64,000 nt of DNA. Source: Cohaesibacter haloalkalitolerans (GTDB taxonomy: Bacteria; Pseudomonadota; Alphaproteobacteria; Rhizobiales; Cohaesibacteraceae). Shown here piece by piece: positions 1-64,000 of this stretch (positions within the stretch are counted from its first letter, which is position 1; each line of letters starts with the position of its first letter). The stretch is taken from the NCBI RefSeq assembly GCF_003574655.1, contig NZ_QNUM01000006.1, positions 62,001-126,000 of the forward strand. Direction: 5' to 3'. Below the pieces are notes generated by a model. That model had not been told where the DNA came from, ran no database searches, and saw only the letters and a program-made list of their open reading frames with translations. Made by a program: the position numbers and the translations under genes.

Positions 1-378
1 AATGGTGAGATGTATCGTGATTTCACCTATGTCGAGGATCTCGTCAACGCCATCCGCCTGCTGATTGATGCGGTGCCTGAGCGCCAGGAAGATGGCAAGG
101 TGGCAGAGGGCGACAGCCTTTCGCCGGTTGCGCCCTATCGGGTGGTCAATATCGGCAACTCCAACAAGGTGCGTCTGCTCGATTTTGTCGATGCGATCGA
201 AGCTGAACTGGGCCTCAAGGCAACACGCAACTATCTGCCGATGCAGAAGGGTGACGTCTATGAGACATGGGCCAATTGCGATCTGCTCAAGTCTCTGACC
301 GGCTATGCCCCGCAGACGGATATCCGGCAGGGGGTGGGCAAGTTCATCAACTGGTTCCGCGACTATTACGACAAGTAG
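1..378 (+). CDS. NAD-dependent epimerase, C-terminal part (UDP-glucuronate 4-epimerase-like), cut by window start
   Basis: Only the last 125 codons are visible; the frame is open to base 1, so the gene begins upstream of the window. The visible start NGEMYRDFTYVEDLV is the conserved substrate-side motif of extended SDR nucleotide-sugar epimerases (R-D-F-T-Y-V-D/E-D). The later YNLP-like stretch 'NYLPMQKGDVYETWAN' followed by a C-terminal 'FINWFRDYY' is typical of UDP-glucuronate 4-epimerases that supply galacturonate for surface polysaccharide. Cytoplasmic. The catalytic YxxxK and the NAD-binding glycine motif lie outside the window, so the exact sugar specificity is inferred from the tail only. 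Confidence 0.75.
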   Translation, partial: NGEMYRDFTYVEDLVNAIRLLIDAVPERQEDGKVAEGDSLSPVAPYRVVNIGNSNKVRLLDFVDAIEAELGLKATRNYLPMQKGDVYETWANCDLLKSLTGYAPQTDIRQGVGKFINWFRDYYDK

Positions 379-767
379 CCAAGGCCCCGCTCATTCGCGC
401 AAGCCCGGAACCACCGCTACGGCAAAGAGCTTCCCCTCATCCGCTGCCTGTTGATGCGCCAGAGCAGGCAGGCGCCTGATGCATGGCCAACATGCAGAAC
501 GGCCTCACGGTAAAGTGTATGGCGGGGTGGTCGATGGTCTGTTTCCTCTGGAAAAGTTAATATAATTCAGTGGCTTGCTGGTCGAGTTCGCGCGCACGCC
601 GTTCGTCGTGGACTGGTGTGATACGCCATGGTCATGGGACTGGTGCAAAGAGATAACTTGTTTCTCCCCCTTCACGCCCCCTATCTTTGGAAGGCAATTC
701 AAAAAATTGACATCATTCATGGTGACAATTTCGCTTCCTGACCAGCAAGACAAAGAGGTTTATGACC
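379..767. other. Intergenic region upstream of malonyl-CoA decarboxylase
   Basis: No credible gene. A 9-bp direct repeat GGACTGGTG occurs at 610-618 and 637-645, 27 bp apart, and a TTGACA hexamer lies near 708-713. These could be regulator and promoter sites for the malonyl-CoA decarboxylase gene, but no matching -10 box is convincing. Confidence 0.3.
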
Positions 768-2102
768 ATGGCAGCAAAGAGTTTTCTGAGCGATATGCTT
801 CAGCGCATTGCGAACGCAGGGCCCTTCCTGTCAACCAAGGCGGCGCTGTCGGCAGATCAGCTGATCCCGCTGTGCAAGGAGCTTGTTGGTGACAAGGGCG
901 AAGCCTCCGGCCTGAAGAATGCCTTGAAGATTCTCGATATCTATGAAGCTGCCACACCGGAAGAGCGCCATGCCTTTTTCGTGAAAGTGTCCGAGGAATT
1001 TGGCGTCGACCACGAGATGCTCTCCAAGGCGGTTGCCGCCTGGGAGCCCGGCGATCAGGCATCTGCCCGCGATCTGTATTTTGCCGCCGAGCCGAAGAGC
1101 CAGGAGCTGATCCGGCGTCTCAACCGGGTGCCCGGCGCCACGGCCCGCATCGTCAACATGCGCGCCGACCTTCTGGCCCATGTCAAGGACGAGCCCGAAC
1201 TGAAGGGGCTTGATCATGACTTCCAGCATCTGTTCTCGTCCTGGTTCAACCGCGGTTTTCTTGAGATCGAACGGATCGACTGGTCCACGTCGGCAGCAAT
1301 TCTGGAAAAGATCATCGCCTATGAAGCCGTACACCGCATTCACGGCTGGGACGATCTGCGCCAGCGAGTGGCCGATCCGGACCGACGCCTGTTTGCCTTT
1401 TTCCATCCGGCCATGCCGAGCGATCCGCTGATCTTTGTCGAAGTGGCCTTGACCCGTGCCATTCCGAAATCCATCGCGTCCATTCTGGAGCAGGAGCGCG
1501 AGCGTGTCGATCCGCGCAGCGCGTCGGCTGCGATCTTCTATTCGATCTCCAACTGTCAGTTCGGCCTGCGGGGCATTTCCTTCGGCAACTTCCTCATCAA
1601 GCAGGTTGTCGCCGAATTGCAGAAGGAATTCCCGTCGCTGCATACCTTCGTGACCCTGTCGCCGGTGCCGGGCTTCCGCCGCTGGATCAAGAGTGCCATC
1701 GAAAGCGAAGATCCGCTCCTCAAGCCGGAAGAACGGACAGCCCTTGCCGCCCTTGGCGAGGACGAGGTTCCTGCCGACGAGTTTGTGGCTCCGCTTGCCG
1801 CCCGCTATTTGCTCAACGCGCGCAGCAAGAAGGGTACGGCTTTCGACCCGGTTGCCAATTTCCACCTCGGCAATGGCGCTATCCTGCACAAGGTTCACGC
1901 CAGCGCCGACCTGTCCGAACGCGGCAGGCGCATCAGCTGGGGTGTCATGGTCAATTATCTCTACGACGAGAACAAGATCGAGGAGCACCATCAGGCCTAC
2001 GCAACGGACGGAACCGTTGCCGCCTCGTCTGAAGTGAAGTCTCTGGCCAATGCGAAGATCAAGATCGCGGCGAAGGCCACGACCAAGGCAGAAACCGCGT
2101 AA
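768..2102 (+). CDS. Malonyl-CoA decarboxylase
   Basis: A 444-aa cytoplasmic enzyme that decarboxylates malonyl-CoA to acetyl-CoA, either to use malonate or to recycle malonyl-CoA. The sequence has the family's helical N-terminal half and the C-terminal acyltransferase-like half. Diagnostic stretches are HPAMPSDPLIFVEVALT (about residues 205-221) and the SISNCQFGLRGISFGN region (about 255-270), which hold the conserved active-site segment of the MCD family. Two in-frame ATGs compete: 762 and 768. The AAAGAGG ribosome-binding site at 752-758 is only 3 nt from the first but 9 nt from the second, so 768 is preferred. No matA or matB partner is adjacent; the gene stands alone with its own terminator. 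Confidence 0.9.
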   Translation: MAAKSFLSDMLQRIANAGPFLSTKAALSADQLIPLCKELVGDKGEASGLKNALKILDIYEAATPEERHAFFVKVSEEFGVDHEMLSKAVAAWEPGDQASARDLYFAAEPKSQELIRRLNRVPGATARIVNMRADLLAHVKDEPELKGLDHDFQHLFSSWFNRGFLEIERIDWSTSAAILEKIIAYEAVHRIHGWDDLRQRVADPDRRLFAFFHPAMPSDPLIFVEVALTRAIPKSIASILEQERERVDPRSASAAIFYSISNCQFGLRGISFGNFLIKQVVAELQKEFPSLHTFVTLSPVPGFRRWIKSAIESEDPLLKPEERTALAALGEDEVPADEFVAPLAARYLLNARSKKGTAFDPVANFHLGNGAILHKVHASADLSERGRRISWGVMVNYLYDENKIEEHHQAYATDGTVAASSEVKSLANAKIKIAAKATTKAETA

Positions 2103-2134
2103 CGTCTGCGCGGGGAAATGCATGGTATAGCGTA

Positions 2135-2159
2135 AGCGGGCAGGGATGCCCGCTTTTTT
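2135..2159 (+). terminator. Rho-independent terminator of the malonyl-CoA decarboxylase gene
   Basis: Perfect 8-bp stem AGCGGGCA / TGCCCGCT with a GGGA loop, followed by a run of T. Confidence 0.9.
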
Positions 2160-2473
2160 ATTGATGCTGTTTTAGTTTAGATGCAAGGGGTAAAGAAGTT
2201 TTTTGGCAACTAAGGATTTAATTGATCTTTTGTCTTGTCTGTCTGCTGTATTTGAGTAATTTCTCAGTAATTATCCCAATAACTTCTCTGTCATATTAAC
2301 GAACCATCCACTATGTTCCCGTAGCCTCATTACAACGGCTCCGCATTCCCGCCTGCAAACATTGCTTTTCATTCGCCAAAATGGAGGGAAAGGACCTTGG
2401 GTCCACAAGGTGATCGCTGAGCGGAGCTTTGTCGGGTTTGCACTGTTGCGGTGGCAACGGAAAGGGACATCTC

Positions 2474-4150
2474 ATGCGCTTTACCATTGCGAAACGCCTC
2501 TATCTGTTGGTGGGCATATTTTTTATCGGTCTGTCATGCCTGAGCTTTACCATGGACAGGAGTTTCAGAAGCGAATTGTCCGATCAGAAGGCTGAGGAAC
2601 TCAAGAGCCTTGTTGATGCTGCAGTCAACGTGGCGCAATCGAAATATGACGCCTTCAAGTCGGGAGAGATGTCAGAGGATGAGGCCAAGCTTGCTGCGGC
2701 CAAGGCCATCCAGTTCATGCGCTATCGGGGGAGCGAGTATTTCTGGATCAATGACATGAACAGTGTCATCGTGATGCATGCTGCCAAGCCTGAACTGAAT
2801 GGCAAGAATCTCTCCGACCTCAAGGATGCCAACGGTGTCAATATCTTTCCTGCCTTCGTCAAGGCAGTCAAGACCGGGGGTGCGGGGTTCGTCGGCTACA
2901 TGTGGCCAAAGGCCGGGTCCGAGAATGCCGTTGACAAGCTCTCTTATGTAAAGGCCTTTGCCCCTTGGGGTTGGGTGGTGGGCACCGGGGTCTATATCGA
3001 TGACCTGCAGGCCATCCTCTGGTCAAACACCCGGATGATGCTGCTCATCGGCAGCATTGTTCTGATCATCAGCCTTCTTGCGGCCTGGCTCACAATCCGC
3101 TCGATCATCCATCCGGTGCACGCCCTCAAGGAAACCATGCTGCGTCTGGCCTCCGATCATGCTGTGGATGTGATCCCGGCTGAAGGGCGCAGCGATGAGC
3201 TTGGCGAAATGGCCGGATCCGTCAAGATCTTCCGTGACATGCGGGAAGAACGCAAGGTGCTTGCTGCCCAGCAGGAAAAGGATCAGGCAGCCCGCGCCGA
3301 GCGGCAGATCCAGATCGATCGGTTGATCGAGGCCTTCCGCAGCGAGGCAACGGGCGAATTGAGCGTGGTATCCGAGCAGATGCAGCGTCTGCAAGCCACC
3401 GCAGGCAACCTCTCCACCCTCTCCAACCGCACCGCCGAGCGGTCTGGAAAGGCTCAGGGAGCCGCCTCGCTTGCGTCTTCCAACGTCCAGACGGTTGCGG
3501 CGGCCAGTGAGGAGTTTTCCGCTTCCATCGGCGAGATCGCCCGTCAGGTCGATCAGGCGACGAGTGCCGTCAACACGGCCATGATCACCACCGGCGCTGC
3601 TAATGATCGCGTTGGCTCGCTGGCCGCTGCCGCCCAGCAGATCGGTGACGTGGTCAGCCTCATTCAGGATATCGCCGAGCAGACCAACCTTCTGGCGCTC
3701 AATGCGACCATCGAGGCGGCGCGCGCGGGGGAAATGGGCAAGGGCTTTGCGGTGGTCGCATCCGAAGTCAAGGAACTGGCAAACCAGACCTCCAAGGCGA
3801 CGGAGCAGATTTCCGCCCAGATCAATGCCATCCAGAGCGAAACTCAGGAAGCGGTGCAATCCATCGAGGAAATCGGCACGACCATCGAGCAGGTCAATGG
3901 CTTCACCGCCTCCATTTCCGAAGCGGTGCAGCAGCAGAGTCTGGCAACCAATGAAATTGCCAATTCCATTCAGGAAGCTGCAAGAGGCACCACGGCGCTC
4001 AGCCAGGATATCGGCGTTGTGTCTGATGCGGTCGGTGAGACCCACAAGGCGGTTGACGAAGTCAGTGCGGTGTCGATCGATGTCAACCGGTGCGCATCTG
4101 GCCTTGCCAATACAGTCGACCAGTTCCTGATCAAGGTGTCGAGCGCCTGA
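2474..4150 (+). CDS. Methyl-accepting chemotaxis protein with a periplasmic Cache domain
   Basis: A 558-aa inner-membrane chemoreceptor. Order of parts: TM1 (about 8-28), a periplasmic sCache_2-type sensor (about 35-175) with YFWINDMN and the WGWVVGTGVYIDD ending typical of small-molecule Cache modules, TM2 (about 185-205), HAMP, then the long coiled-coil signalling domain. The hairpin tip DIAEQTNLLALNATIEAARAG and the adaptation-helix flanks are well conserved, so it should couple to CheW/CheA. No C-terminal CheR-tethering pentapeptide is seen. Start 2474 is chosen because AAGGGA lies 6-8 nt upstream and the protein then begins with a short basic N-terminus before TM1; an earlier in-frame ATG at 2429 would add 15 unlikely residues. 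The ligand cannot be read from the sequence; Cache modules of this type often bind carboxylates. Monocistronic. Confidence 0.92.
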   Translation: MRFTIAKRLYLLVGIFFIGLSCLSFTMDRSFRSELSDQKAEELKSLVDAAVNVAQSKYDAFKSGEMSEDEAKLAAAKAIQFMRYRGSEYFWINDMNSVIVMHAAKPELNGKNLSDLKDANGVNIFPAFVKAVKTGGAGFVGYMWPKAGSENAVDKLSYVKAFAPWGWVVGTGVYIDDLQAILWSNTRMMLLIGSIVLIISLLAAWLTIRSIIHPVHALKETMLRLASDHAVDVIPAEGRSDELGEMAGSVKIFRDMREERKVLAAQQEKDQAARAERQIQIDRLIEAFRSEATGELSVVSEQMQRLQATAGNLSTLSNRTAERSGKAQGAASLASSNVQTVAAASEEFSASIGEIARQVDQATSAVNTAMITTGAANDRVGSLAAAAQQIGDVVSLIQDIAEQTNLLALNATIEAARAGEMGKGFAVVASEVKELANQTSKATEQISAQINAIQSETQEAVQSIEEIGTTIEQVNGFTASISEAVQQQSLATNEIANSIQEAARGTTALSQDIGVVSDAVGETHKAVDEVSAVSIDVNRCASGLANTVDQFLIKVSSA

Positions 4151-4205
4151 CGGGTCGACCTTAAATCGGGTCACATGGATCTCGAATGGATAAAGTCATG
4201 ATGAG

Positions 4206-4228
4206 AGGGCGGGTTTCCCGCCCTTTTT
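4206..4228 (+). terminator. Rho-independent terminator after the chemoreceptor gene
   Basis: Perfect 8-bp stem AGGGCGGG / CCCGCCCT with a TTT loop and a following T run. Confidence 0.9.
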
Positions 4229-4316
4229 CTTGCGTGCCAATCAGTCAACCGCTATAGAAAGGACCCGGCCCGATCTTCGCGCCGATGGTGCAGACAGAGG
4301 ATGCTCAAGGATAGTC

Positions 4317-5519
4317 ATGGCTCAGAGGCGCGGTGGAAGTTCGTCCAGACAGGGTAACCCCAAAGGGGGAGCAAAAGCGGGCTCCGGTGGCCGCAGCAAA
4401 CCGTCCGGTGCGTCGCGCAACAGGGATGACCGCGCCTATGAGCCCAATGCCAATGGGCGCAAGCCAGCCTTCAAGCCCGGACGTATTGTCAAGCACAATC
4501 AGGGCAAGGACACGGCAAGGGAAGCACAGCAGGCCCCCAAACCGCAGGAAGAGGCCCGCGAGCCTTTCGTGCTGCCGCCACGGCCTGAGGGGCCCGTTCC
4601 CCGTCGCACGCCCTTTGCGCTGATGGTGACGGATCCGTGGGACGACTATGCTCTCATCGATATGGGGCACGGCCAGAAGCTGGAGCGCTACGGCCCCTAT
4701 ACCATCGTCCGTCCGGAGCCGCAGGCCATGGGCAGTCCGCGCCTTGCCAAGGCTGTGTGGGATGCTGCTGATGCCTTTTTCTCCGGCGATCTGGAGGAAG
4801 AAGGGCCAGGGCGCTGGCGCTATCCTGAGCCTCTGGGTGAGACATGGGAAACCCATTGGGATGACATCCGCTTCTATGGCCGTTTCACCGCCTTCCGCCA
4901 TGTCGGCTTCTTCCCCGAACAGGCCGCCCATTGGGCGTGGATGGACAGGCAGATCCGCTCGGCCTATCTTGGCCGTGCGCCGCGCGTGCTCAATCTGTTC
5001 GGCTATTCCGGTGTCGCCTCACTGGTCGCCGCCCGGGCCGGCGCCGAGGTGACCCATGTCGATGCCTCCAAGAAGGCCGTCGGCTATGGCAAGGAAAACC
5101 AGATGCTGGCCGGTCTCGACGACAAGCCGATCCGCTGGATCGTCGATGATGCCATGAAATTCGTCCAGCGCGAAATCCGTCGCGGCAACGTCTATGACGG
5201 CATCCTGCTCGATCCCCCCAAGTTTGGCCGCGGCCCCAAGGGTGAGGTCTGGCAGCTGTTCGAGATGCTGCCCGAAATGCTGGATGCCTGCCGTCAGATC
5301 CTCTCGAAAGAGGCGCTGTTCTTCACGCTCACCTGCTACGCGATGCGTGCCTCCTATGCCGCCTTCGATGAATTGATGATCGAGGTGATGACCGGAGAGG
5401 GCGGTATCGTGGAATCGGGCGAATTGATGCTGTCGGAAGAAAAGGGCGAGCGCAAGCTCAACACCTCGCTCTACACCCGCTGGCGACCACTCACCAAACA
5501 GGAGGAGGCGGAGCAATAA
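4317..5519 (+). CDS. Class I SAM-dependent rRNA methyltransferase (RlmI/RlmK-like, COG1092)
   Basis: A 400-aa cytoplasmic enzyme predicted to methylate rRNA. The first 90 or so residues are basic, glycine- and proline-rich and look disordered, probably an RNA-binding tail. The SAM-binding fold follows: motif I LNLFGYSGVASLVAARAGA (about 228-246), the acidic loop HVDASKKA, and the catalytic-type motif ILLDPPKFGRGPKGE (about 303-317), with DPPKF diagnostic of this family. Start ATG 4317 follows AAGGA at 4307-4311; the longer frame back to 4230 would overlap the preceding terminator. Its stop overlaps the start of the next gene by one base (TAATG), so the two RNA methyltransferase genes are very likely one operon and translationally coupled. 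Confidence 0.88.
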   Translation: MAQRRGGSSSRQGNPKGGAKAGSGGRSKPSGASRNRDDRAYEPNANGRKPAFKPGRIVKHNQGKDTAREAQQAPKPQEEAREPFVLPPRPEGPVPRRTPFALMVTDPWDDYALIDMGHGQKLERYGPYTIVRPEPQAMGSPRLAKAVWDAADAFFSGDLEEEGPGRWRYPEPLGETWETHWDDIRFYGRFTAFRHVGFFPEQAAHWAWMDRQIRSAYLGRAPRVLNLFGYSGVASLVAARAGAEVTHVDASKKAVGYGKENQMLAGLDDKPIRWIVDDAMKFVQREIRRGNVYDGILLDPPKFGRGPKGEVWQLFEMLPEMLDACRQILSKEALFFTLTCYAMRASYAAFDELMIEVMTGEGGIVESGELMLSEEKGERKLNTSLYTRWRPLTKQEEAEQ

Positions 5520-6367
5520 TGGAAACCGAAAGCCGCGCCACGAAAAAGGGCCTGATCAAGGAAATCACTGCCGTCTCCAACCAGCATATCAAGGACATCC
5601 GGTCACTTGAACGCCGCAAGGTGCGCGCCGAAACCGGCCAGTTCATGGCCGAGGGGCTGCAGCTGGTCGCCTTCGCGCTGGACGCGGGCTGGGATGCCGA
5701 CATTCTGGTCTATGCCAAGAATATCAAGAGCCACGAGCTGGTGCAGCAGGTGGCCGCCAAGGTCTATGCTCGTGGCGGGCTCATTCTTGAGGTTTCCGAA
5801 CAGGTGCTTTCCAAGCTGACCCACCGCGACAACCCGCAGCATGTCATCGGCGTCTTCCGTCAACGCATCGGTACGCTCGCCGATCTGGCAAAGGACATGG
5901 CAGCTTCTGGTGCCGACATGGCCGTGGCGCTCGAAGGGGTCAAGGATCCTGGCAATCTGGGGACGATCATCCGGACGACTGACGCTGTCGGTGCCAGTGC
6001 CCTGTTGCTGATTGGCGAGACCACCGATCCATTCAGCCTTGAAGCCGTTCGCGCCACCATGGGGTCCATCTTTCACGTACCGCTCTACCGGGCCACCCGC
6101 GAGGAATTCCTGAGCTGGCGCAAGAGCTGGCCCGGCGAGATCGTCGGCACCCATCTCAAGGGCGCAGTCGATTATCGCACGGTCAAGCCGAAGGAACCGG
6201 TTATGGTGATGATGGGCAACGAACAGTCGGGTTTGCCGGACGATTTCGCCGAGAGCTGCGACCATCTGGTCAAGATCCCGATGGCAGGCCGGGCAGAGAG
6301 CCTCAATCTCGCCATCTCAACCGGCATCACCCTGTTTCGGCTGCGCGAAGGCAAACTGGGGCTTTAA
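5519..6367 (+). CDS. TrmH/SpoU-family RNA 2'-O-methyltransferase
   Basis: A 282-aa SPOUT-class enzyme. The N-terminal third carries the SpoU substrate-binding domain (IKDIRSLERRKVRAETGQF, about 25-43). The C-terminal trefoil-knot domain shows all three family motifs: NLGTIIRTTDAVGA (about 145-158, motif 1), VMMGNEQSGLP (about 226-236, motif 2), and IPMAGRAESLNLAIS (about 250-264, motif 3), the last holding the SAM-binding knot. It should methylate a ribose 2'-OH in rRNA or tRNA. The target position is not deducible. Start overlaps the upstream methyltransferase stop by one base, with GGAGG 10-15 nt upstream. Confidence 0.9.
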   Translation: METESRATKKGLIKEITAVSNQHIKDIRSLERRKVRAETGQFMAEGLQLVAFALDAGWDADILVYAKNIKSHELVQQVAAKVYARGGLILEVSEQVLSKLTHRDNPQHVIGVFRQRIGTLADLAKDMAASGADMAVALEGVKDPGNLGTIIRTTDAVGASALLLIGETTDPFSLEAVRATMGSIFHVPLYRATREEFLSWRKSWPGEIVGTHLKGAVDYRTVKPKEPVMVMMGNEQSGLPDDFAESCDHLVKIPMAGRAESLNLAISTGITLFRLREGKLGL

Positions 6368-6422
6368 TCGCCAGGGTCGGCTTCCTATATGCTCAGGATT
6401 ATCCCTTATAGAGGAAGCTGAC

Positions 6423-7067
6423 ATGACCCAACCCCTTCACATCGACATTGTCTCGGATGTTGTCTGCCCGTGGTGCGCCGTGGGCTACAACCAGCTGCGC
6501 GTGGCGCTGGAACGGCTGGGCCTTGATGCCGAGATCCACTGGCAGCCCTTTCAGCTCAATCCGGACATGGGGCAGGAGGGGCAGAATCTGGGCGAGCATC
6601 TGCGCCAGAAATATGGCGTCACCCCGGCACAGAGCAAGCAGAACCGCGACCACATCACGCGGCTTGGTGCAGAGGTTGGCTTCCGGTTCAATTTCACCGA
6701 CGACATGCGTATGTTCAACACCCATGATGCCCATCAGCTCATCCATTGGGCTGCGCTCTCCGGGCGCGATACCGAGGTCAAGCAGGCCTTCCAGAAGGCC
6801 TATTTCGCCGACGGGCTCGACATCAGCAATCGCGAAGTGTTGGTCGGGATTGTCGCCGATCTGGGCTTTGACGCCGACGAGGCCCGCGCCATCCTGAGCG
6901 AGCAGCGCTATGACAGGGAAGTGCGTGAAGATATGGCTTTCTGGCAACAGCAGGGCGTCAACAGCGTGCCTGCCGTGATCATTGACCGCAAATATCTGGT
7001 GCCTGGTGCCGTTGGCGTCGAGCAATTCAGTCAGATACTGTCGGAAATGACCCGCCAAAAGGGATAG
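6423..7067 (+). CDS. DsbA-family oxidoreductase, FrnE-like
   Basis: A 214-aa thioredoxin-fold protein of the FrnE group (COG2761). The redox motif CPWC sits at about residues 15-18 in DIVSDVVCPWCAVGYNQL, right after the first beta strand, and the cis-proline loop is NSVPAVIID near residue 180. There is no signal peptide, so unlike periplasmic DsbA it should act in the cytoplasm, as other FrnE proteins do, in disulfide or oxidative-stress chemistry. GAGGAAGCT precedes the ATG. It is separated from the RNA methyltransferase gene by 55 bp and could be read through from it. Confidence 0.88.
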   Translation: MTQPLHIDIVSDVVCPWCAVGYNQLRVALERLGLDAEIHWQPFQLNPDMGQEGQNLGEHLRQKYGVTPAQSKQNRDHITRLGAEVGFRFNFTDDMRMFNTHDAHQLIHWAALSGRDTEVKQAFQKAYFADGLDISNREVLVGIVADLGFDADEARAILSEQRYDREVREDMAFWQQQGVNSVPAVIIDRKYLVPGAVGVEQFSQILSEMTRQKG

Positions 7068-7111
7068 GGCCGGGTCTCAGGGAAAGGTCCAGCGTCTGGC
7101 GTAACCCGGCG

Positions 7112-7918
7112 TCAGCCCACCACATAAAGCCCGATGAGCCCCAACCCGCCGACGACGATACGCCAGATGGCGAATGGCATGAAGCCGTGGCGGGAGACAA
7201 AGTCGAGGAGCTGCCTGACGACGAAGACGGCGGCGATGAAGGCTGCCACGAAGCCGACGCCGATGACGCCAGCCTGATCGAGACTGATGATGTCCCGGTT
7301 CTTGTAGAGGTCATAGGCAAAGGCGCCAGCCATGGTCGGCATGGCCAGAAAGAACGAGAATTCAGCAGCCGATCGCTTGTCGGTACCCATCACCAGTGCG
7401 CCTGCAATCGTCGAGCCGGACCGCGACATGCCCGGAATGAGCGCCAGACACTGGAACAGGCCGATCTTGAAGCACAGCGACAGCGGGTAGTCCATGATGT
7501 CCGTATAGCGTGGCTTGAGGTCGAGCCGGTCGACCCAGGCGAGCACCACGCCGCCAATGATCAGCGTCGTGCAGATAAGCCGCGGGCTTTCGAACAGCAC
7601 CTGCTTGATGAAGCCATGCAGGCTTGCCCCGAGCACGGCAGCGGGAAGAAAGGCCAGGAGGATGCCGATAACGAACATCCGCGCCTTGCGGCTGGTGGGA
7701 AGATCGATGGCGATCTTCAGGAGGCGATGGAAATAAACGGTCAGGATCGCCAGAATGGCACCGAGCTGGATCAGCACCTCGAAGGTCTTGCCATCATTCT
7801 GAAATCCAAGGAAGTGACCGGCCAGCAATATATGACCGGTTGAGGACACGGGTAGAAATTCCGTCAGGCCTTCAATAAGCCCCAAAATGACGGCTTCGAA
7901 ATATGTGGCAAGATCCAT
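7112..7918 (-). CDS. uppP: Undecaprenyl-diphosphatase UppP (BacA family)
   Basis: A 268-aa polytopic inner-membrane enzyme that dephosphorylates undecaprenyl pyrophosphate to recycle the lipid carrier for peptidoglycan and polysaccharide synthesis; overproduction in other bacteria gives bacitracin resistance. Both catalytic signatures are present: [14 protein letters not shown] (about 15-28) and [14 protein letters not shown] (about 156-169), with the family's conserved Glu, Ser and Arg residues. Start ATG at 7918 matches the usual MD..xYxEAxxLG N-terminus; a longer frame to 7960 would add a charged 14-residue stretch not seen in the family. Convergent with the FrnE gene (44-bp gap), divergent from the GST gene. 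Confidence 0.93.
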
Positions 7919-8127
7919 TTTTATCCCAATCTTTTTCTGGCAGAAAAATATTTCTGCCACTATGTTCGCGTTCTACTCCCCGGACCGGGGCCAGCCTCGT
8001 AATGGGCGCTTATAAATCATGTCCATTAAATAGCTGATAATCATTTCATACTTGAATGAACTGGCATCCACATTTTTGCCAGTTTTCTGCTCGACAAAGC
8101 ATGAGGACGAAAGGAAACTCACGGGCA

Positions 8128-8820
8128 ATGCTTCTGCTCTATCACACCATGATGTCTATTCCTTCGCGCTTTACACGCCTGATTCTGGCCGAATGTAAGG
8201 CAACGGCTGAATTAAAGGAAATTCTGCCCTGGGAACGGACGGAAGATTTCCTGCTGGTCAATCCGGCGGGCACAGTGCCTGTGCTGAGGGAAAATGACGG
8301 GCCGCCGGTCTGTGGTGCGATGACGATTGCGGAGTATCTGGATGAGACCCGCGGCTATGCGCTCGGGACACGCCGCTTGATGCCCGATCATCCCAACCAT
8401 CGCGCCGAAGTGCGCCGTCTGGTGCACTGGTTTCTGGTCAAGGCGGTGGATGAAAGCGCAGGTTTCTTCATCGAGGAGAAGGTCTACAAGCGCATGCGTC
8501 GCCCCAGCGAAGGAGGCGGCTCGCCTGATTCGACCCTGCTCAGGGCCGCGCGGGCCAACCTGCGGATCCATCTCAACTACATTGCCTACCTGACTGAACG
8601 GCGCAAATGGCTGGCTGGCGAGAATTTCTCCTACGCCGATCTTGCCGCCGGAGCCATGCTGTCTTCCATCGACTATCTGGGAGAGGTGCCATGGGAAAAG
8701 GAACCCATGGTCAAGGAGTGGTATCAGCGCATCAAGTCGCGTCCGGCCTTCCGTCCGCTGCTCAATGACAGTCTCAAGGGCATTCCCCCGTCGAGCCATT
8801 ACATGGATCTGGACTTCTAG
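8128..8820 (+). CDS. Glutathione S-transferase family protein
   Basis: A 230-aa two-domain GST. The N-terminal thioredoxin-like domain has MLLLYHTMMSIPSRFTRLILAE, the PAGTVPVL segment with the cis-proline, and MTIAEYLDET where the SNAIxxYL-type glutathione contact is expected. The C-terminal helical domain (about 95-230) holds the ENFSYADLAAGAMLSSIDYL N-capping box. It has an unusual run VYKRMRRPSEGGGSP after the first helix of domain 2. Substrate unknown. Starts at 8056 and 8101 are also open, but the fold begins at 8128; AAGGAAA lies about 12 nt upstream, so the start is moderately certain. Confidence 0.85.
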   Translation: MLLLYHTMMSIPSRFTRLILAECKATAELKEILPWERTEDFLLVNPAGTVPVLRENDGPPVCGAMTIAEYLDETRGYALGTRRLMPDHPNHRAEVRRLVHWFLVKAVDESAGFFIEEKVYKRMRRPSEGGGSPDSTLLRAARANLRIHLNYIAYLTERRKWLAGENFSYADLAAGAMLSSIDYLGEVPWEKEPMVKEWYQRIKSRPAFRPLLNDSLKGIPPSSHYMDLDF

Positions 8821-8844
8821 GCATTTCTCCGACAATGATGGGGC

Positions 8845-10011
8845 ATGATCGTGCCAAATCCGGATAAACAGGCGACATTGAAGGCTTTCTTGGAAAGGGA
8901 GGCCGAGGCATTGGGCTTTGCCCGGATGCGGATCTGTCGTGCCGAGGATGCCGAAAACCGTGAGGTGATCCTCAGGCGCTTTGTCGGTGAGGGCTATCAC
9001 GGCTCGATGGACTGGATGGAAGAGACGCTGCAACGGCGCGCCCACCCGGCCAACCTCTGGGACGAGGTCAAGTCGATCATCATGCTCGGCTTCAACTATG
9101 GTCCCGATGAGGATCCGCGCCTGTTGCTGGCAAGCCCGGACAAGGCCAATATCTCGGTCTATGCCCGCCATCGCGATTATCACGACCTGATCAAGGGACG
9201 GCTCAAGCAGCTGTCGGCCAAACTGCTCTCGCGCCTGCGCGAGGGCCAGCCTGACGGTGCGATCAAGGTCTTCGTCGATACCGCGCCGGTGATGGAAAAA
9301 CCGCTGGCCCAGCTTGCCGGTCTGGGCTGGCAGGGCAAGCACACCAATCTGGTCAGCCGCGAGCTTGGCTCATGGCTGTTTCTGGGCGCGATCTTCACCA
9401 ATCTGGATCTGGACCCTGATGGGCCGGAAAGCGATCACTGTGGCTCCTGTGTTGCCTGTCAACAAGCCTGCCCGACGGGGGCCTTCCCCCGGCCCTACCA
9501 GATTGATGCCCGGCGCTGCATTTCCTATCTTACCATCGAGAACAAAGGGCCTGTACCCCATGCGCTCCGCCGCGCCATCGGCAATCGCATCTATGGCTGC
9601 GACGACTGCCTTGCGGCCTGCCCGTGGAACAAGTTTGCCGAGGCTGCGAGCGAGGCAAAGCTCAAGGCCCGTGATGATCTCAAGGCACCCGCCCTTGCCG
9701 ATTTCCTGGTGCTGGACGATACGGCCTTCCGGCAGCATTTTTCCGGCTCGCCGATCAAGCGCATCGGGCGCAACCGCTTTTTGCGTAACGTGCTGATAGC
9801 TGCGGGCAATGCGGGCAGGGCGGATCTGGTTGGCAGGGTCATGCCGCATCTGGGCGATGCCGATCCGATGGTGCGGGGCGCTGCCGTCTGGGCGCTTGGA
9901 CAGTTGATGCATCAACAGGACTTTGCCCAATTGGCAAAAGACCAGGGTGGTCCGGAACAGGATCCCGATGTAAAGGAAGAATGGCAATTGGCGCTGAAAG
10001 GAATGGCATAA
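8845..10011 (+). CDS. queG: Epoxyqueuosine reductase QueG
   Basis: A 388-aa cytoplasmic iron-sulfur and cobalamin enzyme that performs the last step of queuosine synthesis, reducing epoxyqueuosine-34 in tRNA to queuosine. The two [4Fe-4S] motifs are CGSCVACQQACPTG (about 199-212) and CDDCLAACPWN (about 252-262). The FVDTAPVMEK region (about 143-152) and GWQGKHTNLV match the cobalamin/substrate pocket of the family. The C-terminus (about 320-370) is an Armadillo/HEAT-like repeat with the LGDADPMVRGAAVWALG signature. It begins 24 bp after the GST gene and overlaps the following SDR gene by one base (TAATG), so these three genes form a likely operon. Confidence 0.95.
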   Translation: MIVPNPDKQATLKAFLEREAEALGFARMRICRAEDAENREVILRRFVGEGYHGSMDWMEETLQRRAHPANLWDEVKSIIMLGFNYGPDEDPRLLLASPDKANISVYARHRDYHDLIKGRLKQLSAKLLSRLREGQPDGAIKVFVDTAPVMEKPLAQLAGLGWQGKHTNLVSRELGSWLFLGAIFTNLDLDPDGPESDHCGSCVACQQACPTGAFPRPYQIDARRCISYLTIENKGPVPHALRRAIGNRIYGCDDCLAACPWNKFAEAASEAKLKARDDLKAPALADFLVLDDTAFRQHFSGSPIKRIGRNRFLRNVLIAAGNAGRADLVGRVMPHLGDADPMVRGAAVWALGQLMHQQDFAQLAKDQGGPEQDPDVKEEWQLALKGMA

Positions 10012-10889
10012 TGAAACTGTTTATCTTCGGATATGGCTATAGCGCCCGGGCGATTGCACGGGAGTTGTCTCCCGAATGCGACTGGATTGCCGCAACCACC
10101 CGATCTGAAAGCAAGGCCGAAGCCATGCGCGCCGACGATGTCGAGGCGATCCTGTTTGATGGCCAGACGCCTTCGGACCAGTTGAAAGCGACATTGGCCG
10201 AAGCGACCCATGTTCTGGTGTCCATCGCGCCGGATGCGGACGGGGATCCTGTGCTCAATAGCTTGCTCGCCGAGATCAAGGCCATGCCGTCGCTGCGCTG
10301 GATCGGCTATCTGTCCACCGTCGGGGTTTATGGCGACCACAAGGGGGTATGGGTTGACGAAGAGACGGAATGCCGGCCGGTATCGACGCGTTCGGTCCAG
10401 CGGGTTGCAGCCGAAGCCGCATGGCAGACGCTGGCCGCCGAAATCGATGTCCCTCTAGGCATCTACCGGCTGGCAGGCATCTATGGTCCGGGGCGGAACC
10501 AGATGATCAAGCTCGATGCAGGCACCTGCCGCGCCATCAACAAACCCGGCCAGATGTTCAACCGCATTCATGTCGATGACATCGCCCTTGCCGTTTCCAT
10601 CGCCGCCAGACGGCGCCACAAGGGCATTCTCAATGTCGTGGATGATGAACCGGCCGCACCGCAGGAGGTGGTCTATTTCTGTGCCGACCTGATGGGCCTG
10701 CCTCGCCCGCAGGAGCAGACCTTCGCGGAAGCGGAGATGACTCCGATGGCCCGCAGCTTCTACGGCGAGAACAAGCGCTGCAGCAACATCCGCCTGCACG
10801 AACTGATCGGCGGCGTTCTGCGCTATCCGACCTATCGGGAGGCATTTACGCATATGTGGCAAACGGATAGCTGGCAAGCGCAAAGCTGA
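10011..10889 (+). CDS. NAD(P)-binding SDR/epimerase-like protein (YeeZ type)
   Basis: A 292-aa extended-SDR-like protein. The N-terminus MKLFIFGYGYSARAIARELS is a Rossmann first strand with G-x-G-x-x motif, and WIGYLSTVGVYGDHKGVWVDE carries the SDR 'STxxVYG' active-site strand. The later RLAGIYGPGRN and NRIHVDDIALAV stretches match nucleotide-sugar epimerases. A canonical YxxxK pair is not evident in the usual place, so it may bind nucleotide without classical epimerase chemistry. Start is fixed by the one-base overlap with queG and an AAAGGA ribosome-binding site. Function unknown. Confidence 0.75.
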   Translation: MKLFIFGYGYSARAIARELSPECDWIAATTRSESKAEAMRADDVEAILFDGQTPSDQLKATLAEATHVLVSIAPDADGDPVLNSLLAEIKAMPSLRWIGYLSTVGVYGDHKGVWVDEETECRPVSTRSVQRVAAEAAWQTLAAEIDVPLGIYRLAGIYGPGRNQMIKLDAGTCRAINKPGQMFNRIHVDDIALAVSIAARRRHKGILNVVDDEPAAPQEVVYFCADLMGLPRPQEQTFAEAEMTPMARSFYGENKRCSNIRLHELIGGVLRYPTYREAFTHMWQTDSWQAQS

Positions 10890-11092
10890 TCCTGATCTCT
10901 TGCAAGCAGCGATTGGCTTTGGAAGCCCCTTTTGCAGCCATGCTCCGGGCAACAAGGTGCATCACTTTTCACAGGCAAAAGCTACGCTGTTAAAAAAGTG
11001 AAATAAAAACGCAAACGCCCTTGCCAAGTCGGTCAATAGGGATTAGACAACAGCCTCACTTGCCGAGCACAAATCAGCCGGCAAAGAGGGAA

Positions 11093-11169
11093 GCGCCCGT
11101 AGCTCAGCTGGATAGAGCACCAGACTACGAATCTGGGGGTCAGAGGTTCGAATCCTTTCGGGCGCGCCA
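11093..11169 (+). tRNA. tRNA-Arg (anticodon ACG)
   Basis: A 77-nt cloverleaf: acceptor GCGCCCG / CGGGCGC, D arm GCTC...GAGC, anticodon stem CCAGA / TCTGG enclosing CTACGAA (anticodon ACG, so Arg CGN after A34 deamination), T arm with TTCGAAT loop, and an encoded CCA at 11167-11169. Confidence 0.97.
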
Positions 11170-11390
11170 TCTCTCTTCTTTTCTTCCGCGAAAATCGAAT
11201 TCCTGTCACCTGCCAGCGATGGCATTGGTTCGTGGTGTTTTGTACGGTGTGTCGTGGGCTTTGCGCCCTGGGCCTTGTGGATTGGGTGTTGTGTTGGTGC
11301 CGCTTGTGGCAGGCAACAAAAAAGGCGCCGGAGCGCCCTTCTCATTCTTGGTGAAGAAAACTGTCAGACGGACCGCGCATCATGCGCCGA
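11170..11390. other. Gap between tRNA-Arg and the YCII-like gene
   Basis: No gene recognised. The minus-strand terminator of the YCII-like gene lies within it. Confidence 0.5.
11318..11337 (-). terminator. Terminator of the YCII-like gene
   Basis: Read on the minus strand: 5-bp GC stem GGCGC / GCGCC with a TCCG loop, followed by TTTTTT. Confidence 0.75.
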
Positions 11391-11708
11391 TCAGTCCAAC
11401 TCCATGTCGACCACTTCGGAAATCATCACATAACCCTTGTCGAGGATCGGCCAGCTCCTGGCGACCTTCACGGCCTCATCGGGATTCTTGACCTGGATTT
11501 CGGCGTAGGCAGAAAGTGTTTCTCCCACCGGCATGAGTTCCACATTGTCAAGCGTCACCATCATCGACTGCTTCAGGACGCTGCCCGGATTGACAACAAC
11601 CTTCTCGAACGACTCGCTCCAGGTCTTCAAGGCGGCCATATCCTGTTCACCTTCCTCGAAGGTTTGGGGCAATTCGTTCGAATGGAAAAACAAATTATAT
11701 CTCGGCAC
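11391..11708 (-). CDS. YCII/DGPF-like small protein, GTG start
   Basis: About 105 aa. The body resembles the ferredoxin-like YCII/DGPF family: a first strand PRYNLFFHSNE, a helix EEGEQDMAALKTWSESF, a GETLSAYAEIQVKNPDEAV segment that parallels the 'GYYLIDVxDxDEAL' strand-turn-helix of that family, and a final SWPILDKGYVMISEVVDME strand. No enzymatic activity is established for most members. There is no in-frame ATG near the fold; three consecutive GTG codons (11714, 11711, 11708) are available and GGAG at 11718-11716 is best spaced (7 nt) from the third. A longer frame running to 12128 overlaps the next gene's 5' part and is not credible. Confidence 0.62.
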   Translation of the reverse strand: MPRYNLFFHSNELPQTFEEGEQDMAALKTWSESFEKVVVNPGSVLKQSMMVTLDNVELMPVGETLSAYAEIQVKNPDEAVKVARSWPILDKGYVMISEVVDMELD

Positions 11709-11858
11709 CACCACACTCCATCGTTCAGCCCAATTATCGTACCCAAGTGTTCGATTTAGACGGAATTCGAGTTGAAACCGAGCAAAATTGTGGCCTTGAA
11801 CGTTGTGATCGGGACATATCAACTGGTACAATCCCAATAAGAAACATGGGAGAAGCAA

Positions 11859-12845
11859 ATGATCCGTTGGGGTATACTTGGAACAGCGAAGATAGCACGT
11901 GAACAATTGGTGCCAGCCATCCATGCATCCAGAAATGGGCTCTTGCAGGCTGTTGCCAGCAGGAACGGGGAAAACGCAAAAGCCTTTGCCGAGCGATTTG
12001 GCATGCCGCTGGCGTTTGGCAGCTACGAGGAGTTGCTTGCCAGCAAGGATGTGGATGCCATCTATATCCCCTTGCCGACATCGCAGCATGTGGAATGGAC
12101 CCGGCGTTGCCTTGAAGCTGGCAAGCATGTGCTGTGCGAAAAGCCGATTTCACTGCATGCAAGGGAAATCGAAGCGCTGATAGAGGCCCGTGACAAGAGC
12201 GGTCTTGTGGCAACCGAAGCCTTCATGGTGACCTACCATCCGCAGTGGCAGCTCGTTCGCTCGCTTCTGGCCGATGGGGCCATCGGTGTGCTAAAGCATA
12301 TTCAGGGCGTCTTCACCTATTACAATGTCGATCCGAACAACATGCGCAACCAGGTGGAACTTGGTGGCGGCGGCTTGCCGGATATTGGCGTCTACCCGAC
12401 GGTCACCGCCCGGTTCGCCACCGGCAAGGAACCGTTGCGAGCCAGAGCCTCAATCGAGCGGGATCCGAATTTCGGAACCGACATCTATGCCAACTGCCAG
12501 TATGATTTCGGCAGCTTCGACATGACCTTCTATTGCGCAACCCAGCTGGCGCTGCGCCAGAGCATGACCTTCCATGGCGACAAGGGCATGATCGAGGTAT
12601 CCGCACCCTTCAACACGCTGAACTATGATGCGGTCAGCGTCAGTCTCTACAATGCGTCCCATAGCGAAGTGAAGACATGGAACTTCCAGACAGCCTACCA
12701 GTATCAGCTGCAGGTCGAGGCCATTGGCGACAGGATTGCCGGTGAGGATGTTACCCTGTTCTCGCTTGAAAGCTCGCGCGCCAACCAGGCCGCCATCGAC
12801 GCGCTCTATGCTGCCGACCTCAGCGATGGCTGGGTGGACGTCTGA
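11859..12845 (+). CDS. Gfo/Idh/MocA-family NAD(P)-dependent oxidoreductase
   Basis: A 328-aa cytoplasmic dehydrogenase, probably acting on a sugar or polyol ring. N-terminal Rossmann domain: RWGILGTAKIAREQLVPAI (about 3-21), then the SYEELLASKDVDAIYIPLPTSQH segment and the hallmark CEKPIS motif (about 90-95) with the catalytic-region lysine. The C-terminal alpha/beta domain contains GGGGLPDIGVYPT (about 168-180), where the family's conserved Asp is found. GGGAGAA lies 7 nt before the ATG. Single gene with its own terminator; divergent from the YCII-like gene. Substrate cannot be deduced. Confidence 0.88.
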   Translation: MIRWGILGTAKIAREQLVPAIHASRNGLLQAVASRNGENAKAFAERFGMPLAFGSYEELLASKDVDAIYIPLPTSQHVEWTRRCLEAGKHVLCEKPISLHAREIEALIEARDKSGLVATEAFMVTYHPQWQLVRSLLADGAIGVLKHIQGVFTYYNVDPNNMRNQVELGGGGLPDIGVYPTVTARFATGKEPLRARASIERDPNFGTDIYANCQYDFGSFDMTFYCATQLALRQSMTFHGDKGMIEVSAPFNTLNYDAVSVSLYNASHSEVKTWNFQTAYQYQLQVEAIGDRIAGEDVTLFSLESSRANQAAIDALYAADLSDGWVDV

Positions 12846-12888
12846 GCCCGGGGACATGCTGTCGCTGAAGGCCGGATCATGTGAGAAG

Positions 12889-12913
12889 AGGGGCTTTCCT
12901 GAGCCCCTTTTTT
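12889..12913 (+). terminator. Terminator of the Gfo/Idh/MocA gene
   Basis: Stem AGGGGCT / AGCCCCT with TTCCTG loop and six T. Confidence 0.88.
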
Positions 12914-13093
12914 CGCGCGTGCTCCACCCGCCCCTATCGGGACTCAGGCTTGTGTCGGGCCTGTTTCTGGCGTGCTGGCCGTCAGCTGCGGGCTCGCCTA
13001 TTCAGGGCTGGTCATTTCTGCCAAAGCACGGGTATGATGTCCCGCACGACGCTGCCCTGCCGTGACAGGGCATTCCAACCAGCCATCTGACGG

Positions 13094-14800
13094 ATGAAGA
13101 TGATGCTTGCCAAGCTGATGCCCTTCATAAGGACCAAGTCGCTCCATCTGCTGATCATCTCCTTTCTCTTCATCATCATCTCTTTCCCCTTCTATGAAGA
13201 GATGAAAAACCGCATCAATTCCAGTGCGCTGATCATCAACATGTACAAATCGAGCCTTGAGTCCTCGATCTATCAGTACAAGTTCCTGCCGTTCATTCTG
13301 TCCCAGAACCAGAAGATCGTCGATATCGTCTCCGGCGATCTCAACGCAACCGAAAGCGGCTTTTTCCTGCAGCGGATCAAATATGCCACCAATGTCGCCA
13401 CCGTGTTCGTGCAGGATCGCTCCGGCAGGGCCATTGCTTCGAGCAACTGGGACAGCAAGGACAGCTATATTGGCAAGAATTACGGCTTCAGGCCCTATTT
13501 CAAGGAGGCAATGGCTGGTCGGCTGGGGCAGTTCTATGGTGTCGGCATCACCTCTCTGACGCCGGGATATTTCATATCCTATGGTCTGCGCTCCGGTGAC
13601 GCGATAGTCGGTGCCATTACCATCGAGATCAACCTGTCAAGCCTTGAGGATGTGTGGGGGTCCGGACCGGACGAAATCCTCGTCCATGACCGCAATAACA
13701 TCATCTTTCTGAGCTCGAACAAGGCATGGAAGAACAAGACCTTCGGCGACATCAGCCAGATCGCCATCGACAAGGTCGATTCCGAAAAGCAGTTCGTCCG
13801 CCATCTGCTGAGCCCGATCGAACTCCAGCCCTGCTATCGGGTCGGCGACATGACCTTCTACAGCAATTCGATGTTCGGCTGTCTGTTGCCGGGGAAATTC
13901 TCCATTGAAGAGAATATCATCACCTATGGCTGGACGATCCTCTCGCTGCAGAGCACCCATTACTATTATGCCCTGGCGGGGCTCGCGCTGCTGCTGGTGG
14001 TGCTGGTTTATGCCATCGTCATATTCTCCTTCCGCAACTTCCGCAACAAATACAACCGCAGCATCCTCAAGCTCCGCACCCAGCTCGTGGAAAACAGCAA
14101 GCTCGCCTCCATCGGCCAGATGGCGACGGAACTGGCCCATGAATTCAACCAGCCGCTTTCGGCCATCTACATGCTGCTTGACACTTCACGGCTGATGCTG
14201 GCGCGCAAGCTCTATCCGCAGGTCGATGACAATCTGGCGCTCGTTGCCAGCCATATCGAGCGGATGACCCAGCAGATCTCGGAATTGAAATCCTTCGCCA
14301 GCCGCCACCGCATCGCCAGCGGCAATGCCAATGTGGTGCTGGTCGCCAATTCCTCCATCCGGCTGTTTCAGGCAACGCTGAAAAAGAACAATGTGCCGCT
14401 CGATTTTCACGCCAGCCACAATGTCATAGAGGTTCCCTGCAACGAGATCGGCCTTGGCCAGATCTTCAGCAATCTCATCACCAATGCCATTGAGGCAATG
14501 GCCACACAGGAGAAGAAGCGGCTGGAGATCCGCATCAGCAAGGAGAAGAGCCGGACCAGCGGACCTGACAAGGTCGTGGTGACGATCCGGGACAATGGCA
14601 GCGGCATCTCCGACCCGTCGCAGATCTTTGAATCCTATTTCTCCACCAAGCAGCAGGGCACCGGTCTGGGGCTGGCCATCGTCAAGGGGATCGTGGAGCA
14701 CTCGGGTGGCTCGATCATTGCCCGCAACCATCCCGATGGTGGCGCCGAATTTGTCATCAAATGGCGCGAATGGATCGATGTGGCGACGGCTGAGCAGTGA
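13094..14800 (+). CDS. dctB: C4-dicarboxylate-type sensor histidine kinase DctB
   Basis: A 568-aa inner-membrane kinase. TM1 lies at about 18-36; the periplasmic double-Cache (PDC) sensor spans about 37-290 with VFVQDRSGRAIASSNW and NYGFRPYFKEAMAGRLGQFYGVG, the same layout as rhizobial DctB; TM2 lies near 295-316. A short coiled linker leads to the H-box LASIGQMATELAHEFNQPL (phospho-acceptor His in HEFNQPL), then N-box NLITNAIEAM, G1 DNGSGIS and G2 TGLGLAIVKG. Its partner is the DctD homologue encoded next door, but on the opposite strand and tail to tail (30-bp gap), not in the usual dctBD operon. Sensing of a carboxylate in the periplasm is inferred from the fold and from the adjacent TRAP genes. 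Confidence 0.9.
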   Translation: MKMMLAKLMPFIRTKSLHLLIISFLFIIISFPFYEEMKNRINSSALIINMYKSSLESSIYQYKFLPFILSQNQKIVDIVSGDLNATESGFFLQRIKYATNVATVFVQDRSGRAIASSNWDSKDSYIGKNYGFRPYFKEAMAGRLGQFYGVGITSLTPGYFISYGLRSGDAIVGAITIEINLSSLEDVWGSGPDEILVHDRNNIIFLSSNKAWKNKTFGDISQIAIDKVDSEKQFVRHLLSPIELQPCYRVGDMTFYSNSMFGCLLPGKFSIEENIITYGWTILSLQSTHYYYALAGLALLLVVLVYAIVIFSFRNFRNKYNRSILKLRTQLVENSKLASIGQMATELAHEFNQPLSAIYMLLDTSRLMLARKLYPQVDDNLALVASHIERMTQQISELKSFASRHRIASGNANVVLVANSSIRLFQATLKKNNVPLDFHASHNVIEVPCNEIGLGQIFSNLITNAIEAMATQEKKRLEIRISKEKSRTSGPDKVVVTIRDNGSGISDPSQIFESYFSTKQQGTGLGLAIVKGIVEHSGGSIIARNHPDGGAEFVIKWREWIDVATAEQ

Positions 14801-14830
14801 CATGCGGTTGTAGGTGGTCGGAGTGGCCGT

Positions 14831-16195
14831 TCAATCGGTCTGCGCGCCCGAGCCAGAGCGGAAACTGTCCGGCTTGATGTCGTGCCGGTTGAGCTTGTCA
14901 TAGAGGGTCTTGCGCGGCAACAGCAGCTGTTTGGCCGCCGCACCCACATTCCCCCCGGTCTGACGCAAGGCATCCTCGATCAGCTGTTTTTCAAAGGAAT
15001 CAAGGCATTCGGTCAGGCTCATCCGGTTTTCATCGGAAATGGCAAAGCCGTCGATCTGCGGCGAGACAAAGCCCAGGATGTAGCGATCAGCGAAATGCTT
15101 GAGCTCGCGGACATTGCCCGGCCAGGCTTGCATTTGTAGCCAGATGATCAGCTCGGGCTTGATGTCGGGCATCGGGCGCCGATACTGCCGGGACGCCAGT
15201 GAGGCGAAATGATAGAACAGCTCGGGAATGTCCTCGCGCCGCTCCCGCAAGGGCGGCAGATGGATGGTGACGACATTGAGCCGGTAATAGAGGTCCGAGC
15301 GGAAGGCCTTCTTCTCACTCAGCACCTGCAGGTCTTCCTTGGTTGCGGCGACCACGCGGCAGTCGACCGGCACATGCACATTGTTGCCCAGACGCTCGAC
15401 CGTGCGTTCTTGCAGGACGCGCAGGAACTTGGCCTGAATGTCGAGTGGCATGCTCTCGATCTCGTCGAGGAACAGCGTGCCCTTGTGGGCATATTCGATC
15501 TTGCCGATCCGCTTCTTGGTTGCGCCAGTGAAGGTGCCTGCCTCGTGGCCGAACATTTCGCTTTCAAACAGGGTGTCGGGAAAGGCGGCGCAATTGAGGG
15601 GCACGAAATTGCCGCTGCGGCGCGAGCTCCACATGTGGATGGCATTGGCCACCACTTCCTTGCCGGTGCCGGTTTCGCCCTGAACCAGAACGTCGGCATC
15701 GGTGTCGGAAATATTGAGGATCATCTCGCGAATGCGCTGCATCGCGTTGCTGGACCCTATCATCACCGGCCCGTCTGAGGCCTTCTGCTGCAGGCGGGAT
15801 GCAACATTTTCCAGAACCAGCCGCCGCTTCTCGATTGCCCGTTGCAGAATTTCGGTCAGGCGCTGATTGTTGCAGGGCTTCTCGATGAAATCATGCGCTC
15901 CCAGCTTCATGGCGTGGACGGCCATTTCCACATCCCCATGACCGGTAATCAGGACGACGGGGATGGCCTCGTCGACGGCCAGCACCTTTTCCATCAGCTT
16001 GATGCCCGACATGCCGGGCAGCCGGATGTCGGTGAGAACCACACAGGCAGGATTCTTGCGGACCAGCTTCAATCCGTCTTCAGCATTGTCAGCGACGAGC
16101 ACGGTAAAGCCGGAGATCTCCATCGACTGCCGATAGGCGAACTGCACGCTCTTGTCATCTTCAATATAGACTATTGAAATATCGATTTGACTCAC
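14831..16195 (-). CDS. dctD: Sigma-54-dependent response regulator DctD
   Basis: A 454-aa activator. Receiver domain (about 5-120) with phosphorylatable Asp in VVLTDIRLPGMSG; AAA+ domain with Walker A GETGTGKE, the sigma-54-contact loop, Walker B GTLFLDEIE and the arginine-finger region; C-terminal Fis-type helix-turn-helix (NVGAAAKQLLLPRKTLYDKL). The sigma-54 loop reads GTFTGA rather than the consensus GAFTGA. The GTG at 16195 is chosen because GAGGA lies 7 nt upstream and the protein then has the normal length of about 455-460 residues; a longer frame from ATG 16228 or 16270 lacks a ribosome-binding site. It should activate the sigma-54 promoter in front of dctP. Confidence 0.93.
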   Translation of the reverse strand: MSQIDISIVYIEDDKSVQFAYRQSMEISGFTVLVADNAEDGLKLVRKNPACVVLTDIRLPGMSGIKLMEKVLAVDEAIPVVLITGHGDVEMAVHAMKLGAHDFIEKPCNNQRLTEILQRAIEKRRLVLENVASRLQQKASDGPVMIGSSNAMQRIREMILNISDTDADVLVQGETGTGKEVVANAIHMWSSRRSGNFVPLNCAAFPDTLFESEMFGHEAGTFTGATKKRIGKIEYAHKGTLFLDEIESMPLDIQAKFLRVLQERTVERLGNNVHVPVDCRVVAATKEDLQVLSEKKAFRSDLYYRLNVVTIHLPPLRERREDIPELFYHFASLASRQYRRPMPDIKPELIIWLQMQAWPGNVRELKHFADRYILGFVSPQIDGFAISDENRMSLTECLDSFEKQLIEDALRQTGGNVGAAAKQLLLPRKTLYDKLNRHDIKPDSFRSGSGAQTD

Positions 16196-16284
16196 GATTC
16201 GGTCCTCGCTGACAGGGGCATGATGCATGCTACCGCAGAGCGGGGTGGATGGCCAACAGGAAGGTGACACCGGACGGGCGCACC

Positions 16285-16347
16285 AGATCTCTTGCCTGGG
16301 TTCCCAGATCTCTTGCCTGGTTTCCTAGAACTCTTGTTTGGATTCAT
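16285..16347. repeat. Three tandem 21-bp direct repeats
   Basis: Units at 16285-16305, 16306-16326 and 16327-16347. The first two are nearly identical (AGATCTCTTGCCTGG core) and the third is diverged (AGAACTCTTGTTTGG). The period of 21 bp equals two helical turns, and the array ends about 90 bp upstream of the dctD start. Confidence 0.85.
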
Positions 16348-16640
16348 TGTGTCAAATGCCCTCCCTGCGCCTTGGCCTGCGCGATGGCATGCCGACAGCG
16401 CCCAAACCATGCTTCCTGCGTTCTGTTTCACCGGTATTGCTGCCGATGATCTGACGCGGGTTCCCTGCACGGCTTCTCCTCTTGCTCGACTTTATACACA
16501 TTGCAGCCTGTTGGTCGAGGTTTGCGCTCAATTACCAACCGTTGCGACCGAAAAAAGCCGACGAACGGGCGATTCTGTCCGGTTTGGCGACAACCTTTCG
16601 CCCTTTGCAGCCGGAAGACCTTTCTTGCAACCTTGGTCTA

Positions 16641-16691
16641 TGTGCGGATTTCGTGACACTGGGCTTTGGCATCCGTCCGGAAATCCGCACA
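16641..16691. promoter_or_regulatory. Candidate tandem DctD enhancer: perfect 12-bp inverted repeat
   Basis: TGTGCGGATTTC at 16641-16652 and its exact reverse complement GAAATCCGCACA at 16680-16691, separated by 27 bp. The second arm sits in a wider dyad-like 18-mer (16674-16691), and the first arm is flanked by TGACA that gives TGT...ACA ends. The two 18-mers start 33 bp apart, three helical turns. They lie 233-283 bp upstream of the -24 element, as expected for an enhancer of a sigma-54 activator. Binding by DctD is inferred. Confidence 0.6.
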
Positions 16692-16921
16692 CACAGCCGG
16701 CCGAGCCTTATACCAAGGGCTAGGGCAATCTCGTCCGGCGCGTGGGAATTAACAGGACCAACAGCTCGGCTGCTTGGTATCATCAGTTTTTCAAGGCCGC
16801 ATTCATGATTGAAGAATTTCGCGAATGGTGAACAATAACAGAAGTTTACGAAAATTCTCTTGCAAACGGCCTGGCGCGAAGGAGAACGATTTTGATCATT
16901 TCACCCCTTGCCGGATGCTGT

Positions 16922-16938
16922 TTGGCACGGCCCTTGCT
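16922..16938 (+). promoter_or_regulatory. Sigma-54 (-24/-12) promoter of dctPQM
   Basis: TTGGCACGGCCCTTGCT matches the TTGGCACG-N4-TTGCW consensus at every fixed position; GG (16924-16925) and GC (16936-16937) are correctly spaced. Transcription would start near 16949, giving a 5' leader of about 120 nt before dctP. Confidence 0.92.
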
Positions 16939-17071
16939 CTTCATAGGGGGAATGGTGGACACTGGTCGTCTGAAGAGGCGTCTGTCCAGCAAGGTCTGCC
17001 CGGTCACGTGGAGGTAACCGGGCGCATAGTGAACCGCATGGTCAAATGAAGACAGGATAGGGAGGAACCTT

Positions 17072-18049
17072 ATGATCCGTCTTGCTAGTATTCTCGGTGC
17101 CAGCCTTATGGCGCTTTCTCTTGCCGCTCCAAGCTGGGCTGCTGACGTTACCCTCAAGCTCGGCCACATCGCCGTGGCAGATCACCCCTATGGCAAGGGC
17201 GCCGACTATTTTGCAAAACTCGTCAACGAGAAGAGCAACGGCTCCATCGAAGTCAAGGTTTTCCCGAGCTCCCAGCTTGGTGGTCAGAAGGACCTGATCG
17301 AGGGCATGGTCTTCGGCGCTGTTGACATGGCTCTGGTGGGCACTGCTGTTCTGGGCCAATTCCAGCCGCAGATTTCCATTTTCGACCTGCCGTTCCTGTT
17401 CAAGGATCGCGAGCACGCCTACAAGTCGCTCGACACCGTTGGGCTTGAGCTGGGCGAGAAACTCGAAGGCCGTGGCATCAAGCTGCTTGGTTACATGGAA
17501 AACGGCATCCGCCACATGACCAACAACGTACGCCCGATCACGGAACCGGCAGACATGAAGGGCCTGAAGATCCGCATCATGACCAACAAGGTGTTTGTTG
17601 AAATGATGAAGGCTCTTGGCGCATCGCCAACCCCGATGGCTCTGAGCGAACTCTATTCCGCCATGCAGCAGGGCACGGTTGACGGTCAGGAAAACCCGTC
17701 CGCCCACATCTACACCAAACGCTTCTATGAAGTTCAGAAATACGCTTCCAAGACTGCACATGCCTATTCTCCGGAGCCGATGATCATCTCCATGATCAGC
17801 TGGGCCAAACTGAATGACGAACAGAAAGCCATCATTCAGGATGCCGCCAAGGAAGCCATCGCATGGCAGCGCAAGGTCTCCGAAGATGAAGACAACGCCT
17901 ATTGGGACAAGATTGTGGCCACCGGCAAGATGGAAGTCATCGACGTAGACCGGTCCAAGTTCAAGGAAGCGACCGCCCCAGTGATCAAGATGTTCGCCGA
18001 CACCGTTGGTCAGGACAACATCGACAAGATCAACGCTCTGGCGGACTAA
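17072..18049 (+). CDS. dctP: TRAP transporter solute-binding protein DctP
   Basis: A 325-aa periplasmic receptor. Signal peptide MIRLASILGASLMALSLAAPSWA ends near residue 23. The mature part has the DctP fold: VTLKLGHIAVADHPYGKGADYF at the N-terminus, then the signature GLKIRIMTNKVFVEMMKALGASPTPM (about 167-192), whose Arg in KIRI is the conserved carboxylate-binding arginine of DctP-type TRAP receptors, and ELYSAMQQGTVDGQENP. With the neighbouring DctB/DctD pair and sigma-54 promoter this is most likely a C4-dicarboxylate system. AGGGAGGAA precedes the start. Confidence 0.93.
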   Translation: MIRLASILGASLMALSLAAPSWAADVTLKLGHIAVADHPYGKGADYFAKLVNEKSNGSIEVKVFPSSQLGGQKDLIEGMVFGAVDMALVGTAVLGQFQPQISIFDLPFLFKDREHAYKSLDTVGLELGEKLEGRGIKLLGYMENGIRHMTNNVRPITEPADMKGLKIRIMTNKVFVEMMKALGASPTPMALSELYSAMQQGTVDGQENPSAHIYTKRFYEVQKYASKTAHAYSPEPMIISMISWAKLNDEQKAIIQDAAKEAIAWQRKVSEDEDNAYWDKIVATGKMEVIDVDRSKFKEATAPVIKMFADTVGQDNIDKINALAD

Positions 18050-18062
18050 CCCCAGCCCCAAG

Positions 18063-18132
18063 TGAGCCCTCGGGCTCATCCCAAACTTGGGTCATGGCTG
18101 GCCCGGCTCAAGCACTCGCCGGGCCAGCCTTT
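18063..18132 (+). terminator. Intercistronic stem-loops between dctP and dctQ
   Basis: A perfect 12-bp stem GGCTGGCCCGGC (18096-18107) / GCCGGGCCAGCC (18118-18129) with a 10-nt loop and only three T after it, preceded by the palindrome TGAGCCCTCGGGCTCA (18063-18078). It could act as a partial terminator or 3' stabiliser that lets dctP be made in excess of dctQM. Confidence 0.7.
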
Positions 18133-18279
18133 CAACACCAGGCCTAGTCAGGCTGGTGTGCTGGGTCCCCCTTGCCACAACACGCGCCGTATCAAACCAA
18201 GTCCTGATCCAATCAACTCCAAGGCTTGGCCCGGAGATTTGCTGCCCGCATTTCCGGCCCCGATAAAAGGTCCTACCTC

Positions 18280-18798
18280 ATGGAAGCCATTTTCAAAATC
18301 CTGCGCAAGCTGCTGTATGGCATTTCCGTCATAGCCATGCTTGTCATGCTGACCATCATCTTCATACAGGTGATAACCCGCTATCTGTTCGGCTTCTCCT
18401 TCGAGTGGTCGGAAGAGCTGGCCCGCTTCCTGTTCGTCTGGGTCGTCTTCCTCGGCTCGGCGCTGATCATGGGAGAAGACGGGCATCTGGCCGTTGAACT
18501 GCTGCCGCGTCTGCTCAATGGCACAAAGCCGGGCTTTCTGCTCAACCTGTTCATCAATGCCTGTGGCTATGTCTTCATTCTGCTGCTGATCATTCAGGGC
18601 TGGAAAATGGCTCAGACCATGACCTTCCAGACCTCTCCGGGCCTTGGTATCTCGATGAGCTATGTCTATGCCATCATGCCGGTTTCCGGTGTTCTCATGC
18701 TGATGTACCACATCAAGGATACCATCAAGATCTTCCGCTCGCTTTCCAGCAAGGCAGAAGACCAGACCGCCGATGACACATCGGTTGTAACGGACTAG
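18280..18798 (+). CDS. dctQ: TRAP transporter small permease DctQ
   Basis: A 172-aa inner-membrane subunit with four predicted TM helices. The DctQ signature VITRYLFGFSFEWSEELARFLFVWVVFLG (conserved W-S-E-E near residue 45) and GEDGHLAVELLP are clear. It pairs with DctM and DctP in sodium-coupled import. ATG 18280 is chosen since AAAAGG lies about 10 nt upstream and homologues begin just before TM1. It lies 230 bp behind dctP and 15 bp before dctM. Confidence 0.9.
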   Translation: MEAIFKILRKLLYGISVIAMLVMLTIIFIQVITRYLFGFSFEWSEELARFLFVWVVFLGSALIMGEDGHLAVELLPRLLNGTKPGFLLNLFINACGYVFILLLIIQGWKMAQTMTFQTSPGLGISMSYVYAIMPVSGVLMLMYHIKDTIKIFRSLSSKAEDQTADDTSVVTD

Positions 18799-18813
18799 CG
18801 GGAGGCAGATATC

Positions 18814-20088
18814 ATGGAAATTGCCCTTATCCTTTCCTTCGTCGTTCTGGCCCTGATCGGGGTTCCGGTGGCTTACGCCCTGGCCCTGTCGGTGTCCTTC
18901 GTGCTGGCGGTCTACATGGACCTGCCGCAGGTCCTGATCACCAACAACCTGTTTTCCGGCATCGACTCCTTCTCCTTCATGGCCGTGCCCTTCTTCATGC
19001 TGGCTGGTGCCTTCATGTCGGCTGGTGGCGTGACCTCGCGTCTGGTCGGTGTGGCGCAGGCCATGGTCGGCTCCTTCACGGGCGGTCTGGCTCAGGCCGT
19101 CGCCGTCGCGGGCATGTTCTTTGCCGCCATTTCCGGCTCGTCGGCAGCCACCACTGCCGCCATCGGCTCCACCATGGTCAACGAGATGGAGCAGAAGGGC
19201 TACAAGCGCGAAATGGCAACCGGCATCGTTGCGGCGGCCGGTACAGTCGGCATCGTCATTCCGCCCTCGATCACCTTCGTGGTCTACGGGGTTATCGCCA
19301 ATGTCTCCATCGGCGACCTGTTCATGGCTGGCGTTCTGCCCGGCCTGCTGATGGGCGGTGTGATGTGCGGCATGGGCTGGTATCTTGCCAAGAAAGGCCA
19401 GATCCCTCCTGATGGATCGTTTTCCTGCAAGCGTCTGGCTCTTGCCATCAAGGATGCCTTCTGGGCGCTGATGACCCCGGTCATCATCATTGGCGGCATC
19501 TATAGCGGCATCTTCACGCCAACGGAAGCTGCAGCCGTGGCTGCGGTCTACGGTATCGTTGTCGGCCTGTTCATCTACAAGGAACTGACGCTGAAGGACT
19601 TTCCGGAAATCGTCTTCAAGGCAGTGATCGGCACAACGCTCATCATGTTCCTCGTTGGCGCGGCCAAGGTCTTCGGCTGGCTGATGACCAACCTGCAGAT
19701 TCCGCACATGATCGGCGAGGCCGTCATCCAGTTCACCAGCTCCGGCATCGTCTTCCTGCTGATCATGAACGTGCTGTTGCTGGTGCTCGGAACGCTGGTC
19801 AATGCGTCGGCCGCCGTCGTCATCCTGACGCCGATCTTTCTGCCGGTTGCGATCAACATGGGCATCGACCCGATCCATTTCGGTGTGATCATGGTGGTGA
19901 ACCTTGCCATTGGCTGCATCACCCCGCCGGTTGGCCTCGATCTGTTCGTTGCCAGTGCCATTACCAAGGTGCCGCTCGAAAAGGTCATGAAGTCCACGGC
20001 TCCCTATCTCGGTGCGCTTGTCGTTGCGCTGTTGCTGATCACGATGATCCCGCCGATTTCGACAGCCTTGCCCTATCTGTTCAAGTAA
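18814..20088 (+). CDS. dctM: TRAP transporter large permease DctM
   Basis: A 424-aa protein with about 12 TM helices, the transport subunit of the system. DctM signatures: IDSFSFMAVPFFMLAGAFM, AAISGSSAATTAAIG (the SGSSAATTAA substrate/ion loop near 105-115), AAGTVGIVIPPSITF (about 145-159) and the second half repeat GTLVNASAAVVILTPIFLPV with GCITPPVGLDLFVAS. Ribosome-binding site GGGAGG. Last gene of the dctPQM operon. Confidence 0.93.
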   Translation: MEIALILSFVVLALIGVPVAYALALSVSFVLAVYMDLPQVLITNNLFSGIDSFSFMAVPFFMLAGAFMSAGGVTSRLVGVAQAMVGSFTGGLAQAVAVAGMFFAAISGSSAATTAAIGSTMVNEMEQKGYKREMATGIVAAAGTVGIVIPPSITFVVYGVIANVSIGDLFMAGVLPGLLMGGVMCGMGWYLAKKGQIPPDGSFSCKRLALAIKDAFWALMTPVIIIGGIYSGIFTPTEAAAVAAVYGIVVGLFIYKELTLKDFPEIVFKAVIGTTLIMFLVGAAKVFGWLMTNLQIPHMIGEAVIQFTSSGIVFLLIMNVLLLVLGTLVNASAAVVILTPIFLPVAINMGIDPIHFGVIMVVNLAIGCITPPVGLDLFVASAITKVPLEKVMKSTAPYLGALVVALLLITMIPPISTALPYLFK

Positions 20089-20123
20089 GGCCTCTATCAC
20101 TGCAAATAAAGCCTAAGACACAC

Positions 20124-20181
20124 CACTGCCAGATCCCGTCTGGCAGTGCCCCTCAAGGCCCCGGTAACGGGGTCTTTTTTT
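20124..20181 (+). terminator. Stem-loop plus Rho-independent terminator after dctM
   Basis: First a perfect 10-bp hairpin CACTGCCAGA / TCTGGCAGTG (20124-20148), then a 7-bp hairpin GGCCCCG / CGGGGTC (20157-20174) with GTAA loop and seven T. Confidence 0.9.
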
Positions 20182-20320
20182 GTCTTTGCGCCCCTTCCTG
20201 TCGCCGCCGTTCGCCCCGAATGGTTGCAACGATCCGGCTTTGACGGCATGGTACTCCAAACGCGGCAGCCCTTGGCAAGGCCGCGAGCGGCGCCAGGACC
20301 TGGGAGCAACGGGCAAGCCT

Positions 20321-21217
20321 ATGGACAAACTATCAGTCATGACGGCCTACTGCCGCATAGTCGAACGCGGCAGCTTTGCCCGGGCGGCCGAGGATCTTGG
20401 TGTGTCCGCTGCCCTGCTGAGCAAGGAAATCAAGTTGCTGGAAGACAGTCTTGGCTGCGTTCTGCTCACCCGCACGACGCGCAGCATGTCGCTCTCCGAA
20501 GCCGGGCAGAAATACTATGCCGAGGCGCTGGCAATCCTTGACGCAGTGGGGCAACTGGATGGCCGTATCCGCGAAGCTGCGGGCACGGTCGGCGGCACCC
20601 TCAAGATCAATGCGCCCAACTCCTTCGGTCAGGAAGTCATCGCGCCAATGCTGTCCGCCTTTCTTGAAAGGCATCCGGATCTGCGGCTGACGCTGTCGCT
20701 TGATGACCATGTGGTCGACATGGTGGAGGGTGGCTTCGATGTTTCGATCCGGGTGAGGGCGAGCCTGCCCGATTCCTCCCTGATCGCCCGACGCCTTGGC
20801 AGGATGCACCAGCGCCTTTACGCTGCCCCGGCCTATCTGGAAAGGGCAGGGCGGCTCGACAGCCCCGAAGATATCAAGGCCCACCGGATCGTCGGCTTCC
20901 TTCTGGCCGATCATCTCAGCGAGTGGCAACTGCGTGGACCGGGTGGGCCGATCTCTGTTGCCTTTGAGCCCTCGCTGAAGGTTGGCAACAGCCTTGTGTT
21001 GCGTGATCTTCTGATCGCGGGCTACGGCATCGGCACCTTGCCCGATTTCATTGCCCTGAAGCCGGAACAACGCGGGGAGCTGGTGCGTGTCCTGCCCCAA
21101 TATGACCTGCCCCCGCGGGAAATCTTTGCCGTCACCGCCTCCCGCTTTGGCATGAATGCCAAGGTCTCGGCCTTTCTTGATCATCTGCAATCGGCGCTGA
21201 AGGCGTTCCATCGCTGA
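20321..21217 (+). CDS. LysR-family transcriptional regulator
   Basis: A 298-aa LTTR. The winged helix-turn-helix is in the first 60 residues (GSFARAAEDLGVSAALLSKEIKLLEDSLG), followed by the linker helix and a two-subdomain effector region with VEGGFDVSIRV and RMHQRLYAAPAYLERAG, typical of the CrgA/DmlR-like group. Start at ATG 20321 gives the normal 298-residue length; an upstream frame to 20180 runs through the dctM terminator. Its target may be wrbA, which follows in the same direction after 123 bp, but LTTRs usually control divergent genes, so this is uncertain. GGGAG is about 15 nt upstream. Confidence 0.88.
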   Translation: MDKLSVMTAYCRIVERGSFARAAEDLGVSAALLSKEIKLLEDSLGCVLLTRTTRSMSLSEAGQKYYAEALAILDAVGQLDGRIREAAGTVGGTLKINAPNSFGQEVIAPMLSAFLERHPDLRLTLSLDDHVVDMVEGGFDVSIRVRASLPDSSLIARRLGRMHQRLYAAPAYLERAGRLDSPEDIKAHRIVGFLLADHLSEWQLRGPGGPISVAFEPSLKVGNSLVLRDLLIAGYGIGTLPDFIALKPEQRGELVRVLPQYDLPPREIFAVTASRFGMNAKVSAFLDHLQSALKAFHR

Positions 21218-21340
21218 CACAGCGGGGCACCGAGAATTGCTGACGCCTCGTAAAGACTGATGTGAAACCGCAGTGGTTAATCCGCCCAAAGGCCCGCGCT
21301 ACCTTTCCGGCATAGCAAGCTGACAACTGGAGAGGTTATC

Positions 21341-21964
21341 ATGACACGCATTCTTGTTCTCTATTACTCAAGTTACGGCCACGTTCGCGATCTGGCTCAG
21401 GCCGAAGCCGAAGGGGCGCTCAGTGTTCCGGGGACCTGCGTCGACATTCGCCGCATTCCCGAAACAGTGCCCGAAGAGGTCCGCCGCAATGCCGGCTTTA
21501 TCGAAGACGAAACCCCGATTGCATCCCCGGCCGATCTGGCTGACTATGATGGCATCATTTTTGGCACCCCGACCCGCTTTGGCATGATGGCCGGGCAGAT
21601 GAAGCAGTTTCTCGATCAGGCCGGAGGCCTCTGGGCGCAGAATGCTCTGGTCGGCAAGGTGGCGGCGGTCTTTGCCTCCACCGGCTCCCAGCATGGTGGC
21701 CATGAGGCGACACTGCTCTCCACCCAGATCCCGCTCATGCATTTCGGCATGCTGATCGCCGGTCTGCCCTACAGCTTTGCCGGACAGACATCGCGGGATG
21801 GCATCATTGGCGGCTCGCCCTATGGTGCAGGAACCATCGCCGGTGCAGATGGCAGCCTGCAGCCAACCACGACGGATCTCGATGGGGCACGGTTTCAGGG
21901 CCAGCATGTGGCCCGGATTGCCTCCCGTCTCGCCGCCTCGACCCTTGAGAGGGAGGTTGCCTGA
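21341..21964 (+). CDS. wrbA: NAD(P)H:quinone oxidoreductase WrbA-type flavoprotein
   Basis: A 207-aa flavodoxin-fold enzyme that reduces quinones by two electrons with FMN. Phosphate-binding loop [10 protein letters not shown] (about 6-15), the [25 protein letters not shown] stretch (about 76-100), [14 protein letters not shown] (about 111-124) and [19 protein letters not shown] (about 148-166) match WrbA. Ribosome-binding site GGAGAGG 6 nt before the ATG. It likely protects against quinone and oxidative stress. Confidence 0.93.
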
Positions 21965-22059
21965 GGACCGTCGGCTGGTGCATTGAACCTCTGGCCACAG
22001 GAGCATGTTCCTTGCGGCCGACGGTCAATGCACCCTGATCGCGGTCCGGGTTTACGGCC

Positions 22060-22209
22060 ATGCGCTTTATCACCCGCTTCCGACGCAAGGAACGGCATGT
22101 CCCCTATTATCGTCGCGTGCCTTGCAACCTGCCTCCCTATCTGATGAAAGATATCGGGCTTGAACCACGACCGGAATGGTCTCCCGTTTCCCTGCATCTT
22201 CTGCGCTGA
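22060..22209 (+). CDS. DUF1127-like small basic protein, 49 aa
   Basis: A short frame MRFITRFRRKERHV...NLPPYLMKDIGLEPRPEW... It has the arrangement of DUF1127/YjiS-type proteins common in alphaproteobacteria: a basic N-terminus followed by an L-x-x-x-L-x-(K/R)-D-I-G-L motif (here LPPYLMKDIGL, about residues 24-34). Members of this family have been linked to RNA binding and phosphate or stress responses in some alphaproteobacteria; no function can be read here. It ends 19 bp before the EamA gene, starts 95 bp after wrbA, and has no strong ribosome-binding site. Confidence 0.6.
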   Translation: MRFITRFRRKERHVPYYRRVPCNLPPYLMKDIGLEPRPEWSPVSLHLLR

Positions 22210-22228
22210 TCATGAAAAGGAGACCTCC

Positions 22229-23158
22229 ATGACACGGTCCCGCGATATTTTCCTCACGGCTCTTGCCCCGGCCATCTGGGGCAGCACCTATCTGGTGACA
22301 ACGGAACTGTTGCCCGCAGGGGTTCCGTTCACCTTGGCTGTGCTGCGCGCCTTGCCTGCCGGACTGTTGCTGCTGATCGTCACGAGACGCTTGCCGCGGG
22401 GCATCTGGCTTTGGCGGTCCCTGTTGCTCGGCATGCTCAACTTCGCAATTTTCTGGGTGCTGTTGTTCGTCTCCGCCTACCGCCTGCCGGGGGGCGTTGC
22501 CGCAACGGTGGGGTCCGTTCAGGCGCTGATGGTCATCCTGCTGGCGCGTGGCCTCTTGGGAACGCCGCTGCGCGCCCGCGCGATCCTTGCCGCTCTGGCC
22601 GGGGTTGCGGGGGTGGCGCTGCTGTTGCTCGGGCCGGACGCAGCGCTTGACCCCATCGGCATTGCCGCCGGTCTGGGCGGGGCCGCCTCCATGGCAGCGG
22701 GCACGGTGCTCAGCCGCAAGTGGCACCCGCCTGTGCCCGCCCTGACCTTTACCGCCTGGCAGCTCACGGCTGGTGGCCTTCTGTTGGTGCCGCTCGCCCT
22801 GTGCGTCGAACCTGCGCTCCCGTCGCTGACGATGGCCAATTTGGCCGGTCTCGTCTGGCTCGGGCTCATTGGTGCCGCCTTCACCTACTGGCTGTGGTTT
22901 CGTGGGGTGGCCAGACTGGAGCCGAGTGCCGTCTCCATGCTCGGGATGATGAGCCCGGTCACCGCCGTTGTCCTTGGCTGGCTGTGGCTGGGCCAGACGC
23001 TGTCGACGGTCCAGCTGATCGGCGCGGTGGTCGTGCTCGGGTCAGTCTGGGTTGGGCAGAGAGTGGCTACCGGCTCCGCCGCAACCGGCACTGCCCCGAC
23101 CGGGCGCAAGGAAACACCCGTGAGTGCAAGACTGATGCAGGAGCAGACAGACGGATGA
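22229..23158 (+). CDS. EamA-family (DMT superfamily) transporter
   Basis: A 309-aa inner-membrane protein with ten predicted TM helices in two EamA repeats. Repeat 1 begins ALAPAIWGSTYLVTTELLPAGVPF; the second repeat holds AFTYWLWFRGVARLEPSAVSMLGMMSPVTAVVLGWLWLGQ, the conserved EamA end. The last 30 residues are polar and cytoplasmic. Members export metabolites or amino acids; substrate unknown. AAAAGGAG lies 8 nt before ATG 22229. Its stop overlaps the next gene's start (ATGA). Confidence 0.88.
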   Translation: MTRSRDIFLTALAPAIWGSTYLVTTELLPAGVPFTLAVLRALPAGLLLLIVTRRLPRGIWLWRSLLLGMLNFAIFWVLLFVSAYRLPGGVAATVGSVQALMVILLARGLLGTPLRARAILAALAGVAGVALLLLGPDAALDPIGIAAGLGGAASMAAGTVLSRKWHPPVPALTFTAWQLTAGGLLLVPLALCVEPALPSLTMANLAGLVWLGLIGAAFTYWLWFRGVARLEPSAVSMLGMMSPVTAVVLGWLWLGQTLSTVQLIGAVVVLGSVWVGQRVATGSAATGTAPTGRKETPVSARLMQEQTDG

Positions 23159-23880
23159 CCAACCGGGCCCTTATTGTTACTCATGGCTCTGTGCAGCTGC
23201 AGGTCATGTCCCGTCTGGCAGGGGGCCTCTATGGCGTGATCATCGTCACCGGGCTCTCTGCCGAACTGGGGATACGGGCAAGGCTCATCGACTTTACCAA
23301 CCCGCAGGCAACCGCAGAAGTCATCCGGTCGGCACCCGGCCTGTTCCGTCTGGCGATGGGGGCAGACCTTGTCATGGCGCTTTGCGATGCCGGGCTGGCT
23401 ATCCTGCTCTATCTCATCTTTTCCGAAAGGGCATCCGGGGCCGTCCGGAGCCTCGCCCTGTCGGCGATGGTTTTTCGACTGATCCAGACGGTGCTCATTG
23501 CCGCCAACCTCATGACCATGCAGGCAGCCTTTTTGCTGCTCTCTGGCGACAAAGCTGCAATCGGTGCCGATCCTTCACAGCTGGCGCTGGTGTATCTCAA
23601 GCTGCATGCCTTTGGCTATGATCTGGGGCTGGTGTTTTTCGGCGTCAACGGCTGACTGATGGGGGCACTTGTTCTTGCCACACCGCTGTTCGGTCGAGTT
23701 CTGGGATATGGGCTTATGCTGGCCGGAACGGTCTATCTGGCAGGCAGTGCGCTCAGCCTCTTCCTGCCAGATCTTTCCCCGGTCTTCGCTCCGGCCTATG
23801 GTATCACCATCGTGGTCGAGGTCGCCTTCGCACTTTGTCTGCTGTTCATGAAAGGGGCTGTTCGCAAGGCTTCCGGCTAA
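23155..23880 (+). pseudogene. DUF4386 membrane protein gene with an in-frame TGA
   Basis: The frame starts in an ATGA overlap with the EamA gene and codes for a DUF4386-type polytopic membrane protein: QVMSRLAGGLYGVIIVTG, then RSAPGLFRLAMGADLVMALCDAGLAILLY, and the family motif LKLHAFGYDLGLVFFG. At 23653-23655 a TGA stops the frame after 166 residues, in the middle of a TM helix. The same frame then continues for 74 codons (LMGALVLATPLFGRVLGYGLMLAG..., to the TAA at 23880), which is the expected C-terminal third of the family. One base change would restore a protein of about 241 residues. A sequencing error is possible. The stop overlaps the convergent gene's stop. Confidence 0.8.
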
Positions 23881-24653
23881 AGCGAGCGCCAAAGACCGAG
23901 TCTTGACATGCAATCGCGTTTCTCGACCATGGATTTTCCCGACAGGGGATGGGCGACCACAACCTCGTCATTGATCTCCTCGATCAGGCGGGGAAAGGCA
24001 TGGTGGGGCAGGACGGCGAGCGAAAGGCTTTGGCCTTCGCCCAGATCAAGCGAAGCATGCATCGGCGTGCGGGAGGCGAGGAAGCTGGTCTCCCGGAACG
24101 GAATTTCGTAAGGCTCCTTCATGGACCAGCCCGGAATGCCGGCCGCTATCACGCGGTTCATCGCAATCTGGTCGTCCTGAACGCCTTCAAGAACCTCATC
24201 CACCTTTTCCAGAAAGGCCAGCACAGCGGCGTCTGCCGCCAGATAGAACAGGCCGCAACAGACGACCACCCGATTCTGTTCATGCACGTCGCGTGGCCAG
24301 AAGGTGCCCTGCGAAAAGACTGCAGAGGCACCACAGGCCTTGATGACTGGCCATGGATCCCGCGCCCACATCGCGTCAACGTCGGAATGGATGATTGCCT
24401 GCCCGGCCTTGAGCATTTCGCTCAACACGGCAATCCTGTGCGCCCACAGGGCACCAAAGCCGACATCCGCCACTGGAAGGGGGCGATAGAGCAGCTCAAT
24501 ATGGGGAAAGGCCGCTTGCACCTGCTCGTCAAGGGCAACAAGGCACACCTGCTCAAGCAGATCCTGCTCGTCCAGAAGCTGCAACCACACCTTCGCAACG
24601 GGAATATAGTTGGCATTCACAAAAGCCACGATCTTCGGTTTCACTTTTTCCAT
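23877..24653 (-). CDS. Nucleotide-diphospho-sugar transferase-like protein
   Basis: A 258-aa GT-A-like protein. The first strand KPKIVAFVNANYIPVAKVWL and the central AIIHSDVDAMWARDPWPVIK, with its D-x-D (SDVDAMW), fit the nucleotide-diphospho-sugar transferase family (PF03407), which includes arabinosyl- and galactosyl-type transferases. QDDQIAMNRVI (about residue 180) matches the second conserved D-Q-D-type block of that family. No signal peptide, so cytoplasmic. ATG 24653 overlaps the end of the triple methyltransferase gene by 13 bp on the same strand, so the two are co-transcribed and probably modify the same surface glycan or glycoprotein. Confidence 0.72.
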   Translation of the reverse strand: MEKVKPKIVAFVNANYIPVAKVWLQLLDEQDLLEQVCLVALDEQVQAAFPHIELLYRPLPVADVGFGALWAHRIAVLSEMLKAGQAIIHSDVDAMWARDPWPVIKACGASAVFSQGTFWPRDVHEQNRVVVCCGLFYLAADAAVLAFLEKVDEVLEGVQDDQIAMNRVIAAGIPGWSMKEPYEIPFRETSFLASRTPMHASLDLGEGQSLSLAVLPHHAFPRLIEEINDEVVVAHPLSGKSMVEKRDCMSRLGLWRSL

Positions 24654-26569
24654 CCGATGCAGGTGTAATCGATTTCGGTCCACGAGATAGTTTCGCCACG
24701 TCGGGCAAAGAAAGTGTCTACCGCTTCGGCACAGCCTTTCCAATGCCCATAGTCGTCCACGATGATATACCCCCCGGGAACAACCCGGTCATAGAGCTGT
24801 TCCAGCGCGGCGAGCGTCGGGTCGAACAGGTCGGCGTCAAGCCGCAGGATCGCTACAGACTCCGGCTGAATGGACTGGAGCGTGTGCTGGGCCGGACCTT
24901 CGATGGTGAAGAGCCGGTTGTCGCTGAGACCGGCCGCCAGAATGCGCCCGCGCACGGCCTCCACCGAGCAGGAGCCATTGGTGGATTTCGTCAGGTCATA
25001 GTCCTTGATCGAACGGTTCTGAAGGTCCTTCTCGTCAGGCAGGTTTTCCTCAAAGCCCTGAAAGGTGTCATAGAGGAAGAAGGGGCGACCCAATATCTTG
25101 GCTGAGGCCAGCGCTGCGATGACGCTGGAGTGACCGGCGGCCACACCGATTTCGACAAAGGCGCCCGGAAGGCGCTGGCGGTCGATGTCCCGGATCGCCT
25201 TGATCAGATAGTCCGAGCGCCGCGCTCCATGCTGTTCCGGATTGGTGTAGATAGAGGGATGATCCACCCCCTTGTAAATGGTTCGAACTCTCTCGATGAC
25301 GCGGTCATGCACCATGTCGAGATTGCCAAACCGGGCGATGCAATGGGTCCAGCGGCTCTGCCTGGAGGCCGCATTCATCGCTTCGAACCCCGCCATGTCG
25401 AGATCGCCCCGAGCCTTCCAGCGCTCAACCTCGGCACTCAGACTTTCATTCTGGGTGTCATCGATGCACAGGATATGATCTGCCGTGACCAGTGGGCGCA
25501 ACAGCTCAAGATCGCTGGCGATGGTCTTGTCCTTGCCGCCATCCAGATGAACCAGATCGAAGGACGCCGGGGCCAGTTCAGGCAGCCGCTCGGTTGAAAA
25601 ACCGGGGAGCAGTGTCAAGCGACCCGGGAACATGGCGTTCAGATAGTCAAACGACTTGCGGGCGTGGGGCAGTTCGAGCGGATCGATGATGGTCAGCTTT
25701 GATGTGGGATTGGCAAGCAACATCAACAGCGCCGAATGCCCCCCGGCAAAGCCGACCTCGAGTATGGATCTTGCATGTTCGGCCAGTTCTGCCAGATTCT
25801 CGCGCTTCCAGTGCAGGGAATGCTCAGGCCGCAAGCCTCTTGCTCCCTTGAGGTCGACATAGGCCAGATTGCCCGTATACCCTCCCGGGTTCATCAGCGC
25901 GATGTCAAGCAGATCCTGCAGATAGGGCTTCATCCGGGCTTCCAGACGGATCATCCGTTGAGAGCGCTTCGGTGCGTGGAAAACCTGAAGGTTGCGCCGG
26001 TGATTGATGTTGCGCCGGTTGCTCATGGTCCGGGCTCGGGCGGTCAGTTGCGGATCGAACCGGCAACCCCGTGACGTGAATTCAGCGCGCCATTCGAGTT
26101 CCGGACGCTCGGCGATGTGGCCGTGTCCCCCCTGACCGGGCCGTGCGCCGGAAAAGACGATATGGCGTCCGGCCCGTGCGACCAGAAAGTCGAACAGGGC
26201 GGCATGCTGCTCCCGAGGCACATGTTCTGCAACCTCGATCGACAGGACCATGTCAAAGGTGCGGTCAAGGATTGCCGGAGCCGGTTGCGTCAGAACATTC
26301 ACGTTGAGCAGATGCAGGTTTGGCGCCAGTGGCCTGTCCAGTTGCACATCGGGCTCGAGCAGGCAGGAGGTGCCGAGACGGGCGTTATGCCCCAGATAGT
26401 CGGCAAGAGCACACAGACCGGAGCCGAATTCCATGAAATCCGTTGGCTGGATATGATCAAGAATAAAGTCGGCCAGGCCATTGTTCAGATTCTGGCCATA
26501 GAGCATTTCGTGCGACTGGCGGTTCCAGTGGCCACCCTCCGCGCCAAGAATTGGATCTTTCGTGTTCAT
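24641..26569 (-). CDS. Three-domain methyltransferase fusion (MT11-like + MT24-like + TylF-like)
   Basis: A 642-aa protein with three complete class I SAM-binding folds in a row. Domain 1 (about 40-180): motif I MEFGSGLCAL (46-55) and SIEVAEHVPREQHAALF. Domain 2 (about 215-420): ILEVGFAGGHSALL (269-282), acidic ends IIDPLE and the FDLVHLDGGKDK (337-348) and CIDDTQNE motifs of Methyltransf_24. Domain 3 (about 445-642): AFVEIGVAAGHSSV (470-483), LYDTFQGF (499-506), ILRLDADLFDPT (574-585) and YIIVDDYGHWKG (601-612), the TylF/MycF macrocin O-methyltransferase pattern with its metal-binding Asp pair. The linkers are short. Likely O-methylation of sugars. ATG 26569 follows AGCAGG; an earlier ATG at 26593 has no ribosome-binding site. 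Confidence 0.85.
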   Translation of the reverse strand: MNTKDPILGAEGGHWNRQSHEMLYGQNLNNGLADFILDHIQPTDFMEFGSGLCALADYLGHNARLGTSCLLEPDVQLDRPLAPNLHLLNVNVLTQPAPAILDRTFDMVLSIEVAEHVPREQHAALFDFLVARAGRHIVFSGARPGQGGHGHIAERPELEWRAEFTSRGCRFDPQLTARARTMSNRRNINHRRNLQVFHAPKRSQRMIRLEARMKPYLQDLLDIALMNPGGYTGNLAYVDLKGARGLRPEHSLHWKRENLAELAEHARSILEVGFAGGHSALLMLLANPTSKLTIIDPLELPHARKSFDYLNAMFPGRLTLLPGFSTERLPELAPASFDLVHLDGGKDKTIASDLELLRPLVTADHILCIDDTQNESLSAEVERWKARGDLDMAGFEAMNAASRQSRWTHCIARFGNLDMVHDRVIERVRTIYKGVDHPSIYTNPEQHGARRSDYLIKAIRDIDRQRLPGAFVEIGVAAGHSSVIAALASAKILGRPFFLYDTFQGFEENLPDEKDLQNRSIKDYDLTKSTNGSCSVEAVRGRILAAGLSDNRLFTIEGPAQHTLQSIQPESVAILRLDADLFDPTLAALEQLYDRVVPGGYIIVDDYGHWKGCAEAVDTFFARRGETISWTEIDYTCIGWKK

Positions 26570-26593
26570 GCTGTGCCTGCTTTTCTGATGCAA

Positions 26594-26988
26594 TAAGGTC
26601 CGGGCGAATGGTCAGGGTCGATTACTACGCATTTTCTCCGGCAGTCCAGTTTGGTGTGGATGCCAACGAACCGACCCAAACACACGGCCACAGCAAAGCG
26701 ATCGTGGAAAGACAATCGCCAGCAAAGGCCAGAAAATGCCCCACGACTGCGATGCTTTGGAAAGACGCGACGGGCCAGATTTTTCAATTCTGGAAGAAAG
26801 ATAGTTGGAAACAGGAAGAAAGACAATTGCGGAAGATGGCTGACGAAATTTCGCACATCTTCAGGCGGACCATGAGGGCTTGCCGCATCCCATTGCGGGA
26901 AAGGAACGAGGGGAGGCGCAAGGGAGCCTGAAGGGAGCCTGAAGGGACTGGCGCCTTCCCGATCCTGAGTTACCAAACAGACAGGCGT
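26594..26988. other. Gap between the two methyltransferase genes
   Basis: No gene. Near 26921-26947 an 11-bp unit AGGGAGCCTGA is repeated twice in tandem with a partial third copy. No clear terminator is seen. Confidence 0.5.
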
Positions 26989-27939
26989 TCAGGCAAAAAC
27001 CTGGGCTTCGCCATCCAGATCACGATCTGTACCGACGGTCTTGAGAGAGGCAACGACACAGAAAGACTGGATGTCCGCTCCGCGATCCTGTCGCAGCACG
27101 CAATCCTGCATCGCGATGTTCTGGAACCCTGCCTGCTGCAACAGCTCGGTGACATAGGCCGGGGAATGGGCAAAGCGGCGGCTTTCGCGCAGCTCGATCG
27201 GCTTGTCGCCGCGTTCAAGAGTAAAGGCAATCCGTCCCTCAGGCTCGAGTGCCCCGACGCACCAGCCGACAATCTGTTCCAGAGCCCCCAGATAGATGAA
27301 CACATCGGCGGCAATGATCAGATCATAGGTTTCCGTGCCGGGAGCGAGATCGCCAATGTCATGCTTTTCCAGAAGATCATAGATGCCCTTGGATTCGGCC
27401 TCGTCCAGCATGCCGCGGGAGATGTCGTAGCCGCCGAGCCAATCGCAGCAATCGCGCAGCTGCACGCCCATCAGGCCGGTGCCGCAGCCAAGGTCCAGCG
27501 CCCGGCGGGCATGGCTGAAGCCGCTTTCTCGCAAGGCACGGAGCAGTAGTTCCGGTCCGCGATAGTCGAGCTTCTCCAGTAGCGATTCCTCAAAGCGCGG
27601 CGCATATTGGTCAAACAGCGTTTCAACGAAGGCGGCCGGCATTCTCTCGGCAACCGGCACATCCCGCAACAGATCCAGCTTCAAGCCCGCCCCGAACGGA
27701 TCGCTCGGGTCCAGCGCAATCGCGCGCCGCCATGCTTCGGCGGCCTTCCCGGCATCGTGGGCCTGTTCATGATACTCGCCCAGCAGAAACCAGCCCGCAC
27801 CCCAGTCTGGCGCTTCTTCCAGCGCGCCCGAGAGCACTTCGATTGCAGATGCCCAATCGCCCATTTGGGCCATCGTCGCAGCGAATTCTGCCCGGCGGTC
27901 CGCAAGCAGATTGCCCGAAGGAAATGGCTTTCCAACCAT
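26989..27939 (-). CDS. TPR-containing SAM-dependent methyltransferase (COG4976 type)
   Basis: A 316-aa protein. The first 95 residues form TPR-like helices (GDWASAIEVLSGALEEAPDWGAGWFLLGEYHEQAHDAGKAAEAWRRAIALDPSDP), typically used to dock a protein partner. The rest is a class I methyltransferase with motif I ALDLGCGTGLMGVQL (about 146-160), YDISRGML, and YDLIIAADVFIYLG (about 205-218). The catalytic target is unknown. It is the first gene of the minus-strand run leading into the triple methyltransferase and the glycosyltransferase-like gene, after a 420-bp gap. Confidence 0.82.
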   Translation of the reverse strand: MVGKPFPSGNLLADRRAEFAATMAQMGDWASAIEVLSGALEEAPDWGAGWFLLGEYHEQAHDAGKAAEAWRRAIALDPSDPFGAGLKLDLLRDVPVAERMPAAFVETLFDQYAPRFEESLLEKLDYRGPELLLRALRESGFSHARRALDLGCGTGLMGVQLRDCCDWLGGYDISRGMLDEAESKGIYDLLEKHDIGDLAPGTETYDLIIAADVFIYLGALEQIVGWCVGALEPEGRIAFTLERGDKPIELRESRRFAHSPAYVTELLQQAGFQNIAMQDCVLRQDRGADIQSFCVVASLKTVGTDRDLDGEAQVFA

Positions 27940-28336
27940 GTCTTTTGCTTTCTGGTGAGCCCCGCCTGTTGCTGCGAAATAGGAGCCATGCCGGGGGAAA
28001 CGCTGCCTGTCACGGCGGCAGCGAAGAGGCTCTAGTCGCGGTCAAGCAGTCTGTCAAGAAAATTCCGCATTTGCCTTGCTTTCCGCAGTCTTGATGAGTT
28101 TCGCCAGAGGGGGGAAGGGAAGGGGGGGGAGGGAGTAAAGAGAGCGAGACAAAGCCCCGGACGAGCTGTCTCACGAGGGGTTGTCTCATTGGGCAATGTC
28201 AAGTGCTGCGACGGATGTGACAAATGGGCTATTGCACCCTTGTGCAGAAATGTGCAATATTATGCGACATGTTGCAGGAATGTGCATTTTACAAACGCCA
28301 AGCTCACATACCAAGCCCACCGACCAGAGTAGCCTT
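27940..28336. other. Divergent control region between the TPR-methyltransferase and DeoR genes
   Basis: No gene. Contains a G-rich run near 28112-28133 and the repeated operator-like elements listed separately. Confidence 0.6.
28241..28286. promoter_or_regulatory. Paired direct repeats, candidate DeoR operators
   Basis: TGTGCAGAAATGTGCA (28241-28256) and GTTGCAGGAATGTGCA (28271-28286) match at 13 of 16 bases and are 30 bp apart, about three helical turns. They lie 50-95 bp upstream of the deoR-type gene start, where autoregulatory sites of this family are commonly found. Confidence 0.5.
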
Positions 28337-29101
28337 ATGATCGACCTTCCTCTCAACAACCCGTCTGTCAGACAGCAAATGTTGCTTCGGCGCCTTGAAA
28401 GCGGTGACCAACTGGTGGCAACCGCGTTGGCCAAAGAGTTCGAGATCTCGCTCGATACCATCCGCCGCGATCTGCTGGCGCTTGAGGATCGCGGGCTCGC
28501 CCATCGGGTGCGTGGCGGGGCCATTCCGGTCCGCTCGACCTTCACGCCGTTTTCCGAACGCCGCCAGACCCCCGAGACGGACTGCTCGTCGATCGTCGGG
28601 GCTGCCCTTCAGCGCATCGGGAAGGGCATGACCATCATCCTCAGTGGCGGCGCAACCATGACCCATCTGGCCGAACGGCTGGAGCCGCTCGACAATCTGC
28701 TGGTGATCACGCCCGCCCCGGCGATTGCCTCGATCATGCTGGAAAAGGGCATTGCCACTCACCTGATTGGCGGCCGCCTGAGCCCTTGGGGTGGCTGCGC
28801 TGTTGGTGGCGAGGCGGAAGCCGCGCTCGGCAATGTCGCCGCCGATCTGGCCTTCCCCGCCATTTGCGGACTGGACCGGGATTTCGGGCTCAGCATGGAT
28901 CATGCCGATGAAGCGAGCATGACACGCACACTCATCCGTGCGGCCAATGAAACCATACTGGTGTGCTCCCGGACCAAGGTTGGCCAACGGGCCCGCCACA
29001 GGGTGCTGCCGGTCGACGCCATTACCACCATCGTTACAGATGCGGACGAAGCAATAATGCAGCCCTTTGCGGCAGCGGGAGCGGAGATTCTCCATGCATA
29101 A
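28337..29101 (+). CDS. DeoR-family transcriptional regulator
   Basis: A 254-aa repressor type. The N-terminal winged helix-turn-helix is RRLESGDQLVATALAKEFEISLDTIRRDLLALEDRGLAHRVRGGA (about 17-62), with the family's S-x-D/E-T-I-R-R-D-L recognition helix. The C-terminal DeoRC sugar-phosphate sensor has TIILSGGATMTHLAERL (about 97-113) and a conserved C-terminal region; the usual 'D.xG' turn appears as CGLDRDFGLSMDHADEA. The inducer is probably a phosphorylated sugar. Start 28337 is chosen from the fold; the ribosome-binding site is weak. It overlaps the MFS gene by 8 bp, so the permease is likely its co-transcribed target. Confidence 0.85.
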   Translation: MIDLPLNNPSVRQQMLLRRLESGDQLVATALAKEFEISLDTIRRDLLALEDRGLAHRVRGGAIPVRSTFTPFSERRQTPETDCSSIVGAALQRIGKGMTIILSGGATMTHLAERLEPLDNLLVITPAPAIASIMLEKGIATHLIGGRLSPWGGCAVGGEAEAALGNVAADLAFPAICGLDRDFGLSMDHADEASMTRTLIRAANETILVCSRTKVGQRARHRVLPVDAITTIVTDADEAIMQPFAAAGAEILHA

Positions 29102-30287
29102 CCCGAACACCATGATCAGCCAGCCTGTCGTCTGGCGGGGCCTGCGCACGCCGCGTCGTGCCGTTTCGGCGATGTTCATGCTCAACGGTGCCTTCTATGG
29201 CATGTGGGCCTCTCGTGTTCCGGCAATCGCGGAAATGCATCAGCTGTCCGAGGCGGTGCTTGGCATCCTGCTGCTGTGCATGTGTGCGGGAGCCATTACC
29301 TCCTTTCCACTGGCGGGTCGCCTTGTCGATCGCATGGGCAGCGCGCCGGTGACCAAGGGGCTGACAATTGCCTATGGCGTAACCCTTGCCGGGCTTGCCT
29401 TTGCGCCCGGTGTTCTGCTGTTGGGCCTGGCGCTGTTCGCATTCGGCGCCGCCCATGGCGCTATGGATGTCTCCATGAACGCCTGGGCTGGCGAAGTGGA
29501 AAAGGCGCGGGGCAAGCCGATCATGTCCTCTTTCCATGCCATGTGGAGCCTTGGCTCCGGGCTCGGGGCGGCAACCGGTTTTCTCGCTGTTCATCTCGGG
29601 GCGAGCCCGATGGTGCATTTTCTCATCGGTGGCATCATTGTGCTGGCAATTGCCCTGCCGTTCGGCTTTATCCCGTGGCAGTCACCCAGAACCGGCAAAC
29701 AGCCCGGAAGCTCCCATCCGATTTTCGTTTTCCCGAAAGGGGCCTTGGCTTTTGTCGGGCTGATGGGGTTGTGCGCAGGGCTCGGTGAAGGGGCCATGGG
29801 GGACTGGGGAGCAATCTTCCTTGTTCAGATCGCGCTGACCAACGAAGGCACCGCAGCCCTTGGCTACACCTGCTTTTCCGTGGCAATGGTCATCATGCGT
29901 CTGGCCGGAGATGTCATCATCGCCCGACTGGGCGCGGTCAGAACGGCCCGCCTCTGTGGTCTTGTGGCCGCAGCCGGGTCGTTGCTTGCCGTGACGGTGG
30001 CCACGATGCCGGCCATTCTTGTCGGCTTTGCGATGATGGGCATCGGCTATGCCCTTGTTGTGCCGCTGGCCTTTTCGCGCGCCTCCAATGATGACACGAT
30101 GTCGCCCGGACCTGCCATTGCGGCGGTGGCAACCTTCGGCTATGGCGGCGGCCTGTTCGGCCCGGTCGTGATCGGATTCCTGGCCGATGCCTTTTCCATC
30201 CGCTGGGCCTTTCTGCTGCTCTCGGCTCTGGCCCTGCTGATCATTGTTCTCGCCCGGAATCTTGCTCCCTGCGCTCACAAGGCGTGA
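29094..30287 (+). CDS. MFS transporter (YbjJ/FucP-like)
   Basis: A 397-aa major facilitator with 12 predicted TM helices. Signatures: the loop 2-3 motif LAGRLVDRMGSAPVTKG (about 61-77), NGAFYGMWASRVPAIAEMHQLSEAVLGILLL at TM1-2, and the GAAHGAMDVSMNAWAGEVEKARGKPIMSSFHAMWSLG segment (about 120-156), which is characteristic of the YbjJ/sugar-permease-like group. The substrate is not established; coupling to a DeoR regulator suggests a sugar or a nucleoside-type solute. ATG 29094 follows GGAG and overlaps the regulator gene's end. Confidence 0.88.
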   Translation: MHNPNTMISQPVVWRGLRTPRRAVSAMFMLNGAFYGMWASRVPAIAEMHQLSEAVLGILLLCMCAGAITSFPLAGRLVDRMGSAPVTKGLTIAYGVTLAGLAFAPGVLLLGLALFAFGAAHGAMDVSMNAWAGEVEKARGKPIMSSFHAMWSLGSGLGAATGFLAVHLGASPMVHFLIGGIIVLAIALPFGFIPWQSPRTGKQPGSSHPIFVFPKGALAFVGLMGLCAGLGEGAMGDWGAIFLVQIALTNEGTAALGYTCFSVAMVIMRLAGDVIIARLGAVRTARLCGLVAAAGSLLAVTVATMPAILVGFAMMGIGYALVVPLAFSRASNDDTMSPGPAIAAVATFGYGGGLFGPVVIGFLADAFSIRWAFLLLSALALLIIVLARNLAPCAHKA

Positions 30288-30542
30288 TCCTCTAAAGCCG
30301 TTGGTTGCGATGTTATTTCCCCTCGTCAGCAGAATGCAATAGGGGGAAGAGTGGCAGCTGATTTGACAACTTCTGTTCGCTTTCTTGCGCTTTTGTTAGT
30401 GGAAGATTTGAATAATTTGCGTCTGATGCCGAAAATTTGTCAAAAATTTCGCTTGCTGTTCTGCTTTTCCTTGCAGCCCTCGCAAATTTGGCTAGTGTGG
30501 GGCCAACAAAAACGCACTTTTCCAAAAAGCGGAGGAAATACA

Positions 30543-31499
30543 ATGCTCAAATTGGGTGGAACGCTCCTCGCAGCGGCAACCATTGCCATGACCGCAGGGC
30601 TGGCACATGCTGAAACGCGGGTGACTTACAAGTCTGCGAAAACCTCTTCATCCTATTATCAGATGGGTGTGCAGATCGCCGAAGCCATCAAGGCTGGCAC
30701 GGATGGCAACATCATCGTGACGGTCGAGGAAAGCCAGGGCTCGGTGCAGAATGTCATGGAAGTTCGCGGTCGCGGCGCTGACTATGTGTTCACCACGCCA
30801 CCGGCTCTCGTCGGGCTGGCCCAGGCGGGCAAGGGTGCCTTTGAAGGCAAGACCAGCCCGAAATTTGCCGATATCCGGGCGCTGTTCCCGATTCCGAGCC
30901 TGTCGATGCATTTCGTCGTATCCAAGGCCAGCGGCATCACGGATTTTGCCGGTATGGAAGGCAAGTCGATTCTGCTGGGCAAAGGCACCTTTGGGGCCAG
31001 CGAAGGCGAGAAATATCTCAAGCTCTTCGGTCTTGAGGGCAAGATCAACCTGTCTCAGGTTGAACTGTCCAACGCCGTTCCGGCGCTCAAGAACGGCCAG
31101 ATCGATGGCTTCGTGACCTCCGGTTCCTATCCGGCCCCAAACGTGGTTGAAGCCGCTGCGTCCACGGATGTCACCATCCTGTCGCTGTCCGATGAGCAGA
31201 TCGCTGCAACCAAGAGGGCCAAGCTGGTCATCCCGGCCGGAACCTATGCCGGTCAGGATGCCGATGTAAGCACCACCTCCCTGCCGGTTGTCGCCTATGC
31301 CACCGCAGCGATGGATGACGCAACCGCCTACGAGCTGACCAAAACCTTCTGGGAACAGAAAGCCAAGATGACCGAAACCGCCCCATGGTGGAAAGGCGTC
31401 ACCAAGGAGCTGATGGGCAACATCACCACCAAACTGCATCCCGGAGCGGTCAAATATTACAAGGAAGCCGGTTTCGAGCTTTCCGAAAGCCAGATGTAA
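30543..31499 (+). CDS. TAXI-family TRAP solute-binding protein
   Basis: A 318-aa periplasmic receptor with signal peptide MLKLGGTLLAAATIAMTAGLAHA (cleavage after about residue 23). The TAXI fold is recognisable from the opening TYKSAKTSSSYYQMGVQIAEAIK, where the family has the glycine-rich 'GG..YYPxG..IA' block (here SSSYYQMG), from YVFTTPPALVG, and from ILLGKGTFGASEGEKYLKLFGL. The ligand is unknown; characterised TAXI receptors bind glutamate, 2-oxoglutarate or similar acids. ATG 30543 follows GGAGG at good spacing; the frame back to 30351 is AT-rich leader. First gene of a two-gene TAXI-TRAP operon. Confidence 0.87.
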   Translation: MLKLGGTLLAAATIAMTAGLAHAETRVTYKSAKTSSSYYQMGVQIAEAIKAGTDGNIIVTVEESQGSVQNVMEVRGRGADYVFTTPPALVGLAQAGKGAFEGKTSPKFADIRALFPIPSLSMHFVVSKASGITDFAGMEGKSILLGKGTFGASEGEKYLKLFGLEGKINLSQVELSNAVPALKNGQIDGFVTSGSYPAPNVVEAAASTDVTILSLSDEQIAATKRAKLVIPAGTYAGQDADVSTTSLPVVAYATAAMDDATAYELTKTFWEQKAKMTETAPWWKGVTKELMGNITTKLHPGAVKYYKEAGFELSESQM

Positions 31500-31523
31500 G
31501 TTTCTGAACCAACGCTGAAATTA

Positions 31524-31545
31524 GCCGTGGCCACCCGGCCACGGC
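31524..31545 (+). terminator. Intercistronic stem-loop behind the TAXI receptor gene
   Basis: Perfect 9-bp stem GCCGTGGCC / GGCCACGGC with ACCC loop and a weak T tract (CTTGTTAT). Probably a partial terminator or mRNA 3' protector between receptor and permease. Confidence 0.75.
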
Positions 31546-31620
31546 CTTGTTATATCCTGCCTAGCTGATGCCTCTCCCTTTCCAGCCGCCAATCGATCAC
31601 GATAGAAGTAGAGCATATCC

Positions 31621-33420
31621 ATGATGCAAGCCCCTGAGTCCAAGAGCATGCCTGTTCGGCTGATTGTTTTCCTGCTGGCCCTTGTGCTTGTGGTTTTTCA
31701 TCTCGGGTTGATCTTCTCCGGCCTGACGCCCAATCTGGTCTCTCGCCCGGTGCATTTGGCCTTGGCTTTGCCGTGGATTCTGGTCATCGGCCCCAGAGCC
31801 ATGGGATCTCTGGCATTTCGCCTGTCCGGCTGGCTGTTGGCTGTGGCCGGGATACTGTCCTGCCTCTATATCGCCTTCAACCAGTCCGACCTGATTGACC
31901 AGTATGGCTTTCTGGAAGGCAACGGGCAGATCGCCATGGCGATTGTGCTCATTGTCGTGGTGATGGAATCTGCCCGTCGTGCCATCGGCTGGCCCTTGCC
32001 GATTGTTGCCTTTCTGGCCCTGATGTATGGCCTGTTCGGGCAATATATTCCGGGCGAATTCGGCCATTCACCCATGCCGCTCGGCTCGTTCCTCGGCACC
32101 CTGACCATCGCTGAAGGCGGGCTATGGGGCAGTCTGACGGGCGTGTCTGTCTCGGTCGTTGCCATTTTCGTCATCTTCGGCGCGGTGCTCAATGCCGGTG
32201 AGGCCGGGCAGGGCTTCATGAATGTTGCCGCCGCCGCTGCGGGCCGGCTGACCGGTGGTGGCGCCAAGGTGTCTGTGATTTCCTCGGCACTGTTTGGATC
32301 GATCTCGGGATCGGCCAGCGCCAACGTTGCCTCCACAGGGGCCATCACCCTTCCTGCCATGACCAGCCTTGGTTATCCCCGCCGTCTTGCCGGTGCGGTC
32401 GAAGCGGTGGCCTCCTCCGGTGGCCAGATCATGCCGCCGCTGATGGGAGCGGGTGCCTTTGTCATGGTGGAACTGACCGGCACGCCCTACACATCGATCA
32501 TCATGGCAGCGCTGTTGCCTGCCTTCCTCTATTTCTTTGCCGTATGGATCGGCATCAACGCCTATGCCACCCGCTTCAAGCTTTCCGGCATTGCCGAGGC
32601 TGACCGTCCTCCCTTGCGCGACGTGATCATCACCTCCGCCTTCTTTCTGGTGCCCTTCTGCGTTCTGCTGCTGGGCATGTTTGCCGCCGATTATACGCCG
32701 CAATATGCAGCAACCCTTTCAATTCTGGCAGCAGCGCTGTTACTGTTGTTCAACCGCAATCTGAAGGCCGTGCCGGGGCAGATCATTGCCCGGTTTGAAA
32801 CTGCCTTTATCACCTCTGCCCGGCAGGTGGCGATGATCGCCTCGATCATCCTGTGTGCCTCCATCATTATTGGCGTGCTGTCCGTCACCGGGCTGGGGGT
32901 CAAGATCACGTCACTGATCCTGTCCGGCTCTTCGGGCCTGTTGTGGCCATCGCTGTTGCTGACGGCCCTTGCCTGCCTCTTGTTGGGCATGGAAGTACCG
33001 ACAACGGCGGCCTATGTCATCTGCGTATCCGTTGCCGGCCCGGCGCTGGTGCAGTCCGGGCTGGAGCCGTTGCAAGCTCATCTCTTCGTCTTCTGGTTTG
33101 CCCTGCTGTCGACCATAACCCCGCCGGTCTGCGGGGCGGTGTTCATTGCCGCTGGCATGGTCGGGGAAGACTGGCTGAAGGTAGCGCTGACGGCCATGTC
33201 CCTTGGCATCGGGCTCTATATCATCCCGCTTGGCATGATCGCCAATCCGGAACTGATCGCACTGGGTCAGCAGCCGATTGCTGCCCTGTTGGTGACGGTT
33301 CAGATCGGGCTGGGGCTGGCTGCCCTGTCCTATGGTCTGATCGCCAGATTCAGGCCGCTCAACCGGGTCGGATTGATCATGCTCGGGCTGGTGATCATCT
33401 TTGGCCGGGCTTTCCTGTAG
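31621..33420 (+). CDS. TRAP transporter fused permease (DctQM fusion, TAXI type)
   Basis: A 599-aa polytopic membrane protein in which the small (Q) and large (M) permease subunits are fused. The first 150 or so residues form the Q-like part (four TM helices, IVVVMESARRAIGWPLPIVAFLALMYGLFG), and the rest the M-like part with ISSALFGSISGSASANVASTGAITLPAM (about 220-247), SSGGQIMPPLMGAGAF (about 261-276) and LLLGMEVPTTAAYVICVSV near 455-475. This fusion is normal for systems with TAXI receptors. It starts 121 bp after the receptor gene. No clear terminator follows. Confidence 0.92.
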   Translation: MMQAPESKSMPVRLIVFLLALVLVVFHLGLIFSGLTPNLVSRPVHLALALPWILVIGPRAMGSLAFRLSGWLLAVAGILSCLYIAFNQSDLIDQYGFLEGNGQIAMAIVLIVVVMESARRAIGWPLPIVAFLALMYGLFGQYIPGEFGHSPMPLGSFLGTLTIAEGGLWGSLTGVSVSVVAIFVIFGAVLNAGEAGQGFMNVAAAAAGRLTGGGAKVSVISSALFGSISGSASANVASTGAITLPAMTSLGYPRRLAGAVEAVASSGGQIMPPLMGAGAFVMVELTGTPYTSIIMAALLPAFLYFFAVWIGINAYATRFKLSGIAEADRPPLRDVIITSAFFLVPFCVLLLGMFAADYTPQYAATLSILAAALLLLFNRNLKAVPGQIIARFETAFITSARQVAMIASIILCASIIIGVLSVTGLGVKITSLILSGSSGLLWPSLLLTALACLLLGMEVPTTAAYVICVSVAGPALVQSGLEPLQAHLFVFWFALLSTITPPVCGAVFIAAGMVGEDWLKVALTAMSLGIGLYIIPLGMIANPELIALGQQPIAALLVTVQIGLGLAALSYGLIARFRPLNRVGLIMLGLVIIFGRAFL

Positions 33421-33871
33421 GCAGGCCCTTCCGGCCAAATGATGCCTTTTTGATGCTCAATTGACTAAAAAACAGGACAGTTAGCAGCTTTTGTGAATAT
33501 TTTCGCAGAAGAATGCGCTGAATAACGAAGAATTTCTTCAATTTTTGACTTTTTATTGAATCTCTGATCGACTTTTGAGCAGTCTTTGCGCAAAAAAGCA
33601 TCGCTGTTAGTAAGGTCTTAACGATTGGATCCAGCAAGATCGATCGCTGCTGAAACCCGGTTCGGGGTCTTGGCCGGAGCGGGTGCAGGCCACCCCTCAT
33701 GGTTCGTCCCGAAACGGTTTGGCGGAGCGGCAGCTGCCGGGGGAGTATTCAAGGAAAAATAATCAGTATTCCCTGCTGGCGGACAGGACCTTTCTGTTAC
33801 AAAAACGGGATGCGGCCGATCAACGAGGACAGCCGACATCTGATAATTGGTTCTTTGGGAAGAATTCAAAA
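33421..33871. other. AT-rich intergenic region before the NSS symporter gene
   Basis: About 450 bp without a credible gene. The first 200 bp are clearly AT-rich compared with the neighbours. No terminator, operator or RNA is recognised. Confidence 0.6.
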
Positions 33872-35212
33872 ATGAGTGTCAAACGAGAACACTGGGGCTC
33901 TCGCCTCGGTTTCATCATGGCCACGGCAGGATCGGCTGTTGGTCTGGGAAATATCTGGAAATTCCCCTATATGGCCGGTGACAACGGGGGAGCGGCCTTC
34001 ATCATTGTCTATCTGGCTCTGGTCTTTACCATTGGTCTGTCGGTGCTTCTGGCCGAGATCATGATCGGCCGCGCCAGCCAGTCCGATGCAGTCCATGCCT
34101 TCAAGAAGCTCGGACCGGGCTTCTTTTCCATCGTCGGCTACATGGGCATCGCTGCTGCCTTCATGATCCTGTCCTTCTACTGCGTCGTTGCTGGCTGGAC
34201 CATCGACTATATCTTCCGCTTTGCCAGTGGTGGCTTTGCTGGCATGGATGGTGCTGCGCTGGGACAGGCATTTGGCGGCTTCATCGCCGACCCCGTCCAG
34301 CCGATCATCTATCAGGCCATTTTCGTCGCCCTGACGGTTATCGTGGTGCTGGGCGGTGTTGCCAACGGCATCGAGCGGGCAGGCAAGATCCTGATGCCGA
34401 TCCTGTTCCTCATCCTTCTTGCTCTGGTGATCCGCGCAGTAACCCTGCCCGGTGCTGCAAAGGGCATCGAATTCTTCCTTGCGCCGGATTTCTCCAAGAT
34501 CACGGGAGAAACCATCATGGCGGCGCTTGGGCAGGCCTTCTTCTCGCTTTCCCTCGGCATGGGCGCGATCCTGACTTATGGGTCCTATCTGGGCAAGGAC
34601 GCCAAGCTGGGCTCGTCCGCCTGGCAGGTGGCCTTCCTTGACACCGCCGTTGCCATTCTGGCCGGTCTGGCCATTCTGCCAGCCGTCTTTGCCTTCGGCA
34701 TGGACCCCGGCGCAGGACCCGGGCTGACATTTGTCACGCTGCCTGCGGTCTTCATGTCAATGCCCGGCGGCATTTTCTTCGGCACCCTGTTCTTCCTGTT
34801 GCTGAGCATCGCTGCGCTGACGAGCTCCATCTCGCTGCTTGAACCGCTGGTCGCCTTCTTCTCGACCAAGGGCTTCAGCCGCAGCCAGATCACCATTACC
34901 TCGGGTTTCCTGTCGTTCCTGCTGGGCATTCCCTGCTCGCTGGCGATGGGCATCTGGAGTGGCTACACCATTTTCGGCAAGAATTTCTTCGACCTCATGG
35001 ACTTCCTGACGTCGAACCTCATCCTGCCGATCGGTGGTTTCCTGATCGCCATTTTCGTGGGCTGGGTCATCACGCCCCGCGCCTACAAGGAAGTGTGCGG
35101 CGACAATGAGCCGGGGCTTCTGGCAAAGACCTGGATCTTCATCCTGCGCTTTATCGCGCCGATTGCGATCCTGCTGATCCTGCTTTCGGGGCTCAACCTG
35201 ATCAGCTTCTGA
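33872..35212 (+). CDS. Sodium-dependent transporter of the NSS (SNF) family
   Basis: A 446-aa membrane protein with 11-12 TM helices and the LeuT-type fold. The family signature is WGSRLGFIMATAGSAVGLGNIWKFPYMAGDNGGAAF (about 7-42), containing the unwound TM1 sodium and substrate site (GSAVGLGN). SLSLGMGAILTYGSYLGKDA (TM6, about 228-247) carries the second unwound segment. Likely sodium-coupled amino-acid uptake. GGGAAG lies about 9 nt upstream of ATG 33872; the frame back to 33683 has no ribosome-binding site and codes for unrelated residues. Monocistronic, own terminator. Confidence 0.92.
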   Translation: MSVKREHWGSRLGFIMATAGSAVGLGNIWKFPYMAGDNGGAAFIIVYLALVFTIGLSVLLAEIMIGRASQSDAVHAFKKLGPGFFSIVGYMGIAAAFMILSFYCVVAGWTIDYIFRFASGGFAGMDGAALGQAFGGFIADPVQPIIYQAIFVALTVIVVLGGVANGIERAGKILMPILFLILLALVIRAVTLPGAAKGIEFFLAPDFSKITGETIMAALGQAFFSLSLGMGAILTYGSYLGKDAKLGSSAWQVAFLDTAVAILAGLAILPAVFAFGMDPGAGPGLTFVTLPAVFMSMPGGIFFGTLFFLLLSIAALTSSISLLEPLVAFFSTKGFSRSQITITSGFLSFLLGIPCSLAMGIWSGYTIFGKNFFDLMDFLTSNLILPIGGFLIAIFVGWVITPRAYKEVCGDNEPGLLAKTWIFILRFIAPIAILLILLSGLNLISF

Positions 35213-35243
35213 TCGTCAGTATTTACTGAATTGACCATGGAGA

Positions 35244-35269
35244 GGCGGGCTTTGAGGCCCGCCTTTTTT
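35244..35269 (+). terminator. Terminator of the NSS transporter gene
   Basis: Perfect 7-bp stem GGCGGGC / GCCCGCC with TTTGAG loop and six T. Confidence 0.9.
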
Positions 35270-35381
35270 CGCTCTTGGCCTGGTCCGGTTCTGCAATGGA
35301 GCCTAGATGGTGTCCAGATGGTCAGCGGCGGTCTGGGGAAGCCGATTGGTCGCGATGCTCCCGATCTTCCCGGTGGAGGAT

Positions 35382-36488
35382 CTATTGTGCCTTGTAGACC
35401 AGCGGGAACTGACGCGCACTTGCCTTTACGCCATCGCATTCCGGCTTCTCGCGAAATTCGGTGAGGAAGAATTCCAGCGCCTCTCCCTCGACCGATCGCA
35501 ACTGGTAAGCCTCGAAGGTGCCACAGGTTCCATCGCCGTCATAATATTCCGACGTCACCGTGCCACTCTCTGTGTCCATCTGCGGGTTGCGAATCTCGTG
35601 ATTGGGGTCGGCATCCTCAAAGCCGGGCAGTGGCGGCACGGTCAGCAACGTGGAATAGTCGGTATTCTCGTTCATGCTGACCACATAGACCGAGCTGCCT
35701 GTGCGGGCGTAGAGATTGCAGGGCACCTCCCACAGGGTGACGGCATCGCTGATGGCATAATGGTTGCCTTGTCCTGCGGTCTGGTCCATGGCGCATTCGG
35801 GGGCGTCGCTGGTAACCACGGATCGCACGCCGGCAGGGATGGCATCAAGTTTCTCAAACGGGACAGCCGGGCCGAGCGGAATGGGATCACCATAGGGCTG
35901 TTCGCCGGAAGGAGCCGGGGCCGCCTTGCTCGACTGGGAAGACGGCGCTGTGGCAGGGCAATAGATCCCACCCTTGACCGAAATGACAAAGGGATAGTGC
36001 TTGGACTGGGTGATCGTCAGCTTGGCCTTGTCGGCAATGATATTGTCTCTGTCGGTATGCTGATCGGTGACCTCGAGCAGAGCCGTATAGGTGCTATCGG
36101 AGTTGCGATAGAGCCGCAGGGGTTCAAGCGCCCGGTCGTTGACTGAGACAGTGTCTTCACGCTGCATTTCATAGACGGTCTGACCCACCTTCATCCAGGC
36201 AGGCAGCTCCTCGCCGTCGTTGAACGGCGCATAGAGCACATAGGCGTATTTGTCGATCTCGGGAGACTTGTTGGCTTGCCAGAAAGCGAGGTGGCAGCCC
36301 TCATATCCCTCGATGACATTCTGCCCGAAGAGCCGCAAGTCTATGGAGGGATCCCCGTCCTCGGCGAGGGCATCAGACCCGGAAAGGGCGAGCGTTCCCA
36401 CCACAAGAGCCCCCGCAGCATGACGAGTGGCCATGGTGATGGTGCGCAAGGAGGACAGGCTGGAAAAACGGGGACATTTGATGGTCAT
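35382..36488 (-). CDS. DUF1176-like secreted protein
   Basis: A 368-aa protein with a long N-region and a hydrophobic core (HAAGALVVGTLALSGSDALA) that forms a signal peptide ending near residue 42, so periplasmic or outer-surface. The mature part resembles DUF1176 proteins: paired Cys segments CHLAFW and CAMDQT, a LWEVPCNLYARTGSSVYVV segment, and TVTSEYYDGDGTCGTFEAYQLRSVEGEALEFFLTEFREKPECDG near the C-terminus, the most conserved part of the family. A Pro/Ser/Ala-rich linker is at about 185-200. Five Cys are seen in the mature chain, probably disulfides. ATG 36488 has GGAG 8 nt upstream; ATG 36434 has none. Function unknown. Confidence 0.75.
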   Translation of the reverse strand: MTIKCPRFSSLSSLRTITMATRHAAGALVVGTLALSGSDALAEDGDPSIDLRLFGQNVIEGYEGCHLAFWQANKSPEIDKYAYVLYAPFNDGEELPAWMKVGQTVYEMQREDTVSVNDRALEPLRLYRNSDSTYTALLEVTDQHTDRDNIIADKAKLTITQSKHYPFVISVKGGIYCPATAPSSQSSKAAPAPSGEQPYGDPIPLGPAVPFEKLDAIPAGVRSVVTSDAPECAMDQTAGQGNHYAISDAVTLWEVPCNLYARTGSSVYVVSMNENTDYSTLLTVPPLPGFEDADPNHEIRNPQMDTESGTVTSEYYDGDGTCGTFEAYQLRSVEGEALEFFLTEFREKPECDGVKASARQFPLVYKAQ

Positions 36489-36692
36489 TGGAACGGCTCC
36501 GGCAATGGACAAATCAAATCGATTTGGCCGTGATGCTATGGTAAATCACCGAAACGGTCCAGTTGGGAAATGGCAACAACCCCTGTCTTGTTTGCGGGGG
36601 GAGGTGGGAACGGACAAGGAAAAGGGCCAGCAGCAGGGTCGGCAAAAGGATCCCTGGCCCTGCAGTCAAAGCGTGTGCGGGAGGGGAGGTCG

Positions 36693-37340
36693 TCAGACCG
36701 CCGTTTTCCATTGCATGCCGATCCCGGCAGCCTCGCGTGCCCGGCGGCCGATCTCGGTCCAGTCTCGGGCATAGATCAGTTCGGGGGGCGCAATCCAGCT
36801 GCCGCCGATGGCAAAGACATTCGGCTGTTTGAGATACTCACTGGCATTGGCAGAGCTGACGTCTCCTGTCGGACAGAACGCCACATCCTTCACCGGTCCG
36901 GCAATGGATTTCAGCATCGAGACCCCACCAGAGACTTCCGCCGGGAACAGCTTCTGTTCCGAAAAGCCGACCTCCCTGAGAGCGAGGATTTCCGATAGTG
37001 AACCGGCGCCGGGCAGAAACGGCCAGTCGCTGAGTTCAAGTGCCCGCAACAGCCTTTCCGAAACACCGGGAGAATCGCCGAACCAGCCACCTGCGGATTG
37101 GGCGGAGTTCAGCTGCATTTCGGTGAGGATCGAGCCCACTCCGATAATAGCCCCATCAACCTTGTTGGCAATATTCTCAATCGCCTTGAACGCAGCATCG
37201 CTGCGCAGGGTGACTTCCAGAACCGGCAGTCCATTGTCGACAAGACACTGGCCAAGCGGCTGGGCATCATCGGGGTTCTCGATGACGAGAACCGGTATGA
37301 CCTTGGTTCCCGACAGCAACGGGGAGACTTTAGGATGCAT
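36693..37340 (-). CDS. eda: 2-dehydro-3-deoxy-6-phosphogluconate (KDPG) aldolase
   Basis: A 215-aa class I aldolase that splits KDPG into pyruvate and glyceraldehyde 3-phosphate, the last step of the glucuronate route. TIM-barrel landmarks are present: VIPVLVIE, the catalytic Glu42 in VLEVTLRS, the Schiff-base Lys130 in EQKLFPAE, the phosphate-binding FCPTGDVS, and GGSWIAPP. One deviation is the Asp in CPTGD, where homologues usually have Gly. AAAAGGGA lies 7 nt before the ATG. It is not part of the uxaC operon: a terminator and a 311-bp gap with its own inverted repeats intervene. Confidence 0.9.
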   Translation of the reverse strand: MHPKVSPLLSGTKVIPVLVIENPDDAQPLGQCLVDNGLPVLEVTLRSDAAFKAIENIANKVDGAIIGVGSILTEMQLNSAQSAGGWFGDSPGVSERLLRALELSDWPFLPGAGSLSEILALREVGFSEQKLFPAEVSGGVSMLKSIAGPVKDVAFCPTGDVSSANASEYLKQPNVFAIGGSWIAPPELIYARDWTEIGRRAREAAGIGMQWKTAV

Positions 37341-37428
37341 GGTATATCCCTTTTGTTTCTTTGTTGGCAGGATCTACAATCAAAGCATCATGAAAGATGA
37401 ACTTGATTTTTGGCTGATTTTGTTCAAA

Positions 37429-37482
37429 TGCCAGAAAGATGTCCCCTCTTTCTGGCAACAGTTCTCAATTTGATATATATCA
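37429..37482 (-). promoter_or_regulatory. Inverted repeats upstream of eda
   Basis: A perfect 11-bp inverted repeat TGCCAGAAAGA / TCTTTCTGGCA (37429-37439, 37447-37457) with a 7-nt spacer, and a 12-bp palindrome TGATATATATCA (37471-37482) beside it. They lie 89-142 bp upstream of the eda start. They may be operators or, for the first, a leader stem-loop. They do not resemble the TGGTCAACCA sites of the main operon pair. Confidence 0.55.
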
Positions 37483-37556
37483 TATTTGAAGAAAGCTTGC
37501 CAAAAATTTATCCCGCGTCGTTAATGCAATTAAAAGATGCCAAAAGAGATTGATGT

Positions 37557-37591
37557 ATAAAGAAAAACCGGCGGGAGTTATTCCGCCGGTT
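37557..37591 (-). terminator. Terminator of the uxaC operon
   Basis: On the minus strand: 9-bp stem AACCGGCGG / CCGCCGGTT with an 8-nt loop, then a T-rich run (TTTTTCTTT). Confidence 0.9.
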
Positions 37592-37651
37592 GATCGCGTG
37601 TCTTGCCCTCGATTGCCTGAGGTGGGCAGCATGGCCTCTATACCAAGAGGC

Positions 37652-39064
37652 TTACTTGCCGGGCAGGAACCAGTTTGCCGCGTTCTGATAGCAGACATCG
37701 CGGACCATCTTGTCCACCAGCTCCGGGTCATTGGGCACATAGCCGGTTTCAACCCAGCGGCCGACCATCTGGCAAACCAGACGGCGGAAATACTCATGCC
37801 GCGGGAAGGACAGGAAGGAGCGGCTGTCGGTCAACATGCCGATGAAATGCGAGAACAGCCCCATTTGCGAGAGATGGGTCATCTGGCGCTCCATACCATC
37901 GAGCTGATCGTTGAACCACCAACCCGAGCCTGCCTGCACCTTGCCGGCAATTTCGCCATCCTGGAAGTTGCCTGCCGTGGAGACGATCACTTCGTTGAAG
38001 GCCGAATTGAGGTGGTAGAGAATGGTCTTGGGCAGGTGGCCATCCCGATCCATTTCGCCCAGCAGGCCGTTGAGTTCGACGGCGATCGGGCGGTCATTGA
38101 TCGAATCGCCGCCAACATCGGCTCCGATGGACTGGAACAGGCGATGGTTGTTGTTGCGCACGGCACCGATATGCAGCTGCATGACCAGTTTGCGGTCGTA
38201 ATAGGCCTTGGACAGGTCGACGAACATGGTGGTCTGGAACTGGGCGATCTCTCGCTCGGAGAGCGCTTCGCCAGACAGGCGCTTGGCGATGATGGCGTCA
38301 AGGGTTGCCGCATCAACCGGCTTGGCATAGCGCAGGATTTCGATGCCATGGTCTGTTGCCTTGCAGCCGTTAGCCACAAAATGGTCAAGGCGTTCGACGA
38401 GAGCCTTGATCAGCGGTGTGTAGCTGTCGACGGAATATCCGACCACTTTGGCCAGATCATCGAGGAAACCGGCAAAGCCCGGCAGGTCGATTTTGTAGGC
38501 CGCATCCGGGCGGAAGCTCGGGGCAACGATCATGTCGTCAAGGCTGGCGTCTGCAGCCATCTGCTTGTGGAAGGCCAGATCATCGCATGGAGCGTCGGTG
38601 GTGCCCACAAACTCGACCTTGAACTGGCGCAGCAGACCCCGGGCGGAGTGGCTGTCCTCGGCCAACATGCCATTGGCCTTCTCCCAGATCGCATCGGCGG
38701 TTTTCGGCGAAAGGCATTCCGTGATGCCGAACGCCCGCTGCAGCTCCAGATGGGTCCAGTGATAGAGCGGATTGCCGAAGCATTTCGGCATCACCTCGGC
38801 AAAGGCATCGAACTTTTCCCTGAAGGAAGCGGCACCGGAGACCTTTTCTTCCGCAACGCCAGCCCAGCGCATGGCGCGCCACTTGTAGTGGTCGCCCGCC
38901 AGCCAGACCTCGCCGATGGTTTCCCATTTCCTGTCATTGGCGATCTGTTCGGGAATGAGATGGTTGTGATAGTCGACGATCGGCAGGTGTTCCGCGACGT
39001 CATGATAAAGGTGACGGGCGGCTGCGGTATCGAGCAGGAAATCCGGGCCCAGAAATGGTTGCAT
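37652..39064 (-). CDS. uxaC: Glucuronate isomerase UxaC
   Basis: A 470-aa cytoplasmic amidohydrolase-fold isomerase converting D-glucuronate to D-fructuronate (and galacturonate to tagaturonate). The N-terminal metal-site motif IVDYHNHL (about 28-35), WLAGDHYKWRAMR (about 54-66), FVGTTDAPCDDL (about 150-161) and the C-terminal region with LNSAFNEVIVSTAGNFQDGEI agree with the UxaC family. ATG 39064 has GGAGA 8 nt upstream. Last gene of the minus-strand operon, 98 bp after uxuB. Since only the fructuronate branch enzymes (UxuB, UxuA) are encoded here, glucuronate is the expected substrate. Confidence 0.95.
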   Translation of the reverse strand: MQPFLGPDFLLDTAAARHLYHDVAEHLPIVDYHNHLIPEQIANDRKWETIGEVWLAGDHYKWRAMRWAGVAEEKVSGAASFREKFDAFAEVMPKCFGNPLYHWTHLELQRAFGITECLSPKTADAIWEKANGMLAEDSHSARGLLRQFKVEFVGTTDAPCDDLAFHKQMAADASLDDMIVAPSFRPDAAYKIDLPGFAGFLDDLAKVVGYSVDSYTPLIKALVERLDHFVANGCKATDHGIEILRYAKPVDAATLDAIIAKRLSGEALSEREIAQFQTTMFVDLSKAYYDRKLVMQLHIGAVRNNNHRLFQSIGADVGGDSINDRPIAVELNGLLGEMDRDGHLPKTILYHLNSAFNEVIVSTAGNFQDGEIAGKVQAGSGWWFNDQLDGMERQMTHLSQMGLFSHFIGMLTDSRSFLSFPRHEYFRRLVCQMVGRWVETGYVPNDPELVDKMVRDVCYQNAANWFLPGK

Positions 39065-39097
39065 GGTGTTTTCTCCTGTCATGAGCGAGGGCTACAT

Positions 39098-39134
39098 GAA
39101 AAACAAGCCTTCAGATCAGCAGACCTGAAGGCTT
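39098..39134 (-). terminator. Stem-loop between uxuB and uxaC
   Basis: On the minus strand: perfect 10-bp stem AAGCCTTCAG / CTGAAGGCTT with a 10-nt loop followed by GTTTTTC. It could lower uxaC expression relative to uxuB. Confidence 0.75.
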
Positions 39135-39162
39135 ACGTGTCGGTTCGATCTGTCTTGAAAGA

Positions 39163-40632
39163 TCAAGCGATCGCAGCGGCAACAGTCGCCTTCGCACCGG
39201 TCTGGGCGAGGGTCGAATAGGTTGCCTTGATGCGCGTTACGAAAGCCGGGTTCTGGGCCAGCTTTGCCGGGAAGATGGCATCCATCTGCAGAACACCGTT
39301 GATGTAGGCTTCCCAGTTTGGCAACTGCAGCGCCTTCTGGGCAATCTGGTTGGCCAGCGGGTCGTTGATCGGGGTTGGCTGACCCTTCTCGTCGGTACCG
39401 GTCATGAAGCGCAGCCATCCGGCAACGCCGAGCGCCAGCAGCGACCAGTCGGAGCCATGATCGATGTGCCAACTGATGGAGGCCAGCATGCGCTGTGGCA
39501 GTTTCTGGCTGCCGTCAGAGGCGATCTGCGCGGTCTTGTGCTTGAGCTGGCTGTTGGAGAAGCGGGCGATCAGGGCGTCGGCATAGGCATCCAGATCCAC
39601 ATCACCGGGAACATGAAGCGTCGGCTGCTGTTCCTTGACCATCAGGGTGTGTGCGGCTTTCTTGTAGCTCTCGTCGCCCATGCAGGCGTCGATGGTTTCA
39701 TAGCCGCCCAGATAACCAAGGTAGGCGAGGAACGAATGGGCGCCGTTGAGGGTACGCAGTTTCATTTCCTCGAAAGGCTCGACGTCAGGCACGAACTGTG
39801 CGCCGACTTCTTCCCAGGCCGGGCGGCCCTTGACGAAATTGTCTTCGATCACCCATTGACGGAACGGTTCGCAGACGATGCCGTTCGGATCTTCCATGCC
39901 ACCAAGGGTTTCCTTGATCAATGCGCGGCTCTCGTCAGTGAGGGCCGGAACGATGCGGTCGACCATGGAGCAAGGGAAGGTTACGTTCGCCTTGATCCAC
40001 TTTGCCAGCTCGGCGTCGAGCTTCTCGACAAAGCTGGTCACGGCCAACTGGCACAGCTTGCCATTGGATGGCAGGTTGTCGAGGCTGAGAATGGTGAACC
40101 CGTCAAGACCGGCATCACGACGACGACGCAGGGCTTCCACCAGAGCGCCAATGGCCGATTTCGGTGCGTGCGGATGTTCGAGGTCGTGTTTGATCGCCGG
40201 GTTGCTTTCGTCCAGCTTGCCACCAGCCAGGCAGTAGCCCTTTTCCGTGATGGTCATGGAAACAATGGCCACGTCCTTTTCGAGGAACGGTGCAAAGAAG
40301 GCGTCCATGCCTCCGCGCTCGGGATGGGCGGTCTTGACGATGGAGCCGATGATGCGCAGGTTCGAGCCAGCGTCGCCGTGTTCCAGAACGCTGTAAAGAT
40401 GGTCATTCTCTTCCAGCTGTCCGAAACGGTCGGCCCCGAACAGGATGTCGCTGACGACGACACCCCAGTCACTGGCCGGATGCTTCAGCAGGAAGTCCTG
40501 ATGGTAGCTCATCCAGTGGGCGCGGGCGAAAGCGCCAAAGCCCAGATGGATGAGGCGTGGGCGCAGACCCTTGCGGTCATAGTCGGGCAGTTGCGGGTTG
40601 CCCGGAGCGTTGAGCAAATCGGAAATGGTCAT
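39163..40632 (-). CDS. uxuB: Fructuronate reductase (mannitol dehydrogenase family) UxuB
   Basis: A 489-aa NAD-dependent polyol dehydrogenase that reduces D-fructuronate to D-mannonate. The N-terminal Rossmann region includes RLIHLGFGAFARAHWMSYHQDFL, and the C-terminal catalytic domain has the family motif K-x-x-x-x-N-x-x-H in MKLRTLNGAHSFLAYLGYL (about 285-303). The sequence GPEQ-type NAD pocket details were not resolved, so altronate or mannitol activity cannot be excluded, but the company of uxaC and uxuA makes fructuronate most likely. ATG 40632 follows GGAG. It begins 13 bp after the GH31 gene ends. Confidence 0.88.
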   Translation of the reverse strand: MTISDLLNAPGNPQLPDYDRKGLRPRLIHLGFGAFARAHWMSYHQDFLLKHPASDWGVVVSDILFGADRFGQLEENDHLYSVLEHGDAGSNLRIIGSIVKTAHPERGGMDAFFAPFLEKDVAIVSMTITEKGYCLAGGKLDESNPAIKHDLEHPHAPKSAIGALVEALRRRRDAGLDGFTILSLDNLPSNGKLCQLAVTSFVEKLDAELAKWIKANVTFPCSMVDRIVPALTDESRALIKETLGGMEDPNGIVCEPFRQWVIEDNFVKGRPAWEEVGAQFVPDVEPFEEMKLRTLNGAHSFLAYLGYLGGYETIDACMGDESYKKAAHTLMVKEQQPTLHVPGDVDLDAYADALIARFSNSQLKHKTAQIASDGSQKLPQRMLASISWHIDHGSDWSLLALGVAGWLRFMTGTDEKGQPTPINDPLANQIAQKALQLPNWEAYINGVLQMDAIFPAKLAQNPAFVTRIKATYSTLAQTGAKATVAAAIA

Positions 40633-40645
40633 GAAAATCTCCAGA

Positions 40646-43030
40646 TCAGAATGGCAACAGAGTGCCGGTTTCATAGTGTTGACCACACACGGTCAACAGG
40701 CGGGCATCGCGGGTCGCAACACTGACCTTGCAGCCTTCAAGGGCCGGGTCGAACTGGCCGTCATGGTGCCAGTCGATATCAAGGGTGGTTGCGGTCTGCG
40801 TGACCGTGAATTTGGTCAGGCGATGGTTGCCCGAAAGAGCGTCCACATTGTCGACAGCGTCTTCATACACTTCAGCCTCGAACGAGCAGCTGCCCTGTCC
40901 GGGAAGCGGATAGACGACGATCTGGCGACGCTGGCCGGCAACGGCACCGGAACGCTTGACACCTGGTGACAGGGTCAGCACCGTGCCTGCCTTGACGAAC
41001 AGCGGAATGGAGCCCAGCGCCACCGGTACGGTGACTTCCTGACCGCCGTGGAAATATTCCCCGGACCAGAAGTCATAATAACCCACGCCATTGTCCGGCA
41101 GATAGATGGTGCGCGTCTTGGCTCCTTCTTCCACCACGTTGGCCACCAGCAGATCGCGGCCGAGGAAGAAGTCATCGGTCGGCTCGTAGCAGCGCTCGTC
41201 ATGTTCATGGTCGAGGAAGGTCGGGCGGATCATCGGCTCGTCCTTGACCACGGCATCATGGAGCAGGGTATAGAGATACGGCAGCAGCGTGTAACGCAGA
41301 TTGATGGCGTTGCGGATGTGGGCTGTCACTTCCGGATACATCCACGGCTCGTTGACCGTGTGGTCATCGTTCCAGCTGTGAATGGTGAAGCGCGGATGGA
41401 AGATGCCGTTCTGGACCCAGCGCACGAACAGCTCCGGATCCGGACGGTCGCCCGAGAAGCCGCCGACGTCGTGACCGACGTTGTAAAGGCCCGAAAGGCT
41501 CATGCCGAGGCCCATGCGGATGTTGTATTTGAGGCTGTTCCAATTGGTGCGGTTGTCACCAGACCAGGTTTGGGCATAGCGCTGAATGCCCGGACAACCG
41601 GAACGGGAGATCAGGTAGGGGCGTTTTTCCGGCGCGAAATCCACCTGAGCATCATTCGAGGCGCGGGTCATCAGCAACGGCTGAACCGGGCGGATGAGGT
41701 CGATCTCGATCGGGTCGCCGAAACCTTCGCAGCGAGCCTGGCGGTCCCAGATCTCATATTCGTTGTTGTCGTTCCAGGTGCTGTTGATGCCATAGTCCAG
41801 AAGGGCGGTCTTGACATTGTCGCGCCACCATTTCTGGGTGTCCGGGTTGGTGAAGTCCAGATGGCTGCCTTCATCGTCCCAGAAGACGGAGCGTTCGGCC
41901 AAGCCGGTTTCACTGTCCTTGACGAACAGCCCGAGATGATCAACCTCGCCATAGCGAGGATGGTCCTGCAAGAGGCAGGGTTTGATGTTGGCAATCAGCT
42001 CGAGACCAGCATCGGCGAACACCTTGGCCATGCCCTTTGCATCAGGCACCTTCTTGGTGTTCCAGTTGAACACATAGCGTTTCGGGCCGATGGAGGTATA
42101 GCCGGATGACAGCTGGAAGCTGTCGCACGGGATGTCATGCTGCTGGATGAGGCGGACAAAGCCGTGCAGCTGTTCCTGCGCGTTCGGTGCGTCGGTGTAG
42201 GACATGGTCGAGCCGGAATAGCCCAGCGACCAGCGTGGCAGAAAGGCGGTGCCGCCCGTCAGCTGCGTGTGCGCCTTGCTCAGGTCCAGAATGGTCGGGC
42301 CGAGCGTGAAGTAGTAATCGAGATCCCCGTCTTCGGCGCGGTAGGAGCGGAACGGCTGATGATAGTTGTCCAGCTCGTTGCCCAGATCGAACCAGCAAGG
42401 GGCGAGGTTGTCGTAGAACAGCGAATAGGACAGGCCGCTTTCAAGCCGCGTGATGGTGAACGGCACATGCTTGTAGAGCGGATCGGTGGAGCTGGCGTTG
42501 TAGCCCATGGCATCCAGATTGCGCATTTCGAAGCGGCGGCCGGAGCGTTCCAGCTCTCCCGACTTCTCGCCAAGGCCGTAGAATTTGTCCGTCTTGGCGC
42601 GGCGCAGGAAGTGGCTGTGGGCATGATCCTTGCGGCCCAGCATGTAGGCGCCGGTCGGGCGGTCTTCGGCGATCTGCTGCCAGTCGTCGCTGGTGCTGGC
42701 GCGGCCGAACCAGACAAGGCCAAGCGGCTTGCGCACGGTGACCTTCAGCAGATCGGTGGCAAGCGTAACGGTCTCATTCGACAGGTCAGTGGTGAAGGAG
42801 GGGCAGGAAAAGCCTTCCAGCGAGGCGCGATTGCGGCCTTCCAGCGGGGCATTTCCATTTGGAGCAACCGTCCAGCTGCGATCAAGGCGATAGCTGCCGT
42901 CCTTGAGAAGCTGAACGCGCGCCATGCGGTCTTCCAGAATATCGATCTGGAGACTGTGTCGCCCTTCCACTTCCAGAATGACACCTGTGGCCGTCTGGCT
43001 CTTGAGGGTCCATTTTTTCAGCTGATACAT
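40646..43030 (-). CDS. Glycoside hydrolase family 31 enzyme (alpha-glycosidase)
   Basis: A 794-aa enzyme with no signal peptide, so cytoplasmic. The N-terminal beta-sandwich (about 1-225) has KFYGLGEKSGELERSGRRFEMRN, typical of GH31. The barrel holds LELIANIKPCLLQDHPRY, the nucleophile motif STWNDNNEYEIWD (Asp of WNDNNE, about 418-423), ISRSGCPGIQRYAQTWSGDN with the acid/base Asp (SGDN, about 498), and SGLYNVGHDVGGFSG. The C-terminal beta domains complete it. Most GH31 members remove alpha-linked glucose or xylose from non-reducing ends. Here it lies inside the glucuronide operon, so the natural substrate is probably an acidic oligosaccharide carrying an alpha-linked sugar. The exact linkage is unknown. 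Confidence 0.9.
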   Translation of the reverse strand: MYQLKKWTLKSQTATGVILEVEGRHSLQIDILEDRMARVQLLKDGSYRLDRSWTVAPNGNAPLEGRNRASLEGFSCPSFTTDLSNETVTLATDLLKVTVRKPLGLVWFGRASTSDDWQQIAEDRPTGAYMLGRKDHAHSHFLRRAKTDKFYGLGEKSGELERSGRRFEMRNLDAMGYNASSTDPLYKHVPFTITRLESGLSYSLFYDNLAPCWFDLGNELDNYHQPFRSYRAEDGDLDYYFTLGPTILDLSKAHTQLTGGTAFLPRWSLGYSGSTMSYTDAPNAQEQLHGFVRLIQQHDIPCDSFQLSSGYTSIGPKRYVFNWNTKKVPDAKGMAKVFADAGLELIANIKPCLLQDHPRYGEVDHLGLFVKDSETGLAERSVFWDDEGSHLDFTNPDTQKWWRDNVKTALLDYGINSTWNDNNEYEIWDRQARCEGFGDPIEIDLIRPVQPLLMTRASNDAQVDFAPEKRPYLISRSGCPGIQRYAQTWSGDNRTNWNSLKYNIRMGLGMSLSGLYNVGHDVGGFSGDRPDPELFVRWVQNGIFHPRFTIHSWNDDHTVNEPWMYPEVTAHIRNAINLRYTLLPYLYTLLHDAVVKDEPMIRPTFLDHEHDERCYEPTDDFFLGRDLLVANVVEEGAKTRTIYLPDNGVGYYDFWSGEYFHGGQEVTVPVALGSIPLFVKAGTVLTLSPGVKRSGAVAGQRRQIVVYPLPGQGSCSFEAEVYEDAVDNVDALSGNHRLTKFTVTQTATTLDIDWHHDGQFDPALEGCKVSVATRDARLLTVCGQHYETGTLLPF

Positions 43031-43124
43031 GAGGGTCTCCCAAGCTTGAGCAAAATCCTGCCGGTCCGGCTGACAAGCTCATATGGTTGAATTGGTTTTT
43101 GGCTCTTGTCTCTCGGCATTCGGA

Positions 43125-43154
43125 GGGGCGGCGAGGGAAGCCCTTCGCCACCCC
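43125..43154 (-). terminator. Intercistronic stem-loop between dctM and GH31 genes
   Basis: GGGG-C-GGCGA-GGG / CCC-T-TCGCC-A-CCCC forms a strong, nearly continuous GC stem with a three-base loop. No T run follows; it may be a processing or stabilising element. Confidence 0.55.
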
Positions 43155-43169
43155 GGATCGTCGGAGGTC

Positions 43170-44480
43170 TTAGCCACCGTAGCCCAGGAAGAAGCGGGGC
43201 AGAACCAGAGAGATCTCTGGAATGTAGGTGACGGCGAGCAGCAGCACGACCAGTACGCCATAGAATGGCAGCATTGGCTTGAGCACCTTGGAGATGGCCA
43301 CCTTGCCGACGGAGCAGCCGATGAACAGGGCTGAACCAACCGGTGGCGTGCAGATGCCAATGCAGAGGTTGAAGGTCATCATGACACCGAAATGCACCGG
43401 ATCCATGCCCAGATCCTGAACCACTGGCAGAAAGATCGGGGTGAAGATGAGGAGCGCCGGGGTCATGTCCATGAAGGTGCCGATGATCAGCAGGGCAATG
43501 TTCATGACCAGAAGGATGACATACGGATTATCGGAGATCGAAAGCAGGGCATCGGAGATGTAGAAAGGAATGTCCGAGAAGGCCATGGCCTTGGACATGC
43601 CGATCGAGCAGCCGATCATCAGCAGCACGATGGATGTGGTAACCGCAGATTCCAGAATGATCCTCGGCAGGTCGCGAACCGTGATTTCACGATACCAGAC
43701 GAGTGCCAGGAACAGGGTGTAGACAACCGCTACGGCAGAGGCTTCGGTCGCGGTGAAAATGCCGCCGATGATGCCGCCCATGATGATGATGATAAGGCCC
43801 AGTGGCAGGATGGCTGCCTTGGTCTTCTGGCACATTTCCGAGCGGGTCGGCCGTTCGGCAACGCCATAGCCACGTCTCTTGGCGATGATGCCGGCAACGA
43901 CCATAAGACCCAGGCCCATCAGGATGCCCGGCAGGTAACCGGCGACGAACAGAGCTGCAATCGAGGTGCCGCCGGTGATGAGCGAGTAGACGATGAAGGT
44001 GGTCGACGGCGGGATCAGAAGGCCGGTAGGGCAGGAGGCGATGTTGACGGCTGCGGAATAGGCCGGATCATAGCCCTCTTTCTTCTGTAGCGGCGACATC
44101 ACACCACCAACCGCGGCAGCGGAAGCCACGGCAGAGCCGGAAATGGCGCCGAACATCATGTTGGCCAGCACGTTGCAGTGGGCCAGCGAGCCCGGCAGAC
44201 GGCCGCCGAGGATCTTGGCAAACTCGATGAGGCGCATGGCGATACCGCCACGGTTCATGATGTTGCCTGCCAGAATGAAGAAGGGGATCGCCAGCAGCGT
44301 GAAGCTGTCGAGGCCGGATGCCATCTGCTGGGCGACGATGAAGATCGCCTGATCGAACGACATGTTGATCACCATGAAGGTGAACATGGTTGCGATGCCG
44401 ATTGCGAAGGAAATTGGAACGCTGAATGCCATCAGGACGATGAAGATCGTAAACAGCGTGATAGTTGCTTGCCATTCCAT
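43170..44480 (-). CDS. TRAP transporter large permease DctM (glucuronide system)
   Basis: A 436-aa polytopic membrane protein. DctM signatures: LDSFTLLAIPFFILAGNIMNRGGI (about 57-80), MMFGAISGSAVASAAAVGGVM (about 108-128), IASCPTGLLIPPSTTFIVYSL (about 147-167), and GTFMDMTPALLIFTPIFLPV with GICTPPVGSALFIGC in the second half. It pairs with the DctQ gene 27 bp upstream and the divergently encoded DctP. The different SBP and permease sequences show that it is a separate system from dctPQM at 17-20 kb. Confidence 0.92.
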   Translation of the reverse strand: MEWQATITLFTIFIVLMAFSVPISFAIGIATMFTFMVINMSFDQAIFIVAQQMASGLDSFTLLAIPFFILAGNIMNRGGIAMRLIEFAKILGGRLPGSLAHCNVLANMMFGAISGSAVASAAAVGGVMSPLQKKEGYDPAYSAAVNIASCPTGLLIPPSTTFIVYSLITGGTSIAALFVAGYLPGILMGLGLMVVAGIIAKRRGYGVAERPTRSEMCQKTKAAILPLGLIIIIMGGIIGGIFTATEASAVAVVYTLFLALVWYREITVRDLPRIILESAVTTSIVLLMIGCSIGMSKAMAFSDIPFYISDALLSISDNPYVILLVMNIALLIIGTFMDMTPALLIFTPIFLPVVQDLGMDPVHFGVMMTFNLCIGICTPPVGSALFIGCSVGKVAISKVLKPMLPFYGVLVVLLLAVTYIPEISLVLPRFFLGYGG

Positions 44481-44507
44481 GGTTTGGATACTCTCTCTTC
44501 GGTCCTG

Positions 44508-45035
44508 TTAGTCTTGGTCGGCCGGTGCTGCCGGAGTTGAAGCCTCTGCATTTTCGGCTTCGCTTTCCGGATCGAACAGTTCAACGATCAGTGCTGCACA
44601 ATAGAAAAGCATCATGGCTCCCGAAAAGGGGATGGCACCATAGACATATCCCATTGGCAGGCGAAGGGCTGGGGTCATCTGGCCGGATTCGAGCGTCTTG
44701 AACATCAACTCGAGACCGCCGTACAGCATGACCACACCGGCAAAGGCGGCAACGATCAGGAGGACGAGGACGCGAATGTAGCGGACCGCCGGTCCGTCGA
44801 TGATCAGCGTGACGATGTCGATTGCCAGATGGCGCTTGAGACCCAATGTGTAAGCGGCCCCCACGAAGGCGACCCACATGAACAGGAAGCGGGCGATCTC
44901 GTCGGTGGTGGTGCTCGGTGTTCCAAGAATGAAACGTGAGACCACCTGCCAGACAACACAGACGACAAGGATGGTAAAGACCAGGACGGTCAGGGTTCCC
45001 AGAACCGCGTTTACCAGGCGAACAGCTTGTTTCAT
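44508..45035 (-). CDS. TRAP transporter small permease DctQ (glucuronide system)
   Basis: A 175-aa protein with four TM helices. QVVSRFILGTPSTTTDEIARFLFMWVAFVGAAY (about 33-65) is the DctQ core, with the conserved acidic residue at the end of TM2, and GLKRHLAIDIV follows. The C-terminal tail is acidic (SEAENAEASTPAAPADQD). ATG 45035 has TGGAG 8 nt upstream; a frame back to 45128 has no ribosome-binding site. First gene of the minus-strand operon. Confidence 0.9.
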   Translation of the reverse strand: MKQAVRLVNAVLGTLTVLVFTILVVCVVWQVVSRFILGTPSTTTDEIARFLFMWVAFVGAAYTLGLKRHLAIDIVTLIIDGPAVRYIRVLVLLIVAAFAGVVMLYGGLELMFKTLESGQMTPALRLPMGYVYGAIPFSGAMMLFYCAALIVELFDPESEAENAEASTPAAPADQD

Positions 45036-45381
45036 GGCTGCACTCCAATAGCTGTTTACTCTAAACCCGGACAGGATCCGGGTGCGAAGCGCTGCCTGTC
45101 GGGAGAAATTGGTTGGCCAATTTATCAACAGCCTAATCCCGATATGGCAGCAAGTGGTTCAGCGACAAATTGGATAACAACTTTCCTTCAGTCGTTGCCG
45201 CCACTCGAATGCGAGGGATGCTGACCAGCTGCAATCGGTCTGTTTTTGCGAATGCTGCCAAAATAGCACTTTGTTTTCATGTTTTTAGTGCTCATTTTGG
45301 TTCGCGGGCTGCAAAATCGAAACAGACACGGTGTGCCATTCGGCATCTCTGTTGGCTATACACATCGCGCAAAAAACAAAA

Positions 45382-45393
45382 TTGGTCAACCAA
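45382..45393. promoter_or_regulatory. GntR-type operator, copy 1
   Basis: TTGGTCAACCAA, an inverted repeat TTGGT-CA-ACCAA of the TGGT-N2-ACCA form used by FadR-subfamily GntR regulators. The GntR gene at 48681 is the obvious candidate binder. Confidence 0.8.
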
Positions 45394-45434
45394 AATAAAA
45401 ATTGATTGACAAAAATTTCAAAATAGAGAATTGT

Positions 45435-45446
45435 TTGGTCAACCAA
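45435..45446. promoter_or_regulatory. GntR-type operator, copy 2
   Basis: Same 12-mer TTGGTCAACCAA, starting 53 bp (five helical turns) after copy 1. Spacing would allow looping or cooperative binding that silences both divergent promoters. Confidence 0.8.
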
Positions 45447-45596
45447 AAAGATGATTGGTTAGGCCAGTCGTGGTGATCGCAATCTGGATCTGTTTCGGAT
45501 TGCAAATGTCCTGCGGTTGGGGAAACGGCGCTTCCGTCCTGCATGGGGAGGTGCCAAGGCAAACAATCCGACTGAGACATCAATCGGGAGGGAAAA

Positions 45597-46577
45597 ATGA
45601 CTCGTAAGCTTTCCATTATCAGTGCTGTTGTCGGCGCGGCTTTCGCACTGTCTGCAACTGCAGCAAGTGCTCTGACTTTGAAAATCAGCCACAACAACCC
45701 GGAAGATCATCCTGTTCACAAATCCATGGAGTTCTTCGCGGATCGCGTTAAGGAACTGACCAATGGTGATGTGAAGATTCGTGTTTACGCCAACGCCCAG
45801 CTAGGCACTCAGCGCGAGTCCATGGAACTGGTTCAGAATGGCACCCTTGCCATGGCAAAATCCAACGCTTCCGAGCTTGAAGCGTTCGAGGAATCCTACA
45901 GCGCGCTGAACCTGCCTTATCTGTTCACCTCCGAAGACCACTTCTTCAAATCCCTCGGTGGCGAAATCGGCGATGACATCCTGATGTCTTCCAAGGACAA
46001 GGGCTTCATCGGTCTGACCTACTATTATGAAGGCGCTCGCTCCTTCTATGCCAACAAGCCGATCAATACACCGGCTGACCTGAAAGGCATGAAGATCCGC
46101 GTGCAGCCGTCACCTTCGGCCATCCGCATGGTTGAGCTGCTTGGCGGCAACCCGACCCCGATCACCTGGGGTGAGCTGTACAGCGCTCTGAAACAGGGTG
46201 TTGTCGACGGTGCAGAAAACAACCCGACTGCCATGACCACGGCTCGTCACGGTGAAGTGTCCAAGTTCTTCTCTTTGGATGAACACACCATGATCCCGTC
46301 CGTTCTGGTGATGTCGACCAAGAAATGGGATGCCCTGTCCGAAGATCAGCAGAAAGCCATCAAGCAGGCTGCCCATGAATCCATGGACTACCATCGTCAG
46401 CTGTGGAACGAAATCGTGACCACGGAAATCGAAAAAGCCAAGTCTGAGCTGGGCGTTGAATTTGTTCAGGTCGACAAGGCTCCGTTCATCGAGGCTGTCA
46501 TGCCGATGCATGAAGAGTTGACTGCCAAGTCTGCTCGTCTGGCTGACCTGATCGAACGCATCAAGGCTGTCAAATAA
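45597..46577 (+). CDS. TRAP solute-binding protein DctP (glucuronide system)
   Basis: A 326-aa periplasmic receptor with signal peptide MTRKLSIISAVVGAAFALSATAASA. The mature start LTLKISHNNPEDHPVHKSMEFFADRVKELTNGDVKI is of DctP type; the signature DLKGMKIRVQPSPSAIRMVELLGGNPTPI (about 162-190) has the conserved Arg in KIRV expected to bind the carboxylate, and ELYSALKQGVVDGAENNPT follows. Given its operon partners (beta-glucuronidase, GH31, UxaC, UxuAB), it should bind glucuronate or, more likely, a glucuronide oligosaccharide. GGGAGGGA precedes the ATG. Confidence 0.92.
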   Translation: MTRKLSIISAVVGAAFALSATAASALTLKISHNNPEDHPVHKSMEFFADRVKELTNGDVKIRVYANAQLGTQRESMELVQNGTLAMAKSNASELEAFEESYSALNLPYLFTSEDHFFKSLGGEIGDDILMSSKDKGFIGLTYYYEGARSFYANKPINTPADLKGMKIRVQPSPSAIRMVELLGGNPTPITWGELYSALKQGVVDGAENNPTAMTTARHGEVSKFFSLDEHTMIPSVLVMSTKKWDALSEDQQKAIKQAAHESMDYHRQLWNEIVTTEIEKAKSELGVEFVQVDKAPFIEAVMPMHEELTAKSARLADLIERIKAVK

Positions 46578-46603
46578 CAACTGGCTGAAGATCAGTAGCA
46601 TGG

Positions 46604-46673
46604 TTCCGGGGTGGGCGCTGGTCCGCCGAGGGAACACGACTTGAGGCATGGCGGGCCAAATCCGCCATGTTTT
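46604..46673 (+). terminator. Stem-loops between dctP and the beta-glucuronidase gene
   Basis: A perfect 8-bp stem CATGGCGG / CCGCCATG (46647-46654, 46662-46669) with a 7-nt loop and TTTT. A looser GTTCC...GGAAC element precedes it (46604-46635). Likely partial terminator behind the receptor gene. Confidence 0.7.
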
Positions 46674-46731
46674 CCCGACCTGCCTGGGCATGTCAGAAAT
46701 AGGCAGGATCCAAAATCGACAGGATATCCCG

Positions 46732-48546
46732 ATGGTTCTCGAGCGCTCTGAATTGGCGGAAAACGCCTTGCAGTGTCTTCATGACGAAGCTTATGATGCC
46801 CCTTACAATCTGCAGAATCTCAATCATGAAACGCTGCTGTTTGTTGGCGGTCGCACGGCAGAAAATCTTGATGGTGCCTGGAACTTCTGTGTGGATCTGC
46901 TCGATACGGGCCTCAGGCAGAAATGGTTTGAGATGACGCCGGCCGATCCGGAAGAGCGCATCGAACCTTATGATTATGACCCCTATATGGGCGAACAGGT
47001 CGTCATTCCGTCCAACTGGCAGATGCTGAAGGAAAAATGGTATTTCTTTGAAGGCAGCGCCTGGTACACCCGTCCTCTCGATGTGGAGGCCCTCAAGGCT
47101 GACGAACGCAAGTTCCTGCGGATCGGCGCTGCGCAGTATGACTGCAAGGTCTTTCTCAACGGCGAATTTCTTGGCAACCATTATGGCGGCTCCACGCCCT
47201 TCTGCGTCGAGCTGACAGGCAAGCTCCGCGAAGGCCGGAACTGGCTGATGCTCTGCGTCAACAACACCCGCACGACAGATCGGGTGCCGATGCGCAACAC
47301 CGACTGGTTCAACTATGGCGGTGTCTACCGCGAGGTCGAGCTTTACACGACCCCCAAAACAGTCATTCGTGATCTCTTTGTGAGACTGGTGCCGGATGGG
47401 ACCTATAGCGCCATCGCCATTGATGCGACGCTGGACGGTCCTGATGCACTGGGTGCTCAGATTGAAATCCAGATCCCGGATCTCGGCATCAATACAGTCA
47501 TCGCGTCCTCCCAAGATGGCCTGGCGTCAGCCGAGATCAAAGTCAGCCCGGACCTGTGGTCCCCCTCCAATCCGCGCCTTTATGATGTTATTGCTCGCCT
47601 CGGCGAGGATGAAGTGCGCGACCGGGTTGGCTTTCGCCAGATTGAGCAGATCGGAGCCGGTCTGTTCCTCAATGGAAAGCCTCTGTTTCTGAGAGGGATT
47701 TCCGTCCATGAAGACGACATGGAAAAGGGCAAGGTGACGACCGAGGAAGACCTGCGCCGCCGCTTTGGCCATGCCCGTGATCTCAACTGCAACTTCCTGC
47801 GCCTTGCCCACTATCCGCATCACGAAAAAGCTGCGCGGATAGCTGACGAACTGGGCTTCCTGCTTTGGGAAGAAATTCCGGTCTACTGGGCGATCGATTT
47901 TGAAAATCCGGCAACCTTCCGCGACGCGCAAAACCAGCTGATCGAGCTGATCAAGCGCGACCGCAACCGCGCCAGTGTCATCATCTGGTCTGTCGGCAAC
48001 GAGAATCCGGATACCGATGCCCGGCTCGACTTCATGCGCCGACTGGCAGAGACGGCCAAGCAGTATGATCCTACACGTTTGACGTCTGCGGCCTGTCTTA
48101 TCAACCACGCCAAGAAAAAGATCGAAGATCGTCTGTCGAATTTCATCGACGTGATCGGAATCAATGAATATTACGGCTGGTATGAAGAAAACTTCGAGGA
48201 TCTCGTTGAAATCGGAGTGAATTCCTCTCCGGACAAGCCGGTCGTCATTTCCGAAACGGGAGCCGACGCCGACATCAGCGCCACGGGTCCGGCCAGAGGC
48301 CTTTTCAGTGAGGCCTATCAGACCGAGGTCTATGAGAAGCAGATCGCGACCTTGCGTGCGCTGGACTATGTAAAAGGCATTTCCCCTTGGATTCTTTATG
48401 ATTTCCGGGTGGAGCGGCGCCAGAACATCTTCCAGCAGGGGCGCAACAAGAAGGGCCTTATCGCCGGCGACAAGGCAACGAAAAAGGAAGCCTTTCACAA
48501 GCTTTCGGCATTCTATGCCGAGAAACGCGAGGAAGGCGAGCAATAG
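46732..48546 (+). CDS. uidA: Beta-glucuronidase, glycoside hydrolase family 2
   Basis: A 604-aa UidA-like enzyme without a signal peptide, so cytoplasmic. Sugar-binding jelly roll (about 20-190, GRTAENLDGAWNFCVDLLDTG...), Ig-like domain, then the TIM barrel. The acid/base Glu is in SVGNENPD (about 420) and the nucleophile Glu in VISETGAD (about 510). The N-x-K element RNKKG near residue 575, which binds the glucuronate carboxylate in UidA, is present and separates it from GH2 galactosidases. It releases glucuronate from beta-glucuronides for UxaC. ATG 46732 is preferred for its AGGAT site and homology; starts at 46690 and 46648 are also open. Confidence 0.9.
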   Translation: MVLERSELAENALQCLHDEAYDAPYNLQNLNHETLLFVGGRTAENLDGAWNFCVDLLDTGLRQKWFEMTPADPEERIEPYDYDPYMGEQVVIPSNWQMLKEKWYFFEGSAWYTRPLDVEALKADERKFLRIGAAQYDCKVFLNGEFLGNHYGGSTPFCVELTGKLREGRNWLMLCVNNTRTTDRVPMRNTDWFNYGGVYREVELYTTPKTVIRDLFVRLVPDGTYSAIAIDATLDGPDALGAQIEIQIPDLGINTVIASSQDGLASAEIKVSPDLWSPSNPRLYDVIARLGEDEVRDRVGFRQIEQIGAGLFLNGKPLFLRGISVHEDDMEKGKVTTEEDLRRRFGHARDLNCNFLRLAHYPHHEKAARIADELGFLLWEEIPVYWAIDFENPATFRDAQNQLIELIKRDRNRASVIIWSVGNENPDTDARLDFMRRLAETAKQYDPTRLTSAACLINHAKKKIEDRLSNFIDVIGINEYYGWYEENFEDLVEIGVNSSPDKPVVISETGADADISATGPARGLFSEAYQTEVYEKQIATLRALDYVKGISPWILYDFRVERRQNIFQQGRNKKGLIAGDKATKKEAFHKLSAFYAEKREEGEQ

Positions 48547-48680
48547 GGCAAGGACCGGATCGGGACAGGCGGGCCAATGGTGGCAGGCGCTCCCTGCAAG
48601 AGACGGCAAGCAGCAAGAAACAGGGATCGCTTGGATGCATCGCGCATCATCCCTGACATGGCTTTGAGCGAGGGCCAGTT

Positions 48681-49436
48681 ATGATCACGGAAGCAGGAAA
48701 AAGACGCTATCAGGAAGTTGCTGAAGCGCTGAAAAAGGAAATGATCGACCAGCACCTTCCGGTGGGAACGCGACTGCGAACCGAACGGCAGATTGCCGAG
48801 GATTTTGATGTGTCTCGCTCTGTGGTGCGCGAAGCCATCATCATGCTTGAAATCGAAGGCCTCGTTTCCGTTCGCAAGGGCTCTGGCACCTATATCGAGC
48901 GGCTGCCGAACCAGTCCGAGAAGAGTGCCATTGCGCGCTCCGACATCGGCCCCTTCGAACTGCTTCAGGCCCGGCAGTTGCTGGAGAGCAACATCGCAGC
49001 CTTTGCCGCGACCATGGTGACCAAGAACGACATCCAGCGCATGCAGGAAGCTCTGGACATGGAAATTCAGGCTATCGAGAGCGGCAAGGCCGACTACGAT
49101 GGCGACGAGTGGTTTCACCGCCTGATCGCGGAAGCGACTCAGAATGGCGTGCTGATCGACATGGTCAGCGACATGTGGCGCCTGCGGAAAGGCAACCAGA
49201 TCTGGGACGGTCTGCATGCCCGGATTTTCGACGAGAGCTATCGTCAGCAGTGGCTGGATGACCACCAGCAGATTCTGACGGCGCTCAATCGCAAGGATCC
49301 CGGCAAGGCGAGGGACGCCATGTGGAACCATCTGGAGAATGTACGCAATACCCTGCTCGTGCTTTCGGACGTGGAAGATCCCAAATTCGATGGTGATCTT
49401 TTCAAGACTCCCAAGGTCGTCAAGCTGAGCAAGTGA
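48681..49436 (+). CDS. GntR-family regulator (FadR/FCD subgroup), likely UxuR/ExuR-like repressor
   Basis: A 251-aa regulator. N-terminal winged helix-turn-helix YQEVAEALKKEMIDQHLPVGTRLRTERQIAEDFDVSRSVVREAIIMLEIEGLVSVRKGSGTYI (about 10-72), then an all-helical FCD effector domain with ELLQARQLLESNIAAFAA, GDEWFHRLIAEATQNGVL and QQILTALNRKDPGKARDAMWNHLENV, whose His and Asp residues normally coordinate a metal at the ligand site. It lies between uidA and uxuA, so the inducer is probably a hexuronate or mannonate-type acid. Predicted targets are the two TTGGTCAACCAA sites upstream of dctQ and dctP. Confidence 0.9.
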   Translation: MITEAGKRRYQEVAEALKKEMIDQHLPVGTRLRTERQIAEDFDVSRSVVREAIIMLEIEGLVSVRKGSGTYIERLPNQSEKSAIARSDIGPFELLQARQLLESNIAAFAATMVTKNDIQRMQEALDMEIQAIESGKADYDGDEWFHRLIAEATQNGVLIDMVSDMWRLRKGNQIWDGLHARIFDESYRQQWLDDHQQILTALNRKDPGKARDAMWNHLENVRNTLLVLSDVEDPKFDGDLFKTPKVVKLSK

Positions 49437-49552
49437 CCGCCTGGTCCCGCCACGAAAAAGCGGCGGAGCCGGGGAATAACGAGAACCATGCTCTCTGCGG
49501 GACATGACCCCCGCCCGGAGAGTGAAGACAAACTGGAAATAAGAGGCAAAAA

Positions 49553-50710
49553 ATGAAACAGACCTGGCGCTGGTTCGGACCCAATGATCCGGTATCCCTT
49601 GACGACATTCGTCAGGCTGGGGCCACCGGGATCGTCACTGCCCTGCATGACATTCCAAACGGCACCGTATGGAGCCGCGAGGCGATTGCCGAGCGCAAGA
49701 AAATGATCGAAGACAAGGGACTGGTCTGGTCTGTTGTTGAATCGATTCCGTTGCACGAAGACATCAAGCTGCAGCGTGGCGACTACAAGAAGCTGATTGC
49801 CAACTGGGGTGAATCCCTGCGCAATCTGGCTCTCGAAGGCGTCAACAACGTCTGTTACAACTTCATGCCGGTTCTGGACTGGACCCGTACCGATCTGGCA
49901 TGGGAACTGCCGAGCGGCGCTCGCTGCCTCCGCTTCGATGCCGATCGCTTTGCCGCTTTCGATCTCTATATTCTGGAGCGCCCTGCCGCTCAGGACGAAT
50001 ATACCGACGAGGAAAAGGCATCGGCCAAGGCCTGCTTTGACGCCATGAGCGAAGACGACAAGGCTCTGCTCGTTCGCAACATGATTGCTGGTCTGCCCGG
50101 CTCGGAAGAAAGCTACACCATCGAGCAGTTCCGCGCCCAGCTCAACCTCTACAAGGACATCAGCGCCGAACAGCTGCGTGAGCATCTGGCCGAGTTCCTC
50201 AACACCGTTCTGCCGATTGCCGACGAAGTTGGTGCGGTCATGGCCATCCATCCGGATGATCCTCCCCGTCCACTCTTCGGTCTGCCGCGCATCGTCTCCA
50301 CCATCGAGGACATGCGCGCTCTCCGGGCCATCAACCGGAGCCCGGCCAACGGCTTCACCCTGTGCACCGGCTCCTACGGCGTACGCGGCGACAATGATCT
50401 GGCTGCGATGATCGACGAGTTCGCTGATTACATCTATTTCTTCCACCTGCGCTCGACCAAGCGCGATGGCAAGAGCTTCTACGAAGCCGACCATCTGGCC
50501 GGTGACGTCGACATGGTTGAAGTGATCCGTCACTTCAAGGCTGTGGAAGACAAGGTTGGCAAGTCCGTTCCGTTCCGCCCCGACCACGGCCACCAGATCC
50601 TTGACGATCTGACCCGCCGGTCCAACCCCGGCTATCCGGCAATTGGCCGCCTGAGAGGCCTCGCAGAACTGCGCGGCGTCATGGTCGCCATCGGCGGCAA
50701 GATCGACTGA
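49553..50710 (+). CDS. uxuA: Mannonate dehydratase UxuA
   Basis: A 385-aa metal-dependent (Fe or Mn) TIM-barrel enzyme that dehydrates D-mannonate to 2-keto-3-deoxygluconate. The opening [37 protein letters not shown], the [16 protein letters not shown] segment (about 100-115), the metal-site motif [20 protein letters not shown] (about 229-248), and the FTLCTGSYG region (about 268-276) match UxuA throughout. AAGAGGC precedes the ATG. Last gene of the plus-strand glucuronide operon. Confidence 0.96.
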
Positions 50711-51155
50711 TCATCTGCAGCGCGCATCCTCTGGAAAGCAAACCAGCCCGGGGGATGCGCGTTCGCATTTTGAGGACACCTGCAGCTGCCTTGAGCCTGC
50801 GCCATTGTGTTCCGAATATCCTTTTGTCAAACCATTCATGAATGCTGTAGGGTAGACCGAGGTTTTGTCGCCGCCGACGGTCCGGTGTGTCCGTTTGTCC
50901 GTTCAGTCCTGCCTTTGCACGGTCCATCGGATGAACCGGGGAGGAATGGCGGAGGTTACGCGAGGGCGGCAGCCACCATCATGAGCAGGAAGCTGCCTGC
51001 TCGTCAGTTAGATATAAAAGACAATAAATTGTTCGCTTTTTGAACAGAAATAGAAGGCCTTCCTCATTTTGCTTGCGATTGTAGGACTAATTGAATTAGC
51101 TACAGTCGATAAACGGAATAAGCCTTTTGGGAACAACAGGGAGATATTTTCGCAC
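50711..51155. other. Region between uxuA and the oligopeptide transporter genes
   Basis: No gene. Contains the uxuA terminator, a 12-bp palindrome CATTCATGAATG (50833-50844) and, near the oppA start, an AT-rich segment with a short TGTTC/GAACA dyad (51030-51046). These may be regulator sites for the transporter. Confidence 0.55.
50721..50772 (+). terminator. Probable terminator of the uxuA operon
   Basis: 9-bp stem CGCGCATCC (50721-50729) / GGATGCGCG (50753-50761) with a 23-nt loop, then TTCGCATTTTG. Confidence 0.65.
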
Positions 51156-52739
51156 ATGAAAAATTCTATTGCAGCCCTTTTGCTGGCTGGGGTCTGCGCG
51201 CTTCCGCTCGTAGCCACCTCTGCGACAGCTGAAGTCGTCTATAACCGCGGCAACGCGGCTGATCCGGAAACGCTCGATCAGCACAAGACGCAAACTGTCT
51301 ATGAAGGTCATATCCTGCGCGACCTGTATGAAGGCCTGATGGCCTACAGCGCAGATGGCAAATGTGTTGCTGGCGTTGCAAAAGCCTGGGACGTCTCCCC
51401 GGATGGTCTGGTCTACACCTTCACCCTGCGCGACGATGCCAAATGGTCCAATGGCGATCCTGTTGTCGCTGGTGATTTTGTTTATTCCCTGCGCCGCATT
51501 GAAGATCCTGCAACAGCTGCCCAGTATTCCACGATCATGTATCCGATCATGAATGCCGAGAAGGTCAACAAGGGTGAACTGCCCAAGGAAGAACTCGGTG
51601 TGAAGGCGATCGACGACAAGACGCTGGAAATCACTCTCAATTCTCCGACCCCGTATTTCCTCGGTCAGCTGTGCCACCAGTCCGGTCTTCCTGTGCATCC
51701 GGCCAGCGTGGAAAAACTCGGCGAGGATTTCTCCAAGCCCGGCAACATGGTTTCCAACGGTGCTTTCACGTTGGCTGAGTTCGTTCCGAACAGCCACATC
51801 AAGCTCGTCAAGAACCCGATGTTCCATGATGCTGCCGACGTGAAGATTGACACGGTCATGTATTATCCGACCGAGGACCGTGGCGCTGCCCTGCGTCGCT
51901 TCCAGGCCGGAGAGCTTGATTCCAACAACGACGCTCCGGTCGAACAGGTTGATTTCATGCGTGAAAATCTGGGTGACCAGTTCCGCGTGGCTCCATATCT
52001 TGGCACCTACTACTATGCCGTGAATACCACCGAAGAAAAACTGGCTGATCCGAAGGTCCGTCGGGCTCTGTCCATGGCTATCGACCGCGAATTCCTCGCT
52101 GACGATATCTGGGGTGGCACCATGCTGGCTGGTTATTCTCTGGTTCCTCCTGGAATCGCCAACTACGGCGAACCAGCCTATGCCGACTACAAGGACATGG
52201 ACCAGCTCGACCGCGAAGACGCAGCCAAGAAACTGCTTGAAGAAGCCGGTTATAGCGAAGCCAAGCCTCTGGAAGTGGAAATCCGTTACAACACCTCGGA
52301 AAACCACAAGAACACCGCTGTCGCCATTGCCGACATGTGGAAGCAGATCGGTGTGAAGACCACTCTGCTGAACACCGACACCAAGACCCACTATGCAAAC
52401 CTGCGTGAGCATGCTCCGTTCGATTTTGCCCGTGCGGGTTGGATCGGTGACTATTCGGATCCGCAGAACTTCCTGATGCTTGTCGAATCCGATTCCGGCT
52501 TCAACTATGCTCAGTGGAAGAATGCCGAGTATGATACGCTGATGGATGAGGCAGCCAAGACCGTTGACCTCGACAAACGTGCCACGATCCTCTTCAAGGC
52601 AGAGAAAATCTTCATGGAAAACCTGCCTTATGTCCCGCTGCTGTACTACAGCTCCCTCAGCCTTGTCTCCGACAAGCTGCATGGCTGGGAAGACAACCTG
52701 CTGAACGTTCATCCGTCTCGCTGGATGTCCAAGGACTGA
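51156..52739 (+). CDS. Oligopeptide ABC transporter substrate-binding protein
   Basis: A 527-aa periplasmic family-5 receptor with signal peptide MKNSIAALLLAGVCALPLVATSATA. Body typical of OppA: VVYNRGNAADPETLDQHKTQTVYEGHILRDLYEGLM at the start, FTLRDDAKWSNGDPVVAGDFVYSLRRI (about 100-126) and the PDVRRALSMAIDR-like segment KVRRALSMAIDREFL near 305. Ligand may be peptides. ATG 51156 follows GGGAGA about 11 nt upstream; an in-frame ATG at 51069 would destroy the signal peptide. First gene of a four-gene operon. Confidence 0.9.
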   Translation: MKNSIAALLLAGVCALPLVATSATAEVVYNRGNAADPETLDQHKTQTVYEGHILRDLYEGLMAYSADGKCVAGVAKAWDVSPDGLVYTFTLRDDAKWSNGDPVVAGDFVYSLRRIEDPATAAQYSTIMYPIMNAEKVNKGELPKEELGVKAIDDKTLEITLNSPTPYFLGQLCHQSGLPVHPASVEKLGEDFSKPGNMVSNGAFTLAEFVPNSHIKLVKNPMFHDAADVKIDTVMYYPTEDRGAALRRFQAGELDSNNDAPVEQVDFMRENLGDQFRVAPYLGTYYYAVNTTEEKLADPKVRRALSMAIDREFLADDIWGGTMLAGYSLVPPGIANYGEPAYADYKDMDQLDREDAAKKLLEEAGYSEAKPLEVEIRYNTSENHKNTAVAIADMWKQIGVKTTLLNTDTKTHYANLREHAPFDFARAGWIGDYSDPQNFLMLVESDSGFNYAQWKNAEYDTLMDEAAKTVDLDKRATILFKAEKIFMENLPYVPLLYYSSLSLVSDKLHGWEDNLLNVHPSRWMSKD

Positions 52740-52756
52740 TCCGTTCACGAATCGCA

Positions 52757-52782
52757 AAAGGGCTGCGCATTGCAGCCCTTTT
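52757..52782 (+). terminator. Intercistronic terminator-like hairpin behind the oligopeptide receptor gene
   Basis: Perfect 10-bp stem AAAGGGCTGC / GCAGCCCTTT with a GCATT loop, running into TTTTG. The permease genes follow after a further 265 bp in the same direction. Confidence 0.85.
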
Positions 52783-53047
52783 GTGACCGTTCGCCGTGAA
52801 AAGGATTTCCTTTTGCGGTCTGGTTGTTGGAATTGCCAATAAAGAAGCGTTAAAGCTTTATTAAGAAAAAAGACGATGTGAACCTGATAGGGGCTTTTGC
52901 AATTCGAGCCGCCTTCTGCGCTTCTTTGGCCGGTACCATAGTGCCGTTGCCGATAGAGAGGCTTGGCCAGGTTTCAGACAAACTGCGTATTTGCCTTGCG
53001 TTTATCAGGCGAATGAGCGCGGAAGACTTCACTCAGAAGGACGCATT

Positions 53048-53971
53048 ATGCTGCGATATGTGTTCAAGCGTTTGCTAACCGCTATCCCGACATTGTTCAT
53101 CATTGTCACGCTTTCCTTTTTCCTCATCCGTGTGGCGCCCGGTGGGCCCTTCGATCTTGAGCGTCCGCTCGATCCCAAGGTGATGGAAAACCTCAACAAG
53201 ATCTACAACCTCAATGAGCCGCTCTGGCAGCAGTATCTCATCTATATGAACAACGTGCTGCACGGCAATCTTGGCCCCAGTTTCTTCTTTCGCGATTTCA
53301 CCGTGGCCGAAATGTTCGGTAACGGCTTGCCGATTTCCATCGAAATTGGCGGCTATGCGCTGCTGATGGCCATTCTCGTCGGCGGTATGCTCGGCGTCTG
53401 GGCTGCTCTCAAGCAGAATGAAGTGCCGGATTACGCTGTCATGACCGTTGCGACGATGGGCATTACCATCCCGAACTTCGTGGTGGCCCCCATCCTGACG
53501 CTGTTGTTCGGGGTGATGCTGGGCTGGCTGCCGGTTGGCAGCTGGAACAATGGCGCCTGGGCCAACAAGATCCTGCCGATCATCACGCTCGGGCTGCCGC
53601 AGGTGGCCGTTGTTGCGCGCCTCACCCGTGGCGCCATGATCGAGGCTCTGCGCTCCCATCATATCCGAACGGCCCGTGCCAATGGCCTGCCCGGCTGGAT
53701 GATTGTCGTGGTGCATGCCCTGCGTGGCGCGCTGCTGCCGGTGGTTTCCTATGCCGGCCCTGCGGCTGCTGCCCTGCTGACTGGCTCGGTCGTCATCGAA
53801 ACCGTCTTCGGCATTCCCGGCATTGGCCGCTATTTCGTGCAAGGGGCGCTCAACCGCGACTATCCTCTGGTGATGGGAACGGTGATCGTCATTGCGGTGT
53901 TCATCATGGTTTTCAACCTGATCGTCGACCTGCTCTATGCCCTGCTTGATCCACGCGTGCGGTACGATTGA
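53048..53971 (+). CDS. Oligopeptide ABC transporter permease OppB-like
   Basis: A 307-aa inner-membrane protein with six TM helices. N-terminus MLRYVFKRLLTAIPTLFIIVTLSFFLIRVAPGGPF is the OppB/DppB signature, and the EAA-type coupling loop is EALRSHHIRTARANGLPGW (about 198-216). The C-terminal VIETVFGIPGIGRYFVQGALNRDYPLVMG block is also diagnostic. AAGGAC lies 6 nt before ATG 53048. Eight bp separate its stop from the next gene. Confidence 0.93.
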   Translation: MLRYVFKRLLTAIPTLFIIVTLSFFLIRVAPGGPFDLERPLDPKVMENLNKIYNLNEPLWQQYLIYMNNVLHGNLGPSFFFRDFTVAEMFGNGLPISIEIGGYALLMAILVGGMLGVWAALKQNEVPDYAVMTVATMGITIPNFVVAPILTLLFGVMLGWLPVGSWNNGAWANKILPIITLGLPQVAVVARLTRGAMIEALRSHHIRTARANGLPGWMIVVVHALRGALLPVVSYAGPAAAALLTGSVVIETVFGIPGIGRYFVQGALNRDYPLVMGTVIVIAVFIMVFNLIVDLLYALLDPRVRYD

Positions 53972-53978
53972 GGAAACA

Positions 53979-55130
53979 ATGACTGACAAAACTATGAAAA
54001 CGCAAGCCGGACAGGCCGCCGAGAAGATTGTTCAGGCGCAGATTGGCCGGTCGCTTTGGGATGACGCATGGGCACGCCTCAAGGCAAACCGCGCGGCAAT
54101 GGCTTCCTTTGTCGTGCTCTTCCTTATCGCCATGGCCTGCTTCTTCGGGCCTATGTTGACCGGTCACCAGTATGACACCGTCTATCGAAATTATGTAAAG
54201 GTGCCAAGTTCCCTTACGGCCTACCCGCGCGATGACGAAATCGCCCCCGCGCTGGAAAAGGTGTTGAAACAGGCGCGCTTTACGGCAGACTCTGTCGAGA
54301 TTGCTGAAAAGCAGGTGGTCGTCAAGGTCAGTTCCAAGCGGGAAATCAACGAAAAGGCCGTGCGCTATTTCGATCGCTCCGACCTGTTCAAGGATGCGGC
54401 CTTCTCGGACTTTTCCGAAGATGGGAAAAGCGCCACCGTTACCGCCAAGATTGATCGGATGCATTTCTATTTCGGCACTGACGCCAATGGCCGCGACCTC
54501 TTGACCCGCACCCTGATTGCCGGGCGCATCTCGCTGATTATCGGGCTTCTGGCCTCCGGCGTGGCCCTGCTCATCGGCGTCACCTACGGCTCACTGTCTG
54601 GCTATTTCGGCGGCCGGGTCGACCTCATCATGATGCGTGTTGTCGACGTGCTCTATTCGCTGCCCTTCATCTTCTTCGTCATCCTGCTGGTGGTCTTCTT
54701 CGGGCGAAACTTCATCCTGATGTTCATCGCCGTCGGAGCCGTCGAGTGGCTCGACATGGCTCGCATTGTGCGTGGCCAGACCCTGTCGATCAAGCGGCAG
54801 GAATATGTGCTGGCCGCCGAGGCTATGGGCGTCGGGGCAGGGGGGATCCTCAAGCGTCACATCATTCCCAACACGCTGGGACCGGTGGTGATCTTCGTCA
54901 CTCTTCTGGTGCCCAAGGTCATTCTGCTTGAAAGCTTCCTGTCCTTCCTCGGGCTGGGCGTTCAGGAACCGATGACCTCCTGGGGCGTGCTGATTTCGGA
55001 AGGCGCCCGCAACCTGCAGGGGGCGAGCTGGATGCTGATCTTCCCGTCCATCTTCCTCACAGCCACCCTTTTTGCTCTGAACTTCATTGGTGACGGCCTG
55101 CGCGATGCGCTGGACCCGAAAGATCGATAG
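53979..55130 (+). CDS. Oligopeptide ABC transporter permease OppC-like, with an enlarged periplasmic segment
   Basis: A 383-aa protein, about 80 residues longer than usual OppC. A 35-residue cytoplasmic start is followed by TM1 (about 40-62, MASFVVLFLIAMACFFGPML). Then comes a soluble, charged segment of about 100 residues (about 65-163) with an alternating pattern that could fold as a small domain, then the usual FGTDANGRDLLTRTL region, further TM helices and the EAA loop ECVLAAEAMGVGAGGILKRHIIPNTLG-like segment (VLAAEAMGVGAGG). GAGGAAA precedes the ATG. The extra segment may contact the receptor. Confidence 0.9.
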   Translation: MTDKTMKTQAGQAAEKIVQAQIGRSLWDDAWARLKANRAAMASFVVLFLIAMACFFGPMLTGHQYDTVYRNYVKVPSSLTAYPRDDEIAPALEKVLKQARFTADSVEIAEKQVVVKVSSKREINEKAVRYFDRSDLFKDAAFSDFSEDGKSATVTAKIDRMHFYFGTDANGRDLLTRTLIAGRISLIIGLLASGVALLIGVTYGSLSGYFGGRVDLIMMRVVDVLYSLPFIFFVILLVVFFGRNFILMFIAVGAVEWLDMARIVRGQTLSIKRQEYVLAAEAMGVGAGGILKRHIIPNTLGPVVIFVTLLVPKVILLESFLSFLGLGVQEPMTSWGVLISEGARNLQGASWMLIFPSIFLTATLFALNFIGDGLRDALDPKDR

Positions 55131-55143
55131 GAGGATGGGAACC

Positions 55144-56763
55144 ATGACAGATACCAGAACACCTCTGCTCGACATCAATGATCTCAACGTGCATTTCAGC
55201 ACCAACTCCGACAAGGATATTCATGCGGTGCGCGGCATCCACATGCATATCGAAAAGGGCGAAACCGTTGCCGTGGTGGGCGAATCCGGCTCTGGCAAGA
55301 GCCAGGTGATGATGTCCGCAATGGGCCTTCTGGCCGACAATGGCTGGGCGACGGGTTCGGTCCGATATGAAGGCCAGGAGATCCTGGGTCTCTCCCGGCG
55401 CAAGCTCAACAGCTACCGCGGTTCGAAGATGACGATGATCTTCCAGGAGCCGATGACCTCGCTCGACCCGCTCTACACGATCGGCCGCCAGATCTGCGAA
55501 CCGTTGCAGGTGCACCAGAAAATGGATCGCAAGCGCGCAATGGCGCGGGCACTGGAGCTTCTTGAACTGGTTGGCATTCCGGATCCGAAAAACCGGCTCA
55601 AGTCCTATCCGCATGAAATGTCCGGCGGCCAGCGCCAGCGCGTCATGATCGCCATGGCTTTGGCCAACAACCCGGACCTGCTGATCGCCGACGAGCCGAC
55701 GACGGCCCTTGATGTGACCATTCAGGCCCAGATTCTGCAGCTGCTCGCCGAACTGCAAAAGAAACTGGGTATGGCCATTCTCTTCATCACCCACGATCTC
55801 AACATCGTGCGACGCTTTGCCGACCGCGTCTATGTCATGAAGACCGGTGAAGTGGTCGAGGAAGGCAATACCAAGACCATCTTCGACAACCCGCAGCATG
55901 AATATACGCAAATGCTGTTGTCGGCCGAGCCGGAGGGCCGGAAGCCCGCTCCCGCTGCCGATGCTCCCATCCTGCTTGAGGGTAAGGGCGTCAACGTGAC
56001 CTTCAACATCACTTCAGGCGCCTTTGGTACCCAGAAGCACGAGTTGCGCGCCGTCAACAATGTCGATCTCCGCCTGCATCAGGGCCAGACCATTGGCATT
56101 GTTGGGGAATCCGGATCAGGCAAGTCCACTCTCGGTCGCGCCCTGTTGCGACTGACCAATGTCAGCGGCGAAGTGATGCTTGATGGCGAGGATATGAGCC
56201 ATATTTCCAAGGAAGCCATGCGGGAACACAGAAAACGCCTGCAGTTGGTATTTCAGGATCCGTTCGGCTCGCTTTCCCCGCGCATGATGGTCGGCCAGAT
56301 CATCACCGAGGGGTTGCTTGTCCATCATCCGGAACTGTCGGCAAGGGAGCGCGACCTGCGGGCCATTGAGGCTCTGGAGGAAGTGCAACTTGACCCGTCC
56401 ATGCGCAACCGCTATCCGCATGAATTCTCGGGTGGTCAGCGCCAGCGTATCGCAATTGCCCGCGCCATGGTGCTCAAACCGCGCATCGTGGTGCTGGATG
56501 AGCCAACATCGGCCCTTGACCGGTCGGTGCAGAAGCAGATCGTCGAGTTGCTGCGCGATTTGCAGGAGAAGAACAATCTGTCCTATCTCTTCATCTCGCA
56601 TGACCTTTCTGTGGTTCGTGCCATGTCGGATTACGTCATGGTGATGAAGCAGGGGGTGATTGTCGAGGAAGGGCTGACGGAGCAGATTTTCGATGCGCCT
56701 CGGGAGCTTTATACCAAGCAGCTGATGGCGGCAGCGTTTGATCTGGAGCCGATCTCGGCCTGA
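55144..56763 (+). CDS. Fused dual ATP-binding protein (OppD-OppF type) of the oligopeptide transporter
   Basis: A 539-aa cytoplasmic ATPase with two ABC domains in one chain. Domain 1: Walker [10 protein letters not shown] (about 44), signature MSGGQRQRV (about 160), Walker [13 protein letters not shown]. Domain 2: Walker [10 protein letters not shown] (about 322), signature FSGGQRQRI (about 430), Walker [13 protein letters not shown]. Both have H-loops (FITHDL, FISHDL), so both should be active. The usual OppD C-terminal Cys motif of an iron-sulfur site is absent between the domains. ATG 55144 is 9 nt after AGGAGG. It closes the operon with a strong terminator. Confidence 0.94.
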
Positions 56764-56792
56764 TCGTTTTCCTCTCCGATCAAGATACTGGA

Positions 56793-56822
56793 AAAAGGGC
56801 GTTAAATCAGACGCCCTTTTTT
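56793..56822 (+). terminator. Terminator of the oligopeptide transporter operon
   Basis: Perfect 10-bp stem AAAAGGGCGT / ACGCCCTTTT with a TAAATCAG-type loop and a T run. Confidence 0.92.
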
Positions 56823-57125
56823 CTTGAGGCTGAGGAAGGGAGCCCGGGCATTCTCTTCGCCGTTTGATAGGTCTGAATGATGCAGTTAGAGGAGGTTTGC
56901 TACGCGGCTGCGGATGGGGAAAGGGGGGCGAAAGGAAGAAGCGAGTCGGCAACAGGAAACAGTAACTCGGCGAATCAATCTTAAAGTCTCGATTTCAGCG
57001 CTTCGCACTGTGGAAAACACAGCCATAAGGAACAGATTTGAGGTGGATACGACTAATTTACACAGTTACATCGATTGAAAGACTGTCACGCCTCTTTTCA
57101 ACCGGAAAAACCAATGATATAAATT

Positions 57126-57240
57126 CCGTCACGGAGCAAGCACTACCTGTCAGGTGTCGCAAGCAGTAAAGCTTAGACAGGTAATCCAACTCGCCCCGTG
57201 ACGGCAGCGTCCATCATGTGTCGCAAGCAGTTCGATGGAC
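57126..57240 (+). other. Candidate structured RNA or repeat element with two loops carrying the same sequence
   Basis: Three perfect stems: CCGTCACGG / CCGTGACGG (57126-57134 with 57196-57204, 9 bp), enclosing TACCTGTC / GACAGGTA (57144-57151 with 57176-57183, 8 bp), and next to them GTCCATC / GATGGAC (57209-57215 with 57234-57240, 7 bp). The 24-nt and 18-nt loops of the second and third stems both contain GTGTCGCAAGCAGT (57154-57167 and 57218-57231), though the stems differ. Conserved loops on different but fully paired stems suggest selection on the folded form, either in RNA or as extruded DNA. Strand is assigned only by analogy with tetR. Confidence 0.55.
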
Positions 57241-57293
57241 AGACTGTAACCGATCCAATCCGTTGACGCGGTATTAGAGCGGTATCTCTTTGA

Positions 57294-57331
57294 TGTGATG
57301 TGTCTGAAATTCGCAGTTTCAGCACATCACA
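57294..57331. repeat. Long inverted repeat (stem-loop)
   Basis: TGTGATGTG-T-CTGAAA (57294-57309) pairs with TTTCAGCACATCACA (57317-57331): 15 bp with one bulged T and a 7-nt loop TTCGCAG. No T run on either side, so not a standard terminator. Confidence 0.75.
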
Positions 57332-57697
57332 CATAGAATTCATTTTCCCACACAATTTCAAATACTTGGTGACGTATCATTTGATGCGGCACGTATTTTT
57401 ATTTGTGCTTTCCGATGAGTGCTCCGCTTTTCTGATCTGAACTGATGCCTTGGGCTTCGCCCTATTCAACACCAATCGATCTGACTAAAAAGACATTACT
57501 AACTCACCGACTTTGTAAGATCAAAATAGACAAAATTACAGCAACTGTCAATCTTTCAGGTGAAAGAAATTTACAGAAATCCGCTTTTCGTTTAGTGTTA
57601 TTCCAGAAAAAAACGTCATCGCGATCAACAAAAATTGATCGAAGAGTGACAACGCCTTTTATTGCAAACAGAGGAAGCACATTCCCGTCGCAGGATG

Positions 57698-57707
57698 TGT
57701 CGCAAGC
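57698..57707 (+). promoter_or_regulatory. TGTCGCAAGC motif in front of tetR
   Basis: Third copy of the loop motif, ending 2 nt before the tetR ATG, where the ribosome-binding site should be. Confidence 0.5.
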
Positions 57708-57709
57708 GA

Positions 57710-58285
57710 ATGGTAGATACAAAAGAAAAAGTTATACAGGCTGCTGAAGAACTGATTTCTCGCTACGGATATAACCGTACCTCCATGACAGACGTTGCAA
57801 AACAGGCCGGTTTGTCCAGGCAGACTGTTTATGCCGTGTTTGCCAACAAGGAGGATCTTTATGCGGAAACGTCTTACTATGTTTTCAAGAAGCACCTGAC
57901 AAAGGTTCGTGAAGATATTACCCATTGCTCGTCTCTGCGCGATCAGTTGCAGATCTATTTCGAGCATCTTGTCATTGGCCCGTTTCTGTTTCTGCAGAAG
58001 CATCCGGAAGCCAGAACGCTCTGGGCAGATGAGTCGATGAACAATCATCCGGCCATCACCAAGTTGAAGCAGGAGCATCGCCAGTTTCTGGCCGAGCTCC
58101 TTGTTCCCTACACCAAATATATCGGCGCGTCCGGTCAATGTCCGGCACATATGGCGGACTTTATCATCATGACCTGCCGCGAAATGAAATGTGGCAAGGC
58201 CTCTTCGCTTGAAGAATTGCGCAAGCTTCTGGATACGCTGACGGCGTCCGTTCTGGCGTTGGCCTCGCCCGGCGAAGCTGCATGA
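57710..58285 (+). CDS. TetR/AcrR-family transcriptional regulator
   Basis: A 191-aa regulator. N-terminal helix-turn-helix VIQAAEELISRYGYNRTSMTDVAKQAGLSRQTVYAVFANKEDLYAE (about 7-52) is a textbook TetR domain. The helical C-terminal part (about 60-185) has no recognisable ligand motif. Its base composition is lower in GC than that of the surrounding genes. ATG 57710 gives a normal N-terminus; ATG 57695 adds five residues, and neither has a clear Shine-Dalgarno sequence because the TGTCGCAAGC motif occupies that place. Possible targets are itself and the convergent porin gene, inferred only from the shared motif. Confidence 0.88.
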   Translation: MVDTKEKVIQAAEELISRYGYNRTSMTDVAKQAGLSRQTVYAVFANKEDLYAETSYYVFKKHLTKVREDITHCSSLRDQLQIYFEHLVIGPFLFLQKHPEARTLWADESMNNHPAITKLKQEHRQFLAELLVPYTKYIGASGQCPAHMADFIIMTCREMKCGKASSLEELRKLLDTLTASVLALASPGEAA

Positions 58286-58455
58286 TGAACGGCAATGGTC
58301 CGACGTGGGGGCCGCAGACATGATCTGGTGAGGATTTCAGGGGCGGCTGTGCCAAGATTGTCAAAGCTTGAAGGCTGGACCGCAGGGTTCGGCCTTTTCT
58401 GTATCTTCTGTTCGTCGATGTTATCCGCGTTTCCGGGGCTGCCGCTTCCAGAACG

Positions 58456-58485
58456 AAAAATCCCGGAAGCATGAGCTCCCGGGAT
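58456..58485 (-). terminator. Terminator of the porin gene
   Basis: On the minus strand: 7-bp stem ATCCCGG / CCGGGAT with a 12-nt partly paired loop, followed by TTTT. Confidence 0.85.
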
Positions 58486-58513
58486 CTGTATCTCAAACAG
58501 TTGGAAACTGTTC

Positions 58514-59653
58514 TTAGAAGTCGCGCTGCAGACGCAGTTTGCCTTCCCATACTTCGGTGTCTGCAGAGGTTGCATAGTCGAAGTCGCGGTCGGTGTACTG
58601 GATACCAGCGATGATCTTCAGGTTTTTAACCGGCTTGTAGCCAACTTCACCAGATACGGTGTAGAAGTCATAGTCGTAGTCGGTCGTGCCTTTGTCGTCA
58701 TATTCGCCATAGCCACCAGCAACGATTGCCCACAGGTTGTCAGCAAAAGCGTATTTCAAGCTTGCGGATACACCATACAGTTCGTTGAGCTCGTAGTCGG
58801 TGCCGTCCATGGAAGCGTCGGACATGTAGGTGCTGTTGCCAACGCCGTTCCATGCCATTGCGCCTTTGGTGTAGAAACCGTTCAGGGCAAGGTTGGAGCC
58901 TTCAGACAGCATGTCGAGGTTGAAGAGACCACCAGCTGCTACGGAATAGGCAACTTCGTTGTCGTAGATTGCAGAGTCATAACGAGCCTGGGAAACCAGA
59001 CCGCCAACAGACACAGAACCCCAAGCCTGGTCAACTTTCAAGCGAGCAACCAGGGTAGGCAGGGTCTGGCCAGCAAAGCCGTTGCCAGGAAGGATACCGT
59101 TCACGTCGCCGAGGTGCTTGTTGTTTGCGATGCCGAGGGTGGCGGTTACGCCATTGCCCAGAGCCATGTTGTAGCCGATCTGGCCAGCTTCGGTATCGCC
59201 GAGGTCATAGTCGCCGCCGTACATGTCGCCAGCGTAGTCAACAATGCCTGCAGTGGTCAGGTAACCAGCATAGAAACCGCCGAGGGTCATGTATGCACGC
59301 TTCAGGTCGATGTTGCCATCTTCGCCCTTGCCAACGTCGCCTTCAAAGCGAACGTGGGAAGACAGGGTTCCAAATTCGGTTTCTTCTTTAGCTTCGAAGT
59401 TAACCTGGCCACGAGCCCAGAGGTCGAATTTCTGGGTAGCGCGGTCGCCTTCGTTGAAGGTTGCTTCAGTACGAGCATAACCGCTGATCTTCAGGCAGGT
59501 ATCGGTGCCTGGGATGAAGAAATAGCCAGCGCCGTATGCGTCGCAAACTTTTACGTAATCTACAGGTTCTGCTACCGGCAGATCGGCTGCCTGAGCGGCA
59601 CCGCCAGCTACGAGAGCTGCTGCAGAACCGAGGATGAGGCTCTTGATGTTCAT
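58514..59653 (-). CDS. Outer-membrane porin, Porin_2 family (rhizobial type)
   Basis: A 379-aa beta-barrel porin. Signal peptide MNIKSLILGSAAALVAGGAAQA ends at about residue 22. The mature start ADLPVAEPVDYVKVCDAYGAGYFFIPGTDTCLKISGYAR is the hallmark of Hyphomicrobiales porins, with the two Cys of the conserved 'VCDAYGxGxFYIPGTxTCL' block. Alternating aromatic strands follow to the end, which is FDYATSADTEVWEGKLRLQRDF with a C-terminal Phe for BamA recognition. ATG 59653 has AGGG 8 nt upstream. Likely a major general-diffusion porin; the coding region has a slightly lower GC and strongly biased codon use, as in highly expressed genes. Confidence 0.95.
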   Translation of the reverse strand: MNIKSLILGSAAALVAGGAAQAADLPVAEPVDYVKVCDAYGAGYFFIPGTDTCLKISGYARTEATFNEGDRATQKFDLWARGQVNFEAKEETEFGTLSSHVRFEGDVGKGEDGNIDLKRAYMTLGGFYAGYLTTAGIVDYAGDMYGGDYDLGDTEAGQIGYNMALGNGVTATLGIANNKHLGDVNGILPGNGFAGQTLPTLVARLKVDQAWGSVSVGGLVSQARYDSAIYDNEVAYSVAAGGLFNLDMLSEGSNLALNGFYTKGAMAWNGVGNSTYMSDASMDGTDYELNELYGVSASLKYAFADNLWAIVAGGYGEYDDKGTTDYDYDFYTVSGEVGYKPVKNLKIIAGIQYTDRDFDYATSADTEVWEGKLRLQRDF

Positions 59654-59678
59654 AATTCTGACCCTAGTATTTGTATAA

Positions 59679-59688
59679 GCTTGCGACA
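59679..59688 (-). promoter_or_regulatory. TGTCGCAAGC motif in the porin leader
   Basis: On the porin sense strand TGTCGCAAGC ends 25 nt before the start codon, inside the presumed mRNA leader. Confidence 0.5.
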
Positions 59689-59855
59689 AAGAGACAATAC
59701 TCGTTAAATTGTAAATCGCAAACATACTTTCAGAGTCCATTTGTCAATTCAAATTTGATGTTGCAAAAAAAACACAAAGGGGTCGGGGGGTCCCGCATTT
59801 CAGCCACTTTTGGAGTGATGAGAAAGGGCAAAAAGAGCTTTAACGCGTGTGGGCA

Positions 59856-59865
59856 TCTTGCGACA
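59856..59865 (-). promoter_or_regulatory. TGTCGCAAG motif upstream of the porin promoter
   Basis: On the porin sense strand TGTCGCAAGA, 9 of 10 bases identical with the other copies, about 200 bp upstream of the start codon. Confidence 0.4.
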
Positions 59866-59970
59866 CCGATAAAAACAGCACGAATTTGCTTGCTTCGGGG
59901 GAAGGGGTAAAGGCTTTGCAGAGAGTCGTGAAACGCCTGTTGCCTGGGTCGCCAGTTGCTTGGTTTAAGC

Positions 59971-60010
59971 AAAAAAACAAACACCAGAGACCTGCTCGAG
60001 CCCTCTGGTG
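59971..60010 (-). terminator. Terminator of the NifX-like gene
   Basis: On the minus strand: 8-bp stem CACCAGAG / CTCTGGTG with a 13-nt loop, followed by GTTTGTTTTTTT. Confidence 0.88.
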
Positions 60011-60080
60011 TGTTTGATCTCAATAATCTGACAATTCCTGCACACTATTCGGGGCAGGAAGTTCAAGGTGAGACGGGTGA

Positions 60081-60521
60081 TCAGTGGCCGCAGCCGCACC
60101 CGCCACCATGGCCATGATCGTGCCCATGGTCGTGGCTATGCCCGTGATCATGCCCGTGATCATGCCCGTGATCATGATTGCACTCGCAAAGCTGGGGCAG
60201 CTTCTGGCCGTTCATCATGAAGTCCCTGACCGCATCCAGCGGTTCGGTCTTGTCGGTGATGCTGGCAATCACGCCGCGCGCCTGCATGCGGCGGGCAAAC
60301 CCCGCGCCAAAGGAAGCGGAGAGCACGACGTCTACCGCATCGAGCGGATGGGTTTCGCTGCTGTTGCCAAACTCATGCATGCTCATTTCCTTAGGCATGT
60401 CGAGTCGATTGGTTTCCACCGGCTGAAGGTCTTCGCCCACCGTATAGACGAGGAAGCGTCGGGCTTTGCCTGCGTGGTTGGTTACCGTGCGGAAATTCTG
60501 GGAGGATACAGCAATTTTCAT
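60081..60521 (-). CDS. NifX/NifB-like domain protein with a His-rich C-terminal tail
   Basis: A 146-aa cytoplasmic protein. The first 110 residues have the dinitrogenase iron-molybdenum cofactor (NifX, COG1433) fold: MKIAVSSQNFRTVTNHAGKARRFLVYTV, then DAVDVVLSASFGAGFARRMQARGVIA and AVRDFMMNG. The tail, from about residue 115, is CECNHDHGHDHGHDHGHSHDHG... and ends in GGGCGCGH; it has more than a dozen His plus several Cys and should bind metals such as Ni, Zn or Fe. No other nif genes are in the window, so a role in metal handling or in an iron-sulfur process is more likely than nitrogenase. ATG 60521 has GGAG 8 nt upstream. Confidence 0.82.
   Translation of the reverse strand: MKIAVSSQNFRTVTNHAGKARRFLVYTVGEDLQPVETNRLDMPKEMSMHEFGNSSETHPLDAVDVVLSASFGAGFARRMQARGVIASITDKTEPLDAVRDFMMNGQKLPQLCECNHDHGHDHGHDHGHSHDHGHDHGHGGGCGCGH
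60141..60176. repeat. Three perfect 12-bp tandem repeats coding for the His-rich tail
   Basis: CCCGTGATCATG occurs three times without change at 60141-60152, 60153-60164 and 60165-60176 (plus-strand reading); flanking degenerate copies extend it. On the coding strand each unit gives His-Asp-His-Gly, so length can change by replication slippage without frameshift. Confidence 0.9.
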
Positions 60522-60758
60522 GTCACGCTCCAAATCTCGTGATGCTGGTCTTCTGGCATCAGGCTGCCGCCCGGCCAGACTTGAAAATGAATGAAGCCAT
60601 TGCCGCAAGGCCTTGTTGTGGGCCCTGTTGCAATCGCTACCGCTGCTCTTGATCCCCGGTCCGGAAGAAGACGCACCTGTCCGGTGCTACACAACAATAG
60701 CTCAAGCAATAAGCAAGCTTGCACCAACTATCAAGGATGTCATTGCCCGATGGCACTG

Positions 60759-61529
60759 TTATGCGCTGCCCGTTTGGCGAGGCCCCGAGGTGCCATCGTC
60801 CTCTGTGGCGTTGTCCTGAGCCTCGGCAACAGGGGGCTTAGCCAGTCGCGCCAGATCGTCGGCATAGTCGTCAAGGGCCGCCGTGCCTTTCGGGGTAATC
60901 TGATAGATGCCGGTGGTGACCCGCTCGAACCAGCCATAATGATCATCGGACATGATGCGTCTGGCGTTCTCGACGCCCGTGGCGCGGGCGATCAGCGCCG
61001 CCTTGGTCGGACCTGATGTGGCCAGATGTTGAAGACACCTGAGGGCATCCTGTCGATAGGCGGTCACCAGCCCCTTGTGTCGGGAGGAGCCGCCGGCATT
61101 CGGGTCGCCCACCCGGCGGGCAAACTCCCGCAACAGTCGGCTCTTGCGGGGTTTCATCTTGCGGGCGACGTAAGGAGCAGGGTCAAGATGGGGCGTGACG
61201 AAATCATCCTTGAGGCGGACGGTGATCAATCCGAGCCCGAGCCGTCGGCACAGGGCGATATTGTTCTTGAGGGACTTCTGGAAAGGGCGGCTGGAACTGT
61301 GGGGGACGGCGATATAGACCGCGTCTGTCACGCTCTGTCGCGTGATGGCCTGATGGAACAGGGTCAGCGAGAAGCCGACTTTCAGCTCGACGATCAGCGG
61401 ATCGTCATTCTCACGCGCAGCCATGATATCGACCGCGCCCACCTCGCCCTTGACGTCATATCCCTGCTCTTCCAGATAGCGCTTGATCGGCAGGTATAGA
61501 TCGGTTTCGCGAATGGCAGCGGTGGCCAT
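60759..61529 (-). CDS. DUF2161-family protein with a PD-(D/E)xK nuclease-like core
   Basis: A 256-aa protein. TDLYLPIKRYLEEQGYDVKGEVGAVDIMA (about 9-37) followed by PLIVELKVGFSLTLFHQAITRQ (about 44-65) gives the D...(E-x-K) arrangement of PD-(D/E)xK enzymes, with VDIM and VELK as candidate metal-site residues. The C-terminal half (about 165-230) looks like a winged-helix region (LATSGPTKAALIARATGVENARRIMSDDHYGWFERV). DUF2161 proteins are common in alphaproteobacteria and have no known role. AAGGA lies upstream of the ATG. Flanking gaps: 237 bp to the NifX-like gene and 219 bp to acdS. Confidence 0.82.
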   Translation of the reverse strand: MATAAIRETDLYLPIKRYLEEQGYDVKGEVGAVDIMAARENDDPLIVELKVGFSLTLFHQAITRQSVTDAVYIAVPHSSSRPFQKSLKNNIALCRRLGLGLITVRLKDDFVTPHLDPAPYVARKMKPRKSRLLREFARRVGDPNAGGSSRHKGLVTAYRQDALRCLQHLATSGPTKAALIARATGVENARRIMSDDHYGWFERVTTGIYQITPKGTAALDDYADDLARLAKPPVAEAQDNATEDDGTSGPRQTGSA

Positions 61530-61681
61530 GCTGATGTCCTTCCTTGAGAATTCGACTCAGGCAAACACGCGTTGCGGCCTGTCGCCGAATCATCGCGTCC
61601 TGACTGGAGTGAGGCTAGCGGATTTGCCTTGAGGAAGGATAAAAGAGAAAGGACAAACAGAGAGGGACAAGAATGGGAAGA

Positions 61682-61726
61682 GGGTCCGCTCTTCAGACAT
61701 TGGGGGGGACTGAAAAGAGCGGACCC
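61682..61726. repeat. Strong stem-loop behind acdS
   Basis: 12-bp perfect stem GGGTCCGCTCTT (61682-61693) / AAGAGCGGACCC (61715-61726), extended by CAG/CTG after a two-base bulge; loop GGG-rich. No T run on either strand, so it may protect the acdS mRNA 3' end. Confidence 0.75.
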
Positions 61727-61748
61727 CGGACGGGTTGGCACCAGAACC

Positions 61749-62762
61749 TTAGCCGTCCTTGTAATAGTAGCTGTAACCGTTGAGCGCCGGAGCGCCGCCC
61801 AGATGGGCATAGAGCACCTTGGAGCCTTCAGGGAAGAAGCCCTTCTTGGTCAGGTCGATCAGACCCTGCATGCTTTTGCCTTCATACACCGGATCGGTCA
61901 TCATCGCCTCGGTGCGGGCAGCAAGGCGGATGGCGTCGTTGGTTTCTTCAGACGGTACGCCATAGGCCGGATAGGCATAGTCTTCCAGAATGACGATCTC
62001 GTCTTCGCGCACCTTGCGGCCAAGCTCGACAAGCTCGGCGGTATCGTCGACGATGGAGCGCACCTGAGCGCGGGTCTGCTCAGGGGTCGCTGATGCGTCG
62101 ATGCCGATCACCCGGTCGGCGCGGTCCTGAGCGGCAAAGCCGACAATCATGCCGCCCTGCGTAGAGCCAGTCACGACACAAACGACGATATAGTCGAACT
62201 TGAAGCCCAGCTCTTCTTCCTGCTGTGCCACTTCCTCGGCAAAGCCGATGTAGCCCAGAGCACCATATTTATGCACCGATGCGCCAGCCGGAATGGCATA
62301 GGGCACGCCGCCTGCATCCTTGACCGACTGAATGGCATTTTCCCAGCTCTGGCGAATGCCGATGTCGAAGCCATCGTCAACCAGTCGGCTGTCGGCACCC
62401 ATCAGGCGCGTCATCAGAATGTTGCCGACGCGATCGTAGACCGCATCATAGTGGGGCACCCATTTTTCCTGCACCACAACGCATTTCATGCCGATCTTGG
62501 CGGCCGCTGCTGCGACCATGCGGGTATGGTTGGACTGGACGCCGCCGATGGAGACCAGAGTGTCAGCGCCGGAAGCGATGGCGTCGGGAATGATATATTC
62601 GAGCTTGCGCAGCTTGTTACCGCCCATCGCGAGGCCGGAGTTGCAGTCTTCGCGCTTGGCATAGATCTCGACCTTGCCGCCGAGTGCCTCCGACAGGCGA
62701 GGGAGCTTTTCGATCGGCGTCGGGCCGAAGGTGAGGGGATATCGTTCAAATTTCTCGAGCAC
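61749..62762 (-). CDS. acdS: 1-aminocyclopropane-1-carboxylate (ACC) deaminase
   Basis: A 337-aa PLP enzyme of the tryptophan-synthase-beta fold that converts ACC, the ethylene precursor of plants, to 2-oxobutyrate and ammonia. Length and sequence match AcdS along the whole chain: [29 protein letters not shown] with Schiff-base Lys50, [39 protein letters not shown] and [14 protein letters not shown]. The Glu in VYEGK and the Leu in HLGG are the residues that separate ACC deaminases from D-cysteine desulfhydrases. It is divergent from an Lrp-type regulator gene, the same arrangement as acdS-acdR in other proteobacteria. Confidence 0.92.
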
Positions 62763-62817
62763 TGGAAGGCCTCGCTTGATCTGGAGATTGTTTTTAGTAA
62801 TTCCAAGACTAGCAAAA

Positions 62818-62841
62818 CTTTCATGAAAGGTGCTTCGAAAG
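62818..62841. promoter_or_regulatory. Candidate Lrp/AcdR operator
   Basis: A 12-bp palindrome CTTTCATGAAAG (62818-62829), followed by CTTCGAAAG (62833-62841) with the same ends, in the 170-bp divergent promoter region of acdS and the regulator gene. Confidence 0.5.
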
Positions 62842-62932
62842 ATTGCCTAAAATATTTGTATTTACGATATGAATTGGATAAAGATTTAAAGGAATAATCA
62901 GTAGTCAATGGATTTATGGAAGATTCTTTCAT

Positions 62933-63400
62933 ATGAGTGAATCCGGTCTCGATCGCATCGACAGGAACATATTGCGCCACTTGCAAAAAGACGGACGGCT
63001 CAGCAATGCCGACCTTGCCCAGAAGGTCAATGTCAGCGCCGCGACATGCCATCGCCGGACGCAGCGACTGTTCGAGGAAGGCTATATTCTGGGGGTGCAT
63101 GCAGACATCAACCCCAAGCCGGTTGGCCTCGGGGCGCTGGTCATGGTCGGTGTGGTGCTTGATCACTCGACGCCGGAGAGCTTCCGCGCCTTCGAGGAGG
63201 CCATCCTCTCGATGCCTGTTGTCCTCAACTGCAATCTGGTGGCAGGAGACTATGACTATCTGCTGACCATACGGGTGAAGGACATGAGTGACTTCAACAC
63301 CCTGCATGGTGAGCAGCTCATCGCATTGCCCGGAGTTCGGCAGACGCGGACCTTCTTTGTCATGAAGGAGGTTAAAAACAACGAGCCGCTGCCTTTCTAG
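62933..63400 (+). CDS. acdR: Lrp/AsnC-family regulator, probably AcdR
   Basis: A 155-aa regulator. N-terminal winged helix LDRIDRNILRHLQKDGRLSNADLAQKVNVSAATCHRRTQRLFEEGYI (about 6-52), then the RAM/AsnC ligand domain with ALVMVGVVLDHSTPESFRAFEEAILSMPVVLNCNLVAGDYDYLLTIRVKDM. It is divergent from acdS, where AcdR-type Lrp proteins activate ACC deaminase in response to ACC. Its start overlaps no other gene; the ribosome-binding site is weak (GGAAGA about 15 nt upstream). Confidence 0.88.
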   Translation: MSESGLDRIDRNILRHLQKDGRLSNADLAQKVNVSAATCHRRTQRLFEEGYILGVHADINPKPVGLGALVMVGVVLDHSTPESFRAFEEAILSMPVVLNCNLVAGDYDYLLTIRVKDMSDFNTLHGEQLIALPGVRQTRTFFVMKEVKNNEPLPF

Positions 63401-63481
63401 ACAGCGGCCCGGTTGGAGAGCATCCGATCCTTCTCAAGAGCCACAAAAGGAGAGCCGGACGCTTTCTGGATTTGGGACGGT

Positions 63482-64000
63482 TCAGCTTGCCAGAAACGGA
63501 ACCGGAATGCCGAAGGTGTCAGCCAGCAGCACGAAGTTCAGAACCAGCACCACCGTGGCACCAAGCGCGGCAAGGGTGCGGATGATCTTGCCCGAAGCAT
63601 AGGGGCCCATGATGTCCTTGCGCGAGGTGAAAATGATCAAGGCGATCATCGGAACTGGCAGCGAGATGCTGAGGATGACCTGACTGACGACCAGCGCCTG
63701 CGTCGCATTGACCCCCATCGCAACAACGGCAAAGGCAGGCACCATGGTGACCAGACGGCGCAGCCAGACCGGAACTCTGAAGTGCAGGAAACCCTGCATG
63801 ATCATCTGACCGGCCATCGTGCCGACGACAGAGCTGGAAATGCCCGACGCAATCAGCGAGACCAGAAAGGCACCGGCTGCAAACACACCCAGCAACGGGG
63901 TCAGCGTATGATAGGCCGTCTCGATTTCGGCCACTTCGCTATGGCCATTGTGGAAGGCACTGGCGGCCATCATCACCATGGCCATGTTGACCATCCCGGC
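63482..64000 (-). CDS. Nramp-family divalent metal (Mn) transporter, C-terminal part, cut by window end
   Basis: The last 172 codons of a polytopic membrane protein; the frame is open at base 64000, so the 5' part lies beyond the window. VNMAMVMMAASAFHNGHSEVAE, LVSLIASGISSSVVGTMAGQMIMQGFLHFRVPVWLRRLVTMVPA and SQVILSISLPVPMIALIIFTSRKDIMG match TM helices 7-10 of MntH-type Nramp transporters, including the conserved ASGxSSxxVGTxAGQ stretch. The metal-binding TM1 and TM6 motifs are not visible here, although the visible start has the 'NMAM' that follows TM6/7. Proton-coupled Mn or Fe uptake is expected. Confidence 0.85.
   Translation of the reverse strand, partial: AGMVNMAMVMMAASAFHNGHSEVAEIETAYHTLTPLLGVFAAGAFLVSLIASGISSSVVGTMAGQMIMQGFLHFRVPVWLRRLVTMVPAFAVVAMGVNATQALVVSQVILSISLPVPMIALIIFTSRKDIMGPYASGKIIRTLAALGATVVLVLNFVLLADTFGIPVPFLAS

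Follow-up and report, generated by a model that had tools for sequence, protein, structure and literature searches.

The trans-encoded small RNA (sRNA) MicF of the enterobacteria is described as a repressor of porin synthesis, which also represses the lrp and cpxR mRNAs (PMC9988348). In Listeria, the multicopy sRNA LhrC is described as having redundant target-binding motifs, two of them in loops, and its UCCC motifs as acting on a G-rich site upstream of the start codon (PMC4132741). In Campylobacter, CJnc190 is presented as a trans-acting sRNA derived from a longer structured precursor, with CJnc180 as its cis-encoded antagonist (PMC8687705), and in the alpha-rhizobia EcpR1 is presented as a trans-sRNA with a role in the cell cycle (PMC4414408). 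Redundant loop motifs and cis-encoded antagonists are therefore features of a kind of regulator that is already known.

The locus described here, from Cohaesibacter haloalkalitolerans, probably encodes a trans-acting base-pairing sRNA on the minus strand, linked to a TetR-family gene and directed at porins and at tetR itself. The likeness to MicF is that of a trans-encoded sRNA acting on porin mRNAs and on a regulator mRNA, these being predicted targets in the present case (compared with MicF as described in PMC9988348). Unlike MicF, the Cohaesibacter RNA has its seed in two hairpin loops, and the TetR gene is both linked to it and a predicted target. It resembles LhrC in its redundant loop motifs (as these are described in PMC4132741), and differs from it in that a seed of 13-14 nt matches predicted mRNA 5' ends and the start region of tetR. 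Compared by description, the likeness to CJnc190/CJnc180 would be that of a trans-acting sRNA derived from a longer structured precursor; CJnc190 has another target, and an RNA from the opposite strand is only a possibility here (PMC8687705). EcpR1, again compared by description, belongs to the same bacterial class and has another role (PMC4414408). Within the literature searched, the RNA family and its pairing with tetR appear to be new: the search found no small-RNA paper on Cohaesibacter, and among the matches listed for TetR, porin and sRNA the genus was absent from the titles.

The window is the whole stretch of 64,000 nucleotides that was analysed. It comes from a genome of 5.0 Mb in 24 contigs (G000, the host genome; other G numbers denote compared genomes). 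The hairpin region is flanked by the end of an ABC-transporter gene at 56763 and the start of tetR at 57710, and downstream of tetR there is a porin gene on the minus strand, with its ATG at 59653. The sequence-only reading had described a cluster of stem-loops with a repeated loop at 57075-57331, and all of its elements were found again when stems and loop were checked (Table 1); the loop sequence GTGTCGCAAGCAGT is present twice, at 57154-57167 and 57218-57231. Folding of 57060-57340 as RNA gives -92.1 kcal/mol for the plus strand (z -5.56) and -111.8 kcal/mol for the minus strand (z -6.46), and in both cases 0 of 200 shuffles match. The same reading knew of no named RNA family with this layout, and the Rfam scan agrees, with nothing at the locus at gathering score. 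The sole gathering-level match in the window is a tRNA, and the six weaker matches in 56750-57760 are every one far under their gathering scores.

Table 1. Features of the locus, in window coordinates, with the basis or remark for each.
Feature	Position	Strand	Basis or remark
Putative structured sRNA core: 5' hairpin P2, then long hairpin P1/P1a	57126..57250	-	Covariation (10 genomes), G·U polarity
Outer stem P1	57126..57204 (57126-57140/57190-57204)	-	15-16 bp on minus strand including G·U pairs
Hairpin P1a, loop UAAGCUUUACUGCUUGCGACACCU = predicted seed 2	57144..57183	-	ACUGCUUGCGACA unchanged in 10/10 rows
Inner stem TACCTGTC/GACAGGTA	57144-57151/57176-57183		Part of P1a
Hairpin P2 (GUCCAUC/GAUGGAC), loop with ACUGCUUGCGACAC = predicted seed 1	57209..57240	-	Seed unchanged in 10/10 rows
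Stem GTCCATC/GATGGAC	57209-57215/57234-57240		Part of P2
Hairpins P2b and P3 (upstream in the minus-strand sense), perhaps belonging to the 5' part of the transcript	57247..57335	-	Covariation
Long hairpin	about 57291-57330		
Predicted sRNA promoter TTGACA-N17-TATTTT	57523..57551	-	Only minus-strand match of promoter scan
Dyad TTAC(A)-N13-(T)GTAA, candidate TetR operator	57495..57519	.	Just downstream of promoter
Second similar dyad, past sRNA 3' end	57065..57089	.	9 of 12 here; perfect in G014
Predicted tetR-leader target: GTCGCA 57687-57692, TGTCGCAAGC 57698-57707	57687..57707	+	Two bases before ATG
TetR-family regulator, divergent from sRNA	57710..58285	+	Pfam TetR_N 1.6e-14
Porin gene (Porin_2), predicted target	58514..59653	-	Pfam 2.3e-47
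Predicted target TGTCGCAAGC in adjacent porin leader	59679..59688	-	Start 35 nt before ATG; kept in orthologues

Of 61 genomes searched with blastn, 11 had a match: G000, nine genomes of the same genus and one from another family with a match of 23 bases. When named genomes were scanned with the loop sequence, the only matches were Cohaesibacter celericrescens H1304 and C. marisflavi CGMCC 1.9157. In ten Cohaesibacter copies the stems differ, while both loops keep ACTGCTTGCGACA unchanged. This is seen in G015, where the outer stem, the inner stem and hairpin P2 are largely of other sequence with their pairing intact, and where the P1a loop retains ACUGCUUGCGACA despite the altered stem.

The comparison of genomes supports the structure quantitatively. 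Over nine distinct rows, 97.1% of 376 cells are paired (92.3 in shuffles), two-sided changes occur at 11 pairs (2.9 on average in shuffles) and the covariation score is 0.240 (0.149 in shuffles), with 0 of 500 shuffles reaching any of the three; the rows are mostly close relatives, with an effective number of 1.07. The number of pair types is not above that of shuffles (101/500). In the outer stem, 7 of the 16 counted pairs show two-sided changes. A slid structure is only 31-48% paired, which is a lenient control because the consensus structure was taken from the same alignment, and the double changes are stronger evidence. The hairpin cluster is in this sense a conserved RNA structure outside coding sequence. 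The earlier suggestion of a structured RNA with conserved accessible loops is therefore supported in its structural part, and the compensatory changes in stems around fixed loops for which it had proposed to look are present in the aligned relatives; the strand is another matter, taken up below. A covariance model (R1) run against 150 relatives recovered its 10 building sequences, with a single match in each of nine genomes, and also matched a second locus in G015, on contig C42 (E 0.86). Four further matches in other families, with E of 0.02-0.98, we take for chance.

Inverted repeats look alike on both strands, but a G·U pair is lost in the complement. For the minus strand of the nine closest rows, the 378 cells divide into 312 Watson-Crick, 64 G·U, 0 A·C and 2 other; with G015 included, the count is 341 Watson-Crick, 66 G·U, 2 A·C, 9 other and 2 gaps out of 420. 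The counted structure had been chosen by minus-strand folding, and the count was therefore repeated for the 36 Watson-Crick pairs of G000: across the eight remaining rows, 7 go to G·U, 0 to A·C and 1 to U·U. With the plus-strand consensus structure, in contrast, four pairs decay to A·C over the nine rows and none to G·U. In all ten copies the minus-strand fold is also the more stable one; the margin is 8-15 kcal/mol in nine of them and 0.8 in G015. Because stem changes give G·U on the minus strand and A·C on the plus strand, the RNA is most likely read from the minus strand, from 57250 to 57126, and its loops would therefore read ACUGCUUGCGACA(C), the antisense of the shared motif. The sequence-only reading had taken the plus strand, and the cell counts speak against that choice. 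For P2b and P3, polarity does not decide the strand: the nine-row alignment gives 180 Watson-Crick, 5 G·U, 2 A·C and 11 other cells out of 198, and the consensus energies are -29.6 for plus and -25.0 for minus.

The 10-mer core of the motif, TGTCGCAAGC (UGUCGCAAGC), occurs 23 times in G000, compared with 6 times for the reversed control. Beyond the two loops that had been noticed before, exact copies lie in the tetR leader, at 57698, and in the adjacent porin leader, at 59688 (-). Five of the 23 sites are clearly outside coding sequence: two are the loops, and three are in leaders, those of tetR, of the adjacent porin and of a second, major porin; the remaining ones are in open frames, the frames at two sites (L018, L019) being ambiguous. 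The longer motif TGTCGCAAGCAGT (UGUCGCAAGCAGU) has 41 occurrences among 17 relatives, and its reversed form has 2. The 41 comprise 18 loops of the sRNA, 13 major porin leaders and 10 other places (three gltA flanks, two extra hairpins in G015 and five mostly in open frames). A looser pattern, TGTCGCAAG[AGT], has 41 sites in G000 against 26 in the control; the 40 loci inspected are mostly coding frames, the forty-first site being within the window, and L208, L212 and L213 precede possible genes. We note separately that tandem TGTCGCAAGGGCC repeats occur near an open-frame start at G000:C17:171990-172012. A gapped duplex ranking of the 54 open reading frames in the window was uninformative, because long bulged duplexes dominate it: tetR was absent from the best 14, and the adjacent porin came first, but at a different upstream near-copy, GGTGTCGCAAGATG at 59865 (-), about 210 nt before its ATG.

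The longest match is to the major porin, whose gene lies elsewhere in the genome (leader L020, G000:C17:161745). The loop is antisense to UGUCGCAAGCAG at the predicted 5' end of its mRNA. The leader sequence TTGTCGCAAGCAG is present in 18 of 18 Cohaesibacter genomes, of which 12 of 12 were found by porin protein search alone and six more through the motif. It comes directly after a conserved TATTGT and begins about 80 nt before the ATG; the predicted transcription start is placed by the likeness of this TATTGT to a -10 element. After it follows a hairpin, GCAGUGA/UCACUGC, which is GCAGA/UCUGC in G005, G008, G010 and G017. The longest ungapped complement between sRNA and leader, G·U allowed, is 16 nt, a length reached in 0 of 300 shuffles. 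A conserved seed is in this way complementary to the leader of a gene encoded at another place. It is worth adding that this leader is almost invariant, with a compensatory change in its hairpin, also in genomes where the sRNA is absent.

For tetR, the longest complement counted in the same way is 14 nt (3/300 shuffles). Of the 11 tetR leaders, 8 have the motif, doubled in seven; in G004 one GTCGCA is kept and the other site reads TGTTGCAAGC, and the leaders of G011 and of both G015 loci are without it. All nine orthologous loci of the adjacent porin have TGTCGCAAGCTTA in the leader, with its start 34-36 nt ahead of the ATG. The 10-nt complement is not beyond shuffles (59/300; duplex energy 116/300), and thus only conservation speaks for this target. 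In G015, the porin on contig C7 reads CGTCGCAAGC, and the porin on C51, next to a tetR, has lost the motif.

A check blind to the motif was made by finding porins by protein in 14 genomes, which gave 26 matches, of which 25 leaders were examined (one of G019 was left out). The exact motif is in 12 major and 4 adjacent porins, and GTCGCAAG in the C7 porin of G015 and in one porin of G019; leaders without the motif are those of G015 C51, G017 C24, two porins of G018 and three of G019. With this check, the genomes that have the motif and no detected RNA rose from six to eight, which slightly lowered our confidence in the sRNA reading. G019 belongs to another genus of the same family, and its GTCGCAAG lies about 83 nt before a possible ATG. 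Its presence there hints that the leader motif is older than the genus. At E<=1e-8, the five of 12 Cohaesibacter genomes that have the RNA contain two or three such porins, and the seven without it have one (two in G017); the module therefore comes with a second porin.

Of 20 genomes searched, ten have tetR at E<=1e-15, and they are the very ten that carry the RNA; the comparison ignores kinship, and one of the genomes outside the ten, G005, is only 64% complete. A minus-strand TTGACA-N17-TATnnn is present in 11 of 11 tetR-linked loci, 259-399 nt upstream of the loop, as the predicted promoter, and nine of the eleven loci are of one lineage. By itself, the promoter scan reports sites no more numerous than in shuffles. 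The dyad at the predicted promoter resembles ATTACA-N12/13-TGTAAT and scores 9-12 of 12 in the 11 tetR-linked loci; a score of at least 10 is expected 0.17 times per 890 bp in mononucleotide shuffles, and most loci have other sites of score 9. We infer that this dyad is a TetR operator on the sRNA promoter. A terminator is common, though not universal, in trans-acting base-pairing sRNAs; in 56760-57760 there are 0 Rho-independent terminator-like sites. On the other side of the sRNA, the block at 57055-57125 (+), TTTACAC.ATTACA...TGAAA..TTGTA...TTTTCA-N17-TATAAA, is kept in nine genomes and resembles a promoter facing the sRNA 3' side.

The G015 genome carries two more TetR proteins (38% and 37% identical), each encoded divergently from a hairpin. 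These hairpins, on C42 and C51, have the same loop on unrelated stems, and on C51 sRNA(-), tetR(+) and porin(-) follow one another as they do in the window. The C42 hairpin lies about 60 nt before a gene for a small secreted protein, on the same strand.

The first alternative to be weighed keeps the RNA and reverses its role: a plus-strand sponge or decoy, of the kind that the sequence-only reading had suggested, which presents UGUCGCAAGCAGU and titrates a protein or sRNA binding the porin and tetR leaders. The leader sequence itself does sit in the two loops, a conserved promoter-like TTTTCA-N17-TATAAA can be read by eye before 57126 on the plus strand, and the leader motif is kept beyond the genomes that bear the sRNA. 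On the plus strand, however, the stem changes are A·C mismatches, where the minus strand has G·U, and the search for a conserved partner of complementary sequence found none. The leader of gltA (citrate synthase) was considered as such a partner and ruled out: an exact antimotif stands before gltA in G002, G003 and G009, and the 16 aligned leaders keep just GCTTGC, and that partly (17 loci were taken, and G018 was dropped since its start was not recognised). In most of the genus the gltA leaders do have in common a conserved TCATACTTTTGTAGG element and a AAAAATCA.ATACCGAA stretch, which may be a separate regulatory element. We consider a decoy unlikely; since the minus-strand loops are antisense to the shared motif, the RNA is more likely a regulator.

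A second alternative, which we rate as rather improbable, has both strands transcribed, with the minus-strand RNA as porin regulator and a plus-strand RNA from about 57095-57125 as its cis-encoded antagonist. It would account for the conservation, in nine rows, of a block that lies outside the RNA stem, and CJnc190 and CJnc180 as described offer a precedent (PMC8687705). Against it, the block is absent by eye before the C7 copy of G015, and the promoter scan does not report the plus-strand promoter.

The possibility that there is no RNA at all, and that the dyads are TetR operators (a duplicated DNA-binding site, in the wording of the sequence-only reading), is very unlikely. Operator-like dyads do exist, at 57495-57519 and 57065-57089, but in the hairpins it is the arms that change, with compensation, and the loop that is invariant, which is the reverse of what an operator would show, and the strand asymmetry has no explanation at the level of DNA. 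A mobile repeat of REP or MITE-like type, which intergenic hairpins and three loci in G015 might recall, is hardly credible given one R1 match per genome in nine genomes, a constant order of tetR and porin, and unrelated stems at the G015 loci.

The base-pairing sRNA on the minus strand is thus the reading that we retain, and one observation in particular speaks against it. R1 found no RNA in G005, G006, G007, G008, G010, G012, G016 and G017, where the major-porin motif is equally conserved. No convincing exact antimotif hairpin outside coding frames was seen among all TGTCGCAAGC sites of G012 (10/10) and G006 (18/18), nor among subsets of sites in G007, G015, G010, G016, G017, G005 and G008 (30 loci, 40 regions). 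The nearest candidate, in G012, is a 5-bp stem round the antimotif and was rejected, as it is inside a coding-like open frame of 120 residues. A second pattern, CTTGTCGCAA, has 92 places in 4 genomes, and 3 of the 30 inspected are outside long frames. These genomes may have a divergent sRNA; otherwise the motif serves some other purpose, which the sRNA exploits.

From these comparisons we infer a course of events that runs from transcription and pairing in the cell to repression, TetR binding and a ligand. Transcription of the sRNA would run on the minus strand, in the direction away from tetR, and the promoter at 57551-57523 would probably drive it; two hairpin loops of its structured part, 57250 to 57126, would display ACUGCUUGCGACA(C) as an antisense seed. 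Pairing of this seed is predicted at three places: UGUCGCAAGCAG at the predicted 5' end of the major porin mRNA, UGUCGCAAGC in the leader of the neighbouring porin, and GUGUCGCAAGC, which lies two bases ahead of the start codon of tetR. At tetR, pairing would cover the start region and block translation; at the major porin, it would invade the leader hairpin GCAGUGA/UCACUGC. Most likely the pairing represses, activation through a changed 5' end being possible. TetR, in turn, probably acts on this promoter by way of the dyad that follows it; a ligand freeing TetR would then switch the sRNA on and bring porin synthesis down. MicF is induced by stress regulators. The ligand-triggered shut-off of porin proposed here would be comparable in effect to that of MicF on ompF, as described in PMC9988348.

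It is tempting, though doubtful, to go further and see a self-contained, double-negative switch of outer-membrane permeability, in which TetR represses the sRNA at the promoter dyad, the sRNA represses tetR by pairing beside its start codon, and the seed loop is the selected unit. If true, the output of the switch would be porin shut-off, of the major porin (16-nt match) more than of the adjacent one (10-nt match). The module would travel with its second porin, stems would have been wholly replaced round the seed loop, and the pair of tetR and hairpin would exist as independent modules in one species; the G015 copies suggest that the seed loop is kept while the scaffold is replaced.

More generally, the locus illustrates how G·U versus A·C polarity can by itself indicate the strand of an RNA. 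The RNA would be an sRNA family that has no Rfam match, and the locus a compact arrangement of a one-component sensor (TetR), an sRNA and a porin target next to one another. For the organism, it predicts how the porins of Cohaesibacter are controlled.
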